From: Lysobacter sp. cf310
GTDB lineage: Bacteria > Pseudomonadota > Gammaproteobacteria > Xanthomonadales > Xanthomonadaceae
DNA: 64,000 nucleotides
Reading direction: 5' to 3'
Assembly: GCF_900114355.1 (NCBI RefSeq)
Contig: NZ_FOSS01000003.1
Span: 555,215 to 619,214, forward strand
The translations under genes were made by a program, and so were the position numbers. The notes below the pieces were generated by a model. The model ran no database searches. It was not told where the DNA came from and saw nothing but the letters and a program-made list of their open reading frames with translations. This document shows, in pieces, positions 1 through 64,000 of the stretch (positions are counted from its first letter, which is position 1; each line of letters begins with the position of its first letter).

Positions 1-399
1 GACCGAACGGCCGTAGCCCATCGACAGGTCCTGCAGCTCGCACTCGCCGCCCTGGTCGCAGATCGGGCAGTCCAGCGGGTGGTTGACCAGCAGGAACTCC
101 ATCACGTTGCGCTGCGACTTCAGCGCCTTGTCGCTGCGCGTGACCACCTTCATGCCGTCCATCACCGGCGTGGCGCAGGCCGGCGCGGGCTTGGGCATCT
201 TCTCCACTTCGACCAGGCACATGCGGCAGTTGGCCGCGATGCTGAGCTTGTCGTGGTAGCAGAAACGCGGGATCGGAATGCCGGCCTTGTCGGCGGCCTG
301 GATGATCATCGAGCCCTTGGGCGCGGCCATCTCGACGCCGTCGATGAAGACGGTGACGTGGTCGGGCGGCAGGTTCGGATTTACCGGCTGGGCGCTCAT
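1..399 (-). CDS. nuoG: NADH-quinone oxidoreductase subunit G, N-terminal part (cut by window edge)
   Basis: Only the first 133 codons are present; the rest lies left of the window. NuoG is the large iron-sulfur subunit of the peripheral arm of complex I, passing electrons from NuoF toward NuoB. The visible part is a 2Fe-2S ferredoxin domain with the cysteine set CYHD...ANCRMC (about residues 47-61) and a later CAT cysteine. It is followed by the [14 protein letters not shown] segment (about 107-120), which supplies a His/Cys-ligated 4Fe-4S cluster. The ATG overlaps the nuoF stop in an ATGA arrangement, which fixes the start and implies translational coupling. It is the last nuo gene seen in this minus-strand operon. 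Confidence 0.96.
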
Positions 400-1763
400 G
401 CGGCCACCTTCTCGACCGTGCCGGCGGCCTGGTCGTCGACGAGGAAGCGCTTGTTCACGATCGCGTACTCGAACTCGTTCCAGTAGTGGCGCAGGAAGCC
501 CTGCACCGGCCACGCCGCGGCTTCGCCGAACGCGCAGATGGTGTGGCCTTCGATCTGGCCGGCGGCGGCGCGCAGCATCTGCAGGTCTTCCAGCGTGGCC
601 TGCTTTTCGACGATGCGGGTCAGCATGCGGTACATCCAGCCGGTGCCTTCGCGGCAGGGCGTGCACTGGCCGCAGCTTTCCTTGAAATAGAAACGCGCGA
701 TGCGCTGGCAGGCGCGGACCATGCAGGTGGTCTCGTCCATCACGATCACGGCGCCGGAACCCAGGCCGGAACCGGCCTTCTGGATCGCGTCGTAATCCAT
801 GGTCAGGCCCATCATGGTCTCGCCCGGCAGCACCGGCATCGAGGAACCGCCCGGGATCACCGCCTTGAGCTTGCGGCCGTCGCGCATGCCGCCGGCCATT
901 TCCAGCAGGTCGGCGAACGGCGTGCCCAGGCGGATCTCGAAGTTGCCCGGCTTGGCGACGTGGCCGGACACCGAGAAGATCTTGGGACCGCCGTTGTTGG
1001 GCTTGCCGAGGTTGAGGAACCACTCGGCGCCGTTGCGGATGATCGCCGGCACCGAAGCGTAGGTCTCGGTGTTGTTGATCGTGGTCGGCTTGCCGAACAG
1101 GCCGAAATTGGCCGGGAACGGCGGCTTGTAGCGCGGCTGGCCCTTCTTGCCCTCCAGCGACTCCATCAGCGCGGTTTCTTCGCCGCAGATGTAGGCGCCG
1201 GCGCCGAGCGCGCCGTAGATGTCGATGTCGATGCCGCTGCCCAGCACGTTCTTGCCCAGCCAGCCGTGCTCGTAGGCTTCCTTCAGCGCCTGCTCGAAAT
1301 GCTCGAACGGCTCGTGGTGGAATTCGCCGCGCAGGTAGTTGTAGGCCACGGTGGAACCGGTGGCGTAGCAGGCGATCGCCATGCCCTCCACCACCGAGTG
1401 CGGGTTGTAGCGCAGGATGTCGCGGTCCTTGGCGGTGCCCGGCTCGGACTCGTCCGAGTTGCACAGGATGTACTTCTGGGTACCGCTGCCCTTGGGCATG
1501 AAGCTCCACTTCAGGCCGGTCGGGAAGCCCGCGCCGCCGCGGCCGCGCAGGCCCGAGCCCTTGACCATATCCACCACCTGGGCCGGATCGATCTTCTCGC
1601 TCAGGATCTTGCGCAGCGCCGCGTAACCGCCGGTCTTGAGGTAGTTCTCGTACGACCAGGGCGTGTCGAAATGCAGGGTCGTGTAGACGACCTGATGCTC
1701 CTGCGGAGCCGGGCCGACCGGACCGTAGCCCTGGGAATAGTCGTGGTGATCGTGATGCGCCAT
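396..1763 (-). CDS. nuoF: NADH-quinone oxidoreductase subunit F
   Basis: This is the NADH- and FMN-binding subunit of complex I, the entry point for electrons, 455 aa from the chosen ATG (MAHHDHHDY). The NADH/FMN site motifs [10 protein letters not shown] and [19 protein letters not shown] are present. A C-terminal [12 protein letters not shown] segment with a later cysteine binds a 4Fe-4S cluster. The open frame continues upstream to 2078 through nuoE, but only the ATG at 1763 has a GAGG Shine-Dalgarno stretch at the right distance and gives a normal NuoF N-terminus. It starts 11 nt after nuoE ends and overlaps nuoG by 4 nt. Confidence 0.97.
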
Positions 1764-1774
1764 CTGGCCCTGCC

Positions 1775-2302
1775 TCACTTCAAACCGTCGAGAATCTCGT
1801 CCACCTTGGCGGTGTCGAGCTTCTCGCGGTAATGACCGTTGACGACGACTACCGGCGCGCCGCAGCACGCGGCCAGGCACTCTTCCTCGCGCTTGAGGAA
1901 GATGCGGCCGTCGGCGGTGGACTCGCCGAGCTTGCAGCCCAGCTTCTTCTCGGCGTGGCGGACCAGGTCCTCGGCGCCGTTGAGCCAGCAGCTGATGTTG
2001 GTGCAGAAGGCGACGTTGTGGCGGCCGACCTTCTCGGTCTCGAACATCGAATAGAAGCTCGCGACCTCGTAGGCCCACACCGGAGGCAGGCCCAGGTACT
2101 TGGCGACGCCGGCGATCAGCTCGTCGCTGAGCCAGCCGCCGTTCTGCTCCTGCGCGGCGTGCAGGCCCTGCAGCACGGCCGAACGCTTACGGTCCGGCGG
2201 AAACTTGCTCAGCCAGTGATCGATATGCGCGCGCGTCTTGTCCGACAGCACCGCCATCGGATCGACATGCTGCGCGGTTTCGAAATTGCCAGTCGCCTTC
2301 AT
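1775..2302 (-). CDS. nuoE: NADH-quinone oxidoreductase subunit E
   Basis: A 175-aa thioredoxin-like 2Fe-2S subunit of the complex I dehydrogenase module, working next to NuoF. The cluster cysteines are in CTNISC and, about 40 residues later, CLAACCGAP, the family pattern of paired cysteines. An N-terminal helical segment ([24 protein letters not shown]) is typical of NuoE. It sits between nuoD (28 nt upstream) and nuoF (11 nt downstream) in the conserved A-B-C-D-E-F-G order. Confidence 0.97.
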
Positions 2303-2330
2303 TCGCTCTATTCCTCAGTGATCGCCGCGA

Positions 2331-3632
2331 TCAGCGGTCGATCTCGCCGAACACGACGTCGTAGGTGCCGATCATGGCCACCACGTCGGCCAGCATGTGA
2401 CCCTTCACGATCTCGTCCATCGAAGACAGGTGCGCGAAACCCGGCGCACGCAGCTTGCAGCGGAACGGCTTGTTGGCGCCGTCGGAGACCAGGTAGCAGC
2501 CGAATTCGCCCTTGGGCGCTTCGACCGCGGCGTAGGTCTCGCCGGCCGGCACGCAATAGCCTTCGGAGAACAGCTTGAAGTGGTGGATCAGGGCTTCCAT
2601 GTCGTCCTTCATTTCCTCGCGCTTGGGCGGCGCGACCTTGAAGTTGTCGACGATGACGGGGCCCGGATTGGCCTTCAGCCACTTCACGCACTGCTTGATG
2701 ATGCGGTTGGACTCGCGCATTTCCGCTATCCGGACCAGGTAGCGGTCGTAGCAGTCGCCGTTGACGCCGACCGGGATATCGAAATCGACCTCCGCGTACT
2801 TGGCGTAGGGCTGCTTCTTGCGCAGATCCCAGGCGATGCCGGAGCCGCGGACCATCGGCCCGGTCATGCCCAGGGCCAAGGCCTGCTCCGGCGACACCAC
2901 GCCCACGCCGACGGTGCGCTGCTTCCAGATGCGGTTGTCGGTGAGCAGGGTCTCGTACTCGTCGACGCGCTTGGGGAAGTCGTCGGTGAACGCGTCCAGG
3001 TAGTCCAGCAGCGAACCTTCGCGCCATTCGTTGAAGCGCTTGAGGCTGCTGCCCTTCTTCCACGGCGATTCGCGGTACTTGGGCATGCGGTCCGGCAGGT
3101 CGCGGTAGACGCCGCCCGGACGGTAGTAGGCCGCGTGCATGCGCGCGCCGCTGACCGCTTCGTAGCAGTCCATCAGCTCTTCGCGCTCGCGGAACGCGTA
3201 CAGGAACACCGCCATCGCGCCCAGGTCGAGCGCGTTCGAACCCACCCACATCAGGTGGTTCAGGATGCGGGTGATCTCGTCGAACATGGTGCGGATGTAC
3301 TGCGCGCGCTCCGGCGCCTCGATCCCCAGCAGGTTCTCGATCGCGCGCACGTAAGCGTGCTCGTTGCACATCATCGACACGTAGTCCAGGCGATCCATGT
3401 AGCCGATCGACTGGTTGAAGGGCTTGGACTCGGCCAGCTTCTCGGTACCGCGGTGGAGCAGACCGATATGCGGGTCGGCGCGCTGCACGACCTCGCCGTC
3501 CATTTCCAGGATCAGGCGCAGCACGCCGTGCGCGGCCGGATGCTGGGGGCCGAAATTGAGGGTGTAGTTGCGGATCTCGGCGTTGTTCAGGCCCGAGGTC
3601 GCGCTGGCCTTGCCCGGCAGTTGAGCGCTCAC
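2331..3632 (-). CDS. nuoD: NADH-quinone oxidoreductase subunit D (49 kDa type)
   Basis: A 433-aa subunit of the connecting module of complex I, forming the quinone pocket with NuoB. Conserved family segments include the near-N-terminal [15 protein letters not shown] and [10 protein letters not shown], and the C-terminal end [12 protein letters not shown]. The start is a GTG at 3632 that overlaps the nuoC stop as GTGA. Extending the frame to 4196 would only run through nuoC. NuoC and NuoD are separate proteins here, unlike the NuoCD fusion of Escherichia coli. Confidence 0.97.
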
Positions 3633-4357
3633 TTCTTCACCTCCGAGCGCTGCGCGGCTTCGCCGACGGCGGTCTGGTAGCGGGCGTCGTCGCGGATCAC
3701 GCGCGGCACGCCGACGCGCGGCTCGATCGACACCGGTTCGTAGACCACGCGGCGCTTGTCGGGGTCGTAACGCACTTCGACGTTGCCGATCAGCGGGAAG
3801 TCCTTGCGGAACGGATGACCGACGAAGCCGTAGTCGGTGAGGATGCGGCGCAGGTCCGGATGGCCTTCGAAGATGATGCCGAACAGGTCGAAAGCTTCGC
3901 GTTCGAACCAGTTCACGCCCGGCCAGATCGAGGTCAGCGAGGCCACGGTCGGCAGATCGTCGTTGTCGGCGAACGCGCGCAGACGCACGCGGCGGTTGTG
4001 TTGGTACGACAGCAGGTGCGCGACCGCGGCGTAGCGACGCGCCGGCAGGGTCGGCACGCCGTTGGGCGACTCGCCCCAGACGAAACGGCCGGCGCTCTTG
4101 CCTTCGACGCCGCGCGAGAAGCCTTCCGAGGACACGTCGGTGTCCCACTCGTCGCTGCCGTAGCTGAGGTAGTCGACGCCGCTGACGTCGACGCATTGTT
4201 CGAAGCCGAACTCGTCGCGCAGCGCGCGCGCGGCGTCCAGCCAGTCGGCGGCGCTGGTTTCCAGCGTCACTTCGCCGCGCGGCTGGGCGACCACGATGGC
4301 GGCGCCCGGAAAACGGGCGCGCAGGCGGTCGGCGAAAGCGTTCACGGTTTCGGTCAT
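3629..4357 (-). CDS. nuoC: NADH-quinone oxidoreductase subunit C (30 kDa type)
   Basis: A 242-aa subunit of the complex I connecting module. The diagnostic 30 kDa signature [14 protein letters not shown]-like stretch (here [20 protein letters not shown]) and the [19 protein letters not shown] block are both present. An insertion between about residues 75 and 105 ([11 protein letters not shown]...[10 protein letters not shown]) matches the longer form I associate with xanthomonads. The ATG at 4357 lies one base beyond the nuoB stop, so reading is nearly continuous. It ends with the GTGA overlap into nuoD. Confidence 0.96.
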
Positions 4358-4358
4358 G

Positions 4359-4933
<575 letters not shown>

Positions 4934-4943
<10 letters not shown>

Positions 4944-5290
4944 TCGAGCGCTCCCTTCTTCCAGACGTAGACGAAGCCGAGCAGGAGCATGCTGGCGAAG
5001 ATGCCCATCTCGATCAGGCCGACCGGACCGAGTTCGCGGAACACGGTGGCCCAGGGCACGATGAAGATGATTTCCAGATCGAAAATGATGAACTGGATGG
5101 CGATGAGGTAGTAGCGCACGTCGAATTGCATGCGCGCGGCCTCGAAGGCCTCGAAGCCGCATTCGTAGGGAGATAGTTTCTCCACAGTCGGGCGCTTGGG
5201 CCCGAGCGTGTTGCCTACCACCAACAGGGCGACGCCAATGACGCTGGCGACGATCAGGAACAGCAGGGTCGGCAGGTATTCGGCCAGCAC
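4934..5290 (-). CDS. nuoA: NADH-quinone oxidoreductase subunit A
   Basis: The 118-aa first gene of the nuo operon, a three-helix membrane subunit of complex I. Helices are at about residues 5-27, 62-82 and 88-111. The conserved loop between helices 1 and 2 contains the YECGFE motif, and [18 protein letters not shown] starts helix 2. The operon promoter should lie in the 145 bp between this gene and the tRNA-Leu; I could not pick a convincing pair of promoter boxes there. Confidence 0.97.
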
Positions 5291-5435
5291 TCGGTGTTCT
5301 CTCGGCTACTTGGCCGCGTTTCCGCAGCCTTGGCTCGGCGGTATGGTCCTGTTCGGAATGCCGATCAGGCCAGTGGCGCGGCCCGCCGTGCGTGCCGCAC
5401 CTCGGGTAGTTGGTGCGTGTGCTGCTGTTTAGGTG

Positions 5436-5520
5436 TGGTGCCCAAAGGGGGACTCGAACCCCCACGACTTGCGTCGCTACCACCTCAAGGTAGTGCGTCT
5501 ACCAATTCCGCCATCTGGGC
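5436..5520 (-). tRNA. tRNA-Leu, anticodon GAG
   Basis: Read on the minus strand this is an 85-nt class II tRNA with an encoded CCA end. The acceptor arms GCCCAGA and its complement pair around the molecule. The anticodon stem CTACC/GGTAG encloses the loop TTGAGGT with anticodon GAG. A variable arm follows, and the T-arm GGGGGTTCGAGTCCCCC is perfect. The class II variable arm and GAG anticodon identify leucine. It lies between secG and nuoA, as in related genomes. Confidence 0.96.
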
Positions 5521-5647
5521 AATCAAACCTGGCCATCCTGGCCGTCGCCTCGTCAGTACCGCGCGAAGCCCTTTCGGTCATTGCTGACCGCGCCCCGGTC
5601 GTCCGTTCCGGGCCGCTGAACGCATTCCACTATGTTACCGCGCTTTG

Positions 5648-6145
5648 TCAGCCGCCCGAAGCCGGTTGCGACTGCGGCGGAGCCTGCTGCGGGGCCGGAG
5701 CGGCCGGGACCGTGGTCCCACTGGCGGCCGGCGCCTGCGGCGCGGTGGTCGCCGGCGCGCTGGGCACGGTCGAGGCCGGGGCGGCCGGCGCCGTCTGCGC
5801 CGGAGCGCTCGGGACCGTGCTGCCGGGCGCCGGGGTAGCGGGCTTGGCCGGGGTGTTGGCGATGTCCGCGGCCAGGCCGACGTCCTGCGAGGCCGGAGCA
5901 GCGCCGCCAGCGGCGCCGCGCGAGGCCTGCCAGGCCATGAACAGGCTGATCGCGAAGAACGCGATCGCCAGCCACTTGGTGGCCTTGGACAGGAAATTGG
6001 AGGAACCGCGGGCACCGAACACGGTCGCCGAGGCGCCGCCGCCGAAACCCGAGCCCGCCTGCGCGCCTGCGCCGCGTTGCATCAGGATCAGCGCGACCAT
6101 GGCGATCGCGATCAGCACATAGATGACGTTGAGGAACAACAGCAT
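5648..6145 (-). CDS. secG: Preprotein translocase subunit SecG with long Ala/Pro tail
   Basis: SecG is a small partner of SecYE in the inner-membrane translocon. The family core is residues 1-75: a first helix (MLLFLNVIYVLIAIAMVALIL), the conserved QRGAGAQAGSGFGGG loop, the SATVFGARGSSNFLSKAT motif and a second helix (LAIAFFAISLFMAW). The remaining ~90 residues are a low-complexity Ala/Pro/Thr/Gln tail, so the protein is 165 aa against about 110 in Escherichia coli. It is transcribed between tpiA and the tRNA-Leu. Confidence 0.95.
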   Translation of the reverse strand: MLLFLNVIYVLIAIAMVALILMQRGAGAQAGSGFGGGASATVFGARGSSNFLSKATKWLAIAFFAISLFMAWQASRGAAGGAAPASQDVGLAADIANTPAKPATPAPGSTVPSAPAQTAPAAPASTVPSAPATTAPQAPAASGTTVPAAPAPQQAPPQSQPASGG

Positions 6146-6203
6146 CGTCGAATTCTTTTCTTTGGCTACGTTGTGACGACCGCCGGGCGGGCCCGAAAGT
6201 TCG

Positions 6204-6959
6204 TCAGGGTGCCGCCGCGGCTGCGATGGCGTTGAAATCGGCGGCGACCAGGGAGGCCCCTCCGACCAGGCCGCCGTCGACGTCCGGCTGGGAAAACAGC
6301 GCGGCGGCGTTGTCGGCCTTCACGCTACCGCCGTACAGAATGGGTAGCGAGCCAGCAATTCTAGCATCGTGTCCGGCGATTTCGCTACGAATGAATGCGT
6401 GCACGGCCTGCGCCTGCTCCGGGCTGGCGGTCTTGCCGGTGCCGATGGCCCAGACCGGCTCGTAGGCCAGGATCGCGCCTTCCAGCGCCGCCACGCCCAG
6501 CAGGTCCAGCACCGGACCCAGCTGCTCCTGCAGGCGGTATTCGGTCTGGCCGTCCTCGCGCTCGCTCAGGGTCTCGCCCACGCACAGGATCGGCACCAGG
6601 CCGGCGGCCTTGGCGGCGGCGAACTTGCGCGCGACCAGCTCGCTGCTCTCGGCGTGGTACTGGCGGCGCTCGGAATGGCCGACCAGGCCGTAGCCCGCCC
6701 CCACATCCTTGAGCATCGCCGCCGAGACTTCGCCGGTGTACGCGCCCTTCTCGTTGCTGCTCACGTCCTGCGCGCCGAAGTCCAGGCCGCGACCGAGGTA
6801 ATGCTCGATCAGCTCGCCCAGGTAGGGCAGCGGCGGCAGGATGATGCGCTCGACCCCGGCCGGCGCCTGCGCGGCGACCTGATCCAGCAACCCGAAGGCG
6901 AACTCGCGGCTGCCGTGCAGCTTCCAGTTTCCGGCGACGATCCTGCGGCGCATGGCCAC
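6204..6959 (-). CDS. tpiA: Triosephosphate isomerase
   Basis: Interconverts dihydroxyacetone phosphate and glyceraldehyde 3-phosphate in glycolysis and gluconeogenesis (cytosol). The 251-aa protein carries the three catalytic signatures: the lysine of AGNWKLHG (K13), the histidine of LVGHSERRQ and the glutamate of the AYEPVWAIGTG stretch. The phosphate loop LYGGSVKADNA is also present. Two Met codons (residues 1 and 3) could start; I kept the first. secG follows 58 nt downstream on the same strand. Confidence 0.97.
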   Translation of the reverse strand: MAMRRRIVAGNWKLHGSREFAFGLLDQVAAQAPAGVERIILPPLPYLGELIEHYLGRGLDFGAQDVSSNEKGAYTGEVSAAMLKDVGAGYGLVGHSERRQYHAESSELVARKFAAAKAAGLVPILCVGETLSEREDGQTEYRLQEQLGPVLDLLGVAALEGAILAYEPVWAIGTGKTASPEQAQAVHAFIRSEIAGHDARIAGSLPILYGGSVKADNAAALFSQPDVDGGLVGGASLVAADFNAIAAAAAP

Positions 6960-7056
6960 TCCGTGGTACGAAAGGACGCAAGTTTACCGCAGCCCCGCGC
7001 CGCGCACGGACCGCACGCGGCGAGGAACCCCGACACGACCGGCAACGAAGCCCTCC

Positions 7057-7863
7057 ATGCCCGAAACCGCAAACACCCCTTATGCCCTGATCACGGGCGC
7101 CTCCGCCGGCATCGGCGCCGCCCTCGCCCGCGAATACGCCCGCCGCGGCGTGCCGCTGGTGCTGACCGCGCGCCGCGAGGATCGCCTGCAGGCCCTGGCC
7201 GCGGAGCTGCGCGATCGCGTCGCGGTGGAAGTGATCGCCGCCGACCTCGCCGACCCGGCCGCGCCCGCGCAGCTACAGGCCGAAACCCGCCGCCGCGGCC
7301 TGACGATCGGCCATCTGGTCAACAACGCCGGCTACGGCGTGCCCGGGCGCTACCTGGCCGACGACTGGAAGGTGCACGCCGACTTCCTGCAGGTGATGGT
7401 GACCGCGGTCGCGGAACTCACCCATCGCTACCTGCCCGAGATGGAGCAGCGCGGCCACGGCCGCATCCTCAACATCGCCTCGCTGGCCGGGCTGGCGCCG
7501 CCCTCGGCCGGGCACACCCTGTACGGCGCCGCCAAGAGCTTCGTGATCCGCTTCAGCCAATCGCTGGCGCTGGAAAGCCGGCCGCGCGGCGTGCACGTAA
7601 CCGCGCTCTGTCCGGGCTTCACCTACACCGAGTTCCACGACGTCAACGGCATGCGCGAGCGCATCTCGCGCCTGCCCAAGTGGCTGTGGCTGGACGCCGA
7701 CACGGTCGCGCGCCTGGGCGTGGACGCGGTCGAGCGCGGCGACGCGCGCTGCATCACCGGCACCGCCAACAAGATCGTGGCCGGGCTGGCGAAGTACCTG
7801 CCCGACAGCGTCGCCACCGCCCTGGTCGCGCGCCGCGCCAGCGATTTCCGCGACGCCGAATGA
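7057..7863 (+). CDS. Short-chain dehydrogenase/reductase (SDR)
   Basis: A 268-aa classical SDR. It has the cofactor-binding TGASAGIG at residues 13-20, an NNAGYG motif, a catalytic-type serine in NIASLAG and the YGAAKSF Tyr-x3-Lys pair. A TARRED segment after strand 2 suggests NADP(H) preference. The substrate cannot be deduced. The ATG at 7057 starts just before the Rossmann fold; the frame is open to 6952, but that stretch has no SDR character and overlaps the tpiA start. Its stop overlaps the next gene's start by 4 nt. Confidence 0.9.
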   Translation: MPETANTPYALITGASAGIGAALAREYARRGVPLVLTARREDRLQALAAELRDRVAVEVIAADLADPAAPAQLQAETRRRGLTIGHLVNNAGYGVPGRYLADDWKVHADFLQVMVTAVAELTHRYLPEMEQRGHGRILNIASLAGLAPPSAGHTLYGAAKSFVIRFSQSLALESRPRGVHVTALCPGFTYTEFHDVNGMRERISRLPKWLWLDADTVARLGVDAVERGDARCITGTANKIVAGLAKYLPDSVATALVARRASDFRDAE

Positions 7864-8390
7864 GCGGCGGCGACGCGCGGGTCCGCAGTTTCGCGCCGGT
7901 GGCGGATGCCGGTGCGCGCGTGCTGGTGCTGGGCAGCATGCCCGGCGAGGCCTCGCTGGCGGCGACGCGCTACTACGCGCATCCGCAGAATCGGTTCTGG
8001 CCGATCATGGGCGCGCTGGTCGGCGCCACGCCCGCCCTGCCCTACGAGCAACGCCTGCAGCGGCTGCTCGACGCGGGGATCGCGCTGTGGGACGTGCTGG
8101 CCAGCTGCGAGCGCGTCGGCAGCCTGGACACGGCGATCCGGGCGCCGCAGGCCAACGACTTCGCGGGCTTTTTCGTCGCGCATCCGCGGGTGGCGACGGT
8201 GCTGTTCAACGGGGCGCAGGCGGAAACCAGCTTTCGACGCCTGGTGTTGCCGGGGCTGGCGGGGCCGGCGCCGCTGCTGCGACGGCTGCCCTCGACAAGC
8301 CCGGCGAATGCGGGGCAGCGGCCGGAAGTGAAGCTGGCGGCTTGGCGGGAGGCCTTGTCCGACGCGGGCATTGCCCTGACCCCCGCCTGA
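7860..8390 (+). CDS. DNA-deoxyinosine (hypoxanthine) glycosylase, UDG superfamily family 6 type
   Basis: A 176-aa protein of the uracil-DNA glycosylase superfamily. Motif 1 is VLGSMPGEASL (about residues 21-33), followed by YYAHPQNRFWPIM, which is characteristic of the mismatch/hypoxanthine glycosylase branch. The second active-site loop is LPSTSPANA near the C-terminus. Such enzymes cut the N-glycosidic bond of deaminated purines or uracil to begin base excision repair. The ATG overlaps the SDR stop (ATGA), implying co-translation. The subfamily assignment is from motif memory and is less certain than the superfamily. Confidence 0.82.
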   Translation: MSGGDARVRSFAPVADAGARVLVLGSMPGEASLAATRYYAHPQNRFWPIMGALVGATPALPYEQRLQRLLDAGIALWDVLASCERVGSLDTAIRAPQANDFAGFFVAHPRVATVLFNGAQAETSFRRLVLPGLAGPAPLLRRLPSTSPANAGQRPEVKLAAWREALSDAGIALTPA

Positions 8391-8525
8391 CATCGTGTCG
8401 CGAGCGCCCTAATCCCGCTGGCGGCGAGCGTAGGAAGGGCTGAGTAGGTGGCGTGTAGCGCCGGAGGGGGCGCGCGAAATGGGAGCGGCGGCGCGGGCTT
8501 GATGCTGCGCGGGCCCTCACCCCAA

Positions 8526-8551
8526 CCCCTCTCCCGCGAGCGGGAGAGGGG
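8526..8551. repeat. Palindromic intergenic repeat, copy 1
   Basis: A perfect 12-bp inverted repeat (CCCCTCTCCCGC / GCGGGAGAGGGG) separated by GA, in the 186-bp gap between two convergent genes. It is preceded by CACCCCAA. A shorter relative with the same CCAACCCCTCTCC core lies at 30177-30207. It could serve as a bidirectional terminator for the glycosylase and oxygenase genes. Confidence 0.7.
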
Positions 8552-8576
8552 CTCATGAGCCAGGGCGTAACGAACC

Positions 8577-9515
8577 TTACTTCAGCTTGATCTCGCGCAA
8601 GCGCTCTTCCAGATACCCTTGCGCTGTGATCGGCTCCGGATAGCGCGACGGGTTGTCCGCGCTGATCGTCGAGGGCAGCACGTCGATCAGGAAATCCGGA
8701 TTCGGGTGCAGGAAGAACGGGGTCGAGTAGCGCGGCTGGCGCGCCTTTTCGCCGGGCGGATTGACCACGCGGTGGGTGGTCGAGGGATACACGTGGTTGG
8801 TCAGGCGCTGCAGCATATCGCCGATGTTGACCACGATGGTGTCGGCGTCGGCGGTGAACGGCACCCACTCGCCCTTGCGCGACTTCACTTCCAGGCCTTC
8901 CGAGCTCGCGCCGACCAGCAGCGTGATCAGATTGATGTCCTCGTGCGCGCCGGCGCGCTCGTTGGGAATGTTGTCGGCGGTGATCGGCGGGTAGTGGATC
9001 GGGCGCAGGATCGAATTGCCCGAGTCGGTCTTGTCGGCGAAGTAGTTCTCCGGCAGACCGATGTGCAGGGCCAGCGCGCTGAGCACGCGCGAACCCAGAT
9101 TGTCGAGCGCCTGGTACAGGCCGTAGGCCTGCTCGCGGAACTCGGGAATCTCGTCCGGCCACAGGTTGGCCGGCATCGCCTCGGCGTACTTGGAGTCGCG
9201 CGGAATCTCGCGGCCGACGTGCCAGAACTCCTTGAGGTCGAAGTGCTTGGAGTCCTTGGCGGTCTCCACGCCGAACGGGGTGTAGCCGCGCGCGCCGCCG
9301 CTGCCGGGCACGTGGTACTTGCGCTTGGTTTCCTCCGGCAGGGCGAAGAAGCGCTTGAACAGGTCGTAGGACTGGTCGATCTGCTCGGCCGGGATGCCGT
9401 GGCCGCGGATGCCGGCGAAGCCCCACTCGCGGTAGGCCGCGCCGAGCTCGGCGACGAAGGCGTCGCGGTCGGTGTCGAAACGGCGGATGTCCAGGGTCGG
9501 AATCTGAGAGGTCAT
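8577..9515 (-). CDS. 2-oxoglutarate/Fe(II)-dependent oxygenase, isopenicillin N synthase family
   Basis: A 312-aa non-heme iron oxygenase. The N-terminal DIOX_N region (EWGFAGIRGHGIP) is followed by the jelly-roll core with the iron triad. The HED motif (H198, D200, numbered from the longer start) is in AGAHEDINLIT, and the distal histidine H255 is in TTHRVVNP. The co-substrate anchor is RYS (R269, S271). The start is MTSQ at 9515; an upstream ATG at 9536 adds seven residues but overlaps the glmM stop. The substrate is unknown. It lies immediately downstream of glmM on the same strand. Confidence 0.9.
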   Translation of the reverse strand: MTSQIPTLDIRRFDTDRDAFVAELGAAYREWGFAGIRGHGIPAEQIDQSYDLFKRFFALPEETKRKYHVPGSGGARGYTPFGVETAKDSKHFDLKEFWHVGREIPRDSKYAEAMPANLWPDEIPEFREQAYGLYQALDNLGSRVLSALALHIGLPENYFADKTDSGNSILRPIHYPPITADNIPNERAGAHEDINLITLLVGASSEGLEVKSRKGEWVPFTADADTIVVNIGDMLQRLTNHVYPSTTHRVVNPPGEKARQPRYSTPFFLHPNPDFLIDVLPSTISADNPSRYPEPITAQGYLEERLREIKLK

Positions 9516-9532
9516 GTCTGGGTCTCGTGGGT

Positions 9533-10872
9533 TCATTGCGCCGCAGCGCGCACGGCTTCGGCCAGGCGCTGCAGCGTGTCCAGCATCAGTTGGCGATCAT
9601 CCGCCTCGACGGTCACGCGCACCACCGGCTCGGTGCCGGAGGGCCGCAGGAAGGCGCGGCCGCGGCCGGCCACGGCGGTCTGCGCCTGCGCCAACGCGGC
9701 CTGCACCGCCGGCGCCTCGGCCGGCTTGGCGCTGCCTTCGTAACGCACGTTGACGGTTTTCTGCGGCACTTTGACGAAACCCTGCAGGGCCTGGGACAGG
9801 CTGACGCCGCGGCGGCGCAGCACCTCCAGCACCTGCAGCGCGCTGACGATGCCGTCGCCGGTGCTGGCGCGGTCCAGACACAGCAAGTGACCGGAGGCCT
9901 CGCCGCCGAGCACGGCGTCGTGGGCGATCAGTTGCTGGTGCACGTAACGGTCGCCGACCTTGGCGCGCAGGAAGCCGATGCCGCGCTGTTGGAACGCGCG
10001 CTCCAGGGCGTAGTTGGTCATCAGGGTGCCGACCACCGGGCCCTGCAGGCGGCCGCTGTCCTGCCAGTCGCAGGCCAGCACGTACAGCAGGTCGTCGCCG
10101 TCGCGCACCGTGCCGTCGCCGTCGACGAACAGCACGCGGTCGCCGTCGCCGTCGAAGGCGATGCCCAGATCGGCGCCGCTGGCCCTGACGCGTTCGGCCA
10201 GGGTCTCCGGGTGGGTCGAGCCGACGCCGTCGTTGATGTTGAGGCCGTTGGGGTCGATGCCGATCGCATCCACGCGCGCGCCCAGCTCGCGCAGCACCAG
10301 CGGGCCGAGCTGATAGGTCGCGCCGTTGGCGCAGTCCATGGCGATGCGCATGCCACCCAGGTCGAAGCCCTTGGGCACCGAGCCCTTGCAGGCCTCGATG
10401 TAACGGCCCAGCGCATCGCGCGTGCGCACCGCCTTGCCCAGCTCTTCGGACGGCACGGTGCGGAACGGCTGTTCCAGCGCGGCCTCGATCGCCAACTCGG
10501 TGGCGTCGTCGAGCTTCTCGCCCTCGGCCGAGAAGAACTTGATGCCGTTGTCGTAATGCGGATTGTGCGAAGCCGAGATCACGATGCCGCCGTCGGCGCG
10601 CATCGAGTGGGTCAGGTGCGCGACCGCCGGGGTCGGCATCGGGCCCATCAGCTGCACGTCGACGCCGGCGGCGACCAGGCCGGCCTCGAGCGCGGCCTCG
10701 AACATGTAGTTCGAAATGCGGGTGTCCTTGCCGATGATCACCACCGGCTTGCGCCAGTCGCGGCGCGCCAGGGCGTGGCCGTAGGCATTGCCCAGGCGGA
10801 GCACGAAATCGGCCGAGATGACGCCCTCGCCTACCCGTCCGCGGATGCCGTCGGTGCCGAAGTACTTGCGGC

Positions 10873-10876
<4 letters not shown>
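9533..10876 (-). CDS. glmM: Phosphoglucosamine mutase
   Basis: Converts glucosamine 6-phosphate to glucosamine 1-phosphate for UDP-GlcNAc and thus peptidoglycan and LPS synthesis. The 447-aa protein opens with [12 protein letters not shown]. It contains the phosphoserine loop ISASHNP (S103), the metal loop DGDGDR, the sugar loop GEASGH and the phosphate loop RPSGTEP. The start is a TTG at 10876 overlapping the accD stop as TTGA. I chose it because it begins exactly at the family N-terminus; the frame stays open through accD but with no homologous sequence. Confidence 0.95.
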
Positions 10877-11772
<896 letters not shown>

Positions 11773-11899
11773 GCGGTGCGTTTTTCCCGTTCAGGCTGCC
11801 AAAGGTGCCGGTCCACGGTCCGTGGCGGAACCCGGCCTAGCGGGTCAGTTTAGCGCAGCCAGGTTTGGGCCAGGCAGAGGCGCCTGGAAACGCCGGAAC

Positions 11900-12703
11900 T
11901 CAGGCCGGGGCGTCCAGCGCCCGCCGCAGCGGCGCCAGGAACGCGCTGGCGGCCGCGACCGCACCGGCGACGTCGGTCTCGGCGATCGCCGCGACCAGCG
12001 CGCTGCCCACCACCACGCCTTCGGCCTCGCGCGCCATCGCGCTCGCGCTGGCGGCGTCCTTGATGCCGAAGCCGGCCACCACCGGCACCCGGCTGCGCAG
12101 GCGGATCTCGCGCAGGCGCTCGTTGGCGGCGACCGCGTCGAGGCGGTCGGCGCCGGTCACGCCAGCGAAGCTCACGTAATACAGATAGCCCTGGGCGTCG
12201 TCGCAGAGCAGGGCCAGGCGCTGATCGGTGGTGGTCGGCGAGGCCAGCAGGATCAGCTGCAGGCCGGCGGCGACGAAGGCCGCGCGCAGTTCGGCGGCTT
12301 CCTCGGGCGGCAGATCGACCAGCAGCACGCCGTCGACGCCGGCCGCGACCGCTTCGGCGGCGAAGCGCGCCGAGCCGCGGATCTCGATCGGATTGAGATA
12401 GCCCATCAGCACCACCGGGGTGTCGGGGTCGCGCTGGCGGAACTCGGCCACGCAGCGCAGCGCATAGGACAGGCCGGCGCCGCGCGCGATCGCGCGTTCG
12501 GAGCTGCGCTGGATGGTCGGGCCGTCGGCCATGGGATCGGAGAACGGCACCCCGAGCTCGATCACGTCGGCGCCGGCGGCGGCCAATGCGTGCATCACCG
12601 GCACGGTCGCCTGCAGCGACGGATCGCCGGCGGTGACGAACGGAACCAGGGCCTTGCGGCTTTGCGCCTTGAGCGCGGCGAAACGGGTGTCGATGCGGTT
12701 CAT
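11900..12703 (-). CDS. trpA: Tryptophan synthase alpha chain
   Basis: Cleaves indole-3-glycerol phosphate to indole and glyceraldehyde 3-phosphate; indole is channelled to TrpB. The 267-aa TIM barrel shows catalytic E49 (VIELGVPFSDP) and D60 in that same N-terminal block, the YYVSFAGVTGA loop and the phosphate-binding GFGIKDAASA. It is 137 bp downstream of trpB on the same strand, with an imperfect palindrome in the gap. Confidence 0.97.
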   Translation of the reverse strand: MNRIDTRFAALKAQSRKALVPFVTAGDPSLQATVPVMHALAAAGADVIELGVPFSDPMADGPTIQRSSERAIARGAGLSYALRCVAEFRQRDPDTPVVLMGYLNPIEIRGSARFAAEAVAAGVDGVLLVDLPPEEAAELRAAFVAAGLQLILLASPTTTDQRLALLCDDAQGYLYYVSFAGVTGADRLDAVAANERLREIRLRSRVPVVAGFGIKDAASASAMAREAEGVVVGSALVAAIAETDVAGAVAAASAFLAPLRRALDAPA

Positions 12704-12710
12704 GAGGGCA

Positions 12711-12837
12711 GGAGTGAGCTTAGAGGAGTGAGGAGTGAGTTAGAGCGAGAGCGCAAGGGTGGAGAAACAGCGGGGAGCCGGCTGGCGGATTGATCGCGCG
12801 CTCCTCGCTCCCTTCTCGCTCCTGTGCGCTCACTCCC
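12711..12837. repeat. Imperfect inverted repeat between trpB and trpA
   Basis: The trpB-trpA gap contains iterations of GGAGTGAG/AGGAGTGAG on the left (12711-12740). A loosely complementary run of CTCCTCGCTCC and GCTCACTCCC lies on the right (12796-12837). The arms can pair imperfectly across a ~50-nt loop. An intergenic repeat or an mRNA-stabilising/attenuating hairpin are both possible; nothing decides between them here. Confidence 0.45.
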
Positions 12838-12840
12838 GTT

Positions 12841-14052
<1,212 letters not shown>

Positions 14053-14150
14053 GGTGGGGCTGGCGAGTAGGATTCCGTCACTTTATCGCAAGCAAGACGG
14101 CCCCATAACCCATAAAATAGCCATGACCCCTCAGTAAAACTCACCTATTT
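14053..14150. promoter_or_regulatory. trpI-trpB divergent control region
   Basis: A 98-bp gap between divergent starts, visibly more A/T-rich than its surroundings (CCATAAAATAGCC, AGTAAAACTCACC). In the Pseudomonas trpI-trpBA system the activator binds this interval in response to indoleglycerol phosphate. I infer the same role from arrangement only; I could not define operator half-sites with confidence. Confidence 0.5.
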
Positions 14151-15044
14151 ATGAGCCGTGCCCTGCCCCCGCTCAATGCCCTGCGCGCCTTCGAGGCCGT
14201 GGCCCGGCTGGACGGCGTCGGCCGCGCCGCGGCCGAGCTGCACGTGACCCACGGCGCGGTCAGCCGCCAGCTGCGGCTATTGGAAGAGGCGCTGGGCAGC
14301 GCCTTGTTCCAGCGCGAAGGGCGCGGCCTGGCGCTGACGCCGGCCGGGCAGCGCCTGTACGAGGCCGCCAGCGACGGCTTCGCGCCGCTGCGCGCGGCCT
14401 GGGCCGAACTGCAGCGGCGGCCGGAACAGACCCCGCTGGTGCTGGGCTGCCCCGGCAGCGTGCTGGCGCGCTGGATGATTCCGCGCCTGGACCGGCTGGC
14501 GCGCGAGCGCCCCGCGCTGCGCCTGCATCTGGCCGCCAACGACACCGCCCCCGACGCCGCGCTGGCCGGGCTGGATGCGGCGCTGTTGATCGCGGCGCCG
14601 CCGTGGCCGTCCGATTGGAGCGTGTACGAACTAGCGGTGGAACGCATCGGCCCGGTGCTGAGCCCGCGCTGGCCGGGCGCGGCCGCATTGAGCGGGTCGC
14701 CGCCGGACGCGCTGTGCGGGCCGGAGCTGCTGCATACCGCCTCGCGGCCGCAGGCCTGGCGCGACTGGGCCGCACGGGTCGGCCTGGACCCGGCCGCGCT
14801 GCGTCAAGGCACCGGCTTCGCGCACCTGTATTACCTGCTGGAAGCGGCCAACGCCGGCCTGGGCGTGGCGATCGCGCCGCAGCCGCTGGTGGCCGAGGAT
14901 CTGGCCGCCGGCCGCCTGCTCGCGCCTTGGGGTTTCGTCGACACCGATGCGCGTTGGCTGCTGTGCGCGCCGAAACGGCGCGAGGATGCGCGGGTGGCGG
15001 AATTAGCGACGTGGTTGCGTGAGGCGTTGTCGGAATCTGCCTAG
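14151..15044 (+). CDS. trpI: LysR-family regulator, probable TrpI activator of trpBA
   Basis: A 297-aa LysR-type transcription factor. The N-terminal helix-turn-helix spans about residues 7-65 ([39 protein letters not shown]). A co-inducer domain follows. The N-terminal wording resembles TrpI/GcvA-like regulators, and it is divergent to trpB with a 98-bp spacer, the classical trpI position. It would therefore activate trpBA. The alternative is a GcvA-like regulator that merely sits here. Confidence 0.75.
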
Positions 15045-15058
15045 CGCGCGAACCGTCG

Positions 15059-15078
15059 GGTGCGGTGGCAACCGCACC
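15059..15078. terminator. Hairpin between convergent trpI and trpF
   Basis: A perfect 8-bp stem (GGTGCGGT / ACCGCACC) with a GGCA loop, just after the trpI stop and 3' of trpF. No T-run follows on either strand. A second, imperfect version (GGGTGCGG...CCACACCC) follows at about 15105-15135, so this may be part of a dispersed intergenic repeat as much as a terminator. Confidence 0.45.
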
Positions 15079-15200
15079 GTCGCGCGCAGCCGGTGCTGAG
15101 TGAGGGTGCGGTTCGCCTTTGGCTCACCACACCCTACGCCTTGCGTCGCTCGCCGTAGCTCACGGTCGCGCCTACCGCAAGGCAGTGAGCGCTACGCGAC

Positions 15201-15872
15201 TCAGTCGGAGTGGCAATCCGCGCGCCGCACTTCCTCGACGAAACGTCGCATCAGGTCGCCGTCCTTGCGCCCGGGGGCGCTTTCGATGCCGCTGGAGACG
15301 TCCACGCCCCAGGGCCGGGTCGCCAGGATGGCCTCGTAGACGTTGTCGGGCACCAGCCCGCCCGCGAGCAGGAAGGGCTTGTGCATGCCGGCCGGAATCC
15401 GCGACCAGTCGAAGGTCTTGCCGCTGCCGCCGCTGCCGCCGGCGACATGGCTGTCGAGCAGGAAACCGGCCGCGGCCGGATAACGCGCGTGCAGGGCCAA
15501 ACCCTGCGGCAAGGCCGGATCGCCGCCCTCGCCCATCGCCACCGCCTTCAGATAGGGCACCCCGAAGGAGCGGCAAAACGCGTCGTTCTCGTCGCCGTGG
15601 AACTGCAACAGGCTGGGCCGGACCTGGCGCACCACCTCGCGCACCTGTTCGGCCGGGTTGTCCATGAACAAGGCCACCGCGTCCACCAGCGGCGCCAGCG
15701 CCTGACGCATCGCGCGCGCCTCTTCGGCTTCGACGCGGCGCTTGCTGGACTCGGCGAACACGAAGCCGATCGCGTCCGCGCCCAGCTCGCAGGCCAGGCG
15801 CACGTCGCCCGGACGGGTGAAGCCGCAGAACTTGATGCGGGTGCGGAACAGGGTCTTGGGCGCGTGGGTCAC
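15201..15872 (-). CDS. trpF: Phosphoribosylanthranilate isomerase
   Basis: Third-from-last step of tryptophan synthesis, an Amadori rearrangement of phosphoribosylanthranilate. The 223-aa TIM barrel starts with [10 protein letters not shown] (catalytic-type C16) and has LQFHGDE, FLLDSH, LAGGL and [10 protein letters not shown], the conserved catalytic and phosphate segments. The GTG at 15872 overlaps the truA stop (GTGA), so TrpF translation is likely coupled to truA. The open frame continues to 16379 through truA without meaning. Confidence 0.96.
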
Positions 15873-16726
15873 AGCAATACCTCCGCCGGCAGTGGCCAGT
15901 CCGCAGGGTAGCGCGGACCGACGAACACCAGCCCGGCCGAGGGCGCGGTCGGCCCGGCTTTGGCGCGGTCGCGCCCGGCCAGCAACTGCGCGATCCAGTC
16001 CTCGGGCTGCTCGCCGCGCCCCACCGGCAGCAGGCTGCCGACGATGTTGCGGACCATGTGATGGAGAAAGGCGTTGGCCTGCACTTCCATCTCGACGATG
16101 TCGCCGTCGCGGCGCACCGCGATGTATTGCAGATCGCGGCGGGCGTGCGGGGCCTGGCAGTGCACGGTGCGGAAAGCGGAGAAATCGTTCTCGCCCAGCA
16201 GCGCCTGCGCCGCGCGATGCATGGCGTCGGCGTCGAGCGGACGCCGCTCCCAGCTCAGGTACTGGCGCTGCAAGGCCGGCCGCACCGGGCGGTTGAGAAT
16301 GCGATAGCGGTAGCGGCGCGCGCGCGCCGAGAAGCGGGCGTGGAAATCGTCGGCCACCGGCACGCACCAGCGCACGCACACCGACGGCGGCAGGCGCGAG
16401 GTCGTACCCAGCACCCAGCCACGCGGCTCGCGCTCGGCCGGACCGTCGAAATGCACCACCTGGCAGGAGGCATGCACGCCGGCGTCGGTGCGGCCGGCGC
16501 AGGTCACATCGATCTGGCGACCGGCGACGAAGGACAGCGCCGCCTCGACCGCGCCTTGCACCGTGGGCTCGCCGCGCAGGTCGGGCTCGCCCGGCCGGCT
16601 CAGGCGCTGCCAGCCGGAGAACTCGCCGCCGTCGTACTCGATGCCCAAGGCGTAGCGCCGCGTCGCACCCGCCGCACGCACGGCCGAATCCGCCGCGTCG
16701 GGTGCCGCCGAAACCTCAGACGCCAC
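15869..16726 (-). CDS. truA: tRNA pseudouridine(38-40) synthase
   Basis: Isomerises uridines 38-40 in the anticodon stem-loop of many tRNAs. The 285-aa protein has the catalytic aspartate D81 in [11 protein letters not shown], and the conserved YRYRI and [11 protein letters not shown] segments. An N-terminal extension of about 22 residues precedes the family start ([16 protein letters not shown]). It lies 3 nt downstream of the fimV stop and runs into trpF with a 4-nt overlap. Confidence 0.96.
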
Positions 16727-16729
16727 GCC

Positions 16730-18553
16730 TTACTCCAGTTCGCGCAACATCCGCGCGGCCTGCTGGCGCGCGGCCAGGTCGCCGGTGACCGCGACTTCGC
16801 CCAGCAGCTGACGCGCGCTCTCGTGATCGCCCAGGTCCATGTAGGCGCGCGCGAGCTCCAGGCGCTCCTGGCCCGGTTGCGCGGCCAACAAAGGTTCCTG
16901 CACCGGCGCCTCGCCGTGACCGACCGCGGCCACGTGCCAGGCCGGCACCTTGCGCTCGCTGCCGGGCGCCGACTGCGGCGTGGTCCAGAACGGTGCGGTC
17001 TGCGCCGCGCCGCCGGGCGCCGCTGCCGGCGAGTCGACCACGGCCGGCTCCGGCTCCGGCTCCGGCTCGGGCGCAGGCGCGGGTTCGGCGAAGGCGTCGG
17101 CGATCGAAGGGCCGGCGGCTCCAGCCGCGAGTGGCGCGCGGAACACCGGCTTGGACGGACGCCGGCGCATGAACCACGCGCCGAACGCCGCCAGCAACAG
17201 GACCGCGCCGGTGATCGCCCACGGCAGCATCGCGCCGCCCTGAGCGACCGCCTGCTTCTGATTGGATTCGGCCAGGCGCTGCTGCGCCGCGGCCAGTTCG
17301 GTGTCCTTGAGCTGGATCAGCTGTTGCTGCTGCTTCTGCAGTTGCTCCAACTCGGCGACGCGGCCCTTGAGGTCGCTGAGTTCGGCCTCGCGTGCGGCGA
17401 GCGATTCCTTGGATTCTTGCAGTTCCTGTCGCAGCATCTGGCCCTCGCCTCCGGCATTGATGCCGGACTGTGTACCCGCCCGCGCGGCGCGGCTGGCGCC
17501 GGGCGGGACGATTTCCAGACGCGCGCCGGCCGAGGCCGCCGCGTCCGTCGCAGCGCCGGCGCTGTTGCCGGCCGCGCGCGGCGCCGTCGCCAGCGGCACC
17601 GGCTCCACCGCCGGCTGCGGCGCCGGACGGCGCGCCTGGCGCCACTGCTGTATCTGTCCACGCACCAGCGCGCTGGCTTCGCCGGCGTCGATGCTGGCCA
17701 CTTCGTTGCCGCTGGGCACGCGCAGTACCGCGCCCTGCTTGAGTCGATTGACGTCGCCGCCGATGAAGGCGTCGGGGTTGGCGCGCAGCAGCGCGACCAT
17801 GGTCTGGTCCAGGCTGGCGCCCTCGCCCAACTCCAGTCCGCTGGCGATACGCGACAAGGCGTCGCCGCGCTTGACCTCGATCGTCCCGTCCGTGGCGCTC
17901 GCCGGCGCGGCGGTCAGCGGCGGCGCGGGCGTCGGTGCCGGCGGCGCGATCGCGATCGCGGTCGGTTGTTCGGGGAACGCGTTGGCAGGCGCGGCCGGCA
18001 CGGCGTCGACGCTGGCCGGGTCCGGCACCACCGCGGCCGGATCGGTCGGGGTGTCGCTGGCGATCACCGCGGCCGGATCGATCGGACGCTCGATCAGATT
18101 GGACGGCGCCGACACCGGCGCCTCGATCGGCGGTTGCAGCGGCGCCGAGACGGTCTTAGGGGTGTCGATCAGCGCCGAGTACTCGCGCACCAGGCGCCCC
18201 TGGCCCCAGTCGACCTCGATCAGGAAGGTCACCAGCGGCTGGTTCACCGGCTGCTCGCTGGTGACCCGGATCACCGGGTTGCCGCGCGCGTCCAGAGCGA
18301 CCTGGAACTGCAGGTCGGAGACGATGCCCTGCGGCGGCATCAGGCCGATGCGGGCGAAGGTCTCCGGCGACGCCAGGCGTGCCTGCAGTTGCTCGAGTTC
18401 GGCCGGATCGCTGGAGACGATCGGGATCTCCGCCAGCAGCGGCTGGTCGGAACGCGACTTGACCTCGATCTGGCCCAGACCGAGCGCGCAGGCGCCGCCG
18501 CTGGCCAAAGCCAGCGCCAATGCCAACGCGGTGCGCGTGAAACGATGCTTCAC
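16730..18553 (-). CDS. fimV: FimV/HubP-family polar motility and assembly protein
   Basis: A 607-aa inner-membrane protein of the FimV family, which supports type IV pilus assembly and twitching and marks the cell pole. It has a signal peptide (about 1-23), then the FimV N-terminal domain starting LGLGQIEVKSRSDQPLLAEI. A Pro/Ala-rich linker follows, then a LysM-like module near 225-290, a coiled coil near 365-405 and one helix (LPWAITGAVLLLAAFGAWFM, about 420-440). An acidic EPEPEP linker leads to a C-terminal TPR-like domain. Pseudomonas FimV is much longer, so the cytoplasmic region is short here. Confidence 0.9.
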   Translation of the reverse strand: MKHRFTRTALALALALASGGACALGLGQIEVKSRSDQPLLAEIPIVSSDPAELEQLQARLASPETFARIGLMPPQGIVSDLQFQVALDARGNPVIRVTSEQPVNQPLVTFLIEVDWGQGRLVREYSALIDTPKTVSAPLQPPIEAPVSAPSNLIERPIDPAAVIASDTPTDPAAVVPDPASVDAVPAAPANAFPEQPTAIAIAPPAPTPAPPLTAAPASATDGTIEVKRGDALSRIASGLELGEGASLDQTMVALLRANPDAFIGGDVNRLKQGAVLRVPSGNEVASIDAGEASALVRGQIQQWRQARRPAPQPAVEPVPLATAPRAAGNSAGAATDAAASAGARLEIVPPGASRAARAGTQSGINAGGEGQMLRQELQESKESLAAREAELSDLKGRVAELEQLQKQQQQLIQLKDTELAAAQQRLAESNQKQAVAQGGAMLPWAITGAVLLLAAFGAWFMRRRPSKPVFRAPLAAGAAGPSIADAFAEPAPAPEPEPEPEPAVVDSPAAAPGGAAQTAPFWTTPQSAPGSERKVPAWHVAAVGHGEAPVQEPLLAAQPGQERLELARAYMDLGDHESARQLLGEVAVTGDLAARQQAARMLRELE

Positions 18554-18681
18554 TCTGGTCCCACTCCCGTTCCCCTGGCGGCGACTCTAGCCGCCGCCAC
18601 GGTTAATGCGCAATGCGGCCGCAATACGGTCACATTACGCCCTAGGCCACGTTTTAGGCTGCCCGATGCGGACAGCCCGAC

Positions 18682-19722
<1,041 letters not shown>

Positions 19723-19862
19723 CAGTTTCGATTTACCTGGCTTGGGGGCCGCCGGACCCATTTCCGGCGGGTGTTGCTTAAAGGGATAGGCCGATTATCG
19801 GCTAAGCGCGGCGCCAATGCGCGGATCGGCGTTGGCATTCGCGCGCGGCGCGCGCGCCGGGT

Positions 19863-20879
19863 TCAGGCGCTGCGTTTTCCGCCGGCCCGGGCCAGGGCAT
19901 CGGCGTTGAGCGGCGACGGCGGACGGCCGGCATCGGGGCCGCGGTCCAGCGCGGCGATCAGGTTGGCCACCGCCAAGGCGACCATGGCGCGGCGCGTGGC
20001 CAGGCTGGCGCTGGCGATGTGCGGGGTCAGGACCACGTTGCGCAGCGCCAGCAGGCGCGGATTGACCGCCGGCTCGCCCTCGAACACGTCCAGTCCGGCC
20101 GCGGCCAGGCGCCCGCCAGCCAACGCGTCGGCCAGGGCCTCTTCGTCGATCAGGCCGCCGCGCGCGATATTGGTCAGGGTGGCGTGCGGGCGCAGCCGCG
20201 CCAATGCGACCGCGTCGACCAGGTGATGATTGGCCGGCGAATACGGCAGCACCAGGACCAGGTGATCGGCGCGCTCGAACAGCGCTTCGAAGCCGACGTA
20301 CTCGGCGGCGTGCTCGCGTTCCACCGCATCGGGCAGGCGGCTGCGGTTGTGGTACAGCACACGCATGCCGAAACCGGAGGCGCGCCGGGCGATGCCGCGG
20401 CCGATCCGGCCCATGCCGAGGATGCCCAGGGTGGCGCCATGGACGTCGCCGCCCAGCAGCGATTCGAAACTCCACTGCCGCCAATGGCCGTCGCGCAGCC
20501 AGCGCTCGGCCTCGGTGATCCGGCGCGCGGTCGCCATCATCAGGGCGAAGCCGAAGTCGGCGGTGGTCTCGGTCAGCACGTCCGGGGTGTTGGTGGCCAG
20601 AATCCCGGCCGCGCTCAATGCCGCCAGGTCGAGGTTGTTGTAGCCCACGCCGACGTTGGCGATCGCGCGCAGGCGCGAGGCGCCGGTCACCTGGGCCGCG
20701 CCGATCGCGTCGTTGAGGGTGACCAGGGCGCCGTCGGCCTCGCGCAGGGCCGCGGCCACCGCATCCGGGCGGTGCTGGGTGACCGTGGCGGTGCTGGCCA
20801 CGTCGAAGTGCTCGTCCAGCCGCGCGAGGAGGTCGGCGAACAGCGGTTGCGAGACCCAGACGCGCGGACGCTCAGCCAT
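19863..20879 (-). CDS. D-isomer-specific 2-hydroxyacid dehydrogenase (glyoxylate/hydroxypyruvate reductase type)
   Basis: A 338-aa NAD(P)H-dependent reductase. It has a split catalytic domain and a Rossmann domain with [16 protein letters not shown] and a NRSR segment suggesting NADPH. The catalytic set is arginine in [13 protein letters not shown], glutamate in GLDVFEGEP and histidine in LTPHIASA. It is close to GhrB-type enzymes that reduce glyoxylate or hydroxypyruvate, but the substrate is not determined. It overlaps the aroC stop by 8 nt on the same strand. Confidence 0.9.
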
Positions 20880-21978
20880 CCGCGTCGCCGGCCGGAATGC
20901 GCGGCGTCACCTCGCCCACGTCGCCGCACTGGGCCCGGTGGCGCAAGGCCTGGTCCATCAGCACCAGCGCGACCATGGCCTCGCAGATCGGGGTGGCGCG
21001 GATGCCGACGCAGGGGTCGTGGCGGCCGGTGGTGATCACTTCGACCTCGTTGCCGTGCACGTCCAGACCGCGCCCGGGCAGGCGCAGGCTGGAGGTCGGC
21101 TTGAACGCGGTCGAGCAATGCAGCTGCTGGCCGGTGCTGATGCCGCCGAGGATGCCGCCGGCGTGGTTGGAGGCGAAACCGCTGCGCGACATCTCGTCGC
21201 GGTGCTCGGTGCCGCGCGCGGCCACCGCCGCGAAGCCGTCGCCGATCTCCACGCCCTTGACCGCGTTGATGCTCATCAGCGCTGCCGCCAGCTCGCCGTC
21301 GAGCTTGCCGTAGATCGGCTCGCCCCAGCCCGGCGGCACGTTGTCGGCGATCACGTCCACGCGCGCGCCGACCGAATCGCCGGACTTGCGCAGCGCGTCC
21401 ATGAAGGCCTCGAGCTCGGCGACCTGGGCCGCGTCGGGCCAGAAGAAGGGATTGTCCTCGACCACGCCGAGGTCGTAACCGTTGGGAAAGATCTCGCCGA
21501 TCTGCGACATGAAGCCGCGCACCCGCACCCCATGACGCTCGGCCAGCCACTTCTTGGCGATCACGCCCGCGGCCACGCGCATGGTGGTCTCGCGCGCCGA
21601 GGAGCGCCCGCCGCCGCGCGGGTCGCGCAAGCCGTACTTCTGCCAATAGCTGTAGTCGGCGTGGCCGGGACGGAACTGCTCGGCGATCGAGCCGTAGTCC
21701 TTGCTGCGCGCGTCGGTGTTGCGGATCAGCAGCGCGATCGGGGTGCCGGTGGTGAGGCCCTCGTACACGCCGCTGAGGATCTCGATCTCGTCGGCCTCGC
21801 GCCGCGCCGAGGTGTGACGGGTCTTGCCGGTGGCGCGGCGGTCCAGATCGTGGCGGAACTCCTCCGGCGCGATCGCCAGCCCCGGCGGGCAGCCGTCGAC
21901 CACGCAGCCGATCGCCGGGCCGTGGCTCTCGCCGAAGGTGGTGACCCGCAACAGGCGGCCGAAGGTGTTGTTCGACAT
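20872..21978 (-). CDS. aroC: Chorismate synthase
   Basis: Last step of the shikimate pathway, making chorismate from EPSP with reduced FMN. The 368-aa protein shows the signatures [18 protein letters not shown] near the N-terminus, [18 protein letters not shown] and the C-terminal [18 protein letters not shown]. It is preceded on the same strand by a methyltransferase gene and prmB; this supply of chorismate fits the tryptophan genes upstream in the window. Confidence 0.97.
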
Positions 21979-22010
21979 GCGTCTCTCTCGTCAGCCGCGG
22001 CACGCGCGTT

Positions 22011-22844
22011 TCACAGCGCGCATGCCGCCATTTCGGTTTCGGCCTCACGCATCAGCGCCAGGCGGTCGCGATCGGGGCCTGCGCCGTCGCGGGACAACGC
22101 GATATAGAACTCGTGACCCTGGGTGCCGCTGAACGACCGCTCGCGCAGCGCCACCAGACCCAATCGATTCAGATCGTCCAACAGCAGCCGGAACCAGCTC
22201 GGGGTGAAGCACCAGGCGTGGATGTCCAGGTAGGCGTCGTGCTTGCGCACCGCGTGCATGCCCGCATTCGCCTCCTGGACAGTGTGCACGAACTCCACCG
22301 AGCTCAGCGAGCGCCCGGCCGCCAGGGCCGCATCCCAGGCGATCCGCCCGTCCAGCTTGACCACGTTGAGGAAGTAGTCGGCGACCTGGCCCGGGCTGTG
22401 ATTGCGCCGGCCCTGCAGGTGCGCGTCGATCAGCTGCGACAGCCCGGTCAGGGCGCGCAGGCGGTCGAAGCAGTAACGCTTGTCGGGCACCGCCAACGAC
22501 AGCACCCCGCCCTCGCGCAGCAGGGTGTCGCAGTCGTTGAGGAAGCCGACCAGATCGGGCACGTGCTCGATCACATGCGAGGCGATGATCCAGTCGTAGT
22601 GCGCGCTGCGGCCGGTCAGTTCGGCGTAGCTGCCGCCCTTCCAGACGAAGTCGACCTCTTCGATCGCGTCCAGGTCGACACCGTGATCGCGGTACTTGTG
22701 CAACAGCGCCGCGCGATCGGCGTGGTCCAGCACGTCGACATCGTAGCCCTCGCGCTTGGGCGCGACCGGGTTGTGCGAGGGGCCGATCTCCAGACCACGC
22801 CCGCGCGCATCGAGCGGAGCCAGTATGCGAGCCTTCCTGTCCAT
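22011..22844 (-). CDS. Class I SAM-dependent methyltransferase, substrate unknown
   Basis: A 277-aa protein with a methyltransferase-11/23-like fold. Motif I is GLEIGPSHNPVAP (about 17-29). An acidic DVLDHAD follows, then ASHVIEHVPD (a UbiE-like post-motif) and a LLREGGVLSLAVPDKRYCFD strand. Proteins of this shape often sit in glycan or LPS loci, but nothing nearby supports that. The start at 22844 lies 11 bases after the prmB stop, so prmB, this gene and aroC are probably one transcript. Confidence 0.82.
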   Translation of the reverse strand: MDRKARILAPLDARGRGLEIGPSHNPVAPKREGYDVDVLDHADRAALLHKYRDHGVDLDAIEEVDFVWKGGSYAELTGRSAHYDWIIASHVIEHVPDLVGFLNDCDTLLREGGVLSLAVPDKRYCFDRLRALTGLSQLIDAHLQGRRNHSPGQVADYFLNVVKLDGRIAWDAALAAGRSLSSVEFVHTVQEANAGMHAVRKHDAYLDIHAWCFTPSWFRLLLDDLNRLGLVALRERSFSGTQGHEFYIALSRDGAGPDRDRLALMREAETEMAACAL

Positions 22845-22855
22845 GCCGGCCCGGA

Positions 22856-23785
22856 TCAGCCGCCGCGCTGGCTCGCGAGCTCGGCGATGCGGGCGTGGTG
22901 CTCGACCAGATCGCCGCGCTCGGCGACGAAGATGCCCATCTGCCCGACCTTGAACTCGACCCAGGCCAGCGGCAGCTCGGGCAGCAACTCGACCAGGGCG
23001 CGCTCGGCCTCGCCGACTTCGCAGATCAGCAGCCCGTGCTCGCTCAGATGGTCCGGGGCGTCGCGCAGGATGCGCAGGGCCAGGTCCAGGCCGTCGTCGC
23101 CCGCGCGCAGGCCCAGTTCGGGCTCGTAGGAGTATTCCTTGGGCAGCGCGTCGGTCTCGTCGTTGGTGACGTAGGGCGGATTGGTCACGATCAGGTCGTA
23201 GACCTCGCCCTGCAGGCCGTCGAACAGGTCCGACGTGCGCAGCTCGACGTTGTCGGCGTGCAGGCGGGCCTTGTTCTCGGCCGCCAGCGCCAGCGCGTCG
23301 TCGTTGATGTCGGCGCCGTGCACCTGCCAATCGGGGTGGTAGTGCGCGGTCGCGATCGCGATGCAGCCCGAACCGGTGCACAGGTCCAGCGCGCGCTCGA
23401 CCTGGCGGCCGCCCAGCCAGGGCTCGAAACCCGACTCGATCAGCTCGGCGATCGGCGAACGCGGCACCAGAGCGCGGCGGTCGCTCTTGAAGCTCAGGCC
23501 CGCGAACCAGGCCTCGCCAGTCAGGTAGGCGGCCGGGATGCGCTCGCCGATGCGGCGCTCGAACAGCGCCAGCACCGCATCCTTCTCCTCCGTGGTCACC
23601 TTGGAGGCGCCGTACACCGGGCTCAGGTCGTGCGGCAGGTGCAGCGCGTGCAGGACCAGCTGGGTGGCCTCGTCCAGGGCGTTGTCGTAGCTGTGACCAA
23701 AGGTCAGCCCGGCCCCATTGAAGCGACTGGCGCCGTAGCGGATCAGGTCGATGACGGTCAGTTGCTCGAAGGTGACGGAAGGCAC
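22856..23785 (-). CDS. prmB: Ribosomal protein L3 N5-glutamine methyltransferase
   Basis: Methylates the glutamine side chain of ribosomal protein L3 using SAM. The 309-aa protein has motif I LDLCTGSGCIAIA (134-146), ADIN as the acidic SAM-ribose contact and the NPPY substrate loop (202-205). The N-terminal helical region starting TVIDLIRYGASRF is typical of PrmB rather than PrmC. A perfect minus-strand TATAAT lies 31 nt upstream of the ATG. Confidence 0.93.
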   Translation of the reverse strand: MPSVTFEQLTVIDLIRYGASRFNGAGLTFGHSYDNALDEATQLVLHALHLPHDLSPVYGASKVTTEEKDAVLALFERRIGERIPAAYLTGEAWFAGLSFKSDRRALVPRSPIAELIESGFEPWLGGRQVERALDLCTGSGCIAIATAHYHPDWQVHGADINDDALALAAENKARLHADNVELRTSDLFDGLQGEVYDLIVTNPPYVTNDETDALPKEYSYEPELGLRAGDDGLDLALRILRDAPDHLSEHGLLICEVGEAERALVELLPELPLAWVEFKVGQMGIFVAERGDLVEHHARIAELASQRGG

Positions 23786-23815
23786 GGCGGATCCGGAAAC
23801 GTAGCAGGGCCGCGC

Positions 23816-23821
23816 ATTATA
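23816..23821 (-). promoter_or_regulatory. Candidate -10 box for prmB
   Basis: Minus-strand TATAAT, a perfect sigma-70 -10 sequence, 31-36 nt upstream of the prmB ATG in very GC-rich surroundings. No good TTGACA-like -35 is seen at 16-18 nt, so the assignment rests on the -10 alone. Confidence 0.45.
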
Positions 23822-23899
23822 GCGGCCCGCCGCCCGGCCACGGCCGCCGTGCTCCGGCCGGAGCGGGCTCGCGGCCCTGTATCGCCCCGCCCGCGGCGC

Positions 23900-24430
23900 T
23901 TACAGCCTCAATTCGTAGGACGCGGCATCCGCCTGCGCGGCCACCGCCGACACCAGCGACCGGTAGACCATCGCCCCGACCGCGACCTGCGCGGCGCCGG
24001 CCAGCAGCAACAAGCCGAACACCAGCCCGGTCTCGGGCACATGCAGGGGCAGCTCCATCATCAGCGGCAGACTGACCATGGCCAGCCCGAGCAGCCAGGC
24101 GATCGCGACCAGCTTCCTGGCCGCCCGCAAGGACCGCGCGCCGACCGCCGCCGCGCCCTGCCCCGTACCGTCCAACAGTCGCCGGCCCGCCAGCGCCACC
24201 AGACAGGTCGCCAGCACCGAGGCCCGAATCTGCAGCATCCCGGCGGTGATCGCGCCCCACTTGGACAACTCGACGACGTTCAGGTTGGTCCCGCTGATCC
24301 CCAGCACCGCAACCGCGATCGCCAGCAGCAGCACCGCGAAGCCGGCCAACACCCCGCCCTCGACCATGCGCGCGGAGGCGGACCAGTCGAAATCCGGGGT
24401 GGTGCCTGGGTTTGGGTCTCTTGGGGTCAT
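23900..24430 (-). CDS. Hypothetical membrane protein, four helices
   Basis: A 176-aa protein I do not recognise. After a hydrophilic N-terminus of about 22 residues it has four hydrophobic segments at about 25-47, 58-82, 106-126 and 132-160. The tail (AQADAASYELRL) is short. There are no charged active-site-like motifs. It lies at the border between the housekeeping prmB side and the lower-GC DUF4189 cluster, with 99 bp separating it from the latter. Confidence 0.7.
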   Translation of the reverse strand: MTPRDPNPGTTPDFDWSASARMVEGGVLAGFAVLLLAIAVAVLGISGTNLNVVELSKWGAITAGMLQIRASVLATCLVALAGRRLLDGTGQGAAAVGARSLRAARKLVAIAWLLGLAMVSLPLMMELPLHVPETGLVFGLLLLAGAAQVAVGAMVYRSLVSAVAAQADAASYELRL

Positions 24431-24529
24431 GGCCTACCTCTACCCCGCATCCTCGCTTAGACGCGTTAGCTTGTCATGCCGAACAGTTTGCATCGATGCT
24501 CCGCCCGAGATTCTTAGCCAACACCCAGT

Positions 24530-25069
24530 CTATTGAATCTGCTCAGGCAGGCTGCAGGCTTTGTAATAGACCTGACAATTGTCGAAGCCCTCAGCTTTGC
24601 ACAGTTCCATCCCGCGCTGCGCAGCTATCTCGGTGGTAGCGCCTCCATGCGCTCGCGAGTAACCGGTCGCGGCGATGACCACTGCACACTGGTTGTCGTA
24701 TATCAGATTCACCCTACAGTCCAGGCCTCCCTTAGCCCGGCAGTCCGCTAACGCCGCACTCTTCGCCCTGCGCTTGCTGCTACTGGCAACCGCAATTCCC
24801 AACCCCACGTTGCTGACCCCGTAGTCGAACGCGATCGCGCCCCAACGACTTGCCCAGCGTGGCCCGCCATCTTGCGGCTCAGTATTGTCGGTACTAGTGG
24901 ATCGCGGCAGACAGTTGATGACCCCTTGCTCAGGTCCCGGGGCCTGGTAGTAGCCTTCGGGGCACTTACCCTCGCCCGACGCCTGTGTGCTCGCGCACAA
25001 CAGAAATAAGAAAAAGCGTCGTCGATAACGACGCATTCTTCTCTCAACAGCTTGAGCAGAACACTTCAC
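24530..25069 (-). CDS. Secreted DUF4189 protein, paralogue A
   Basis: A 179-aa protein with a basic n-region and hydrophobic core (MRRYRRRFFLFLLCASTQASG), a likely Sec signal. It is followed by CPEGYYQAPGPEQGVINC and a DUF4189-type domain with WASRWGAIAFD, a Lys/Arg-rich helix and IYDNQCAVVIA. The mature part has eight cysteines in positions shared with the two neighbours. The GTG at 25069 overlaps the paralogue B stop (GTGA); an ATG at 25036 gives a tidier signal peptide and is an alternative. Function unknown. Last gene of a minus-strand run that begins with the virB5-like gene. Confidence 0.82.
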   Translation of the reverse strand: MKCSAQAVERRMRRYRRRFFLFLLCASTQASGEGKCPEGYYQAPGPEQGVINCLPRSTSTDNTEPQDGGPRWASRWGAIAFDYGVSNVGLGIAVASSSKRRAKSAALADCRAKGGLDCRVNLIYDNQCAVVIAATGYSRAHGGATTEIAAQRGMELCKAEGFDNCQVYYKACSLPEQIQ

Positions 25070-25554
25070 CTGATTCGAACTGGAAGGCTACAACCGGAAT
25101 AGTAGACTCGGCACCCTGCGTCGAGCTCGCCGCACCTCTTCATTCCAACCTCTGTTGCGACCCGAACTGACTCCGCGCCTTGCGACAAGTACTTGAAATC
25201 ACCAGTGATCATCACCGCGCATTGATTGTAGTAGACCAGATCAACCTTGCAGGCCTGGCCGCCACGGGCCTTGCATTGAGCGAGCGCTTCCTTCTGTGCC
25301 GCCCGCTTTCTCGGTATGTCGGAAGCCGCGCCGAACGCAGCATTGGCGCCATCGGTTGCAATCGCTCCCCAACGCGTGGCCCACTTTGGACCGGACCCAA
25401 CCGACTCCGCCCCTCCATCCGGAATTGGAGCGCAGCCTAGTACGCCGGGACCGTTCTGAGGATAAAAGCCTGGCGGGCAGGTGCCTCCTTCCGCCCGAGC
25501 CATACCTACCGGCCCAACGACTAGCAGCAAGAGGACAATGAGTGGAATCTTCAT
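25066..25554 (-). CDS. Secreted DUF4189 protein, paralogue B
   Basis: 162 aa, with a clear signal peptide (MKIPLIVLLLLVVGPVGMARA, cleavage before EGG). The mature part is CPPGFYPQNGPG...GCAP, then KWATRWGAIATD, a basic helix and VYYNQCAVMI. It keeps the eight cysteines of its neighbours but is the most divergent: the GYSR-HGGAT block of A and C is replaced by FKYLSQGAES. Its stop overlaps the GTG start of paralogue A. The 148-bp gap before paralogue C shows no gene. Confidence 0.82.
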   Translation of the reverse strand: MKIPLIVLLLLVVGPVGMARAEGGTCPPGFYPQNGPGVLGCAPIPDGGAESVGSGPKWATRWGAIATDGANAAFGAASDIPRKRAAQKEALAQCKARGGQACKVDLVYYNQCAVMITGDFKYLSQGAESVRVATEVGMKRCGELDAGCRVYYSGCSLPVRIR

Positions 25555-25702
25555 CGGCGATTTCCACTTGATTTAATGACTTCATCCCGTCCTGGCTGGC
25601 TGCTTGCAACACCGCAGGGAGTATTTGCGGGATTGTTGAATGCCCGGGTTCTCACTGTCTCTATCCGCTTCGAAACGTCGAACTGCGCTTGCGCAGGGAA
25701 AT

Positions 25703-26206
25703 TTACTGTATCTGCTGAGGCAGGCTGCAGGCCTTGTAATAGACTTGGCATTGACTAGTCCCAGCCTCATTACACATCTTCAAACCTCGTGTTGCTGCAA
25801 TCTCTACAGTTGCTCCACCGTGTGACCTCGAGTAGCCCACGCCAGCAATGACGACGGCACATTGATTGTCGTATATCAGGCTGATCTCACACTTCTGCCC
25901 GCCTTTCCCTCGGCACTCCGCCAACGCCGCTTGTATTGCTTTGCGCTTGCTGCTCATTGCCGCAGCCGCCCCTACGCCGACATTGCTTTCGCCCTCATCG
26001 ATCGCGATAGCACCCCATCGACTGGCCCAGCGTGGGCCCGCCTCGGCTTCAGAGGCGTTGTCGCCGGGAACGGGGCCGCAGTTGATGACTCCCTGAGTCG
26101 GGCCCGGCAACTGATAGTAGCCAGGGGGGCAGTTCCCCTCAGCCTCAACTTTGGTTGAGATGGCGCTGCAAGTAATCGCTAAAGCAAAGATCGCCCTCAA
26201 CTTCAT
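25703..26206 (-). CDS. Secreted DUF4189 protein, paralogue C
   Basis: 167 aa from the ATG at 26206, which is 6 nt after an AAGGAG ribosome site; two further Met codons upstream are less well placed. The signal peptide is MKLRAIFALAITCSAIS-TKVEA. The domain layout and eight cysteines match paralogue A closely, down to the ends KACSLPQQIQ versus KACSLPEQIQ, so A and C are recent duplicates. It begins about 35 bp after the virB6-like gene ends, on the same strand, and is probably co-transcribed with it. Confidence 0.84.
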   Translation of the reverse strand: MKLRAIFALAITCSAISTKVEAEGNCPPGYYQLPGPTQGVINCGPVPGDNASEAEAGPRWASRWGAIAIDEGESNVGVGAAAAMSSKRKAIQAALAECRGKGGQKCEISLIYDNQCAVVIAGVGYSRSHGGATVEIAATRGLKMCNEAGTSQCQVYYKACSLPQQIQ

Positions 26207-26241
26207 ATGCATCTCCTTGAAGCTCAATCACGGCCGTGCGC

Positions 26242-27318
26242 CTATGGAGTTCTGGGCCCTAAACCAGGCAGAGTTTGCCCACCTGTGCGACCAGAGTCAG
26301 GATTTGACGCTGCGGGCATGGGCGGTTGATAGGCAGCCCTCGCTTGCGACGTGGCTTCAGATTTGGCTTGAAAACCAGAGAAGTGGTTGAACCCTCCGAG
26401 CGTCCCCTGAAAAAACATCGCAGCCGCCGGCGGCACCGTGATGATCAGCACCGTCAGCAGCAGCCCTATCCCGCCTTGCTGCATCGCCTGGGTCGTCAGG
26501 CCTTCTACGTCTGTGCCGAGGATGCCGTTGATCGCTTTGGCCATCCACAGCGCCCCCGCCACGCGCGAAGCCAGTTCCAGCGCTATCGCGGTCACCGCGC
26601 TGAGCATGGCCATCGAGAACAAGGTGCCGAGGCCGTACATCAGCCATTTTCGGAACAGGTCCTTGGTCTGGTCGAAGATCAGGCACAGGATGAACAAGGG
26701 CCCCAGGCCGACGAACAGCGCCAGGGTGAACTTGTAGAGCAGCAGCATCGCGCCGGCCGTCATCGGCGGGCTGGCGGTGCCGAAGCCGGCGAACAGCAAC
26801 GCGCGGGCTTTTTCGTCGTACATCTGCTGGTCGCCGTCGACGATCTGGACCGCGTCGATCGCGCTCAGGGCCACCTGCATGTAGGCCAGGTTCTCGTCGA
26901 TCGCGTCGGCCGAACTGCGGTCGCTGTTGCCGGTGAACATGCCATGCACTTCGCGGTCCAGGTCCCCGGTCAGCGTCTGGTGCAAATCGCCGCCGAACAC
27001 CGACATGGTGGTGGCCACGCCGACGATCACCGCGATCCGGGTCATGCTAGTGACCAGCGCGATCATCGGCTCGCGCGACTGCCCGGTGACGATGCGATAG
27101 CCGGCGATCAGTATCCACAGCGTGACCAGGGTCAGCGCGATGCCGGTGGCCCAGGTCATGAAGCGCCCCATGAGCTCCAAGCCGAACTCATCGACCTTGA
27201 CGCTGAGGTAGTCGTTGACCAGCTTGAAGAAGGCGAACTCGCCGATGCCGGCCGCGCGCGGCGACCAGGCCTCCCACGCGGCCACAAAGCCGCTGCCCCA
27301 TTGCAACCCTGCTGGCAT
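26242..27318 (-). CDS. virB6: VirB6-like type IV secretion inner-membrane protein
   Basis: A 358-aa polytopic protein of the VirB6/TrbL class. A periplasmic N-terminal stretch is followed by helices at about 50-72 and 84-105. A ~75-residue loop and a cluster of three to four helices from about 168 to 300 follow, the last preceding VPPAAAMFFQGTLGGFN. The tail is Pro/Gly-rich. VirB6 forms part of the inner-membrane channel of T4SSs. An AGGAAG ribosome site precedes the ATG. It follows the virB5-like gene by 65 bp. No other vir or trb genes are in the window. Confidence 0.85.
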   Translation of the reverse strand: MPAGLQWGSGFVAAWEAWSPRAAGIGEFAFFKLVNDYLSVKVDEFGLELMGRFMTWATGIALTLVTLWILIAGYRIVTGQSREPMIALVTSMTRIAVIVGVATTMSVFGGDLHQTLTGDLDREVHGMFTGNSDRSSADAIDENLAYMQVALSAIDAVQIVDGDQQMYDEKARALLFAGFGTASPPMTAGAMLLLYKFTLALFVGLGPLFILCLIFDQTKDLFRKWLMYGLGTLFSMAMLSAVTAIALELASRVAGALWMAKAINGILGTDVEGLTTQAMQQGGIGLLLTVLIITVPPAAAMFFQGTLGGFNHFSGFQAKSEATSQARAAYQPPMPAASNPDSGRTGGQTLPGLGPRTP

Positions 27319-27383
27319 CGTTAGCTTCCTGCTGGGGCCAAGCCCCGTTCGATGAAATGCGATTCGCCCGCGCTACCGGCGAC

Positions 27384-28184
27384 TCAGGGCTTCAGAGCGG
27401 CTTTGAGCGCAGCGGCCTGGACGACCTGACCGACGATGCCGCCCATGCCCTGTCCCTTCTTGCCGCGCATCGCGCGCTTGGCCAGCCGTGCCTGATCCCA
27501 CTTCAAGGACTCGATATAGCTTTGGTAGGCGGTCATGCGGGCCTGCCAGTAATCGAGATCCATCGAAGTGCGCGCCACGAAACGCTGGACCTCGTTGTCG
27601 TTGGCCGCCAACGCCCCTTGCTCGTCGCCGACCTGGTCGCGCTGCCGCTGCACGTCCTGGAACTCGCGATTGCGCTTCATCAGCGTCTTGAGCATGCGCA
27701 CGGACTCGTTGTACTTGGCGTTCTCGGCCTGGACCATGCGCTCGCAGATCTTCTGCTGTTCGTCCAGCACCTTGCCGTCCATCTTCGGCTGCGCAGCCGC
27801 GAACACGCCCGTCAACAGACCGCGCGCGCCACCCTCGCCGTTGCCTTTCTCGGGACAGCTATCCGCCATCCCGTAGTTCAGATCGCGCTCGGGAAAGGTG
27901 TCTTCCATCTGCGGATCGCCCATGTTCAGGCGCTGCAGACGGATCAACTGCTGTTGATAGTGCTTGTACGTTTCGGTGTAGGACTTGTAGGTCTCGCCCC
28001 AGCGCTGGGCCTGAAGACCGAACTCCTTGGCATCCGCGAAGGTTTGCTTGATCTGGCCCATGATCAGGCCCGGGTCCTCGACTACGACTTGCGCCGCAAC
28101 GGGCCCTGACGCCAGGCCGCAAACGGCCAGCAAGGCGATCGTACAGCGGCGCTTGCGCGACAAAGACGGGAAACTCCATTTCAT
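27384..28184 (-). CDS. virB5: VirB5-like type IV secretion pilus-associated protein
   Basis: 266 aa with a signal peptide (MKWSFPSLSRKRRC...GPVAAQ). The mature protein is long-helical, with segments such as FGLQAQRWGETYKSYTETY and a basic C-terminal region ending VVQAAALKAALKP. This helical hairpin architecture, secretion signal and position immediately before virB6 match VirB5/TrbJ minor pilins. I start at 28184 because GAGAGG lies about 9 nt upstream; the open frame continues to 28259. The identification rests on architecture and neighbour more than on a sharp motif. Confidence 0.78.
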   Translation of the reverse strand: MKWSFPSLSRKRRCTIALLAVCGLASGPVAAQVVVEDPGLIMGQIKQTFADAKEFGLQAQRWGETYKSYTETYKHYQQQLIRLQRLNMGDPQMEDTFPERDLNYGMADSCPEKGNGEGGARGLLTGVFAAAQPKMDGKVLDEQQKICERMVQAENAKYNESVRMLKTLMKRNREFQDVQRQRDQVGDEQGALAANDNEVQRFVARTSMDLDYWQARMTAYQSYIESLKWDQARLAKRAMRGKKGQGMGGIVGQVVQAAALKAALKP

Positions 28185-28676
28185 CGTATTCATCCTCTCG
28201 CGATTCATTTCGCGACCGGCCTGATGCCAAAAAATAATGCGCAATTTATACACAAACATTCACCCACACAGATCGCGACAGAAACCATCCACAACGCGAT
28301 CACGGTCACATTAGCGCGGGTTTTCAGCGGCAGTGCAAGAGGTGTTTTCCACTAGGCGGAGACGCTATTCAGTGATGCGCGGACTATCTACGGATAATGC
28401 GTGCCATATCACACTAATAATCACCAAACCCCGCAACATGAATATCAAAAATAAGAATTACTAACTCACAATCTAAGCAAGAGCGGACACCACTGGTATT
28501 TGCCTTCACGACGAACGCGAACGTCGCGTACGAGCCGCTCCCTCGATGCCCAAGCGCCAGCGTCCTTGCTCGTGGGCCTGAAGACGGACCGCCCCCCGCC
28601 CGCTGCGGCGCTATGCCGCACCCGTCCCGCACGGCCGGCCCGGTATCATGGTTGGGATACCCCTGTCGGACCGGCC
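28185..28676. other. Gene-free, AT-richer gap between virB5 and SCO1 genes
   Basis: About 490 bp between divergent genes, noticeably richer in A/T than the rest of the window between about 28220 and 28500 (for example CCAAAAAATAATGCGC and ATCAAAAATAAGAATTAC). It must contain promoters for both sides. The small open frames inside lack ribosome sites and coding character. I see no tRNA, repeat or insertion sequence. Confidence 0.6.
28244..28250 (-). promoter_or_regulatory. Candidate -10 element for the virB5-virB6-DUF4189 run
   Basis: Minus-strand TATAAAT, 60 nt upstream of the chosen virB5 ATG, inside an A/T-rich patch. The -35 region is weak. It is the best promoter-like sequence upstream of the whole minus-strand cluster. 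Confidence 0.35.
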
Positions 28677-29321
28677 ATGTTCAATCGCACCACCGTCCTC
28701 GTCCTCGTCGCCGCGCTGGCCGCTGCGCTCGGCCTGTGGGCCGCACAACGCCACTTCGGTACGGCCGCGCCTTCGCAGTGGCCGCAGACCCAGGCCGTGC
28801 GCCTGTTCGCGCCGCCGCGCGAGCTGCCGGCCTACTCATTGCGCCAGTCCGATGGCACCGCCTTGGTGCCGGGCGAGCTCAAGGGCCACTGGACCCTGGT
28901 GTTCCTGGGCTTCACCCATTGCCCCGACATCTGCCCGACCACCCTGGGCGAGATGGCGCAGGCGCAGAAGCAGTGGGCCTCGATCCCGGAAGCGCTGCGT
29001 CCGCGCGTGCTGTTCGTGTCGGTCGATCCGGAACGCGACACGCCCGACCGTATCGGCGAGTACGCCCATGCCTTCCACAAGGACACCCTGGCCGCGACCG
29101 CGGATCTGCCGGCGCTGGAGCGCTTCGCCAAATCGCTGAGCATGGTGTTCGCCAAGGTGCCGCCGCCCGAAGGCGTGCCGGCCAATCAGTACTCGGTCGA
29201 TCACAGCGCCTCGATGGCGGTACTGGACCCGCAGGGCCGCATGGCCGGACTGATCCAGCCGCCGCTGGATCCCAAGGCCATCGCCGCCGACATGGCCGCC
29301 CTGACCGAGGCCATGCCGTGA
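28677..29321 (+). CDS. SCO1/SenC-family copper chaperone
   Basis: A 214-aa membrane-anchored thioredoxin-fold protein, with one N-terminal helix ([17 protein letters not shown]). The copper site is the CPDIC pair in [16 protein letters not shown] and a distal histidine in SVDHSAS. SCO proteins deliver copper to cytochrome c oxidase or act as periplasmic thiol reductants. The ATG at 28677 follows a TATCAT-like -10 at about 28644. Its stop overlaps the psd GTG start (GTGA). Confidence 0.92.
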
Positions 29322-30163
29322 GCCTGCTGACCACCTTCACCTACGTGCTGCCGCACCGCGCGCTGTCGTCGATCGCGCGCGCCCTGGCCTACTCCAGCCG
29401 CCCGGCGGTCAGCCAGTGGCTGATCGATACGGTCACGCGCAAGTTCGGCGTCGACCTGTCCGAGGCGGCCGAATCCGATCCGCGCGCCTACCCGACCTTC
29501 AACGCCTTCTTCACCCGCGCGCTCAAGCCGGGCGCGCGCGTGGCCGATGCCGATCCGCGCAGCCTGCTGATGCCGGCCGACGGACGCATCAGCCAATGCG
29601 GGCCGATCGTGGACGGCGACATCTTCCAGGCCAAGGGCCAGTCCTTCACCGCCGCCGAGTTGCTGGGCGACGATGCGGCGGCCGAGCCGTTCGAGAACGG
29701 CGTGTACGCGACCGTGTACCTGTCGCCGAAGGACTATCACCGCGTGCACATGCCCTGGGCCGGCACCCTGCGCGAAACCGTGCACGTGCCGGGGCGTTTG
29801 TTCTCGGTCGGTCCGGACGCGGTGCGCAACGTGCCGCGCCTGTTCGCGCGCAACGAACGCCTGGTCTGCCACTTCGATACCGACTTCGGCCCGATGGCGG
29901 TGGTGATGGTGGGCGCGCTGCTGGTCTCCGGCGTGGAAACGGTGTGGAGCGGCGTCGAGATTCCGCGCTACGCCGACACCGTGACGGTCAAGGACTATCG
30001 CGGCGCCGGCATCGCGCTGGACCGTTTCGCCGAAATGGCCCGCTTCAACTACGGCTCGACCGTGATCGTGCTGCTGCCGCCGGGCGTGGCCACGCTGTCG
30101 CCGACGCTGGCCGCGGAGACGGCGGTGTGGCTCGGGCAGGCGCTGGCCACTCGGACCGACTGA
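29318..30163 (+). CDS. psd: Phosphatidylserine decarboxylase proenzyme
   Basis: Makes phosphatidylethanolamine from phosphatidylserine at the inner membrane. The 281-aa proenzyme has the conserved aspartate in MPADGRIS, the histidine in [11 protein letters not shown] and the self-cleavage GST motif in [11 protein letters not shown] (YGST instead of the Escherichia coli LGST). Cleavage generates the pyruvoyl cofactor. The start is GTG at 29318, coupled to the SCO1 stop; the frame is open upstream in the shadow of SCO1 but that part is not homologous. Confidence 0.96.
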
Positions 30164-30176
30164 AGACGCCGGCGCG

Positions 30177-30207
30177 CCAACCCCTCTCCGCAGCGGAGAG
30201 GGGTTGG
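30177..30207. terminator. Perfect palindrome between convergent psd and HAF-repeat genes (repeat copy 2)
   Basis: A 14-bp perfect stem (CCAACCCCTCTCCG and its complement) with a CAG loop, positioned 3' to both convergent genes. It shares the CCAACCCCTCTCC core with the palindrome at 8526-8551, so it is both a probable bidirectional terminator and a member of a dispersed repeat family. Confidence 0.65.
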
Positions 30208-30223
30208 GCCAATACCAACAAAC

Positions 30224-31420
30224 TCAGTAGATCGGCGTAGCCACATAGGCCATGCCGGCGCCGGTCTGCGGATTGATCGCTTGTCCGCTGATGCGGCCGA
30301 AATCGTCGATGTCGGTCGCGGTGGTCAGGCGCGGGCCGTCGGCCGGGAAATCCGCGATCAGATCGCGCAGACGATGGACGCCGCCATCGCGCCACAGCAC
30401 CGCATCGCACGCCGACATGCTGGCATCCGTGCAGGAACGGCCCACCGCGTGCCGCCACAGGTTCAAGCCGTTGGCCTGCGCATTGAGATGGCCGGCCAGC
30501 TTCGGCAGCGCGCGCATGCCGCCATGGCGCGTCCACAGGAACGCGCCCCAGTCCGGCGCGCCTTCGTCGGTGAGCGACTGATTGCCGAAGCCGACCACGT
30601 CGCCCTGCGGATTGATCGCCATCGGCGTGTTCCAGGCCGCGCCGCCGATATCACCCAGCACCGTCGGTTTGCCGCGCTCCCACAACACTGCGCGTATCGC
30701 GCTGAACTTGCCGACCGCGTCGTCGCAGATGCCGGAAATACCGACCACCTGGCCGCGGTCGTTGATCGCGGTGGCGGCGCTGACCGTATCGCCAGCCGCC
30801 ACCACCGGCGGCAGCTCCTTGATGCGGTTACGGCGCGGTTCCCACAACGCGGCGCGGAACTGGAACTTCTGCGGCAGCGTGCAGCCGACCGGGTCGCGCA
30901 CCGTGGTCTCGGCCCAGCCCACGACCTGGCCGAAATTGTTGGCGCCGGTGGCGAAGCCATGGGTGCCGCCGAAGGTCGGCAAGGCCCGCATATGCCCGTC
31001 CTCCCAGACGAAGCCCAGGCATTGGTAGCGCGGGCCACCGGCCGGTCGCGCCAGCAGGAAGGCCGAGCAGCTCCAGTCCTCGTTCTCGCTGTCGATCACA
31101 TTGGTTTCGGCGATGCCGGCGATGATGCCGCGCACGTTCTTCACCGGCCAGACCACGGCGCTCTGACGCTCCGGGCTGCCCAGGGTGCCCAGGTCGGTGA
31201 TCTGCCGGTTGCGCCAGAGCACGGCGTGACGATGCGACGGCGCCGGCGAGGTAAGCGTCGACCGGCCGGCGACCCAGCCCAGATCGTTGATGCTGGTGGC
31301 GGTGCTGGAACCGCCCAGCGACGGCAGGTAATCGATGCGGTAACGCGGCGGCGCGGCCTGGGCGGCGCCGATGGCGAACAGACTCAGACTCAACAGCGAA
31401 ACGGGCAGCGAGAGCTTCAT
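30224..31420 (-). CDS. Secreted HAF-repeat protein
   Basis: 398 aa with a signal peptide (MKLSLPVSLLSLSLFAIGAAQA). The mature protein is a series of about seven ~45-55-residue beta-type repeats. Each has a LP-x-LGG or LGTLG opening followed by ATSINDLGWVAG-like AINxxGxVVG cores, as in TGANNFGQVVGWA, TAINDRGQVVGIS and AINPQGDVVGFG. This is the HAF-repeat pattern of predicted extracellular propeller-like proteins. The role is unknown. It is not obviously linked to the T4SS genes that flank it. Confidence 0.82.
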   Translation of the reverse strand: MKLSLPVSLLSLSLFAIGAAQAAPPRYRIDYLPSLGGSSTATSINDLGWVAGRSTLTSPAPSHRHAVLWRNRQITDLGTLGSPERQSAVVWPVKNVRGIIAGIAETNVIDSENEDWSCSAFLLARPAGGPRYQCLGFVWEDGHMRALPTFGGTHGFATGANNFGQVVGWAETTVRDPVGCTLPQKFQFRAALWEPRRNRIKELPPVVAAGDTVSAATAINDRGQVVGISGICDDAVGKFSAIRAVLWERGKPTVLGDIGGAAWNTPMAINPQGDVVGFGNQSLTDEGAPDWGAFLWTRHGGMRALPKLAGHLNAQANGLNLWRHAVGRSCTDASMSACDAVLWRDGGVHRLRDLIADFPADGPRLTTATDIDDFGRISGQAINPQTGAGMAYVATPIY

Positions 31421-31870
31421 GGCGGGCTCCTTCGGGCCGAGCGCGGTCGTCGCGATGCGCGAGCGCGATCGGCGTGGATGTATCGACGGTGATGCGATTA
31501 CGCGCCGGCGGCGCAGCGTCTGTATGCGCTGGGTTACGGCCGATTACTCGCCGTTTTCGGACGACTTCCTGTCGCGTGGCGCATGCGAATCTTCAGGCGT
31601 CGCCCGGAACAGGAAAGATGTGCGCAGCCTGCGGATTGACGCTGCGTGAAACAGCGATTGGAGCGGTGTCGGCTCACTCACTCCCAACGCATCGACCGCG
31701 CCAGCTGGCGGATCGGCGCTCGCTACGATGAATCGGCCTGCGCGCACGCAGGTGCCACGGCAAAAGCCGGGCACTCGCGGAAACGCCATGAGCGCCGGCC
31801 GCCGCGCGCAGGCAATCGCACCCGGCGGCCGATCGTCAGCAGTCCTGCCGGCGACGCGCGCCGGCAGGCG
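31421..31870. other. Gap between the T4SS effector and the HAF-repeat gene
   Basis: About 450 bp with no credible gene: short overlapping open frames on both strands have no ribosome sites or recognisable domains. It holds the effector's 3' hairpin (31844-31868) at its right end and presumably the HAF gene promoter at its left end. Confidence 0.6.
31844..31868 (-). terminator. Hairpin directly after the effector gene
   Basis: A perfect 9-bp stem (CCTGCCGGC / GCCGGCAGG) with a 7-nt loop, beginning 3 nt past the effector stop on the minus strand. No T-run follows, so termination would be weak or factor-assisted. Confidence 0.45.
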
Positions 31871-33484
31871 CTACATCGAGCGCGCGGCCCGTTGGCTTTG
31901 CTGCTGCTCCTGCTGCTCGGTCTGCGGCGCGGGCACGGCGCCCAAACGCTGTTGCAGTTCTTCGCTGCGACCGCGCAACGCGTCGGCCAGGGGCATCGAG
32001 GCGATCCGGCGACCGGGATCGCTCAGTTCGCCCTGCACTACCAGCACATTGGGCTCCTGCCCGGGCGGCGAACGCCCGAGCATCACGTGGTCGATGCGGT
32101 CGAAACGGTGCTGCGCGGCCAGGCAAGCCACGTTGAGATCCAGGCATGCGCGCGCATCGCCGCTCACCGCGCCCAGCTGAGCGTCCAGGCCGCGGCCCTG
32201 ATCGCGTGCCTGCCGCAACAGCGGATGGTCCGCGCGCTCGGGCGCCACCGGCGCATCCACGTCCAGGCTTGCGCGCAGTCCGGGCGCGCGCGGGTCCACG
32301 TGCAGCAGTTGGCTGACGTTGCCGTCGCGGGCCAGGTTGAGGTCGGTGGTGCCGTCGCGGTTGCGCACGCGGCTGAGGTCGTTGCGCGCGACCTCCGACC
32401 ACTGCCCGTCCAGATAGGCGCGGCCGGGTCCGTCGCGATTCCAAAGCACGAAGTCGTCGCCCTGAGCGTACAGCCCGCCGGTGGCGCGGTTGCGGCCCTC
32501 GGCCTGCGGGCGGCCGTAGGCGTAGCCCGCGCCGCGGTCCAGGGCATCGATGAACGCCGGCGCCTGTTCCTTCTGCAGGAACAGCTCCTTGATGGTGGTG
32601 TACTCGGCGCGCTGGTTGGGACGGGTCGCGTCCTGGCCCAGCTGCGAAGGATTGGCCAGCGGATCCGCGAGTACGCCCTGCCAGGCGGTATGCAGGGGGC
32701 TGCGCGCATCGGCATTGCGTAGTGCGACCACCACCTCGGCCCCGGCCAGGGTGGCGTCGCGGCCGGACTCCATGTAGTCGCCGTTGGCGCGCAGCATGCG
32801 GCCGATGGCCTGATTGACGTCCGCGACGCTGTCGTGGGTGCCGTTGTTCATGTCGCGCAACAGGCCCGGCGCCCAGCGATCGCCGCTTTGGTTCTCGACC
32901 TTGGCGACCATGGCCGCCAGACGGATCTGATCGTCCGGTGTCGAATTGCGGAACAGCGCGGTCTGACGCACCTGCGCCAGGGTGCCGGTCATCAGCTCCT
33001 CGACCTGGGCCGCGTCGCGATCGTGGATGTAGGTGACGCCGGCATCGGAGCGCAGGAAGGTATTGAGGTTGCGTTCGATGCGCGCGTCCATCGGCCGGCC
33101 GTTCTGCGCGTCGATGGTGTCGCCGTTGCGGGCCAGGTCGGCGGCGGTCTGGCGACGCTCGGCCGCGCTGAGCGCGGTGCCGGCCGGCTGGGTCGCGGCC
33201 CAGGCCTGGTACGCGTCCAGCAGGGACGGAATCACTTCCGGGTGCTGGCCCAGATCGGTCTGCAGGGTGCCGATGGAATAACCGCTGTTGCCTACCGGGG
33301 ACATGCGGCCGGTATCGGCGTCGCGGTTGCCGGCGAAGGACAGGCGCGTGGATACGTCGCGCCCGCCAATGCTGCCTTCGGACCCCACGCCGATGGCGAA
33401 ATACGCCACGGCGCGCAGTTCGGCATCGGTCAGCGGGCGCGGCGTGGCGGCGGCGGGTGCTACTTGGTCTGCGGGTACGTTCAT
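31871..33484 (-). CDS. Predicted antibacterial type IV effector (X-Tfe) with C-terminal XVIPCD
   Basis: 537 aa without a signal peptide. Residues ~419-515 match the XVIPCD secretion domain recognised by VirD4 in the Xanthomonadales killing T4SS: ADHPLLRQAR, a central helix, HRFDRIDHVMLG and NVLVVQGELSDPGRRIA. A Gln-rich tail (EEL-QQRL...EQQEQQQSQ) follows, as is usual for these proteins. Residues ~20-285 form a domain I cannot name; GSEGS (E36) and GNSGYSIGTLQTD (65-77) resemble the Glu and Gln-rich loop of lysozyme/lytic-transglycosylase folds, so peptidoglycan attack is my inference. AAGGAGG precedes the ATG. The gene lies 27 nt after a lipoprotein gene, the usual place of the immunity partner. 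Confidence 0.85.
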   Translation of the reverse strand: MNVPADQVAPAAATPRPLTDAELRAVAYFAIGVGSEGSIGGRDVSTRLSFAGNRDADTGRMSPVGNSGYSIGTLQTDLGQHPEVIPSLLDAYQAWAATQPAGTALSAAERRQTAADLARNGDTIDAQNGRPMDARIERNLNTFLRSDAGVTYIHDRDAAQVEELMTGTLAQVRQTALFRNSTPDDQIRLAAMVAKVENQSGDRWAPGLLRDMNNGTHDSVADVNQAIGRMLRANGDYMESGRDATLAGAEVVVALRNADARSPLHTAWQGVLADPLANPSQLGQDATRPNQRAEYTTIKELFLQKEQAPAFIDALDRGAGYAYGRPQAEGRNRATGGLYAQGDDFVLWNRDGPGRAYLDGQWSEVARNDLSRVRNRDGTTDLNLARDGNVSQLLHVDPRAPGLRASLDVDAPVAPERADHPLLRQARDQGRGLDAQLGAVSGDARACLDLNVACLAAQHRFDRIDHVMLGRSPPGQEPNVLVVQGELSDPGRRIASMPLADALRGRSEELQQRLGAVPAPQTEQQEQQQSQRAARSM

Positions 33485-33511
33485 CGCGTCGCCTCCTTGG
33501 CGTGATCGCGC

Positions 33512-34093
33512 TCAGTCCTGTTCGGCGTCTTCTTCGCAGCCGCTGGTGTCGTCGGGCACGGCCTGGCCGGCCCCGGCTGGGTGCAGTTTCAGATAAGGCC
33601 GGTAGCCGTCGCCGGACTTGCGGTACCAGCCCAGCGCGGCGCCTTCGCGCGCCAGGTAGGCCGATGCTTCGCCATAGTTCGGGCAGGTGGGGATTTTGCC
33701 ACCGGCCTCGCCTTCGCTGCACAGGCGCAGATACAAACGGCCGTCGCGCAGCTCGCCCTGCAACTGGCCGTTGTCCCCGCGCGCGCGGGTGCCGTCGTCC
33801 CAGCGGCCGCTGACGCCGTTGCCGGACTCGACCAATTCCAGGTGGGCGCTGTGCTGCCAGCCGCAGGACTGGCGATAGGCCCACTGGCCCGAGAATTCTT
33901 GCTTCGGCGCCGCCACGACGGGTGCGACCGCAGGTGCGGCGGCGGGCGCGGGCGCAGCGGCGGTCCGCTCGGGAGTCGCCGCCTCGGCCGGCTCGACGGC
34001 AGCGCTGTCGGGGCTGGGCGACTTGGCGGCGCAAGCCGGCAGCGCCAATAAGGCGGCTAAGGCGAAAACGCTGAAACAACGTCCTGTAAGCAT
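33512..34093 (-). CDS. Lipoprotein, probable immunity protein (X-Tfi) for the adjacent effector
   Basis: 193 aa. A lipoprotein signal ends in the lipobox LPAC (C21), with Ala at +2, favouring the outer membrane. A Pro/Ala/Glu linker to about residue 62 leads to a compact domain rich in Trp, Tyr and Cys (FSGQWAYRQSCGW, GRWDDGTRARGDNG, YLRLC, CPNYGEASAYL, SGCEEDAEQD). In Xanthomonadales the gene directly upstream of an XVIPCD effector usually encodes a periplasmic lipoprotein inhibitor, which this fits. The domain itself is not recognised, so immunity is inferred from location and lipidation. Confidence 0.78.
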   Translation of the reverse strand: MLTGRCFSVFALAALLALPACAAKSPSPDSAAVEPAEAATPERTAAAPAPAAAPAVAPVVAAPKQEFSGQWAYRQSCGWQHSAHLELVESGNGVSGRWDDGTRARGDNGQLQGELRDGRLYLRLCSEGEAGGKIPTCPNYGEASAYLAREGAALGWYRKSGDGYRPYLKLHPAGAGQAVPDDTSGCEEDAEQD

Positions 34094-34096
34094 GGG

Positions 34097-34120
34097 GCCA
34101 CCGAGGCTCCTGTCGGTGGC
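34097..34120 (-). promoter_or_regulatory. Hairpin presenting the ribosome site of the immunity gene
   Basis: An 8-bp perfect stem (GCCACCGA / TCGGTGGC) with the 8-nt loop CAGGAGCC on the minus strand, ending 3 nt before the ATG of the lipoprotein gene. The only Shine-Dalgarno-like sequence (AGGAG) is in the loop, about 12 nt from the ATG; folding would shorten the effective distance and could tune translation. Confidence 0.4.
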
Positions 34121-34315
34121 TCAGTAGTAGCACGAGGCTCGGACCGACGACAAGGCAGAGCGAAGGCGCACAAAGCATGCCGCTGACGGCCGCTCACCCG
34201 AGTGCGGCAATGCCTGCGCGACGACGGACGCTCGTCGCCCGCGCGACCCGCGCAGCCGCCGTGGATCGAGGTGCCGCCGCGGCGATCGCGGCGCCGGCCA
34301 TGCGAGCAGGCGCGG

Positions 34316-35020
34316 CTATCGGCCCTGCTCCAACTCGCCCAAGTTGCGCTCGAACCTCGCGACCAGGGCCGGGTCGGCGTCCTTGCGGTGCTGGTCGAGA
34401 AAGCGCCGCAATTCGCTGCGGTATTCCTCGACGAACTCGGGATTGTCCGGACTCGCCGCCAGTTGCGCGGCGGCCCTGTCCACCGGCCCGCGCGCCTGCG
34501 CGACCGCCCAGCGGCGTCCGTAGTCGGACTCGTCGCTCATGATCGCGACGTTGCGTTCGAAGCCCGGCACGTACTTGACCACGAAGCGCTGCCCCTGCGG
34601 CGGCAGCAGGATGGTGTTGCGGATCGGATAGATGCTGGCCGACATGGTGTCGAACTCGAACTTGACGTCGCGCCCGTCCGCGGTGCGCAGCACCGCCCAG
34701 TAATCGGAAATGTACTGGTCGTTGAGGGTGGAGTTGGTCAGCTCGGAGTGCACGATCACCGCCGTGCCGCGGCTGCCGTAGGCATTGAGGAACCAGGCGT
34801 TGAGGATATGGCCGGTGAAGATGTTGAGCTGACCGCCGATGAACGCCGCCAGCAACAGCAGCATCCAGCGCGCCTTTCCGGTCCACCGCAGCATCAACAG
34901 GCTCGCTGCCAGCGCCAGCAGGACCAGCGCCAACCACGACCAGAACGGATGGTGCGCGAGCGCGTAGAAGAACCCGGAAAGTACGATCATGAGGCGAGAG
35001 CGATCCGTGGTGGGCCGCAC
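34316..35020 (-). CDS. Hypothetical membrane protein with periplasmic domain
   Basis: 234 aa, not recognised. Three hydrophobic segments (about 11-25, 27-44 and 50-70) precede a soluble domain. That domain contains an immunoglobulin-like stretch (VIVHSELTNSTLNDQYISDYWAVLRTADGRDVKFEFDTM), a PPQGQRFVVKYVPGFERNV strand pair and a charged helical C-terminus. The start is uncertain: a GTG at 35020 or an ATG at 34990 (MIVLSGFF); neither has a strong ribosome site. Same strand as the effector pair, but 222 bp upstream of it. Confidence 0.72.
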   Translation of the reverse strand: MRPTTDRSRLMIVLSGFFYALAHHPFWSWLALVLLALAASLLMLRWTGKARWMLLLLAAFIGGQLNIFTGHILNAWFLNAYGSRGTAVIVHSELTNSTLNDQYISDYWAVLRTADGRDVKFEFDTMSASIYPIRNTILLPPQGQRFVVKYVPGFERNVAIMSDESDYGRRWAVAQARGPVDRAAAQLAASPDNPEFVEEYRSELRRFLDQHRKDADPALVARFERNLGELEQGR

Positions 35021-35113
35021 TCATATTCGCATCGTCGTACGACCTATTGCACCGGATTCGGTATCGGGGCTGGGCAAAGACGGCATCGCCGCAGAAAACG
35101 GCGATGCCGCCGC

Positions 35114-35254
35114 CTAGACGCCCGCGGTCAGGGCGGATCGCAACAGGCGATGCACGAACCGCCCGAAGCGCGTACGCCGCTGCGCCGCTGCGCCGATCAG
35201 CAGTATGTACAACAACACGTCCGCGATCGATCCTTGCATGCTCCGTTTCGACAT
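35114..35254 (-). CDS. Possible small protein, 46 aa
   Basis: ATG at 35254 with GGGAG about 5 nt upstream, encoding MSKRSMQGSIADVLLYILLIG followed by a basic tail (RRTRFGRFVHRLLRS). It would be a single-helix or amphipathic peptide with many arginines. No family is recognised and codon evidence is slim at this length. It is the only plausible gene in the 421-bp gap at 35021-35441; the rest of that gap shows nothing. Confidence 0.35.
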   Translation of the reverse strand: MSKRSMQGSIADVLLYILLIGAAAQRRTRFGRFVHRLLRSALTAGV

Positions 35255-35441
35255 GGCGCTCCCTGCCTTGAACGACGACGTTTCGTTGCGGCGGTCGCTC
35301 GCCGCTGTGTCGCTCGTTTATAGGGCGAGGCCGTAGCCGGTACAAGCCGGCAAGCCCGTGTTTGCGCCGAGCCGAATAGCGGCGATGTAAATCAGCCGCA
35401 CTGCTTGTAGACAGGTGGCACTGATTGCGTGCTCACGCGCT

Positions 35442-36140
35442 TTAGCGCTCGCGCACAGACAAGCCGATCCAGGTCTGCGCCAGCCAGTAAGTCGCCAGCA
35501 CCACCACGCTCGCGCTCGCGAACGGTGCGGCGAAACGGTCGATCGCCAGGCTGGCGTCGGAGATCACGAAGCTCAGGCCGCCCAGGGCCGCCAGCGCGGT
35601 CGCGCGCGTGCGCTGCCGCCACCACAGCGCCGCGGCCTGCGCGGCCATCGCCGCCAGCACCGCCACGTAGACCACGACCGGTACGCGCAGCTCGCTCGGC
35701 AGATGCGGCCACAACACCGCCAGCACGGCGGCGGCGAGCGCGGCGTAGGCCAGGAACGGCCACAGCGCCGCGAACGCGCGCGCCCGGCGCGTGAACGCGA
35801 CCAGATAGGCCAGGTGCGCGCACAGAAAGCTGCCCAGCCCGAACACGAACCAGTCGCCGGGCAGCATCAGGAACACGTCGCCCAGGGTCGACAGCGCCAG
35901 GCCGATCAGGATCGCGGGCCGATACGTCGGGGCGCCGGTCCGCATGCGCCAGACCATCGCCAGCACCAGCAAGGTCGCGCTGGGTTTGGCTAGGTAGTGC
36001 AGCCAGGGCAGCGGCGCCATCGCACCGACGATCGCGAGCACCGACGCCAGCGCGATGGCGGGCAGCCAGTAGCGTGCGCCACCGTCGCTGGATTTCGCCC
36101 TGTCGATCGTATCGGTCGGTCCCACGCCCTGCCCCTCCAC
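35442..36140 (-). CDS. Lysoplasmalogenase-like protein (YhhN/TMEM86 family)
   Basis: A 232-aa protein with eight predicted helices. The family hallmarks are ALSTLGDVFLMLP with its GD pair, GLGSFLCAHLAYLVAF, and the C-terminal GGLSFVISDASLAIDRF. TMEM86 members hydrolyse the vinyl-ether bond of lysoplasmalogens; bacterial YhhN proteins are less well characterised. The GTG start follows the M50 gene's TAA with no gap (TAAGTGGAGGGG), so translation is likely coupled. A hydrophilic N-terminal ~23 residues may mean a later true start. Confidence 0.85.
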   Translation of the reverse strand: MEGQGVGPTDTIDRAKSSDGGARYWLPAIALASVLAIVGAMAPLPWLHYLAKPSATLLVLAMVWRMRTGAPTYRPAILIGLALSTLGDVFLMLPGDWFVFGLGSFLCAHLAYLVAFTRRARAFAALWPFLAYAALAAAVLAVLWPHLPSELRVPVVVYVAVLAAMAAQAAALWWRQRTRATALAALGGLSFVISDASLAIDRFAAPFASASVVVLATYWLAQTWIGLSVRER

Positions 36141-37334
36141 TTACGATGCGGTCTGTCGCTGTTCGATCATCGCCTGCATGTAGCCGCGCAGTCGCCCTTC
36201 GCAGCGACGGGTTGCGACGTCGATCGAAGTTTCGGCGGCCGCGCGCGATCGTTCCATCGCCGCCGCCGAACGTTCGGCGTCGCCGCGCAGGCCCGCGGCC
36301 AGGGCCTGCAGGCGCGGCATCAGATAGGGAGCGTCGCGTTGCACCGCCGGCGCGAGGCCGATGGCCTCGATATGACCGGCATCGCCGCTGGCCATGCTGC
36401 GGCAGAACGCGATTTCGGCCCGCAACAGCGGCAGGAAGCTGCGACTCATCGCGACCAACAGGGTTTCGTCGAGCGCCGACACGCGGCGGTTCAAGGCACG
36501 CTCCAAGGCGTCGACCCGCCGCCATTCCCCGAGATTCTGCAGCGCCTTGAGCCGGAACCATTCGTCCAGCAAAGGCAACACGTCGGCGCGCTCGGCCAGC
36601 ACGCGCAGCTCGCTCTCGGGCAATTCGTCGGCGGTGACGCCGCGCAAGGACCGGCCTATCAGCCGCATCCATACCTGCCCGGGATCCTTCTGCGCGTCCG
36701 CGGGCCAATGCCGCAGCTGCAGCAACTGCAGTCCGTCCGAGGCCAGGGATCGGCTCTGGTAGGGCAGCAGATTGGCGCCGAAGCCGGCGAAATTGAGCAG
36801 CGCGAGCGCGATGCACAGCAGTTGCCAGGACGAGGCTGCCATCGTCGCCAGCATCGCCCCCAGGGCCAGGGCCAGCGCGAGATTCGCCAGCGGACCGCCC
36901 AGCAGCATGACCGCGCAATCGCGGCGCGCAGGCCGCTCGGGATCGGGGAACGCGAGCACATACCCGCCGACCTCGCGCGCGTACTCGCTACGGCACCGGC
37001 GCAAGCGCCAGCCACCGACCACCGCCCGCAACTCGATCGGTCCGATGGCCACGGCGAGTACGCTCATGCGCCGTATGCGCGCGCCCAGGTAGTGGCCGAA
37101 CTCGTGCACGGCGAGCGCCAGGTACACGGCCCCGAAGAACAGCAGCCCCCAAGCCAGCACCGCCGACAAGCCGGACAGCGGTTCGACGATAGAGCTGCAG
37201 GTCACGGCGGCGCCGAAGACGCTCACGGCCACCAGCGTGCCCGCCAGCGTCTCCATCACCCGGTTCAGCCGCGGCGACCAGGACCAGGGCGCCGTCGCGC
37301 CCTGGTCCGTCTGCTTTTCGTCAGCGGCGTCCAT
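36141..37334 (-). CDS. M50-type intramembrane metalloprotease-like protein
   Basis: 397 aa. Helices at about 28-46 and 56-80 lead into the zinc motif HEFGH (77-81) within LAVHEFGHYLGARIRR. Further helices lie near 138-160 and 165-185, and LLPYQSRSLASDGLQLL resembles the second metal-binding NPDG-like motif of site-2 proteases. The C-terminal ~190 residues are soluble and helical, possibly TPR-like. The substrate is unknown. It starts 12 nt after the transglycosylase stop and abuts the lysoplasmalogenase, making a three-gene envelope operon. Confidence 0.8.
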   Translation of the reverse strand: MDAADEKQTDQGATAPWSWSPRLNRVMETLAGTLVAVSVFGAAVTCSSIVEPLSGLSAVLAWGLLFFGAVYLALAVHEFGHYLGARIRRMSVLAVAIGPIELRAVVGGWRLRRCRSEYAREVGGYVLAFPDPERPARRDCAVMLLGGPLANLALALALGAMLATMAASSWQLLCIALALLNFAGFGANLLPYQSRSLASDGLQLLQLRHWPADAQKDPGQVWMRLIGRSLRGVTADELPESELRVLAERADVLPLLDEWFRLKALQNLGEWRRVDALERALNRRVSALDETLLVAMSRSFLPLLRAEIAFCRSMASGDAGHIEAIGLAPAVQRDAPYLMPRLQALAAGLRGDAERSAAAMERSRAAAETSIDVATRRCEGRLRGYMQAMIEQRQTAS

Positions 37335-37345
37335 GCCGACGGCGC

Positions 37346-38899
37346 TTACTTGCAGCCGTCGATCTTCAAGGTCTGGCCCGGGCGGATCGAATAACGAGGC
37401 GCCTTCAGGCCGTTACGCTTGGCCAGTTTGCCGGTGTCGCACTGGAACTTCTGCGCGATCGAGGTCAGGGTTTCGCCGCGCTGCACGCGATAGCTCTTGG
37501 GCTTGTCTTTTTCCTTGGCCTTGGGCGGGTCCGGCGGCGCCGGCGCGACCGCGACCGTACCGTCCTCGCCCGCCGCGGTGGAGGTCACCATCGTCACCGG
37601 ACCGGTGCGCACGATCGCCGTGCTCGGATCGCTGAGCATCAGGGTGCGCGCCAGATCGGCGCGCGCGCCCTGCACGCACCAGCGGTTGTACAGGCCGACG
37701 ATCTTGGTGGTGGCGTTGAGACTGGTGCCGGTGGGCAGATAGCTGTCGGCCTGGTAGCGCGGATTGAGATTGCGCAGCACGCGCATGTAGCCGTCGCGGG
37801 TGCCGCCGTTGCCCAGGCAGATGGTCAACTGGTAGATCGAGCTGGGCTGGCTCAGGCGCAGGTTGGCCGGCTTGGGATCGACCTTGGGGAAGCTCAGGCC
37901 GTATTCCTTCGGGTGCAGGAACAGCCAGGCCGCGGCGATCACCATCGGCACATAGTCGCGGGTTTCGGGCGGGAACTGGTTGTAGACCGACTCGTCCCAG
38001 AAATTGCGGCCGCCGCTGGCGTTGAACACGCGCTGGGCGCGGCCCTCGCCGCCGTTGTAGGCGGCCAACGACATCTCGATGCTGTTGTTGAGCGCGGCCA
38101 TGCGTTCGTTGAGGTATTCCGCGCTGGCCTGGGCCGAGGCGCGCGCGTCGTAGCGGGTGTCGAAGCCGGTGCCGTCGTCGCCCAGGCCGAAACGCCTGCC
38201 GGTCGCGTACATGAACTGCATCGGGCCGGCCGCGCCGGCGCGCGAGGTCGAGTGCACGCGGCCGTTGGATTCCTTGGCCATGATGCCGAACAGCAGCGCT
38301 TCGGGCAGGCCGGCGCGCTCGTACTGCGGCCACATCATCTGGCGCATGTACTGGTAGTTCTCGTGGCTCTGGATCAGCGAGCCGCGCATGTCGGTCAGCC
38401 AGCGGCGGATGCCCGCCTGCACGGCCGGGTTGTACTGCACCATCTTCACGAAGCGCTGGCCGTCGGCGTTGAGCAGGGCGGCGGCGCGCGCGGCCTGGGG
38501 CACGTCGGCGGCCAGCGAGCCGTCGGTGTCCAGCAGGGTCTCGTCTTCCTCGTCGCCGGCGTCGGCGCGCGATTCGGCATCGGCATTGGCCTTGAGCAGA
38601 CGCTTGTAGCTGGTCAGCATCGTGGTGAGCTGGCAGCCCTTCTGCTTGTTGCAGGCGGTGATCACGTCCTCCATGTCCTCCAGCGCCGCGTCGCTGAGCT
38701 TCTGGCCCTCCGGATCGGCGTTGCGGATCTGCACCAGGGCGGCGCGGTACTTGGCCTCGGCGGCCTGCATGCGCTGGTTCAGGGCGTCGACGGCGGCCTG
38801 GTCGCGCTTGGACAGGGCCGAGGCATCGAAGGACAGCGCGGCCAGCGCGAGGACGGCGACGGGCGCGAAGGCGCCGGAAAGACGGACAAATGGGGGCAT
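37346..38899 (-). CDS. Lytic transglycosylase with SLT and LysM domains (MltD type)
   Basis: A 517-aa periplasmic enzyme that cleaves peptidoglycan glycan strands to anhydromuropeptides. It has a signal peptide (1-28), then a helical region with an acidic patch (DAGDEEDETLLD). The SLT domain carries catalytic E210 in IMAKESNGR, followed by GAAGPMQFM and SLAAYNGGEGR. A C-terminal LysM module follows (YRVQRGETLTSIAQKF...RPGQTLKI). The start at 38899 was chosen because it directly begins the signal peptide; the frame is open to 38977 and beyond. First gene of an operon with the M50 and YhhN genes. Confidence 0.92.
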   Translation of the reverse strand: MPPFVRLSGAFAPVAVLALAALSFDASALSKRDQAAVDALNQRMQAAEAKYRAALVQIRNADPEGQKLSDAALEDMEDVITACNKQKGCQLTTMLTSYKRLLKANADAESRADAGDEEDETLLDTDGSLAADVPQAARAAALLNADGQRFVKMVQYNPAVQAGIRRWLTDMRGSLIQSHENYQYMRQMMWPQYERAGLPEALLFGIMAKESNGRVHSTSRAGAAGPMQFMYATGRRFGLGDDGTGFDTRYDARASAQASAEYLNERMAALNNSIEMSLAAYNGGEGRAQRVFNASGGRNFWDESVYNQFPPETRDYVPMVIAAAWLFLHPKEYGLSFPKVDPKPANLRLSQPSSIYQLTICLGNGGTRDGYMRVLRNLNPRYQADSYLPTGTSLNATTKIVGLYNRWCVQGARADLARTLMLSDPSTAIVRTGPVTMVTSTAAGEDGTVAVAPAPPDPPKAKEKDKPKSYRVQRGETLTSIAQKFQCDTGKLAKRNGLKAPRYSIRPGQTLKIDGCK

Positions 38900-39064
38900 G
38901 GACGACAAGGGCAGCGAAGGGTCCAGGCAGGGTAGCCGCGGGGTCCATGCGGGGCAAGGAAGCGTGAGCGCGCGCACCTTGCCGGTTCATCTGGCGCGGG
39001 CCGACGCCGACACGCCGATACCACGCTGCCGCTAGAATCGACCGATCTTCCAACGGACGCGGAC
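38900..39064. promoter_or_regulatory. Divergent promoter region, transglycosylase and HerA-like genes
   Basis: 165 bp between divergent starts. TAGAAT at about 39034 reads as a -10 for the plus-strand HerA-like gene, 25 nt from its ATG. No clear minus-strand promoter was found. Confidence 0.35.
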
Positions 39065-40588
39065 ATGGACTCGACGCAGAACGCCATCCTCCTGGGCAAG
39101 GCGGTGACCACGCCCGAGAGCGGCCAGGTCTACCTGCAGGCCAAGCTGGGCAACCGCCACGGCCTGGTCGCCGGCGCCACCGGCACCGGCAAGACCGTGA
39201 CCCTGATGACGATCGCGGAAGGGTTTTCGCGCCTGGGCGTGCCGGTGTTCCTGGCCGACGTGAAGGGCGACGTCGCCGGCCTGGCCGTGGCCGGGACCGC
39301 GAACGACAAGCTGCTGGCGCGCGTGGCCGAGCTGGGCGTGCCCGATTGGACGCCCGAGGCCAGCCCCACCGTGTTCTGGGACCTGTTCGGCAAGCTCGGC
39401 CATCCGGTCCGCACCACCGCCAGCGAGATGGGCCCGACCCTGCTGGCGCGCATCCTGGAGCTCAACGACACCCAGTCGGGCGTGCTCGACATCGTGTTCA
39501 AGCTCGCCGACGACCGCGGCCTGCTGCTGCTCGACCTCAAGGACCTGCGCGCGCTGCTGGCGCTGGTGGCGGAGGAGCGCAAGGACATCTCGACCTCCTA
39601 CGGCCTGGTCAGCACCCAGTCGGTGGGCGCGATCCAGCGCGCCCTGCTGCGCCTGGAGCAGGAGGGCGGCGACGCCTTCTTCGGCGAGCCGGCGCTGGAG
39701 CTGACCGACCTGATGCGCACCGCGCCCAACGGCCGCGGCCTGATCAACATCCTCGCCTCCGATCAGCTGATCATGAAGCCGCGTCTGTACTCGAGCTTCC
39801 TGCTGTGGCTGCTGTCGGAGCTGTTCGAAAACCTGCCGGAAGTGGGCGATCTGGACAAGCCCAAGCTGGTGTTCGTGTTCGACGAGGCGCATCTGCTGTT
39901 CGACGACGCCCCGCCGGCGCTGCAACAGCGCGTGGAACAGGTGGTGCGCATCATCCGTTCCAAGGGCGTGGGCGTGTATTTCTGCTCGCAGTTCCCCGAC
40001 GACGTGCCCGACGACATCCTCGGCCAGCTCGGCAACCGCGTGCAGCATGCGCTGCGCGCGTTCACCCCGCGCGATCAGAAGGCGGTCAAGACCGCGGCCG
40101 AAACCTTCGTGCCCAACCCCGCGCTGAACGTCGCCGAGGCGATCTCAAAGCTCGGCACCGGCGAGGCCCTGGTCTCGACCCTGCAGGACAAGGGCGTGCC
40201 GATGCCGGTGGAGCGCACCCTGATCGCGCCGCCGCGCTGCCGCATGGGTGCGATCACCGAGGCCGAACGCGCGCAGGTGCGCGCCGGCAGCCCGGTGGGC
40301 CACAAGTACGACACCGCGATCGATCGCGAATCGGCCGCGGAAATGCTGGCCAAGCGCGCCGAGACCGCAGCCACTCAGGCCGAGGCGCCGCCGGCCAAGA
40401 CCCGCGAACAGGACGAAGCCGAGCAAGGCGGCTTCGGCCAGGCGGTCAAGGACGCGGTGTTCGGCACCAAGCGCCGCCAAGGCATGGTCGAAACCATGGC
40501 CAAGCAGACCGCGCGCACCGTCGGCAACCAGATCGGCCGGCAGATCCTGCGCGGCCTGCTGGGCGGCATCTTCGGCGGTCGCAAGTAA
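39065..40588 (+). CDS. HerA-like ATPase (DUF853, YjgR family)
   Basis: A 507-aa P-loop ATPase of the HerA/FtsK superfamily. Walker A is GATGTGKT (37-44); Walker B lies in KLVFVFDEAHLLF; a sensor-like CSQFPDDVPDD segment and QLGNRVQHALRAFTP follow. Family members (YjgR in Escherichia coli) have no settled role; DNA pumping is assumed from homology to HerA. The C-terminal ~60 residues are Gly-rich (GLLGGIFGGRK), possibly membrane-interacting. Confidence 0.88.
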   Translation: MDSTQNAILLGKAVTTPESGQVYLQAKLGNRHGLVAGATGTGKTVTLMTIAEGFSRLGVPVFLADVKGDVAGLAVAGTANDKLLARVAELGVPDWTPEASPTVFWDLFGKLGHPVRTTASEMGPTLLARILELNDTQSGVLDIVFKLADDRGLLLLDLKDLRALLALVAEERKDISTSYGLVSTQSVGAIQRALLRLEQEGGDAFFGEPALELTDLMRTAPNGRGLINILASDQLIMKPRLYSSFLLWLLSELFENLPEVGDLDKPKLVFVFDEAHLLFDDAPPALQQRVEQVVRIIRSKGVGVYFCSQFPDDVPDDILGQLGNRVQHALRAFTPRDQKAVKTAAETFVPNPALNVAEAISKLGTGEALVSTLQDKGVPMPVERTLIAPPRCRMGAITEAERAQVRAGSPVGHKYDTAIDRESAAEMLAKRAETAATQAEAPPAKTREQDEAEQGGFGQAVKDAVFGTKRRQGMVETMAKQTARTVGNQIGRQILRGLLGGIFGGRK

Positions 40589-40657
40589 GCAGCGCCGCCC
40601 TTCCCTTCAATCGCATCGCCCATGTCCGTTTCGATCGTCAACCAGGAGCGTGTCCGT

Positions 40658-41149
40658 ATGAACCCGAAGTTGCTCGTGCTCGCCAGCGTCGCCCTGATCG
40701 CCCTCGCCGGCTGCGAACCGCAGAAGCCGGCCGAACCCGCCGCCGATGCGCCCAAGGCCGAAGCCGCGGCCGCGCCGGCCGCCGCGCCGGAACCGGCGGC
40801 GCCGGTCGCGCCCGCGTTGGATCCCAAGGCCTTCGCCGGCACCTTCAGCGGCACCCTGCCCTGCGCCGACTGCCCGGGCATCAACACCACGCTCGAGCTC
40901 AAGGCCGACGGCAGCTACGCCGTCGCCACCAATTACCAGGACCGCAAGAACAGCGAGACCAAGGGCGACGGCACCTGGACCGCCGAGGAAGCCGGCCAGC
41001 GCATCCGCCTGGACCCCAACAGCAAGAGCGAGGAAGACAGCCTGTACCAGGTGGTGTCGGCCGACGAGATCCGCGCGTTGGACAAGGAAGGCAAGGCCAT
41101 CGACAGCCAGGCCAACCTCAGCCTCAAGCGCCAGGCCGGCGCGCTGTAA
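40658..41149 (+). CDS. NlpE-like lipoprotein
   Basis: 163 aa from the ATG at 40658, preceded by AGGAG. A lipoprotein signal ends in LAGC (C19). An Ala/Pro/Glu linker leads to an NlpE N-terminal domain with LPCADCPGINTTLEL, in which the CxxC pair is the mark of this family. A short beta-barrel with YQDRKNSETKGDGTW follows. NlpE senses surface contact and copper or lipoprotein stress in enterobacteria; here only the N-terminal domain exists, so signalling through Cpx should not be assumed. greB follows 6 nt downstream. Confidence 0.85.
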   Translation: MNPKLLVLASVALIALAGCEPQKPAEPAADAPKAEAAAAPAAAPEPAAPVAPALDPKAFAGTFSGTLPCADCPGINTTLELKADGSYAVATNYQDRKNSETKGDGTWTAEEAGQRIRLDPNSKSEEDSLYQVVSADEIRALDKEGKAIDSQANLSLKRQAGAL

Positions 41150-41155
41150 CGACGC

Positions 41156-41659
41156 ATGGGCCGATGGCGACCTCCCGCGGAACACAGCACCGCCCTGATC
41201 ACGCGGGAGGGCCACGCCCGGCTCAAGCAGGAGCTGGACCAGCTGTGGCGCGTCCAGCGCCCTGAAGTAGTGAAAGCCCTGGCCGCCGCGGCGGCCGAGG
41301 GCGATCGCTCGGAAAACGCCGAGTACATCTACCGCAAGAAGCAGTTGGGCGAGATCGACCGCCGCGTGCGCTATCTGAGCAAGCGCGTGCCCGCGCTGCG
41401 CGTGGTCGAGACCGCGCCTTCCGACCCGGACGCGGTGTATTTCGGGGCCTGGATCGAAGTGGAGAACATCGCCGACGGCGAACTGCAGCGTTACCGCATC
41501 GTCGGTCCCGACGAGACCGACGCACGCCTGGGCCACATCAGCATCGATTCGCCGCTGGCGCGGGCGATGCTGAAGAAGCGCGTCGACGACGAGTTCGAAG
41601 CGGCCCTGCCCGGCGGGGCGGCGCGGTTCGCGATCGTGGCGGTGGAATACCAGGACTGA
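41156..41659 (+). CDS. greB: Transcription elongation factor GreB
   Basis: Rescues backtracked RNA polymerase by stimulating transcript cleavage through the secondary channel. The 167-aa protein has the N-terminal coiled coil with acidic tip residues ([12 protein letters not shown]) and the GreB-specific [18 protein letters not shown]. The C-terminal FKBP-like domain shows [23 protein letters not shown]. The ATG begins 6 nt after the NlpE-like gene. Confidence 0.95.
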
Positions 41660-41684
41660 GCAATAAGGGCGCCAGCCAGAAGCC

Positions 41685-42353
41685 TCAGCCCTCCGCCTCC
41701 AACTCCGCGTCGATCAAGGCGTCCGGGCTCGGCGTCTCTTCCATATACACCGGCGCCGACTTGCTCGAGAGCTTGCGCTCCGGGTCGTAACGGTAGGCCT
41801 CGTCGCCCTTGCCGCTGTCGTTGACGCGGCCGCGCTGGACGATGCGCGCGCCGGTCAGCAGGTTCCAGCTGAGCTTGAAGGTGTCGTGGCTGTTGGTGCG
41901 GCTGTAACGCTCGGCATCCAGGCCGATCAGGCGCATGCGCTTGGTCTGCGCGTCGTAGCGATATCGATAGGTGGTCGCGGTGGCGGTGGTGCCGCCGGTG
42001 AGGTCTCCGACGATCAGCACGCCCTTCTTGAACGACAGCGAGGCCGAACCCAGCGGCGCGACCTCGAGCGCGGCTTCGCCCGCAGGCGAATGGCCCCAAT
42101 CGAATTCGTCCTTGTAGCCCAGCATCAGCTTCAGCAGGCGCTTCTCGTCGTTGCCGCCGACGTAGACGGTGTCGCCGATGCCGTCGCCGTTGAAGTCGCC
42201 GTCCAGGCGGGTCTCGACCTGGGAGTCGTCGGGCAGATAGTCCACCAGCATGCTTTGAGTCATCGGCTCCAGCTTGGGCTCCTGCGCCCCCGCCGTGCCG
42301 ACGAACGCCAGCGCCAACCCCATCCCCACCCACATCGTCTTGCTGCGTTTCAT
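41685..42353 (-). CDS. Secreted protein with FG-GAP-like calcium loop
   Basis: 222 aa with a signal peptide (MKRSKTMWVGMGLALAFVGTAGA). The one telling motif is LDGDFNGDGIGDTVYVGG (about 49-66), a DxDxDG calcium-binding loop of the FG-GAP/integrin-alpha repeat type. The rest is beta-rich (LKLMLGYKDEF, SASLSFKKGVLIVGDLTGG, TYRYRYDAQTKR) and ends in an acidic tail. No function is known to me. It is convergent with greB and divergent from the DUF4010 gene. Confidence 0.75.
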   Translation of the reverse strand: MKRSKTMWVGMGLALAFVGTAGAQEPKLEPMTQSMLVDYLPDDSQVETRLDGDFNGDGIGDTVYVGGNDEKRLLKLMLGYKDEFDWGHSPAGEAALEVAPLGSASLSFKKGVLIVGDLTGGTTATATTYRYRYDAQTKRMRLIGLDAERYSRTNSHDTFKLSWNLLTGARIVQRGRVNDSGKGDEAYRYDPERKLSSKSAPVYMEETPSPDALIDAELEAEG

Positions 42354-42510
42354 CGTCCGTCCCCTGTGTCAGTCCCTTGCGCGCAATCCTACTCCCGCGC
42401 CGCTTCCCAGATTCACGCAAAAGCGGCGCCGCGCAGGCCAGGGCGGGATGGCCGGCCTACGACCGCGCGCCTAAGATGGCCGCAGACGCGGACGACACCG
42501 GAGACCGGGT

Positions 42511-43746
42511 TTGGAATTCGACGCCCAACTGCGCGGCCTGCTCAGCGCGATCGCGATCGGCGTGCTGATCGGGGTGGTGCGCGAGCGCGCCCACCTCGGC
42601 GACAGCACCGCCGTGGCCGGCGTGCGCACCCATTCGGTGGTCGCGATCGCGGCCGCCGTGGCGGCGCTGCTCGGTACCGCGGTGTTGGCGGCGCTGGTGG
42701 TGGTGGTCGGCGCGCTGGCCCTGGCCAGCTATCTGCATACCCGCAACGACGACCCGGGCCTGACCGGCGAGGTCGCCCTGCCCGCGACCGCGCTGCTGGC
42801 GGCGTATGCGCAGAGCGAACCCGCGCTGGCCGCCGGCCTGGGCGTGCTCGTGGCCGGCTTGTTGTTCGCCAAGCGGTCCTTGCAGGCCTTCGCGCGTCGA
42901 GTGGTGTCCGAGCGCGAACTGCAGGACGCGTTGCTGCTGGCCGCGGCGGCGCTGATCGTGCTGCCGCTGCTGCCCGACGCCGCGGTCGATCCCTGGGGCG
43001 TGCTGGTGCCCTCGGCGCTGTGGCGCCTGGTGGTGCTGGTGATGGCGGTGGGCATGCTCGGTCATATCGCGCTGCGCAGCGTCGGCGCGCGCTGGGGCCT
43101 GCCGGTGGCCGGCTTCTTTTCCGGCTTCGCCTCTTCGACCGCGGCGGTGGCCGGCTTCGGCGAACGCAGCCGCAGCGAGGCCGGCCTGACTTCGGTGTCC
43201 GCGGCCGCGGCCCTGCTCGCCAATCTGGCTTCGCTGGCGCTGTTCGCGGGCGTGATCGGCACCGCCGCGCCCGCGCTGCTGCGCGCTTGCGCGTGGCCGC
43301 TGGCCGCCGCGGCGATGGCGCTGACGATCGCCGCGGCGCTGGGCCTGCATCGCAGCGGCGGCAGCGATGCCTTGCCGAAGGCGCCGCCCGCGCGCGCGTT
43401 CCGCCTGAGCCAGGCCCTGTTGCTGGCGGCGGTGATCGCGGCGGTGCTGTTGCTGTCGGCGTGGATGCGCCATCTGTTCGGCGACGCCGGCGCGCTGATC
43501 ACCGCCGTGCTGGTGGCCCTGGCCGAATTGCATGCGGCCGCGGCCAGCGTGGCCCAGCTGACCCAAGCCGGCGATCTGAGCCTGGACCACGCGCGTTGGG
43601 GCGTGGTCGGCCTGCTCGCCGCCAGCGCCGCGGCCAAGACCGTGCTGGCCTTCGCCAGCGGCAATCGCCGCTACGCCCTGCACGTCGCGGCGGGCCTGCT
43701 CGGCATGGCCGCGGCCAGCGCCGCCGCGACCTGGGCGACGGCGTGA
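42511..43746 (+). CDS. MgtC/SapB N-terminal plus DUF4010 membrane protein
   Basis: 411 aa, almost all hydrophobic. Residues ~8-130 match the MgtC/SapB region (LLSAIAIGVLIGVVRERAHLG...GVRTHSVVAIAAAVAALLG). About 180-400 corresponds to DUF4010, with GFASSTAAVAGFGERSR and a final ASAAAKTVLAFASGNRRYALHVAAG. About 12 helices. Transport or magnesium-related function is often suggested for relatives but not shown. Start is TTG at 42511 (TTGGAATTC); no ATG lies close by in frame. Confidence 0.85.
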   Translation: MEFDAQLRGLLSAIAIGVLIGVVRERAHLGDSTAVAGVRTHSVVAIAAAVAALLGTAVLAALVVVVGALALASYLHTRNDDPGLTGEVALPATALLAAYAQSEPALAAGLGVLVAGLLFAKRSLQAFARRVVSERELQDALLLAAAALIVLPLLPDAAVDPWGVLVPSALWRLVVLVMAVGMLGHIALRSVGARWGLPVAGFFSGFASSTAAVAGFGERSRSEAGLTSVSAAAALLANLASLALFAGVIGTAAPALLRACAWPLAAAAMALTIAAALGLHRSGGSDALPKAPPARAFRLSQALLLAAVIAAVLLLSAWMRHLFGDAGALITAVLVALAELHAAAASVAQLTQAGDLSLDHARWGVVGLLAASAAAKTVLAFASGNRRYALHVAAGLLGMAAASAAATWATA

Positions 43747-43752
43747 GCTAGC

Positions 43753-45126
43753 TCAATCCTCGAACGCGACTTCGCCGTAGAGGTCGTGTTCGTCGCTGCC
43801 CAGGATCTGCACGTCGACGAACTCGCCCGGCTGCAGGCCGGCTTCGAAGCCGTTCTGGATCTGGACCAGGCCGTCGATGTCCGGCGCATCGCCCATGCTG
43901 CGCGCGATCGCGAGCTCGCCGTCCAGCGCGTCGACGATGCAACGCTGCACGCTGCCGACCTTGGCCTCGAGCTTGGCCGCCGAGATCTCGGCCTGGCGCT
44001 CCATGAAGCGCGCCAGACGCTCCTGCTTGACCTCTTCGGGCAGCGGATCGGGCAGCGCGTTGGCCTGGGCGCCGTCGACCGGCGAATAGGCGAACGCGCC
44101 GACGCGGTCGAGCTGGGCCTCGTCGAGGAAATCCAGCAGCTCCTCGAACTCGGCCTCGGTCTCGCCCGGGAAGCCGACGATGAAGGTGCTGCGGATGGTG
44201 ATGTCGGGCGCGATGCCGCGCCAGCGCTGGATCCGCTCCAGGGTCTTGTCGACCGCGCCGGGACGCTTCATCAGCTTGAGCACGCGCGGGCTGGCGTGCT
44301 GGAACGGAATGTCCAGGTACGGCAGCAGGATCGGCATGCCGTTGGCGCCGGTCTGCGCCATCAGCGGAATGATGTCGTCCACGTGCGGATAGGGATAGAC
44401 GTAGTGCAGGCGCGTCCACAGGCCGAGCTCGCCCAGGCCTTCGCACAACGCCTTCATGCGGGTCTGGTAGGTCTTGCCGCGCCATTCGCGCTCGGCGTAC
44501 TTCACGTCCACGCCGTAGGCCGAGGTGTCCTGCGAGATCACCAGCAGCTCGCGCACGCCGCCCATGGCCAGCTTCTCGGCTTCGCGCAGCACCTGATCGA
44601 CCGGACGCGAGACCAGATCGCCGCGCATCGAGGGGATGATGCAGAAGCTGCAGCGGTGATTGCAGCCTTCGGAAATCTTCAGGTAGGCGTAGTGCTTGGG
44701 CGTGAGCTTGACCCCGATGCCCTCCTCGGCCTCGAACGCGCGGCGCGGCACCAGGTCGATGAAGGGATCGTGCTTGGGCGGCAGTGCGGCGTGCACCGCG
44801 GTCATCACGCTGGCGTAGTCCTGCGGGCCGCTGATCGAGAGCACGTCGGGGTGGGTCTCGCGGATCAGCTCCGAGCGCTTGCCCAGGCAGCCGGTGACGA
44901 TGACCTTGCCGTTCTCGGCGATCGCCTCGCCGATCGCATCCAGCGATTCGGTCACCGCCGAATCGATGAAGCCGCAGGTGTTGACCACCACCACGTCGGC
45001 GGCGTCGTAGCTCTGGACGATGTCGTAGCCCTCCACGCGCAGCTGGGTGAGGATGCGTTCGGAATCGACCAGGGCCTTGGGGCAACCGAGGCTGACGAAA
45101 CCGACTTTGGGATTGGCTAGGGACAT
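43753..45126 (-). CDS. rimO: Ribosomal protein S12 methylthiotransferase
   Basis: A radical SAM enzyme adding a methylthio group to the conserved aspartate of ribosomal protein S12. The 457-aa protein has the UPF0004 cluster cysteines C15, C51 and C80, and the radical-SAM triad CNHRCSFC (C155, C159, C162). A TRAM domain lies at the C-terminus ([18 protein letters not shown]...[10 protein letters not shown]). The start at 45126 ([15 protein letters not shown]) fits the family; the frame is open 36 nt further. A minus-strand TATAAT lies at 45265-45270. Confidence 0.96.
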
Positions 45127-45264
45127 GCGTGCGAGGGCCTGGCGGGACGCTCGGGCGCGCATGCGCGCGGGATCGGGCGTACTGGCTGAGTAATGGAATG
45201 CGGATGCCCGTGGGCAGGCGCGGAACGGAGGCGAAACCGGCGCGGGCCGCCGCCGGGGTCGCGA

Positions 45265-45270
45265 ATTATA
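45265..45270 (-). promoter_or_regulatory. Candidate -10 box for rimO
   Basis: Minus-strand TATAAT about 139 nt upstream of the rimO ATG, in the 193-bp gap before the plus-strand hydrolase gene. On the plus strand TAAACT at 45281-45286 could serve the hydrolase operon. Neither has a clear -35. Confidence 0.35.
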
Positions 45271-45319
45271 GCCCCGGCGCTAAACTGGACTCGATTCCCG
45301 CAGCTGAACGGAGGCCGCC

Positions 45320-45982
45320 ATGGGCCAGTGGACCGATCTGGACACCCCGCACGGGCCGGTCGCGGCCTGGCGCGCCGACCCCACCGGCCCTTCGCGCGGC
45401 GCGCTGGTGCTGCTGCAGGAGATCTTCGGGGTCAACGCCCACATCCGCAGCGTCGCCGACCGCTTCGGCCAGGCCGGCTACACCACCCTGGCGCCGGACC
45501 TGTTCGCTCCGGTCCAGGCGCATATCGAGCTGGGCTACGACAACGAGGCGGCCGCACGCGGGGGCGAACTGCGCAATGCGGTCGGTTTCGAGCGTGCGGT
45601 CGAGATCGCCGGCGCCGCCGCACACCGCCTGCAGGACGAAGGCCTGCGCACCGGCGCGGTGGGGTTCTGCTGGGGCGGCAGCCTGGCCTTTCTGTGCAAT
45701 ACCCGCCTGGGCCTGCCGGCGGTGAGCTATTACGGCGCGCGCACCGTGCCGTTCCTGGGCGAGCCGACGCGCGCGCCCATGGTGTTCCACTTCGGCGAGC
45801 GCGATGCCAGCATCCCGCCCGAGGCCATCGACGCCCACCGCGCGGCGCTGCCGAACGCGCCGATCTACCTCTATAACGCCGGCCACGGCTTCAACTGCGA
45901 CCTGCGCCCGGATTACCACGCCGACAGCGCGGACCTGGCCTGGAGGCGTACCCTGGACTTCTTTGCGGACGCGCTGAAATGA
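45320..45982 (+). CDS. Dienelactone hydrolase family protein
   Basis: A 220-aa alpha/beta hydrolase. The nucleophile is C117 in VGFCWGGSL, with an acid in FGERDASIP and the histidine in AGHGFNCDLRPDYH, the Cys-Asp-His triad of dienelactone hydrolases. It hydrolyses lactones or esters; a ring-cleavage pathway is not present nearby, so the substrate is open. It is the first of four genes chained by 4-nt overlaps (hydrolase, HIT, pxpB, pxpC). Confidence 0.9.
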   Translation: MGQWTDLDTPHGPVAAWRADPTGPSRGALVLLQEIFGVNAHIRSVADRFGQAGYTTLAPDLFAPVQAHIELGYDNEAAARGGELRNAVGFERAVEIAGAAAHRLQDEGLRTGAVGFCWGGSLAFLCNTRLGLPAVSYYGARTVPFLGEPTRAPMVFHFGERDASIPPEAIDAHRAALPNAPIYLYNAGHGFNCDLRPDYHADSADLAWRRTLDFFADALK

Positions 45983-46389
45983 ATCCCTGGCACCTGCATC
46001 CGCAACTGGCGGACGACACCCACCCGGTCGCGCAGTTCAAGCTGTGCGAACTGCGCCTGATGGACGACGCCAATCATCCCTGGCTGATCCTGGTGCCGCG
46101 CATCGAGGACGCGGTCGAGCTGATCGATCTGAACGAGGCCCAGCAGACCGAGCTGATGCGCGAAGTCGCGGTCGCCAGCCGTGCCCTGCAAAAGGCGTTC
46201 TCGCCGCACAAGCTCAATGTCGCCGCGCTGGGCAACCTGGTGCCGCAGCTGCACGTGCACGTGATCGCGCGCTTCCGCGAGGACATCGCCTGGCCGCGTC
46301 CGGTCTGGGGCATGGCGACCGCGCAGCCGTATTCGCCCGAAGCGCTGATCAGCCGCATCCGGCGCCTGCAGGACGCGCTGGCGGCGTGA
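45979..46389 (+). CDS. HIT-family nucleotide-binding protein
   Basis: 136 aa with the histidine-triad motif PQLHVHVIARF near residues 91-101; the first triad position is Gln instead of His, a variant common in bacterial members. HIT proteins hydrolyse or transfer nucleotides from phosphoramidates and dinucleotides. ATG overlaps the hydrolase stop (ATGA), and its TGA overlaps the pxpB GTG. Confidence 0.92.
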   Translation: MNPWHLHPQLADDTHPVAQFKLCELRLMDDANHPWLILVPRIEDAVELIDLNEAQQTELMREVAVASRALQKAFSPHKLNVAALGNLVPQLHVHVIARFREDIAWPRPVWGMATAQPYSPEALISRIRRLQDALAA

Positions 46390-47096
46390 GCGCGCATGCG
46401 CCGCTGGCGCTGGCGCTGGCCGACGACGCCTGGTTGCTGCGCTACGCCGACGGCGATGCCACCGCCATCGACGATGCGATCAACGCGCGCGTGCATGCCG
46501 ACGCGGCGCGCCTGCGCGCGAGCGCGCCAGCGTGGTTGCGCGATCTGGTGCCGGCCTACGCGAGTCTGGCGGTGTTCTTCGACCCGGCCGCGATCGACGC
46601 GGAGCGCGTGCGCGAGTGGTTGCATGACCGCCTCAGTGGCAGCGCTTCGACCATGGCCGTCGCCGCGGCGCGCGAAATCGAAATTCCCGTCGTCTACGGC
46701 GGCGAGGACGGTCCCGATCTTGTAGCGGCCGCCGCCGAACTCGGCCTGACGCCGCAGCGCTTGATCGAACGCCACGCCGCCGGCGAATACACCGTGGCGA
46801 TGATCGGCTTCGCGCCCGGTTTCCCTTATCTGTCGGGCCTGGACCCGGCGCTGGCGCTACCGCGCCTGGCGACGCCGCGCACGCGCGTGGCGGCCGGCAG
46901 CGTCGCCATCGGCGGCGCCCAGACCGGCATCTATCCGCGCGACAGCCCCGGCGGCTGGCGCATCCTCGGGCGCACGCCGCTGCGCTTGTTCGACCCCGCG
47001 CGCGAGCCGCCGACCGCGCTGCTGCCGGGAGACCGCGTGCGCTTTCGCGCCATCGATGCCGCCGCCGCGGCGGCGATCCGGGACCCGCCGGCATGA
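46386..47096 (+). CDS. pxpB: 5-oxoprolinase subunit PxpB (KipI family)
   Basis: A 236-aa subunit of the ATP-dependent 5-oxoprolinase that opens pyroglutamate to glutamate together with PxpC and PxpA. KipI-family marks are the IPVVYGGEDGPDL segment, the MIGFAPGFPYLSGLD motif and the VAIGGAQTGIYPRDSPGGWRILGRTP C-terminal block. The start is GTG at 46386 coupled to the HIT stop; upstream frame to 46044 is only the HIT shadow. Overlaps pxpC by 4 nt. Confidence 0.93.
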   Translation: MSAHAPLALALADDAWLLRYADGDATAIDDAINARVHADAARLRASAPAWLRDLVPAYASLAVFFDPAAIDAERVREWLHDRLSGSASTMAVAAAREIEIPVVYGGEDGPDLVAAAAELGLTPQRLIERHAAGEYTVAMIGFAPGFPYLSGLDPALALPRLATPRTRVAAGSVAIGGAQTGIYPRDSPGGWRILGRTPLRLFDPAREPPTALLPGDRVRFRAIDAAAAAAIRDPPA

Positions 47097-48058
47097 CGCG
47101 CGTCGTCGAGGTCGTAGCGCCCGGCTTGCTGAGCACGCTGCAGGACCTGGGCCGCGACGGCTGGCGCCATCTCGGCGTGGCGCGCGCCGGCGCACTGGAT
47201 CCGGACGCCGCGCGCCTGGGCAACCGCCTGGTCGGCAACGCGCCGGAGGCGGCGGTGCTGGAACTGACCCTGCACGGCCCGACCCTGCGCTTCGACGCGC
47301 CGTTGCGGATCGCCTTGACCGGCCGCTGCGTGGTGGCGCGTTTCGACGGCATCGCCTTGCCGATGGGGCGGCCTATCGACCTGCCCGCCGGCACTTTGAG
47401 CCTGGGGGCGGTGCGCGATGGCGCGCGCGCCTGGCTCGCCGTCGACGGCGGCTTCGCGGCGGCGCCCGTGCTGGGCAGCCGCAGCACCGACCTGCGCGGC
47501 GGCTTCGGCGGCCACGAGGGCTGCGCCTTGCGCGCGGGCGACCGGCTGGCCCTGGTCCCCGGTTCGATGTTCGCGATCGAGACGCCGCGCATTCCCGGTT
47601 GGTGGGCCGATCCGGAATTCGACGAGCACCGCGACGCGCCCGTGCGCTACTTGCCTTGCAACGATGCGGCGGCGGCCGCCTTGGCCAGCCGGGCCTGGCA
47701 GGTCAGCGCCGCCAGCAACCGCCAGGGCCTGCGCCTGCACGGCGCGCCCTTGACCGGCGCACGCGCGGGCGGCCTGTCAGAACCGGTGGCGCCCGGCACC
47801 TTGCAACTGCCGCCCGACGGCCAGCCTATCGTCTTGCTGGCCGACGCCCAGACCGTCGGCGGTTATCCGCGTTTGGGCCACGTCATCGCCGCCGACCTGC
47901 CGCGGCTGGCGCAACTGCCTCCGCACGCCACGCTGCGCTTTCGAGCCTGCACGGCCGCGCAGGCCCAAGCCGCCGCGGCCGAAGCGCGGGCGCGGCTGCA
48001 GCGTTTGTATTTGGCGCTGGAACGCCCGCTGGCGCGATTTCTGTCCGCCGCCACGTGA
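47093..48058 (+). CDS. pxpC: 5-oxoprolinase subunit PxpC (KipA family)
   Basis: 321 aa, the larger KipA-type partner of PxpB. Recognised by APGLLSTLQDLGRDGWRHLGVARAGALDP at the N-terminus, an ALTGRCVVARFDG segment, GAVRDGARAWLAVDGG and the C-terminal LADAQTVGGYPRLGHVIAADLPRLAQL, all standard family blocks. It ends the overlapping four-gene chain. The remaining subunit gene pxpA is 2.4 kb further on, after the REP pair and the DUF885 gene. Confidence 0.93.
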   Translation: MTRVVEVVAPGLLSTLQDLGRDGWRHLGVARAGALDPDAARLGNRLVGNAPEAAVLELTLHGPTLRFDAPLRIALTGRCVVARFDGIALPMGRPIDLPAGTLSLGAVRDGARAWLAVDGGFAAAPVLGSRSTDLRGGFGGHEGCALRAGDRLALVPGSMFAIETPRIPGWWADPEFDEHRDAPVRYLPCNDAAAAALASRAWQVSAASNRQGLRLHGAPLTGARAGGLSEPVAPGTLQLPPDGQPIVLLADAQTVGGYPRLGHVIAADLPRLAQLPPHATLRFRACTAAQAQAAAAEARARLQRLYLALERPLARFLSAAT

Positions 48059-48084
48059 CCGGCCGAGCCGCGAGGCTCGCTCTC

Positions 48085-48205
48085 TGTGGGAGCGGCGTAA
48101 GCCGCGAATGCGTCACCTCAAGCTACGGTGTCAGTGATTCGCTTCGCGTCCATCGAGCCGCGACGCAAGCGTTGTAGCGCGATCGCGGCTTACGCCGCTC
48201 CCACA
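48085..48205. repeat. Paired REP element (REPIN-like)
   Basis: Two identical 23-nt arms in inverted orientation, at 48085-48107 (TGTGGGAGCGGCGTAAG...) and 48183-48205 (its exact complement), separated by 75 nt. The GTGGGAGCGGCGTAAGCCGC core is the kind of repetitive extragenic palindrome I associate with xanthomonads and pseudomonads, and the head-to-tail pairing is the REPIN form. It lies in the 280-bp gap between pxpC and the DUF885 gene; nothing else is seen in that gap. Confidence 0.8.
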
Positions 48206-48338
48206 TTGGCCCGCGCGGCACGTTGCGATGTCCACACCACACCGCGACCACGCTCTCATCGCACACGACTTCGGGCACTGGTTGCTGCCGGCGCGACATG
48301 CTTAGCATGCCCGCTCGACCCCGCTCCGGAGAGTTCGC

Positions 48339-50165
48339 ATGCGTCCCGTCCGTCTGCTGTCTCTGTCCGCCTGCATCGTGCTCGCGCTGGTCGCGTGCAA
48401 GGCGCAGACGCCTGCTACGCCCGATGCCGCCGCCCCGGCCGCCACGGCCACCGCCGCCGCCAACGCCGACTGGCAGCCCGCGATCGACGCCTTCATCGAC
48501 GGCTACTTCAATCACTACCCGACCGCCGCCGCCAGCGCCGGCAAGCACGAATTCGACGGCAAGCTGCCCGATTGGTCGCCCGAAGCCCTGGCCACCACCG
48601 GCGCCTGGCTGGAGCAGCAACGCGCCAAGCTGGCCGCGTTCGGCGACGACAAGCTAGACCCCGATCAGCGCTTCCAGCGCGAGTACGCGCTGTCGGTGAT
48701 CGACGGCCAGCTGTTCTACCTGAAGGATTCCGGCTTCCCGAACAAGAACCCGGCCTTCTACGCCGGCGACCTCTCGCCGAGCATGTACCTCACCCGCCCC
48801 TACGCGCCGCTGCCGCAACGCATGGCCGCGTTCGCGAGCTATCAGGAAGCCCTGCCCAAGGCGGCCGAGCAGATCCGCGCCAACCTCAAGGGCCCGCTGC
48901 CGGCCAGCTACATCGAGTTCGGCAACATCGTGTTCGGCGGCCTGGCCGAGTTCTTCAAGAACGACGCGCCCAAGGCCTTCGCCGAGGTGCCCGATGCCGC
49001 GCTGCAGGCGCGTTTCAAGGCCTCCAACGCCAAGGCGATCGAGGCCATGCAGGGCCTGTCGGACTGGCTGACGGCGCAGAAGCCACAGGCCACCCAGGAC
49101 TATGCGATCGGCGCCGAACGCTTCGCCAAGATGCTCAAGGCCACCGAACGCGTCGACCTGCCGCTGGACCGGCTCAAGGCGATCGGCGAGGCCGACCTGG
49201 CGCGCAATCTGGCCGCGCTCAAGGCCGCCTGCGATCAGTACGCCGCCGGCCAGACCATCAACGCCTGCATCGACAAGGTCAATGCCGACAAGCCGCAAGG
49301 CGGCGCGGTCGAAGGGGCGCGCGCGCAACTGGTCGACCTGCGCAAGTTCCTGGTCGAGAAGGACCTGGTCACCATCCCGGGCACCGAGGAAGCGCGCGTC
49401 GAGGAAGCGCCGCCGTTCAACCGCACCAACTTCGCCTACATCGAGATTCCGGGCCCGTACGAGAAGAACCTGCCCTCGGTCTACTACATCGCGCCGCCGG
49501 ATCCGAAGTGGCCCAAGGCCGAGCAGGACGCCTACGTGCCGGGCAAGGCCGACCTGCTGTTCACCTCGGCGCACGAAGTCTGGCCGGGCCACTTCCTGCA
49601 ATTCCTGCACGCCAACCGCTCGCAATGGAAGTTCGCTCAGCTGTTCGTGGGCTACGCCTACGCCGAAGGTTGGGCGCACTACACCGAGGAGATGATGTTC
49701 GATGCCGGCGTCGGCGGGGCCACGCCCGAGATTCACATCGGCCAGCTCAGCAACGCCCTGCTGCGCGACGTGCGCTTCATCTCCGCGATCGGCCTGCACA
49801 CCGGCGGCATGACCGTCGCCCAGTCCGAGCAGATGTTCAAGGACAAGGCGTTCCAGGATCCGGGCAACGCGCGCCAGCAGGCCGCGCGCGGCACCTACGA
49901 TCCGGGTTATCTGAACTACACCCTGGGCAAGCTGATGATCATGCAGCTGCGCGAGGATTGGACCGCCAGCCGCGGTGGCCGCAGCGCCTGGAAGGCGTTC
50001 CACGACCAGTTCCTGAGCTACGGCGGCCCGCCGGTGCCGCTGGTGCGCGCGCAGATGATGGGCGGCCCGGCCGAAGCCAAGCTGTGGCAGGCGCCGGCGG
50101 CGGCATCCGCTCCGGCGGCCGCGCCGGCTGGCGCCGACAAGCCGCAGACCGCGCCCGGCACCTGA
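48339..50165 (+). CDS. DUF885-family lipoprotein, probable metallopeptidase
   Basis: 608 aa. A lipoprotein signal ends in LVAC (C20), followed by an Ala/Pro-rich linker and a long helical fold. Near residues 410-420 the sequence HEVWPGHFLQF carries an HExxxGH-type zinc site. About 30 residues later GYAYAEGWAHYTEEMM supplies the expected glutamates. These mark DUF885 proteins, thought to be thermolysin-like peptidases. It sits inside the 5-oxoproline locus, where a peptidase plus pyrrolidone peptidase would make sense, but that link is inference. Ala/Pro-rich C-terminus. Confidence 0.87.
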   Translation: MRPVRLLSLSACIVLALVACKAQTPATPDAAAPAATATAAANADWQPAIDAFIDGYFNHYPTAAASAGKHEFDGKLPDWSPEALATTGAWLEQQRAKLAAFGDDKLDPDQRFQREYALSVIDGQLFYLKDSGFPNKNPAFYAGDLSPSMYLTRPYAPLPQRMAAFASYQEALPKAAEQIRANLKGPLPASYIEFGNIVFGGLAEFFKNDAPKAFAEVPDAALQARFKASNAKAIEAMQGLSDWLTAQKPQATQDYAIGAERFAKMLKATERVDLPLDRLKAIGEADLARNLAALKAACDQYAAGQTINACIDKVNADKPQGGAVEGARAQLVDLRKFLVEKDLVTIPGTEEARVEEAPPFNRTNFAYIEIPGPYEKNLPSVYYIAPPDPKWPKAEQDAYVPGKADLLFTSAHEVWPGHFLQFLHANRSQWKFAQLFVGYAYAEGWAHYTEEMMFDAGVGGATPEIHIGQLSNALLRDVRFISAIGLHTGGMTVAQSEQMFKDKAFQDPGNARQQAARGTYDPGYLNYTLGKLMIMQLREDWTASRGGRSAWKAFHDQFLSYGGPPVPLVRAQMMGGPAEAKLWQAPAAASAPAAAPAGADKPQTAPGT

Positions 50166-50257
50166 ACCCGCGCGCCGGGCCGCTGCGGCGGCCCGGCGCA
50201 AGCGGCCGCGGCGCCCAGCTTGGTGGCACACTGGGGCCTCACTCGGGGGAGCGATCT

Positions 50258-50440
50258 ATGAGACCGAATATCGTCGGAGCGATCGTGCTGATCGTGCTCG
50301 GCACCGTGTTCCTGCTCGACAACCTGGGCCTGGCCGACATCAGCCTGGGGCGGCTGATCCGGACCTGGTGGCCGGCGATCCTGATCGTGGTCGGCCTGGG
50401 CATGCTGTTCAGGCCGCACCGCAAGCGCCACGACACCTGA
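50258..50440 (+). CDS. Small membrane protein, LiaF-type transmembrane (DUF5668)
   Basis: 60 aa with ATG at 50258 preceded by GGGGGAG. Two helices (NIVGAIVLIVLGTVFLLDNLG and TWWPAILIVVGLGMLF) flank a short loop with LGRLIRTWWP, the pattern of the LiaF/DUF5668 transmembrane module. It ends in a basic tail. Sits between the DUF885 gene and pxpA. Function unknown. Confidence 0.82.
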   Translation: MRPNIVGAIVLIVLGTVFLLDNLGLADISLGRLIRTWWPAILIVVGLGMLFRPHRKRHDT

Positions 50441-50477
50441 GGTCCGCTGCGGCGCCGCTTTGAGGCAGAATCGCGGC

Positions 50478-51242
50478 GTGAGCGTTCCGAACCGCAAACG
50501 CATCGACTTCAACTGCGACCTCGGCGAGGGCTGCGGCGACGACGCCGCGATCCTGCCCTACGTTAGCTCGGCCAATATCGCCTGCGGCGGCCATGCCGGC
50601 GACGACGCCACCATGCGCGCGACCCTGCGCCTGTGCCGCGAACATGGCGTCGCGATCGGCGCCCACCCGGGCTACGAAGACCGCGAGCATTTCGGCCGCC
50701 GCGTGCTGCCGTTGGACCGCGACGAGATCGGCATGCTGATCCTCAGCCAGCTCGCGCGCCTGGCCGCGATCGCCGCCGACGAGGGCTTGCGCCTGAGCCA
50801 CGTCAAACCGCATGGCGCGCTCTACAACCTGGCCGCCGACGACCGCATCGTCGCCGACGCCATCGTCGGTTCGGTCGCGGCCTTCGATCCCAAACTGGCC
50901 GTGTTCGGCCTGTCGGGCTCCGAACTCACCGCCGCCGCCGAGGCCGCCGGTCTGCGCGCGGTGCACGAAGTGTTCGCCGAACGCGGCTACGGCCCCAACG
51001 GCCGCCTGCTGCCACGCGGTACACCGGGCGCGGTGCTGGAGACCCTGGAACAGGCGGTCGCGCAGGTGCACAGCCTGGTCACGCGCGGCGAAGTCGTATG
51101 CGCCGACGGCAGCCGCCTGCCGCTGCGCGCCGATACCCTGTGCCTGCACGGCGACCGCGCCGACGCGCCCGAGTTCGCGCGCGCCGTGCGCGCCGCGCTC
51201 GAAGCCGACGGCATCCGCATCCTCGCGACCGACGCCGCGTGA
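50478..51242 (+). CDS. pxpA: 5-oxoprolinase subunit PxpA (LamB/YcsF family)
   Basis: 254 aa, the LamB/YcsF-type subunit of 5-oxoprolinase. Family marks are IDFNCDLGEGCGDD at the start, SANIACGGHAGD, GAHPGYEDREHFGRR, HVKPHGALYN, VFAERGYGPNGRLLPRG and the C-terminal CLHGD. GTG at 50478 begins just before the conserved start; a TTG at 50460 is possible. Lies 37 nt after the small membrane protein gene and 124 bp before the DUF969 gene. Confidence 0.94.
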   Translation: MSVPNRKRIDFNCDLGEGCGDDAAILPYVSSANIACGGHAGDDATMRATLRLCREHGVAIGAHPGYEDREHFGRRVLPLDRDEIGMLILSQLARLAAIAADEGLRLSHVKPHGALYNLAADDRIVADAIVGSVAAFDPKLAVFGLSGSELTAAAEAAGLRAVHEVFAERGYGPNGRLLPRGTPGAVLETLEQAVAQVHSLVTRGEVVCADGSRLPLRADTLCLHGDRADAPEFARAVRAALEADGIRILATDAA

Positions 51243-51366
51243 TCGCAGCGGCCGCTCCCGCCCGCATCGATTCCCCAGCGCGTCCGTCGCGGCGCGACGC
51301 GCAAGCGACCTCTCCCGACACGGACGTCCCCACCGCCGGCCGCGCCGCGGCCGCCAGGATCCGCCC

Positions 51367-52065
51367 ATGAATTATTGGCCCTTGCTGGGCGTGGCCGCCG
51401 TCGTGCTCGGCTTCGCTCTGCGCCTGAATCCCGCTCTGGTGGTGGTGGCCGCCGGCTTCGTCACCGGCCTGGCCGCGCACCTCTCGCCGCTGGAGGTGCT
51501 CGAAGTGCTGGGCAAGGCCTTCACCGACAAGCGCTTCCTGCTGCTGTTCCTGCTGACCCTCCCGGTGATCGGCCTGCTCGAACGCCACGGCCTCAAGGAA
51601 CACGCCCAGGCCTGGATCGCGAAACTGCGCGGCGCCACCATGGGCCGCCTGCTGATCGCCTATCTGCTGATGCGCCAGTTCTTTTCCGCCCTGGGCCTGA
51701 CCAGCCTGGGCGGCCATCCGCAGACCGTGCGCCCGCTGCTGGCGCCGATGGCCGAAGGCGCGGCACAGGTGCGCCACGGCGAGTTACCTGAAGACGAGCG
51801 CCAACGCATCCGCGCGATGTCGGCCGGCACCGACAACGTCGGCCTGTTCTTCGGCGAAGACATCTTCATCGCCTTCGGCGCGGTGTTGCTGATCCAGAGC
51901 TTCTACGCCGAGCACGGCATCCAGCTGGACGCGTTGCAGATCGCGTTCTGGGGCATCCCCACGGCGATCTGCGCGTTCGCGATCCACACCGTGCGCATCC
52001 TGCGCTTCGAGCGCCGCCTGGCCAAACGCCTGGCCGCCGCGCAGCCGGAGACGCCGCCGGCATGA
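51367..52065 (+). CDS. DUF969 membrane protein, putative 5-oxoproline/peptide permease half
   Basis: 232 aa with about six helices, starting [22 protein letters not shown]. Conserved polar blocks include [17 protein letters not shown] and [19 protein letters not shown]969 and DUF979 occur as a pair, often beside pxpABC and pcp, and are presumed to form one transporter. Its stop overlaps the DUF979 start by 4 nt, as expected for a heteromeric pair. Confidence 0.87.
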
Positions 52066-53015
52066 TCACCCTCACCCACGTGTACTGGCTGCTCGGCGCC
52101 TACCTCGCCGCCCTGGCCTGGCGCGGCTGGCGCGACCGCGACAACCCGCGCCGCCACACCACCGCGCTGTTCTGGGGCCTGCTGGCGTTCCTGCTGTTCG
52201 CCGCCGACCGCCTGCCGCCGAAACTGGTCGGCGCCATCGTCGTGCTGCTGGCCCTGCTGGCCGGCTTCGGCGGCCTGCGCATGGGCGGCTACAGCCAGAG
52301 CAGCGCCGAGGAAAAACACAGCGAAGCGCAGCGTCTGGGCAATCGGCTGTTCTGGCCCGCGCTGCTGATTCCGGCGGTCACCTTGATCGGCGCGCTCGGC
52401 CTCAAGCGCATCCAGTTCGGCGGCACGCCCTTGCTGGAAACCGCCAACGTCACCCTGGTCTCGCTGGCGATCGCCTGCGCGATCGCGCTCGCCGCCGCCT
52501 GCCGCCTGACCCGGCAGACGCCATGGAGCGGCGTGGAGCAATCGCGGCGCCTGGTCGACTCGATCGGCTGGGCCGCCCTGCTGCCGCTGCTGCTGGCTTC
52601 GTTGGGCAGCGTGTTCGAGGCCGGCGGCGTCGGCCAAGCCACCGCCGCGGTGGTGCGCTCGGTGATTCCGGTCGACAACCCCTTCGTGGTCGTCGTCGCC
52701 TACGCGCTGGGCATGGCCTTGTTCACCATCATCATGGGCAACGCCTTCGCCGCGTTCCCGGTGATGACCGCCGGCATCGCCCTGCCGCTGCTGGTGCAGC
52801 AGCACGGCGCCGAGGCCGCCTCGCTGGCCGCGATCGGCATGCTCTCAGGCTATTGCGGCACCCTGATGACGCCGATGGCGGCCAACTTCAATCTGGTGCC
52901 GGCGGCATTGCTGGAACTCAAGGATCCTTACGGCGTGATTCGCGCGCAGTGGCCCACGGGCGCGCTGTTGCTGGCCTGCAATGTGCTGCTGATGTACTGG
53001 ATCGCGTTCCGATGA
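52062..53015 (+). CDS. DUF979 membrane protein, partner of DUF969
   Basis: 317 aa with roughly nine helices, starting [21 protein letters not shown]. Family-type segments are [35 protein letters not shown] and [26 protein letters not shown]. Overlaps both neighbours by 4 nt, so DUF969, DUF979 and pcp form one translational unit. The pair most likely imports or exports 5-oxoproline or a related compound. Confidence 0.87.
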
Positions 53016-53668
53016 GCGCGCGCAAACCGAGCGTACTGTTGACCGGCTTCGCGCCCTTCGGCGGCGAAGCCAGCAACCCCAGTTGGGACGCGGTGCAGCG
53101 CCTGGCCGGCAAGTCCGTGCGCGGCCACCGCATCGTCACGCGCTGCCTGCCCTGCGTGTTCGGCGCCTCGCTGCGCGAGCTGCGCGCGGCGATACGCGAC
53201 ACCCGGCCCGCGCTGGTGCTGTGCGTCGGCCAGGCCGGCGGCCGCAGCCAGCTGTCGTTGGAGCGGATCGCGATCAACGTCGACGACGCCCGCATCCCCG
53301 ACAACGACGGCGCGCGCCCCATCGACGAGCCCGTGGTGGCCGAGGGCCCGGCGGCCTACTTCAGCGACCTGCCGATCAAGGCCATGCTGGCCGCGCTGCG
53401 CGCCGCCGGCATCCCCGCCGAGGTCTCGCAAACCGCCGGCACCTATGTCTGCAACCACGTCTTCTACGGCTTGATGCACGCGCTACGGCGCAGCCCCGGC
53501 GTGCGCGGCGGCTTCGTGCATATCCCGTATTCGCCGGCCCAGGCCGCGCAGCACCCGGGCGCGCCCAGCCTCTCGCTCGAGGTCGTCTCCGAAGGCCTGC
53601 GCATCGCGCTGGTCACCGCGCTCACGACCGTTGCGGACAGCAGAATCGCCGCCGGCGCCGAGCACTGA
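53012..53668 (+). CDS. pcp: Pyrrolidone-carboxylate peptidase (pyroglutamyl peptidase I)
   Basis: A 218-aa cysteine peptidase removing N-terminal pyroglutamate from peptides. The triad is visible: E84 in [15 protein letters not shown]147 in [14 protein letters not shown] and H170 in GFVHIPYSP. The N-terminal [17 protein letters not shown] block is typical. Released 5-oxoproline would be the substrate of PxpABC encoded upstream, and the overlap with DUF979 ties it to the same transcript. Confidence 0.95.
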
Positions 53669-53702
53669 CGCGTCTGCTCGGCTACCCCTGCTTGTCTTCC
53701 CT

Positions 53703-53782
53703 CTTTGAAAAAGGGGGATCGAGGGGGATTTGCTCTTGTCCGCAGCTAAAAGCAAATCCCCCCTAGCCCCCCTTTTTCAAAG
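53703..53782. repeat. Long palindromic intergenic repeat
   Basis: Two 32-nt arms in inverted orientation, 53703-53734 (starting CTTTGAAAAAGGGGG, ending GGGGATTTGCT) and 53751-53782 (starting AGCAAATCCCCC, ending CCCTTTTTCAAAG). The outer parts are perfect and about five mismatches lie in the middle. A 16-nt spacer separates them. It is just 3' of pcp and could end that transcript; its structure suggests a mobile hairpin/MITE-like family. Confidence 0.7.
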
Positions 53783-53898
53783 GGGGGAATCAAGACAGCG
53801 GCGAACTCGCCACCATCACAGCGTTCGGCTCCCATTCGCCCACGACCAGCGAAGATGCCGCATCGCGTGCGATGCACGCCTCTGCCCCGGAGTACGCC

Positions 53899-54201
53899 AT
53901 GCACCGTCATCTGTCCGCCGCCCTGCTCTGCACCCTGGGCATCTTCGCCGCGCCCACCGCGCAGGCCGGCTTGTTCGACAAGAATCCAGACCAGGTCGCA
54001 CAGGAAGCCGTCGCCAAGAACCTGCGCGCGGTCACTTTGTGGGTCGAAGCCAGTTGGGGTTTCCGCAATCAGGGCGCCGCCAACAATCTCAGCCGCGCCC
54101 ACCAGTCGTTCACCACGCGCGGTTACAACGTGGTTAGCGTGGAGCCGTACATCGAGAACGGCGATCTGCAGGGCTTTTTCGTGACGTATCAGAAGCCCTG
54201 A
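53899..54201 (+). CDS. Small secreted protein, unknown function
   Basis: 100 aa from ATG 53899 (an ATG at 53872 gives nine extra residues that do not suit a signal peptide). The signal peptide is MHRHLSAALLCTLGIFAAPTAQA, cleaved before GLFDK. The mature ~77 residues (SWGFRNQGAANNLSRAHQSFTTRGYNVVSVEPYIENGDLQGFFVTYQKP) look like a single alpha/beta domain. No family recognised. Convergent with the RDD gene, 16 bp apart. Confidence 0.72.
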   Translation: MHRHLSAALLCTLGIFAAPTAQAGLFDKNPDQVAQEAVAKNLRAVTLWVEASWGFRNQGAANNLSRAHQSFTTRGYNVVSVEPYIENGDLQGFFVTYQKP

Positions 54202-54217
54202 TTCGTCCTGTGCGTGG

Positions 54218-54736
54218 TCAGGGCGCCCTGACCACGCGCGTACCAGCAATCAGGTCGTGCAGACAGCGGCGATCGCGGCGGAAGATCATCAAGATGTCCA
54301 CCCACCCGTAAACCAGACTCAGGCCCGGAATCGCGGAGGCCGCATTGGTGGGCAAATAACGGCGCAGCAATAGCCGACCCAAACCGGGTTTGGCACCGTC
54401 CGTGCCAACGATCTTGATCTTGCACACCCGCTTGCCCCAGGTCTGCCCATAAGCATGCAAGGGGTAGGCCTGCACGAGCACGAATACCGCGAAGCCGATC
54501 GCCGCCCACAAGGCCATCACGCTAAACGGCATAAACAGGCGGCCAGCCTCGCTGTTGGCTCGAATCTGATCGAAATAGCCGCCGAAGTACGCCAAGGGCG
54601 TGACCATCACGAACGAGAGGATCCCGTCCAGGATGGCCGCACCGAGACGGCCCTCGCGCGTGGCCAGCTCGCTGTCGTCCGACACCGGCTCGATCAACTG
54701 CGCCTGCGGGCTGCGGTACGGGTTCTCTTCTTCCAC
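54218..54736 (-). CDS. RDD-family membrane protein
   Basis: 172 aa. After an N-terminal cytoplasmic stretch (EEENPYRSPQAQL) the RDD domain has RLGAAILDGILSF for the first helix with its R and D, a second helix near 68-92, and QTWGKRVCKIKIVGTDG with RRCLHDLIAGTRVV at the end. RDD proteins are poorly characterised; some are sodium/proton antiporters. Third in the minus-strand series apbC, dcd, RDD, 31 bp after dcd. Confidence 0.87.
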   Translation of the reverse strand: MEEENPYRSPQAQLIEPVSDDSELATREGRLGAAILDGILSFVMVTPLAYFGGYFDQIRANSEAGRLFMPFSVMALWAAIGFAVFVLVQAYPLHAYGQTWGKRVCKIKIVGTDGAKPGLGRLLLRRYLPTNAASAIPGLSLVYGWVDILMIFRRDRRCLHDLIAGTRVVRAP

Positions 54737-54767
54737 GGTTCGTCCTTGCAGTGGTCGCCGATACGGC

Positions 54768-55337
<570 letters not shown>

Positions 55338-55446
55338 GCGGGGGTCTCGGGGGCGTGCTGGGGCGAAAGCGCCGTGACCGCCGATTGTAAGCGAGCGGGG
55401 CCGGGCGTCGCCCGGCCCCAGGCCGCCCGCCGGGCCAGCGCCCGGC

Positions 55447-56523
55447 TCAGCCCAGCAGCGAGGCCGAAATCGAGGGCGCGACCCGCGGCCGCAGCGCCAG
55501 CCGCACCGCCAGATTGCGCGCCGCCGCGCGGTAGGCGCGGGCCGCCGCCGAGTCCGGCGCGGCCGCCACCACCGGCACACCGGCGTCGCCCTGCTCGCGG
55601 ATCGCGATCTCCAGCGGCAGGCTGCCCAGCAAAGGCACCCCGTACTGCGCCGCCATGCGCGCGCCGCCGCCCTCGCCGAACACGTGCTCGGCATGCCCGC
55701 AGTTCGAGCACACGTGCACGGCCATGTTCTCGATCAGGCCCAGCACCGGCACATGCACCTTTTCGAACATCTTCAAGGCTTTGCGCGCGTCCAGGGTGGC
55801 TACGTCCTGCGGCGTGGTCACGATCACCGCGCCCGCCACCGGAATCTTCTGGGCCAGGGTCAGCTGAATATCGCCGGTGCCCGGCGGCAGATCGACGATC
55901 AGATAATCCAGCTCGCCCCAGCGCGTCTCATTGAGCAACTGGGTCAGCGCCGAGGTTGCCATCGGCCCGCGCCAGATCATCGGCGTGTCCTGCTCCACCA
56001 GCAGCCCGATCGACATCGCCGCGATCCCGTGCGCGTGCATCGGCTCGATGGTCTTGCCGTCCGGACTGTCCGGCTTGCCGCTCAAGCCCAGCATGGTCGG
56101 CACGCTGGGCCCGTAGATGTCGGCGTCCAACACCCCCACCCGCGCCCCGTCGGCCGCCAATGCCAGCGCCAGATTGACCGCCGTGGTCGACTTGCCCACC
56201 CCGCCCTTGCCCGACCCGACCGCGATCAGATTGCGTACGTTTTCCAGCGGCGCCAGATTCGGCTGCACGGCGTGCGAGGTGATGCGCGCGTTGAGCTCCA
56301 GACTCGCCAGGGTCTTGCCCTCGCCCGCGAGCAGGCCAGAGATCCCCTCACGTAGGGCGGCCTCGATGCCGCGCACCGGGAACCCGCAGGTCAGCGCCAC
56401 CGCCACCCGGCCGTCGGCATCCACCGCGCGCACTTTGACGTCGGCTTCGGCGAGGGTGAATTGGGTGTCGGGCAGCAAAAGGGCGGAAATCTGGTTTTGC
56501 AGGGGTTCGCTCAAACGGGTCAC
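55447..56523 (-). CDS. apbC: Iron-sulfur cluster carrier protein ApbC/Mrp
   Basis: A 358-aa P-loop ATPase that binds and transfers 4Fe-4S clusters. An N-terminal DUF59-like region (1-80) precedes [12 protein letters not shown] (deviant Walker A), [14 protein letters not shown], a DLPPGTGD switch and the cluster cysteines of [13 protein letters not shown]. In relatives I recall metG lying next to this gene; here a pair of receptor genes separates them. The ATG is 510 bp from the first receptor start. Confidence 0.95.
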
Positions 56524-57033
56524 CTAGGTAAAAGTCGCTGCACAGCGCCCGAGATCATCGCAGGGCCGCAGGCCGAACATGATACTGCGCTCTCCGTCTG
56601 TCTTGTGCCGGCGCGCGACTCGCGAAGCTCGTGGTGACGACGCAAATCGAATAAACGCCGACTTTCTATCGGGTCGATGACTCGAACTTAATCTTCGAAC
56701 CTGCCGATATTCTCCGCAGAGAAACTGATGCGATCGCAAGGAAGATTCGATCGTGACCGCAAATGGCACTTCCACTGACGCCTTCGTTCTCCCCAAAGAG
56801 CGCTTTTCTACGAGTCGATCAGTACGGTCCATTTCGAGATCGCAACGTCGAGAAGCACCTCCCCCCCTACCTTTCATGCGCCAAACCGGTTCGGCGCACT
56901 TTGCATAATCTGTCTATTCGACAAGCACATGCAAAGCTCGTTAACGACATGTTACGTTCGGGTTCGTCGGGGGATTGACGACGAAGAAATGGCCAGGGAC
57001 AGGCCCACCATCCAAAAAGTTAGGGGATAACTC
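56524..57033. other. Gap between apbC and the first receptor gene
   Basis: 510 bp with no credible gene; the small frames on both strands have no ribosome sites or family features. It is richer in A/T than the flanking genes. At its right end are a 6-bp inverted repeat (TGCGCC...GGCGCA, 56877-56898), a CATAAT at 56904-56909 and the receptor upstream element at 56940-56960. Confidence 0.6.
56940..56960 (+). promoter_or_regulatory. Shared receptor upstream element, copy 1
   Basis: A 21-bp block beginning GTTAAC and containing CATGTTA and GTTCG, 73 nt before the receptor ATG. 18 of its 21 bases recur upstream of the second receptor at almost the same distance. Both copies contain the inverted half-sites TAAC-N5-GTTA. 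Operator or promoter core is the likeliest meaning. Confidence 0.55.
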
Positions 57034-59868
57034 ATGGAAGTAACCGAGAAGCGGCTGCCGCGCAGCCGTCTGACTGCTGCACTTTTGGCGGCTTTGATCG
57101 CGCCCGCCGCCGGCGGTGCGTTCGCCCAGGACGCCGCGCCTGCCCAGCCTCAGCCTGCCAGCGACACGCCGACCGACGTCGACGGCGTCACCGTGGTCGG
57201 TTCGCGCATCAAGCGCGCGCAGATCGAAGGCCCGGCGCCGGTCACCGTCATCAGCCGCGACGACATCGACAAGCAAGGCTTCCAGACGGTCTCCGACATG
57301 CTGTCGTCGCTGACCCAGAACACCACCAACTCGTTCACCGGCGACCTCGCCGTCAACGGGTTCACGCCCAACGCCCAGGTGGTCAACCTGCGCAACCTCG
57401 GCCCGGGTTACACCCTGGTTCTGGTCAACGGCCGTCGCATCGCCGACTACCCGCAGCCCTACAACAGCGACCGTTCCTCGGTGAACGTCGGCGCCATCCC
57501 GTCCTCGATCATCGAGCGCGTGGAAGTTCTGGCCGGCGGCGCGTCCGCCATTTACGGTTCGGACGCGGTCGCGGGCGTGGTCAACATCGTCACCCGCACC
57601 AACTTCGACGGCAACCTGCTGCGCGGCACGGTCGGCACGACCGGCGCGGGCGGCGGCGACAGTGTCAACCTCGAGTACTCGGGCGGCCGCGTCGGCGACA
57701 ACTGGAGCACGACCTACGCGCTGCAGTACAGCTACAACGAGCCGATCTTCGCCTCCCAGCGCGACTTCATGGACGACCTGCGTGACGGTCCGCGCGGCGA
57801 CCGCGTCGGCCCCAGCTTGTCGCTGGTCGCGATCGACCTGCTCAACCGCAACCGCGCCGCCTACTACCCGGGCGACGCCGTCTGCGACCGCTTCGGTTTC
57901 TCGCCCTACCTGTCCGCCACCCGCGGCCAGATCTGCGGTTCCTACGACTCCGTCGCGTCGCGCTCGCTGTCCAACAAGCGCGAAGCCATGTCGGGCTACG
58001 CCTACGGCACCTACGACTTCAGCAATGGCATGCAGGGCTGGGGCAGCCTGATGCTGAACAACTCCGAGTCGACGTCCAGCAGCGGCACCGAGTTCTGGGG
58101 CACCGCCGGCGATCCGTTCCTGCCGGCCAGCTTCTACTTCGATGAAGGTCTGGGCACCTACGTCCAGCTGCAGCGCGTGCTGACACCGAAGGAAGTCGGC
58201 GGCAACACCGCCGTGGTGACCAAGTACAAGGAAAAGAGCTACGACTTCGCCACCGGCCTGCGCGGCGACTTCGGCGACCGTTTCGACTGGGATCTGTCGG
58301 CCTCGTACGGTCGTTACGATTACAAGTCGGACTCGCCGCGCCTGCTGGCCCAGGCCGTGCACGACTACTTCCTCGGCCCGCAGACCATCGACGACTACGG
58401 TTATGCGCACCACACCCTGAACCTGGATCGCTGGCACACGCCGTTGACCCCGGAGCAGTACCGCAGCATGTCGACCCGCGTGGTCAACAAGGGCCACACC
58501 ACGTCGGCGCAGGCGAACTTCGTCATCAGCGGCGATCTGTTCGACATGCCGGCCGGTCCGGTGGGCTTCGCGGGCACGATGGAGTTCGGCCGTCAGACCA
58601 TCGACCTCAAGAGCGATCCGCGCACCGATCCCGCACGTACGCCGGACGCAAACACGCCGTATAACCTGGTCAGCTCGGGCAACATCCAGGGCGAACGCGA
58701 CCGCTACGCGATCGGCGCCGAGTTCCGCGTGCCGCTGCTGGATAACTTGAGCGCCCAGCTGGCCGGCCGTTACGACAAGTACGACGACATCACCCAGGTC
58801 GATGGCGCCTTCACCTACGGCCTGGGCCTGGAGTTCCGTCCGATCGAGCGCCTGTTGCTGCGTGCGAACTACTCCACCAGCTTCCGCGCGCCGGACATGC
58901 CGCTGGTGTTCGCGCAAGGCGTCGCCTCGTTCGCCGGCATCGTCGACTACTACGGCTGCCGCCGTGGCGGAGACACGGTCACCGAGTGCCGTGCCAACAA
59001 CCACCCCAGCCAGTACCAAACGCTGAACCAGACCGTCGGCAACCCCGACCTGCAGGAAGAAAAGGGCAAGTCGCTCACCGCCGGTTTCGTGCTGGATCTG
59101 ATCGAAGGTATGTCGATGTCCGTCGACTACTACAAGATCGTCCTGGACGACCAGGCCACGGGCCTGAGCCTGGACTACATCCTGGAGAACGAGGCCAACT
59201 GCCGTCTCGGCACGCTGCCGGACGGTTCGCCGGTCCCGCAGGGCCAGAACTCGGCGTTCTGCCAGGACATCGTGTCGCGCGTCACCCGTCAGGTCGCCCC
59301 GGGTAACCCGGACGGCCGCGTCGTCAACGTCCGCGCCGGCTACATTAACGCTTCGCGCTCGGAGAACACCGGCATCGACGCGACCTGGCGCTACCGTTTC
59401 GACACGGACCGTTGGGGCAACTTCGACTTCAATCTGGCCTACAGCCTGAGCCTGGGTGAGAAGTATCGGCAGTTCGAGGAAGACGATCTGATCGACTACC
59501 GCGACCGCCTGGACAACGACAACCAGCGCAGCCGCGTGCGCGGCAGCGTGACCTGGGAGAAGGGCGACTGGACGACGACCGTGTTCGGTCAGCGTCTGGG
59601 TTCGGCGCCGAATGCGGCCGAAGCCTCCGGTCGGGATGCGGTGACGGGCGTGTACTACGGCGCGCGCCTGCAGCCGTACATGCTCTACAACCTGTCGATC
59701 GAGAAGAAGTTCGGCGAGAACATGGAAGCCGCGTTCGTCGTCAACAACGTGCTCGACAACACCCACCGCAAGGATCCGAGCAACACGGGCTATCCGTTCT
59801 TCAACCCGTTCATCGGTGCCGACCCGTACGGCCGCGCGTTCTTCCTGCGTCTGTCGTACAAGTTCTGA
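57034..59868 (+). CDS. TonB-dependent outer-membrane receptor 1
   Basis: 944 aa. A signal peptide with a long n-region (MEVTEKRLPRSRLTAALLAALIAP...GGAFA) precedes a plug domain (about 45-190) that starts with VTVVGSRIKRAQIEGPAPVTVISRDDI. The plug continues through VVNLRNLGPGYTLVLVNGRR, VEVLAGGASAIYGSDAVAGVVN and a 22-strand barrel to the canonical terminal Phe (FLRLSYKF). The EGP-linker and size resemble the xanthomonad receptor expansions for peptides, glycans or similar polymers; the ligand is unknown. AGGGGAT precedes the ATG. Ends at a strong terminator. Confidence 0.93.
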   Translation: MEVTEKRLPRSRLTAALLAALIAPAAGGAFAQDAAPAQPQPASDTPTDVDGVTVVGSRIKRAQIEGPAPVTVISRDDIDKQGFQTVSDMLSSLTQNTTNSFTGDLAVNGFTPNAQVVNLRNLGPGYTLVLVNGRRIADYPQPYNSDRSSVNVGAIPSSIIERVEVLAGGASAIYGSDAVAGVVNIVTRTNFDGNLLRGTVGTTGAGGGDSVNLEYSGGRVGDNWSTTYALQYSYNEPIFASQRDFMDDLRDGPRGDRVGPSLSLVAIDLLNRNRAAYYPGDAVCDRFGFSPYLSATRGQICGSYDSVASRSLSNKREAMSGYAYGTYDFSNGMQGWGSLMLNNSESTSSSGTEFWGTAGDPFLPASFYFDEGLGTYVQLQRVLTPKEVGGNTAVVTKYKEKSYDFATGLRGDFGDRFDWDLSASYGRYDYKSDSPRLLAQAVHDYFLGPQTIDDYGYAHHTLNLDRWHTPLTPEQYRSMSTRVVNKGHTTSAQANFVISGDLFDMPAGPVGFAGTMEFGRQTIDLKSDPRTDPARTPDANTPYNLVSSGNIQGERDRYAIGAEFRVPLLDNLSAQLAGRYDKYDDITQVDGAFTYGLGLEFRPIERLLLRANYSTSFRAPDMPLVFAQGVASFAGIVDYYGCRRGGDTVTECRANNHPSQYQTLNQTVGNPDLQEEKGKSLTAGFVLDLIEGMSMSVDYYKIVLDDQATGLSLDYILENEANCRLGTLPDGSPVPQGQNSAFCQDIVSRVTRQVAPGNPDGRVVNVRAGYINASRSENTGIDATWRYRFDTDRWGNFDFNLAYSLSLGEKYRQFEEDDLIDYRDRLDNDNQRSRVRGSVTWEKGDWTTTVFGQRLGSAPNAAEASGRDAVTGVYYGARLQPYMLYNLSIEKKFGENMEAAFVVNNVLDNTHRKDPSNTGYPFFNPFIGADPYGRAFFLRLSYKF

Positions 59869-59888
59869 TCTGTTGCACTCCGCTACAA

Positions 59889-59921
59889 GAAAGGCCCGGC
59901 GCAAGCCGGGCCTTTTTCTTT
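59889..59921 (+). terminator. Rho-independent terminator after receptor 1
   Basis: Stem AAGGCCCGGC / GCCGGGCCTT with a GCAA tetraloop, followed by TTTTCTTTG. Textbook intrinsic terminator 20 nt after the stop codon. Confidence 0.9.
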
Positions 59922-60164
59922 GAAGGTTCGAGTAGTCGCGCCGTACACCCCTGGAGGTATTGCCTGCCTACGCGCGCGGCCATTGCCGTTCGAGCATGGG
60001 AAGACCGCCAGGCCAGTCAATACGCTGGACCCTGCGAAAAACACATTACGAATTGCATCAAACGCCAATATTCAGTGCATTTATCGGAATAAATCCAGTA
60101 AAAACAGATAGTTACAAACCACAGTGAACCTATAAAAAATTTGTGATCGTGTGATGACATCGGC

Positions 60165-60185
60165 GTTAACCGCATGTTAAGTTCG
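60165..60185 (+). promoter_or_regulatory. Shared receptor upstream element, copy 2
   Basis: The second copy of the 21-bp GTTAAC...CATGTTA.GTTCG block, 71 nt before the receptor 2 ATG (73 nt for copy 1). The conservation and constant spacing suggest common control of both receptors. Confidence 0.55.
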
Positions 60186-60256
60186 CCTACAAGGGGACAG
60201 CAACACGCCAAGGTCGGCACACAAGAAACACATCTAGTTCATTTGGGGGACAACCA

Positions 60257-63091
60257 ATGGCAGTTCGCAACGCATCCGGCCTGCAGCGCAGCAGGCTGAC
60301 GGCGGCGCTCATCAGCGCCTTGGTCCTTTCGGTCGCCGGCACGGCGAGCGCACAGGACGCCAACACGCAACCCGCTTCGACCCCGGAAAAAGCCACCGAC
60401 ATCGACGGCGTCGTGGTCACCGGTTCTCGCATCAAGCGCACCGAGATCGAAGGTCCGTCGCCGGTCACGGTGATCACCTCCGCTCAGATCGAGCGCGAAG
60501 GCTTCAACACCGTTTACGACGCGCTCAACACCCTGACCCAGGCTTCGGGTGCGACCCAGAACGAAGTCTTCCAGGGCGGCTTCACCCCGAACGCCAGCGT
60601 GATCAACCTGCGCGGCCTCGGCCCGGGTCGTACCCTGCTGCTGATCAACGGTCGTCGCGCCGCGGACTATCCGCTGCCCTACAACGGCCAGAGCAACTTC
60701 GCGAACTTCGGCAACATCCCGGCCGCCGCCGTGGACCGCATCGAAATCCTGGCCGGCGGCGCTTCGGCGATCTACGGTTCGGACGCGGTCGCGGGCGTAG
60801 TCAACGTCATCCTCAAGACCAACTTCGAAGGCGACCAGCTCAAGGTCCGCGCCAGCACCACCAGCCAGGGCGGCCGCGATATCGGCGACATCCAGTGGAT
60901 CGGTGGCAAGACCGGCGACAACTGGAGCGTCACCTACGCCCTCGAGTACTTCAACAGCGAGCCGCTGTACGGCTATCAGCGCGACTTCATGGATTCGGCG
61001 CTGGACAACCCGCTGCCGCCCGCCTTCGTCGGCATCCAGCCGACTGGCACCATGCGCGTGCGTCGCCGCACCGGCTCCACCGCCGGTTCGTACTTCGCTC
61101 CGCCGGCTGGCGCCTGCGAACAGCTCGGTGACGAGTGGGTTCGCTGGAACTTCCGCTCCGCCTCCGCGGCGGGCGCGATCACCAACCTCGGCCAGGCCTG
61201 CGGCAGCTTCAAGGACGTCGGCTACCAGACCATCAGCAACGGCAACAGCGATCTGTCGGGCTACGCCTACGGCACCTACCAGTTCGACAACGGCATCGAA
61301 GGCTGGGCCAGCCTGCAGGCGTGGAAGTCCAAGGCCAAGTACGGCGCCGGCACCCAGTTCTGGGGCGGCCGCACCGTCGGCGCACTGTGGTTCGACCAAG
61401 GCTTCAACCAGCTGGTCGACGCGCAGCGCGTGTTCACCCCGCAGGAAGCCGGCGGCATCAAGAACCTGCTGGCCGAGAACGACGAGCGCTCGTACGACTT
61501 CGCGTTCGGCTTCCGCGGCACCTTCGGCGAGAAGTGGGACTGGGATCTGACCCTGTCGCGCGCCGAGTACAACATCAAGGTCGACCGTCCGCGTCTGCTC
61601 TCCACCGCGGTCAACGATTGGTTCCTGGGTCCGCAGCTGGGCACGCGCGTCGTCGGCGGCGTGACCTACCCGGTCTACAACCTCAACCAGTCGCGCTACT
61701 ACCGTGCGTTGACCCCGGAACAGTTCGCGGCCCTCAACACCACGGTCCGCACCGACGCCGAGTCCTACGTCAACCAGGGCAACTTCGTGGTGTCGGGCGA
61801 CCTGTTCAACCTGCCGGCCGGCCCGCTGGGCTTCGCCGCGGTGTTGGAAGCGTCGCAGCAGGAGTACAAGCTCACCGCCGATCCGCGCATCCTGCCCGAT
61901 TACACCGGCGCCGACCGTCCGTACAACCTGACGGGTACTGGCGGCGGCGGCGAGCGTAGCCGCTACGCCCTGGGCGTCGAGTTCTCGGTGCCGATCTTCG
62001 ACTCGTTGAAGGCCAGCTTCGCCGGTCGTTTCGACAAGTACGACGACGTCACCTCGGTGGACGACGCCAAGACCTGGAACGCCGGCCTCGAATGGCGTCC
62101 GCTGGACAACCTGATGTTCCGCGGTTCGTACTCGACCAGCTTCCGCGCCCCCGACATGCACTACGTGTTCGCCGAGCGCAGCGGTTCGTTCAGCGCCATC
62201 TTCGATACCCGTCGCTGCTTGCAGGATGGCGGCAGCGCCTCCAGCGGCTGCACCGGCACGCCCTACAACTACACCGCGTTCGGCGTCCGTCAGGGTACCC
62301 GCGACCTCGAAGAGGAAACCGGCAAGTCCTGGACCGCCGGTCTGGTGTGGGACATCTTCGAAGGCATGTCGTTCACGGCCGACTACTACAACATCGAGAT
62401 CGAAGACGGCGTCTCCGACATCACCTCGGCCTACATCCTCGACGGCGAAGCCGGCTGCGCCACGGGTCTGACCCGTAACCGCACGCCGTTCACCCTGGGC
62501 GCTCCGGGCTCCGCGTTCTGTAACGACATGCTCTCGCGCGTGTCGCGTCTGAGCGCGCCGGGCACCCCGAACGACGGCCAGATCACGGAAATCCGCCGTG
62601 GCCCGATCAATCGCGCGGTTCAGAGCGTGACCGGCATCGACGCCACCCTGGATTACCGTTTCGACACCGACCGTCTGGGCGACTACCGCTTCCAGCTGGC
62701 CTACTCGCACACGCTGGAGCAGAAGACCGCCCAGTTCAAGGGCGACCCGGTGCTGGATTACCGCGACGACCTGACCAACTTCGACTTCCGCAGCCGCATC
62801 CGTGCGACCGCGACCTGGGAGCGCGACGATTGGCAGGCGGCGGTGTTCATGCTGCGCTACGGCAGCCTGCCGAACTGGCAGGAAACCGGCCGTATCGCGC
62901 CTTACTTCATCTGGAACACCAGCGTGGGTAAGAACATCACCGAGAACGCCAAGCTGGTCCTGTACGTGAACAACGTCTTCGACAAGACCCATCCGCGCGA
63001 CGACGGCTTCAACAGCTATCCTTACTTCTGGCGTGCGTACAGCCCGATCGGCCGCGAAGTGGCCTTCGAGTTCCAGTACAGCTTCAAGTAA
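60257..63091 (+). CDS. TonB-dependent outer-membrane receptor 2
   Basis: 944 aa, exactly the length of receptor 1. The signal peptide runs through QRSRLTAALISALVLSVAGTASAQ. The plug has VVTGSRIKRTEIEGPSPVTVIT, VINLRGLGPGRTLLLINGRR and VDRIEILAGGASAIYGSDAVAGVVN; the barrel contains FRGSYSTSFRAPDM and TWERDDWQAAVF. The last residues are EFQYSFK, so a Lys follows the usual terminal Phe. Barrel loops differ from receptor 1, which suggests different ligands after an old duplication. GGGGGA precedes the ATG. Confidence 0.93.
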   Translation: MAVRNASGLQRSRLTAALISALVLSVAGTASAQDANTQPASTPEKATDIDGVVVTGSRIKRTEIEGPSPVTVITSAQIEREGFNTVYDALNTLTQASGATQNEVFQGGFTPNASVINLRGLGPGRTLLLINGRRAADYPLPYNGQSNFANFGNIPAAAVDRIEILAGGASAIYGSDAVAGVVNVILKTNFEGDQLKVRASTTSQGGRDIGDIQWIGGKTGDNWSVTYALEYFNSEPLYGYQRDFMDSALDNPLPPAFVGIQPTGTMRVRRRTGSTAGSYFAPPAGACEQLGDEWVRWNFRSASAAGAITNLGQACGSFKDVGYQTISNGNSDLSGYAYGTYQFDNGIEGWASLQAWKSKAKYGAGTQFWGGRTVGALWFDQGFNQLVDAQRVFTPQEAGGIKNLLAENDERSYDFAFGFRGTFGEKWDWDLTLSRAEYNIKVDRPRLLSTAVNDWFLGPQLGTRVVGGVTYPVYNLNQSRYYRALTPEQFAALNTTVRTDAESYVNQGNFVVSGDLFNLPAGPLGFAAVLEASQQEYKLTADPRILPDYTGADRPYNLTGTGGGGERSRYALGVEFSVPIFDSLKASFAGRFDKYDDVTSVDDAKTWNAGLEWRPLDNLMFRGSYSTSFRAPDMHYVFAERSGSFSAIFDTRRCLQDGGSASSGCTGTPYNYTAFGVRQGTRDLEEETGKSWTAGLVWDIFEGMSFTADYYNIEIEDGVSDITSAYILDGEAGCATGLTRNRTPFTLGAPGSAFCNDMLSRVSRLSAPGTPNDGQITEIRRGPINRAVQSVTGIDATLDYRFDTDRLGDYRFQLAYSHTLEQKTAQFKGDPVLDYRDDLTNFDFRSRIRATATWERDDWQAAVFMLRYGSLPNWQETGRIAPYFIWNTSVGKNITENAKLVLYVNNVFDKTHPRDDGFNSYPYFWRAYSPIGREVAFEFQYSFK

Positions 63092-63111
63092 GCGACTGCT
63101 GCATTGTCCCC

Positions 63112-63142
63112 AGAAGCCCGGCGCAAGCCGGGCTTCTTTTTT
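63112..63142 (+). terminator. Rho-independent terminator after receptor 2
   Basis: Stem AGAAGCCCGGC / GCCGGGCTTCT with a GCAA loop and a following T-run, 20 nt after the stop. It is nearly the same hairpin as the one after receptor 1 (shared GCCCGGCGCAAGCCGGGC core), supporting a tandem duplication that included the 3' end. Confidence 0.92.
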
Positions 63143-63256
63143 GTCCGGTCGCGGCCTTTGGGGGCCCGCTTCCATACGCCGACGGATGCGGTATAAAGAA
63201 GGTCAGCCGCGGGGCTGCCGCGCGGCCAGAACCATGCCTATCCCTGGGAGGGGAAC

Positions 63257-63691
63257 ATGCGTACCAAACTGCTTGCATTGCTCCTGCTGGCGCTGCCGAT
63301 GGCGGCGTTCGCGCAGAACACGCCGGTCGGACACTGGGTCACGATCGACGACAAGACCCAGAAGCCCAAGTCGGTGGTCGAAATCTACGAAGCGAAGGAC
63401 GGCAGCCTCGCCGGCCGCGTCACCAAGGTGCTGCAGTCCGACCGCGGCCCCAACCCGGTCTGCGACAAGTGCTCGGGCGACCGCAAGAACAAGCCGGTCG
63501 AAGGCATGGTCATCCTGTGGAGCGTGCGCAAGCATGGCGACACCTGGGAAGACGGCAAGATCCTCGATCCGGCCAGCGGCAAGATCTATTCGGTCAAGGT
63601 CACGCCGGTCGACGGCGGCAAGAAGCTGGACGTGCGCGGCTTCATGGGCTTCTCGCTGCTGGGCCGTACCCAGACCTGGGTCCGTCAGTAA
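63257..63691 (+). CDS. Secreted DUF2147 protein
   Basis: 144 aa with a signal peptide (MRTKLLALLLLALPMAAFA, cleaved before QNTP) and GGGAGGGG as ribosome site. The mature part is the DUF2147 beta-barrel pattern: VGHWVTIDDKTQKPKSVVEIYEAKDGSLAGRVTKV, a CDKCSGDRKNKPVEGMVILW centre with a CxxC pair, and ASGKIYSVKVTPVDGGKKLDVRGFMGFSLLGRTQTWVR. Periplasmic; function not established. Confidence 0.9.
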   Translation: MRTKLLALLLLALPMAAFAQNTPVGHWVTIDDKTQKPKSVVEIYEAKDGSLAGRVTKVLQSDRGPNPVCDKCSGDRKNKPVEGMVILWSVRKHGDTWEDGKILDPASGKIYSVKVTPVDGGKKLDVRGFMGFSLLGRTQTWVRQ

Positions 63692-63717
63692 GCGTCAACC
63701 CCGTCATTGCGGTATCG

Positions 63718-63748
63718 ACGACCCGGCCTAGGCCGGGTCGTTTCGTTT
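63718..63748 (+). terminator. Terminator after the DUF2147 gene
   Basis: Perfect 11-bp stem ACGACCCGGCC / GGCCGGGTCGT around TA, followed by TTCGTTT, 27 nt after the stop codon. Confidence 0.85.
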
Positions 63749-63832
63749 GGGGCGCCGGAGGACGATCGCGAAGGGGCCGGGACCACCGCGCCTGCGGAGG
63801 CGGGCCGCACGGGACCTGCAGCGGCCGCGTGC

Positions 63833-63838
63833 CATAAT
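63833..63838 (+). promoter_or_regulatory. Candidate -10 box for metG
   Basis: CATAAT, 28 nt upstream of the metG ATG in GC-rich sequence and after the previous gene's terminator. No convincing -35. Confidence 0.35.
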
Positions 63839-63865
63839 TCCCGACCTCCCACCGCAACGCCGCCC

Positions 63866-64000
63866 ATGTCCCGCGAGTTCGTCGTTACCTGCGCCCTGCC
63901 CTACGCCAACGGGCACCTGCACCTAGGCCACCTGGTCGGTTACACCCAGGCCGATATCTGGTGCCGCGCGCAACGCATGTCGGGCCATCGGGCCTGGTAC
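63866..64000 (+). CDS. metG: Methionyl-tRNA synthetase, N-terminal part (cut by window edge)
   Basis: The first 45 codons of a class I aminoacyl-tRNA synthetase. [31 protein letters not shown] includes the HIGH-type motif HLHLGH at residues 17-22 and matches MetG. It charges tRNA-Met in the cytosol. The gene continues beyond the window. Confidence 0.93.

What the first reader, a model, noticed from the sequence alone, without database searches (positions are those of the whole stretch)
24530..28184. Orphan VirB5-VirB6 module with three secreted DUF4189 proteins
A VirB5-like and a VirB6-like gene stand alone, without ATPases, VirB7-10 or VirD4 within the 64 kb. They are followed on the same strand by three exported cysteine-rich DUF4189 proteins. 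A detached channel/pilus-tip cassette linked to a secreted family could retarget or modify a T4SS encoded elsewhere, and the link of DUF4189 to T4SS is to my knowledge not described functionally.
Basis: partly seen in the sequence, partly recalled or inferred. Interest (0 to 1): 0.8.

Follow-up and report, generated by a model that had tools for sequence, protein, structure and literature searches.

The report
Spare VirB5-VirB6-DUF4189 cassette for killing secretion machine
A soil bacterium (a Lysobacter relative) carries, 100 kb from the machine it uses to inject toxins into rival bacteria, a second set of that machine's pilus-tip and channel genes joined to three genes for small secreted proteins of unknown function; relatives show that this set is an exchangeable part of the machine, and that the secreted proteins are shuffled with the channel gene like self-recognition or immunity genes.

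Summary
On the minus strand lie virB5 (27384-28184/28259), virB6 (26242-27318) and three exported, Cys-rich DUF4189 genes (24530-26209); no other T4SS gene was found in the 64 kb. It is not an isolated oddity. The genome has a complete bactericidal X-T4SS about 100 kb away with its own B5-B6-DUF4189 run. In 120 family genomes, 98 of 126 DUF4189 domains lie within 8 kb of virB6. Most detached VirB6 (and VirB5) form one supported clade across Lysobacter, Luteimonas and Xanthomonas; in two relatives whose main locus ends at virB4, the only VirB6 is the detached one, so such cassettes most likely work in trans. The virB6 3' part plus DUF4189 is a recombining unit: 33 displaced 'virB6 fragment + DUF4189' modules in 20 loci keep 87% DNA identity in virB6 but 55% in DUF4189, like orphan modules of CDI/Rhs systems. 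Best reading: an alternative specificity cassette for the X-T4SS, with DUF4189 as an exclusion/immunity-like partner. The trans role is well supported; the DUF4189 role is inference, and a coevolution test gave only weak support. The arrays and the DUF4189 link appear undescribed in the papers searched.

The parts
27384..28259 (-). virB5-like gene; likely start at 28184 (signal peptide MKWSFPSLSRKRRCTIALLAVCGLASGPVAA), longer ORF start at 28259
   Evidence: two invariant Cys; detached VirB5 clade
26242..27318 (-). virB6 (TrbL/VirB6, PF04610), 358 aa, short disordered C-terminal tail
25703..26209 (-). DUF4189 gene 1 (exported, 9 Cys including signal region); starts 32 nt after virB6
   Evidence: AF2 model pLDDT 88 with Rv1813c fold
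25066..25554 (-). DUF4189 gene 2 (exported)
24530..25069 (-). DUF4189 gene 3 (exported); alternative start at 25036
31871..33484 (-). putative X-T4SS effector with C-terminal XVIPCD secretion domain (PF20410); neighbour conserved with the cassette in two Lysobacter relatives; not part of the cassette itself
24450..27450 (.). segment exchanged relative to Lysobacter sp. Root916 (identity falls from mostly 90-99% in the flanking genes to about 60-84%, with two extra DUF4189 genes)

Best explanation
The segment is a second, detached VirB5-VirB6-DUF4189 specificity cassette of the genome's bactericidal X-T4SS. Steps: (1) it is of X-T4SS type and homologous to the 3' end of the main virB operon (shown). 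(2) VirB5 and VirB6 made here enter the same envelope machine (VirB1-4, B7-11, VirD4 from the main locus) in place of, or mixed with, the main-locus pair, giving an alternative pilus platform and tip (inferred, about 0.75; supported by relatives whose only VirB6 is in such a cassette). (3) The virB6 3' part and the DUF4189 genes are exchanged by recombination as a unit, and old DUF4189 genes stay behind, mostly intact, with a virB6 stub (shown from sequence). (4) DUF4189 proteins are exported to the periplasm or beyond and act as exclusion/immunity-like partners that block or protect against T4SSs of kin carrying a matching VirB6 variant, like Eex/TrbK encoded next to VirB6 in conjugative systems (inferred, about 0.4).
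For: Step 1. Main locus has B1-B2-B3-B4-B5-B6-DUF4189 followed by effectors, and B8-B11 and VirD4; 18 XVIPCD matches in the genome. Step 2: most detached VirB6 form one clade, 32 sequences, support 0.988, VirB5 likewise; G016 (X. arboricola NL_P126) and G058 have D4-B8-B9-B10-B1-B2-B3-B4 with nothing after VirB4, and their only VirB6 in the whole genome is the detached cassette; by coordinates G127 and G125 look alike. VirB5 and VirB6 covary beyond VirB4, partial r 0.66. Step 3: 33 fragment-DUF4189 units in 20 loci, virB6 fragment 87% vs DUF4189 55% DNA identity, fragment higher in 32 of 33; 48 of 50 fragments are followed by DUF4189, mostly at the normal spacing; window versus Root916 swap. 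Step 4: DUF4189 under purifying selection, omega 0.17; absent from some otherwise complete X-T4SS loci, e.g. L070, L071, L123; multi-copy; literature analogies PMC11493245, PMC8923210, PMC11045733.
Against: In main loci, first-DUF4189 distances follow VirB4 (r 0.63) and, given VirB4, only weakly VirB6 (partial r 0.11, p 0.03), so a strict VirB6-DUF4189 cognate pair is not supported by that test. DUF4189 has the Rv1813c fold, known from Mycobacterium, and outside the family DUF4189 is almost never near VirB6. No library hit relates it to TrbK/Eex. No expression or functional data. VirB5 identity rests on synteny and weak sequence similarity; its model matched no solved structure.
Confidence: 0.5

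Rival explanations
1. DUF4189 proteins are accessory structural parts of the X-T4SS (periplasmic or surface/pilus-tip proteins working with VirB5 and VirB6), diversified for contact with different prey; extra copies are alternative tips.
For: Exported, disulfide-rich, hypervariable like VirB5 (mean distances B4 0.19, B6 0.70, D 1.40, B5 2.05), directly behind virB6 in the operon.
Against: Absent from several otherwise complete X-T4SS loci (L070, L071, L123); not covarying with VirB5 once VirB6 is accounted for; up to six intact copies in one array is unusual for a structural subunit.
Confidence: 0.3
2. The cassette is a decaying relic: a duplicated operon end that no longer works.
For: Detached from the machine; displaced virB6 fragments elsewhere are clearly decaying.
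Against: All five genes are intact; VirB5, VirB6 and DUF4189 are under purifying selection in the families sampled (omega 0.16-0.19); the clade persists across genera and is the only VirB6 source in some relatives.
Confidence: 0.08
3. DUF4189 proteins are ordinary X-Tfi immunity proteins that neutralise XVIPCD effectors.
For: In the main operon they precede effector genes; an XVIPCD effector lies 3.6 kb from the window cassette and is conserved there.
Against: DUF4189 genes are tied to virB6 or its fragments, not to effectors: in the loci fetched around virB6, 203 of 206 follow VirB6, a fragment or another DUF4189; 18 effector matches but 6 DUF4189 in this genome; many detached cassettes have no effector detected nearby.
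Confidence: 0.12
4. The arrays come from plain tandem duplication of the virB6 3' end with DUF4189, with no selection for DUF4189 diversity.
For: Fragments and DUF4189 keep parental spacing.
Against: Truncated virB6 fragments are 87% identical in DNA to the parent while the attached DUF4189 is 55%; a neutral stub cannot look younger than its neighbour under simple duplication, so import or gene conversion is needed.
Confidence: 0.1

Closest known systems
X-T4SS (bacteria-killing class A T4SS of Xanthomonas, Stenotrophomonas, Lysobacter; reviewed in PMC6536674)
   Same: VirB5 and VirB6 are of this type; the genome has the full locus and XVIPCD effectors.
   Different: The cassette stands 100 kb from the rest and belongs to a separate old clade; DUF4189 is not mentioned in the review.
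Fragmented vir locus of X. campestris pv. campestris ATCC33913/8004 (virB5 and virB6 elsewhere in the genome; PMC6536674)
   Same: Detached virB5-virB6 beside an X-T4SS without them, as in G016 and G058 here.
   Different: The window genome has both sets; the clade, the DUF4189 genes and the arrays were not described there.
Entry exclusion genes eex/trbK next to virB6/trbL in IncN, IncP, IncW and TraG-Eex systems (PMC8923210, PMC11493245)
   Same: Small exported protein encoded next to VirB6; not needed for transfer; VirB6 replacement can evade exclusion (SGI1 TraG).
   Different: No sequence relation found; DUF4189 is a soluble disulfide-rich fold, multi-copy, in a killing system; exclusion untested.
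Orphan toxin/immunity modules of CDI, Rhs and MafB loci (from general knowledge)
   Same: Displaced 3' fragments of a conserved gene, each followed by a divergent small gene that usually stays intact.
   Different: The variable VirB6 tail is about 50 disordered residues, not a toxin domain.
Rv1813c of M. tuberculosis (DUF4189, PDB 7nhz, PMC10269737)
   Same: Same fold and family, exported.
   Different: No VirB6 link reported; extra N-terminal CPxG...C motif here.

Membership tests
TrbL/VirB6 | PF04610 match over cut-off and similarity to solved VirB6 | tested here: met
   E 1.9e-31, 109.9 bits, cut-off 25.9; TrwI 7o3v E 3.6e-11
X-T4SS VirB5 | signal peptide, central Cys pair, position before virB6, helical | tested here: met
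   the Cys pair (135, 172) is 36 residues apart, slightly outside the 11-33 given in PMC6536674
X-T4SS VirB5 | structural match to solved VirB5 (TraC/TrwJ) | tested here: inconclusive
   model pLDDT 72, no significant PDB match
DUF4189 (PF13827) | profile match and Rv1813c fold | tested here: met
   (Foldseek probability 1.00, E 0.022)
Complete X-T4SS locus | VirB1-11 and VirD4 in one locus | tested here: not met
   only B5 and B6 in the window; the rest about 100 kb away
Entry exclusion (Eex/TrbK) | gene next to virB6 | tested here: met
Entry exclusion (Eex/TrbK) | sequence homology to a known Eex/TrbK | tested here: not met
   no such hit in Pfam or NCBIfam
Entry exclusion (Eex/TrbK) | blocks transfer into or killing of a carrier cell | not testable with these tools
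   needs a competition assay
CDI/Rhs-type orphan module array | conserved 3' fragments near-identical to parent, each with a divergent partner gene | tested here: met
   (in relatives; the window itself has no fragment)
CDI/Rhs-type orphan module array | variable C-terminal toxin domain | tested here: not met
   tails are short and low-complexity

The most novel reading that the evidence does not exclude
A polymorphic self/non-self system built on a T4SS channel: VirB6 variants (with VirB5) set the specificity of a bacteria-killing T4SS, and arrays of DUF4189 proteins give kin protection (exclusion) against many VirB6 variants, with detached cassettes letting one machine switch specificity group.
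Probability: 0.33. Interest if true: 0.87.

Novelty: new variant of a known kind. Interest (0 to 1): 0.7.

Why it matters
X-T4SSs kill rival bacteria in plant, soil and clinical genera, and known protection is effector by effector. A second, swappable VirB5-VirB6 set with DUF4189 partners would mean that the machine itself is polymorphic and that there may be a channel-level kin-protection layer. It also gives a genomic context to DUF4189, a family without known bacterial role, and makes simple tests possible: delete the cassette, or express DUF4189 proteins in prey.

Tried and rejected
Plain tandem duplication of virB6 3' end plus DUF4189: rejected by the divergence contrast, with the caveat that virB6 is also slower-evolving in general. 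Strong VirB6-DUF4189 coevolution: partial Mantel given VirB5 looked good but mostly vanished once VirB4 was the control. High dN/dS for VirB5/VirB6: artefact of saturated, poorly aligned pairs; with pairs at least 70% identical all are near 0.16-0.19. Testing whether X. citri XAC2611 is DUF4189 through its published qPCR primers: no match in the loci or in 20 Xanthomonas genomes, so unresolved. VirB5 by fold search: uninformative. DUF4189 on plasmids: 7 records; the two regions read (L055, L056) show no VirB6. Promoter/terminator scan of the cassette: no promoter, terminators at chance level. PADLOC and PHROGs: no hits.
Full report
Observation. The minus strand between 28259 and 24530 carries virB5, virB6 and three DUF4189 genes in close succession. 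VirB6 and the DUF4189 proteins match Pfam clearly; VirB6 also matches the solved R388 TrwI. VirB5 is recognised by its slot, its signal peptide, two central cysteines and similarity to the main-locus VirB5, not by a library model. Profiles made from the genome's own VirB1-4, B8-B11 and VirD4 find nothing else in the window. The flanks are housekeeping genes (chorismate synthase, a PrmB/PrmC-type methyltransferase, SCO1).

The rest of the machine. The window lies at G000:C3:555215-619214. On the same contig at about 469-490 kb is a complete X-T4SS with XVIPCD effectors and virB1-2-3-4-5-6 followed by one DUF4189 gene. The genome has 18 XVIPCD matches, one of them in the window at 31871-33484. 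The two VirB6 are about 52% identical, the two VirB5 28%, the window DUF4189 35-37% to the main-locus one and 42-66% to each other.

The link is general in the family. In 120 genomes of at least 90% completeness, VirB6 is in 52, DUF4189 in 42, both in 39 (Fisher p 8e-17, not corrected for relatedness); 98 of 126 DUF4189 matches lie within 8 kb of VirB6; 33 of 44 VirB6 near VirB4 and 17 of 29 without VirB4 nearby have DUF4189 downstream on the same strand; all 17 are in genomes with a VirB4 elsewhere. Outside the family the link is essentially absent: in 160 genomes drawn from the phylum only one genome outside the family (G154) has both within 5 kb. So the link belongs to X-T4SS-type systems, including a Variovorax locus (L128).

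A separate clade. In a tree of 114 VirB6, most detached ones, from Lysobacter, Luteimonas and Xanthomonas, form one clade (32 sequences, support 0.988); VirB5 agree. A few detached cassettes fall elsewhere (L037, L039, L043, and L046 in the VirB6 tree), so detachment happened more than once. The window cassette is closest to Lysobacter sp. Root916 (L057) and G014 (L016), in the same chromosomal position.

It can serve the machine in trans. Two relatives (G016 = X. arboricola NL_P126, G058) have main loci that end at virB4, without virB5, virB6 or DUF4189, and the whole-genome search finds VirB6 only in the detached cassette; in G016 that virB6 carries small in-frame duplications. By coordinates G125 and G127 look the same for the X-T4SS. 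This generalises the remark in PMC6536674 that X. campestris strains have virB5 and virB6 elsewhere in the genome. That the window cassette works in trans while an intact main set exists is inference.

An exchanged unit. Between the window genome and Root916 the flanking genes are mostly 90-99% identical in DNA and the main-locus VirB4, VirB6, VirB5 and DUF4189 are 94-100% identical in protein, yet from about 27450 to 24450 the identity falls to about 60-84%, with two DUF4189 genes only in the window; virB5 is 85-95%. Across 20 loci, 33 truncated virB6 3' fragments, each followed by DUF4189, keep a median 87% DNA identity to the parent virB6 while the DUF4189 keep 55% to the first copy (32 of 33 in that direction; units within a locus are not independent). 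Fragments start anywhere from residue 76 to 283, but 48 of 50 have DUF4189 behind them. DUF4189 copies are mostly intact (206 full, 67 partial pieces) and under purifying selection. This is what integration of foreign virB6-DUF4189 DNA by a crossover in virB6 would leave behind, and it resembles orphan modules of CDI/Rhs loci, except that the variable VirB6 tail is a short disordered stretch, not a toxin.

What DUF4189 may do. The model of the first DUF4189 protein is confident (pLDDT 88) and has the Rv1813c fold; that gives no mechanism. Genes next to virB6 in conjugative systems are often exclusion genes (PMC8923210, PMC11493245); in RP4, whose T4SS alone can kill, only the VirB5 homologue TrbJ and the exclusion protein TrbK protect recipients (PMC11045733); SGI1 evades exclusion by supplying another VirB6 homologue. 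By analogy, DUF4189 may be an exclusion or immunity factor and the detached VirB5-VirB6 pair an alternative specificity set. Against a tight pairing stands the weak VirB6-DUF4189 covariation once VirB4 is controlled. A structural accessory role is the main rival.

Novelty. Searches of the held papers found three that mention DUF4189, none of them on VirB6 by title or abstract, and none describing orphan VirB6 modules; subscription papers are not covered. X. citri xac2611, directly behind virB6 on the virB transcript (PMC7286519), is a candidate DUF4189 gene, but I could not verify this.

Noticed in passing
window 31871-33484 (-): Putative X-T4SS effector (XVIPCD, 43.6 bits) of unknown N-terminal function, conserved in position in L057 and L016.
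   Followed up: partly
window 56941-59904 and 60239-63175 (-): Two very long ORFs (987 and 978 aa) side by side, possibly paralogues; not examined.
   Followed up: no
L099 (S. maltophilia MDMC339), G135:C1:1619455-1627573: Tandem arrays with several near full-length virB6 genes, each followed by DUF4189 in L099.
   Followed up: partly
L048 4228-5664 (X. arboricola NL_P126): virB6 with in-frame tandem duplications (102 bp and 93 bp units, 100% identical); real or assembly artefact.
   Followed up: no
L056 (Rhizobium plasmid pMK-2) 5818-7600: Three tandem DUF4189 genes with no T4SS gene beside them.
   Followed up: no
G000:C6:547232 and C6:1188108 (L011, L012): Two solitary DUF4189 genes with the same N-terminal CPxG...C motif, not next to any virB gene.
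   Followed up: partly
G001:C4:110344, G090:C1:748002, G114:C13:5038: Larger DUF4189 proteins (two DUF4189 domains in one 420-460 aa frame) without VirB6 nearby: probably a different subfamily.
   Followed up: no
G154:C2:111462-116898: The only case outside the family with DUF4189 (two domains) about 4 kb upstream of a weak VirB6 match.
   Followed up: no
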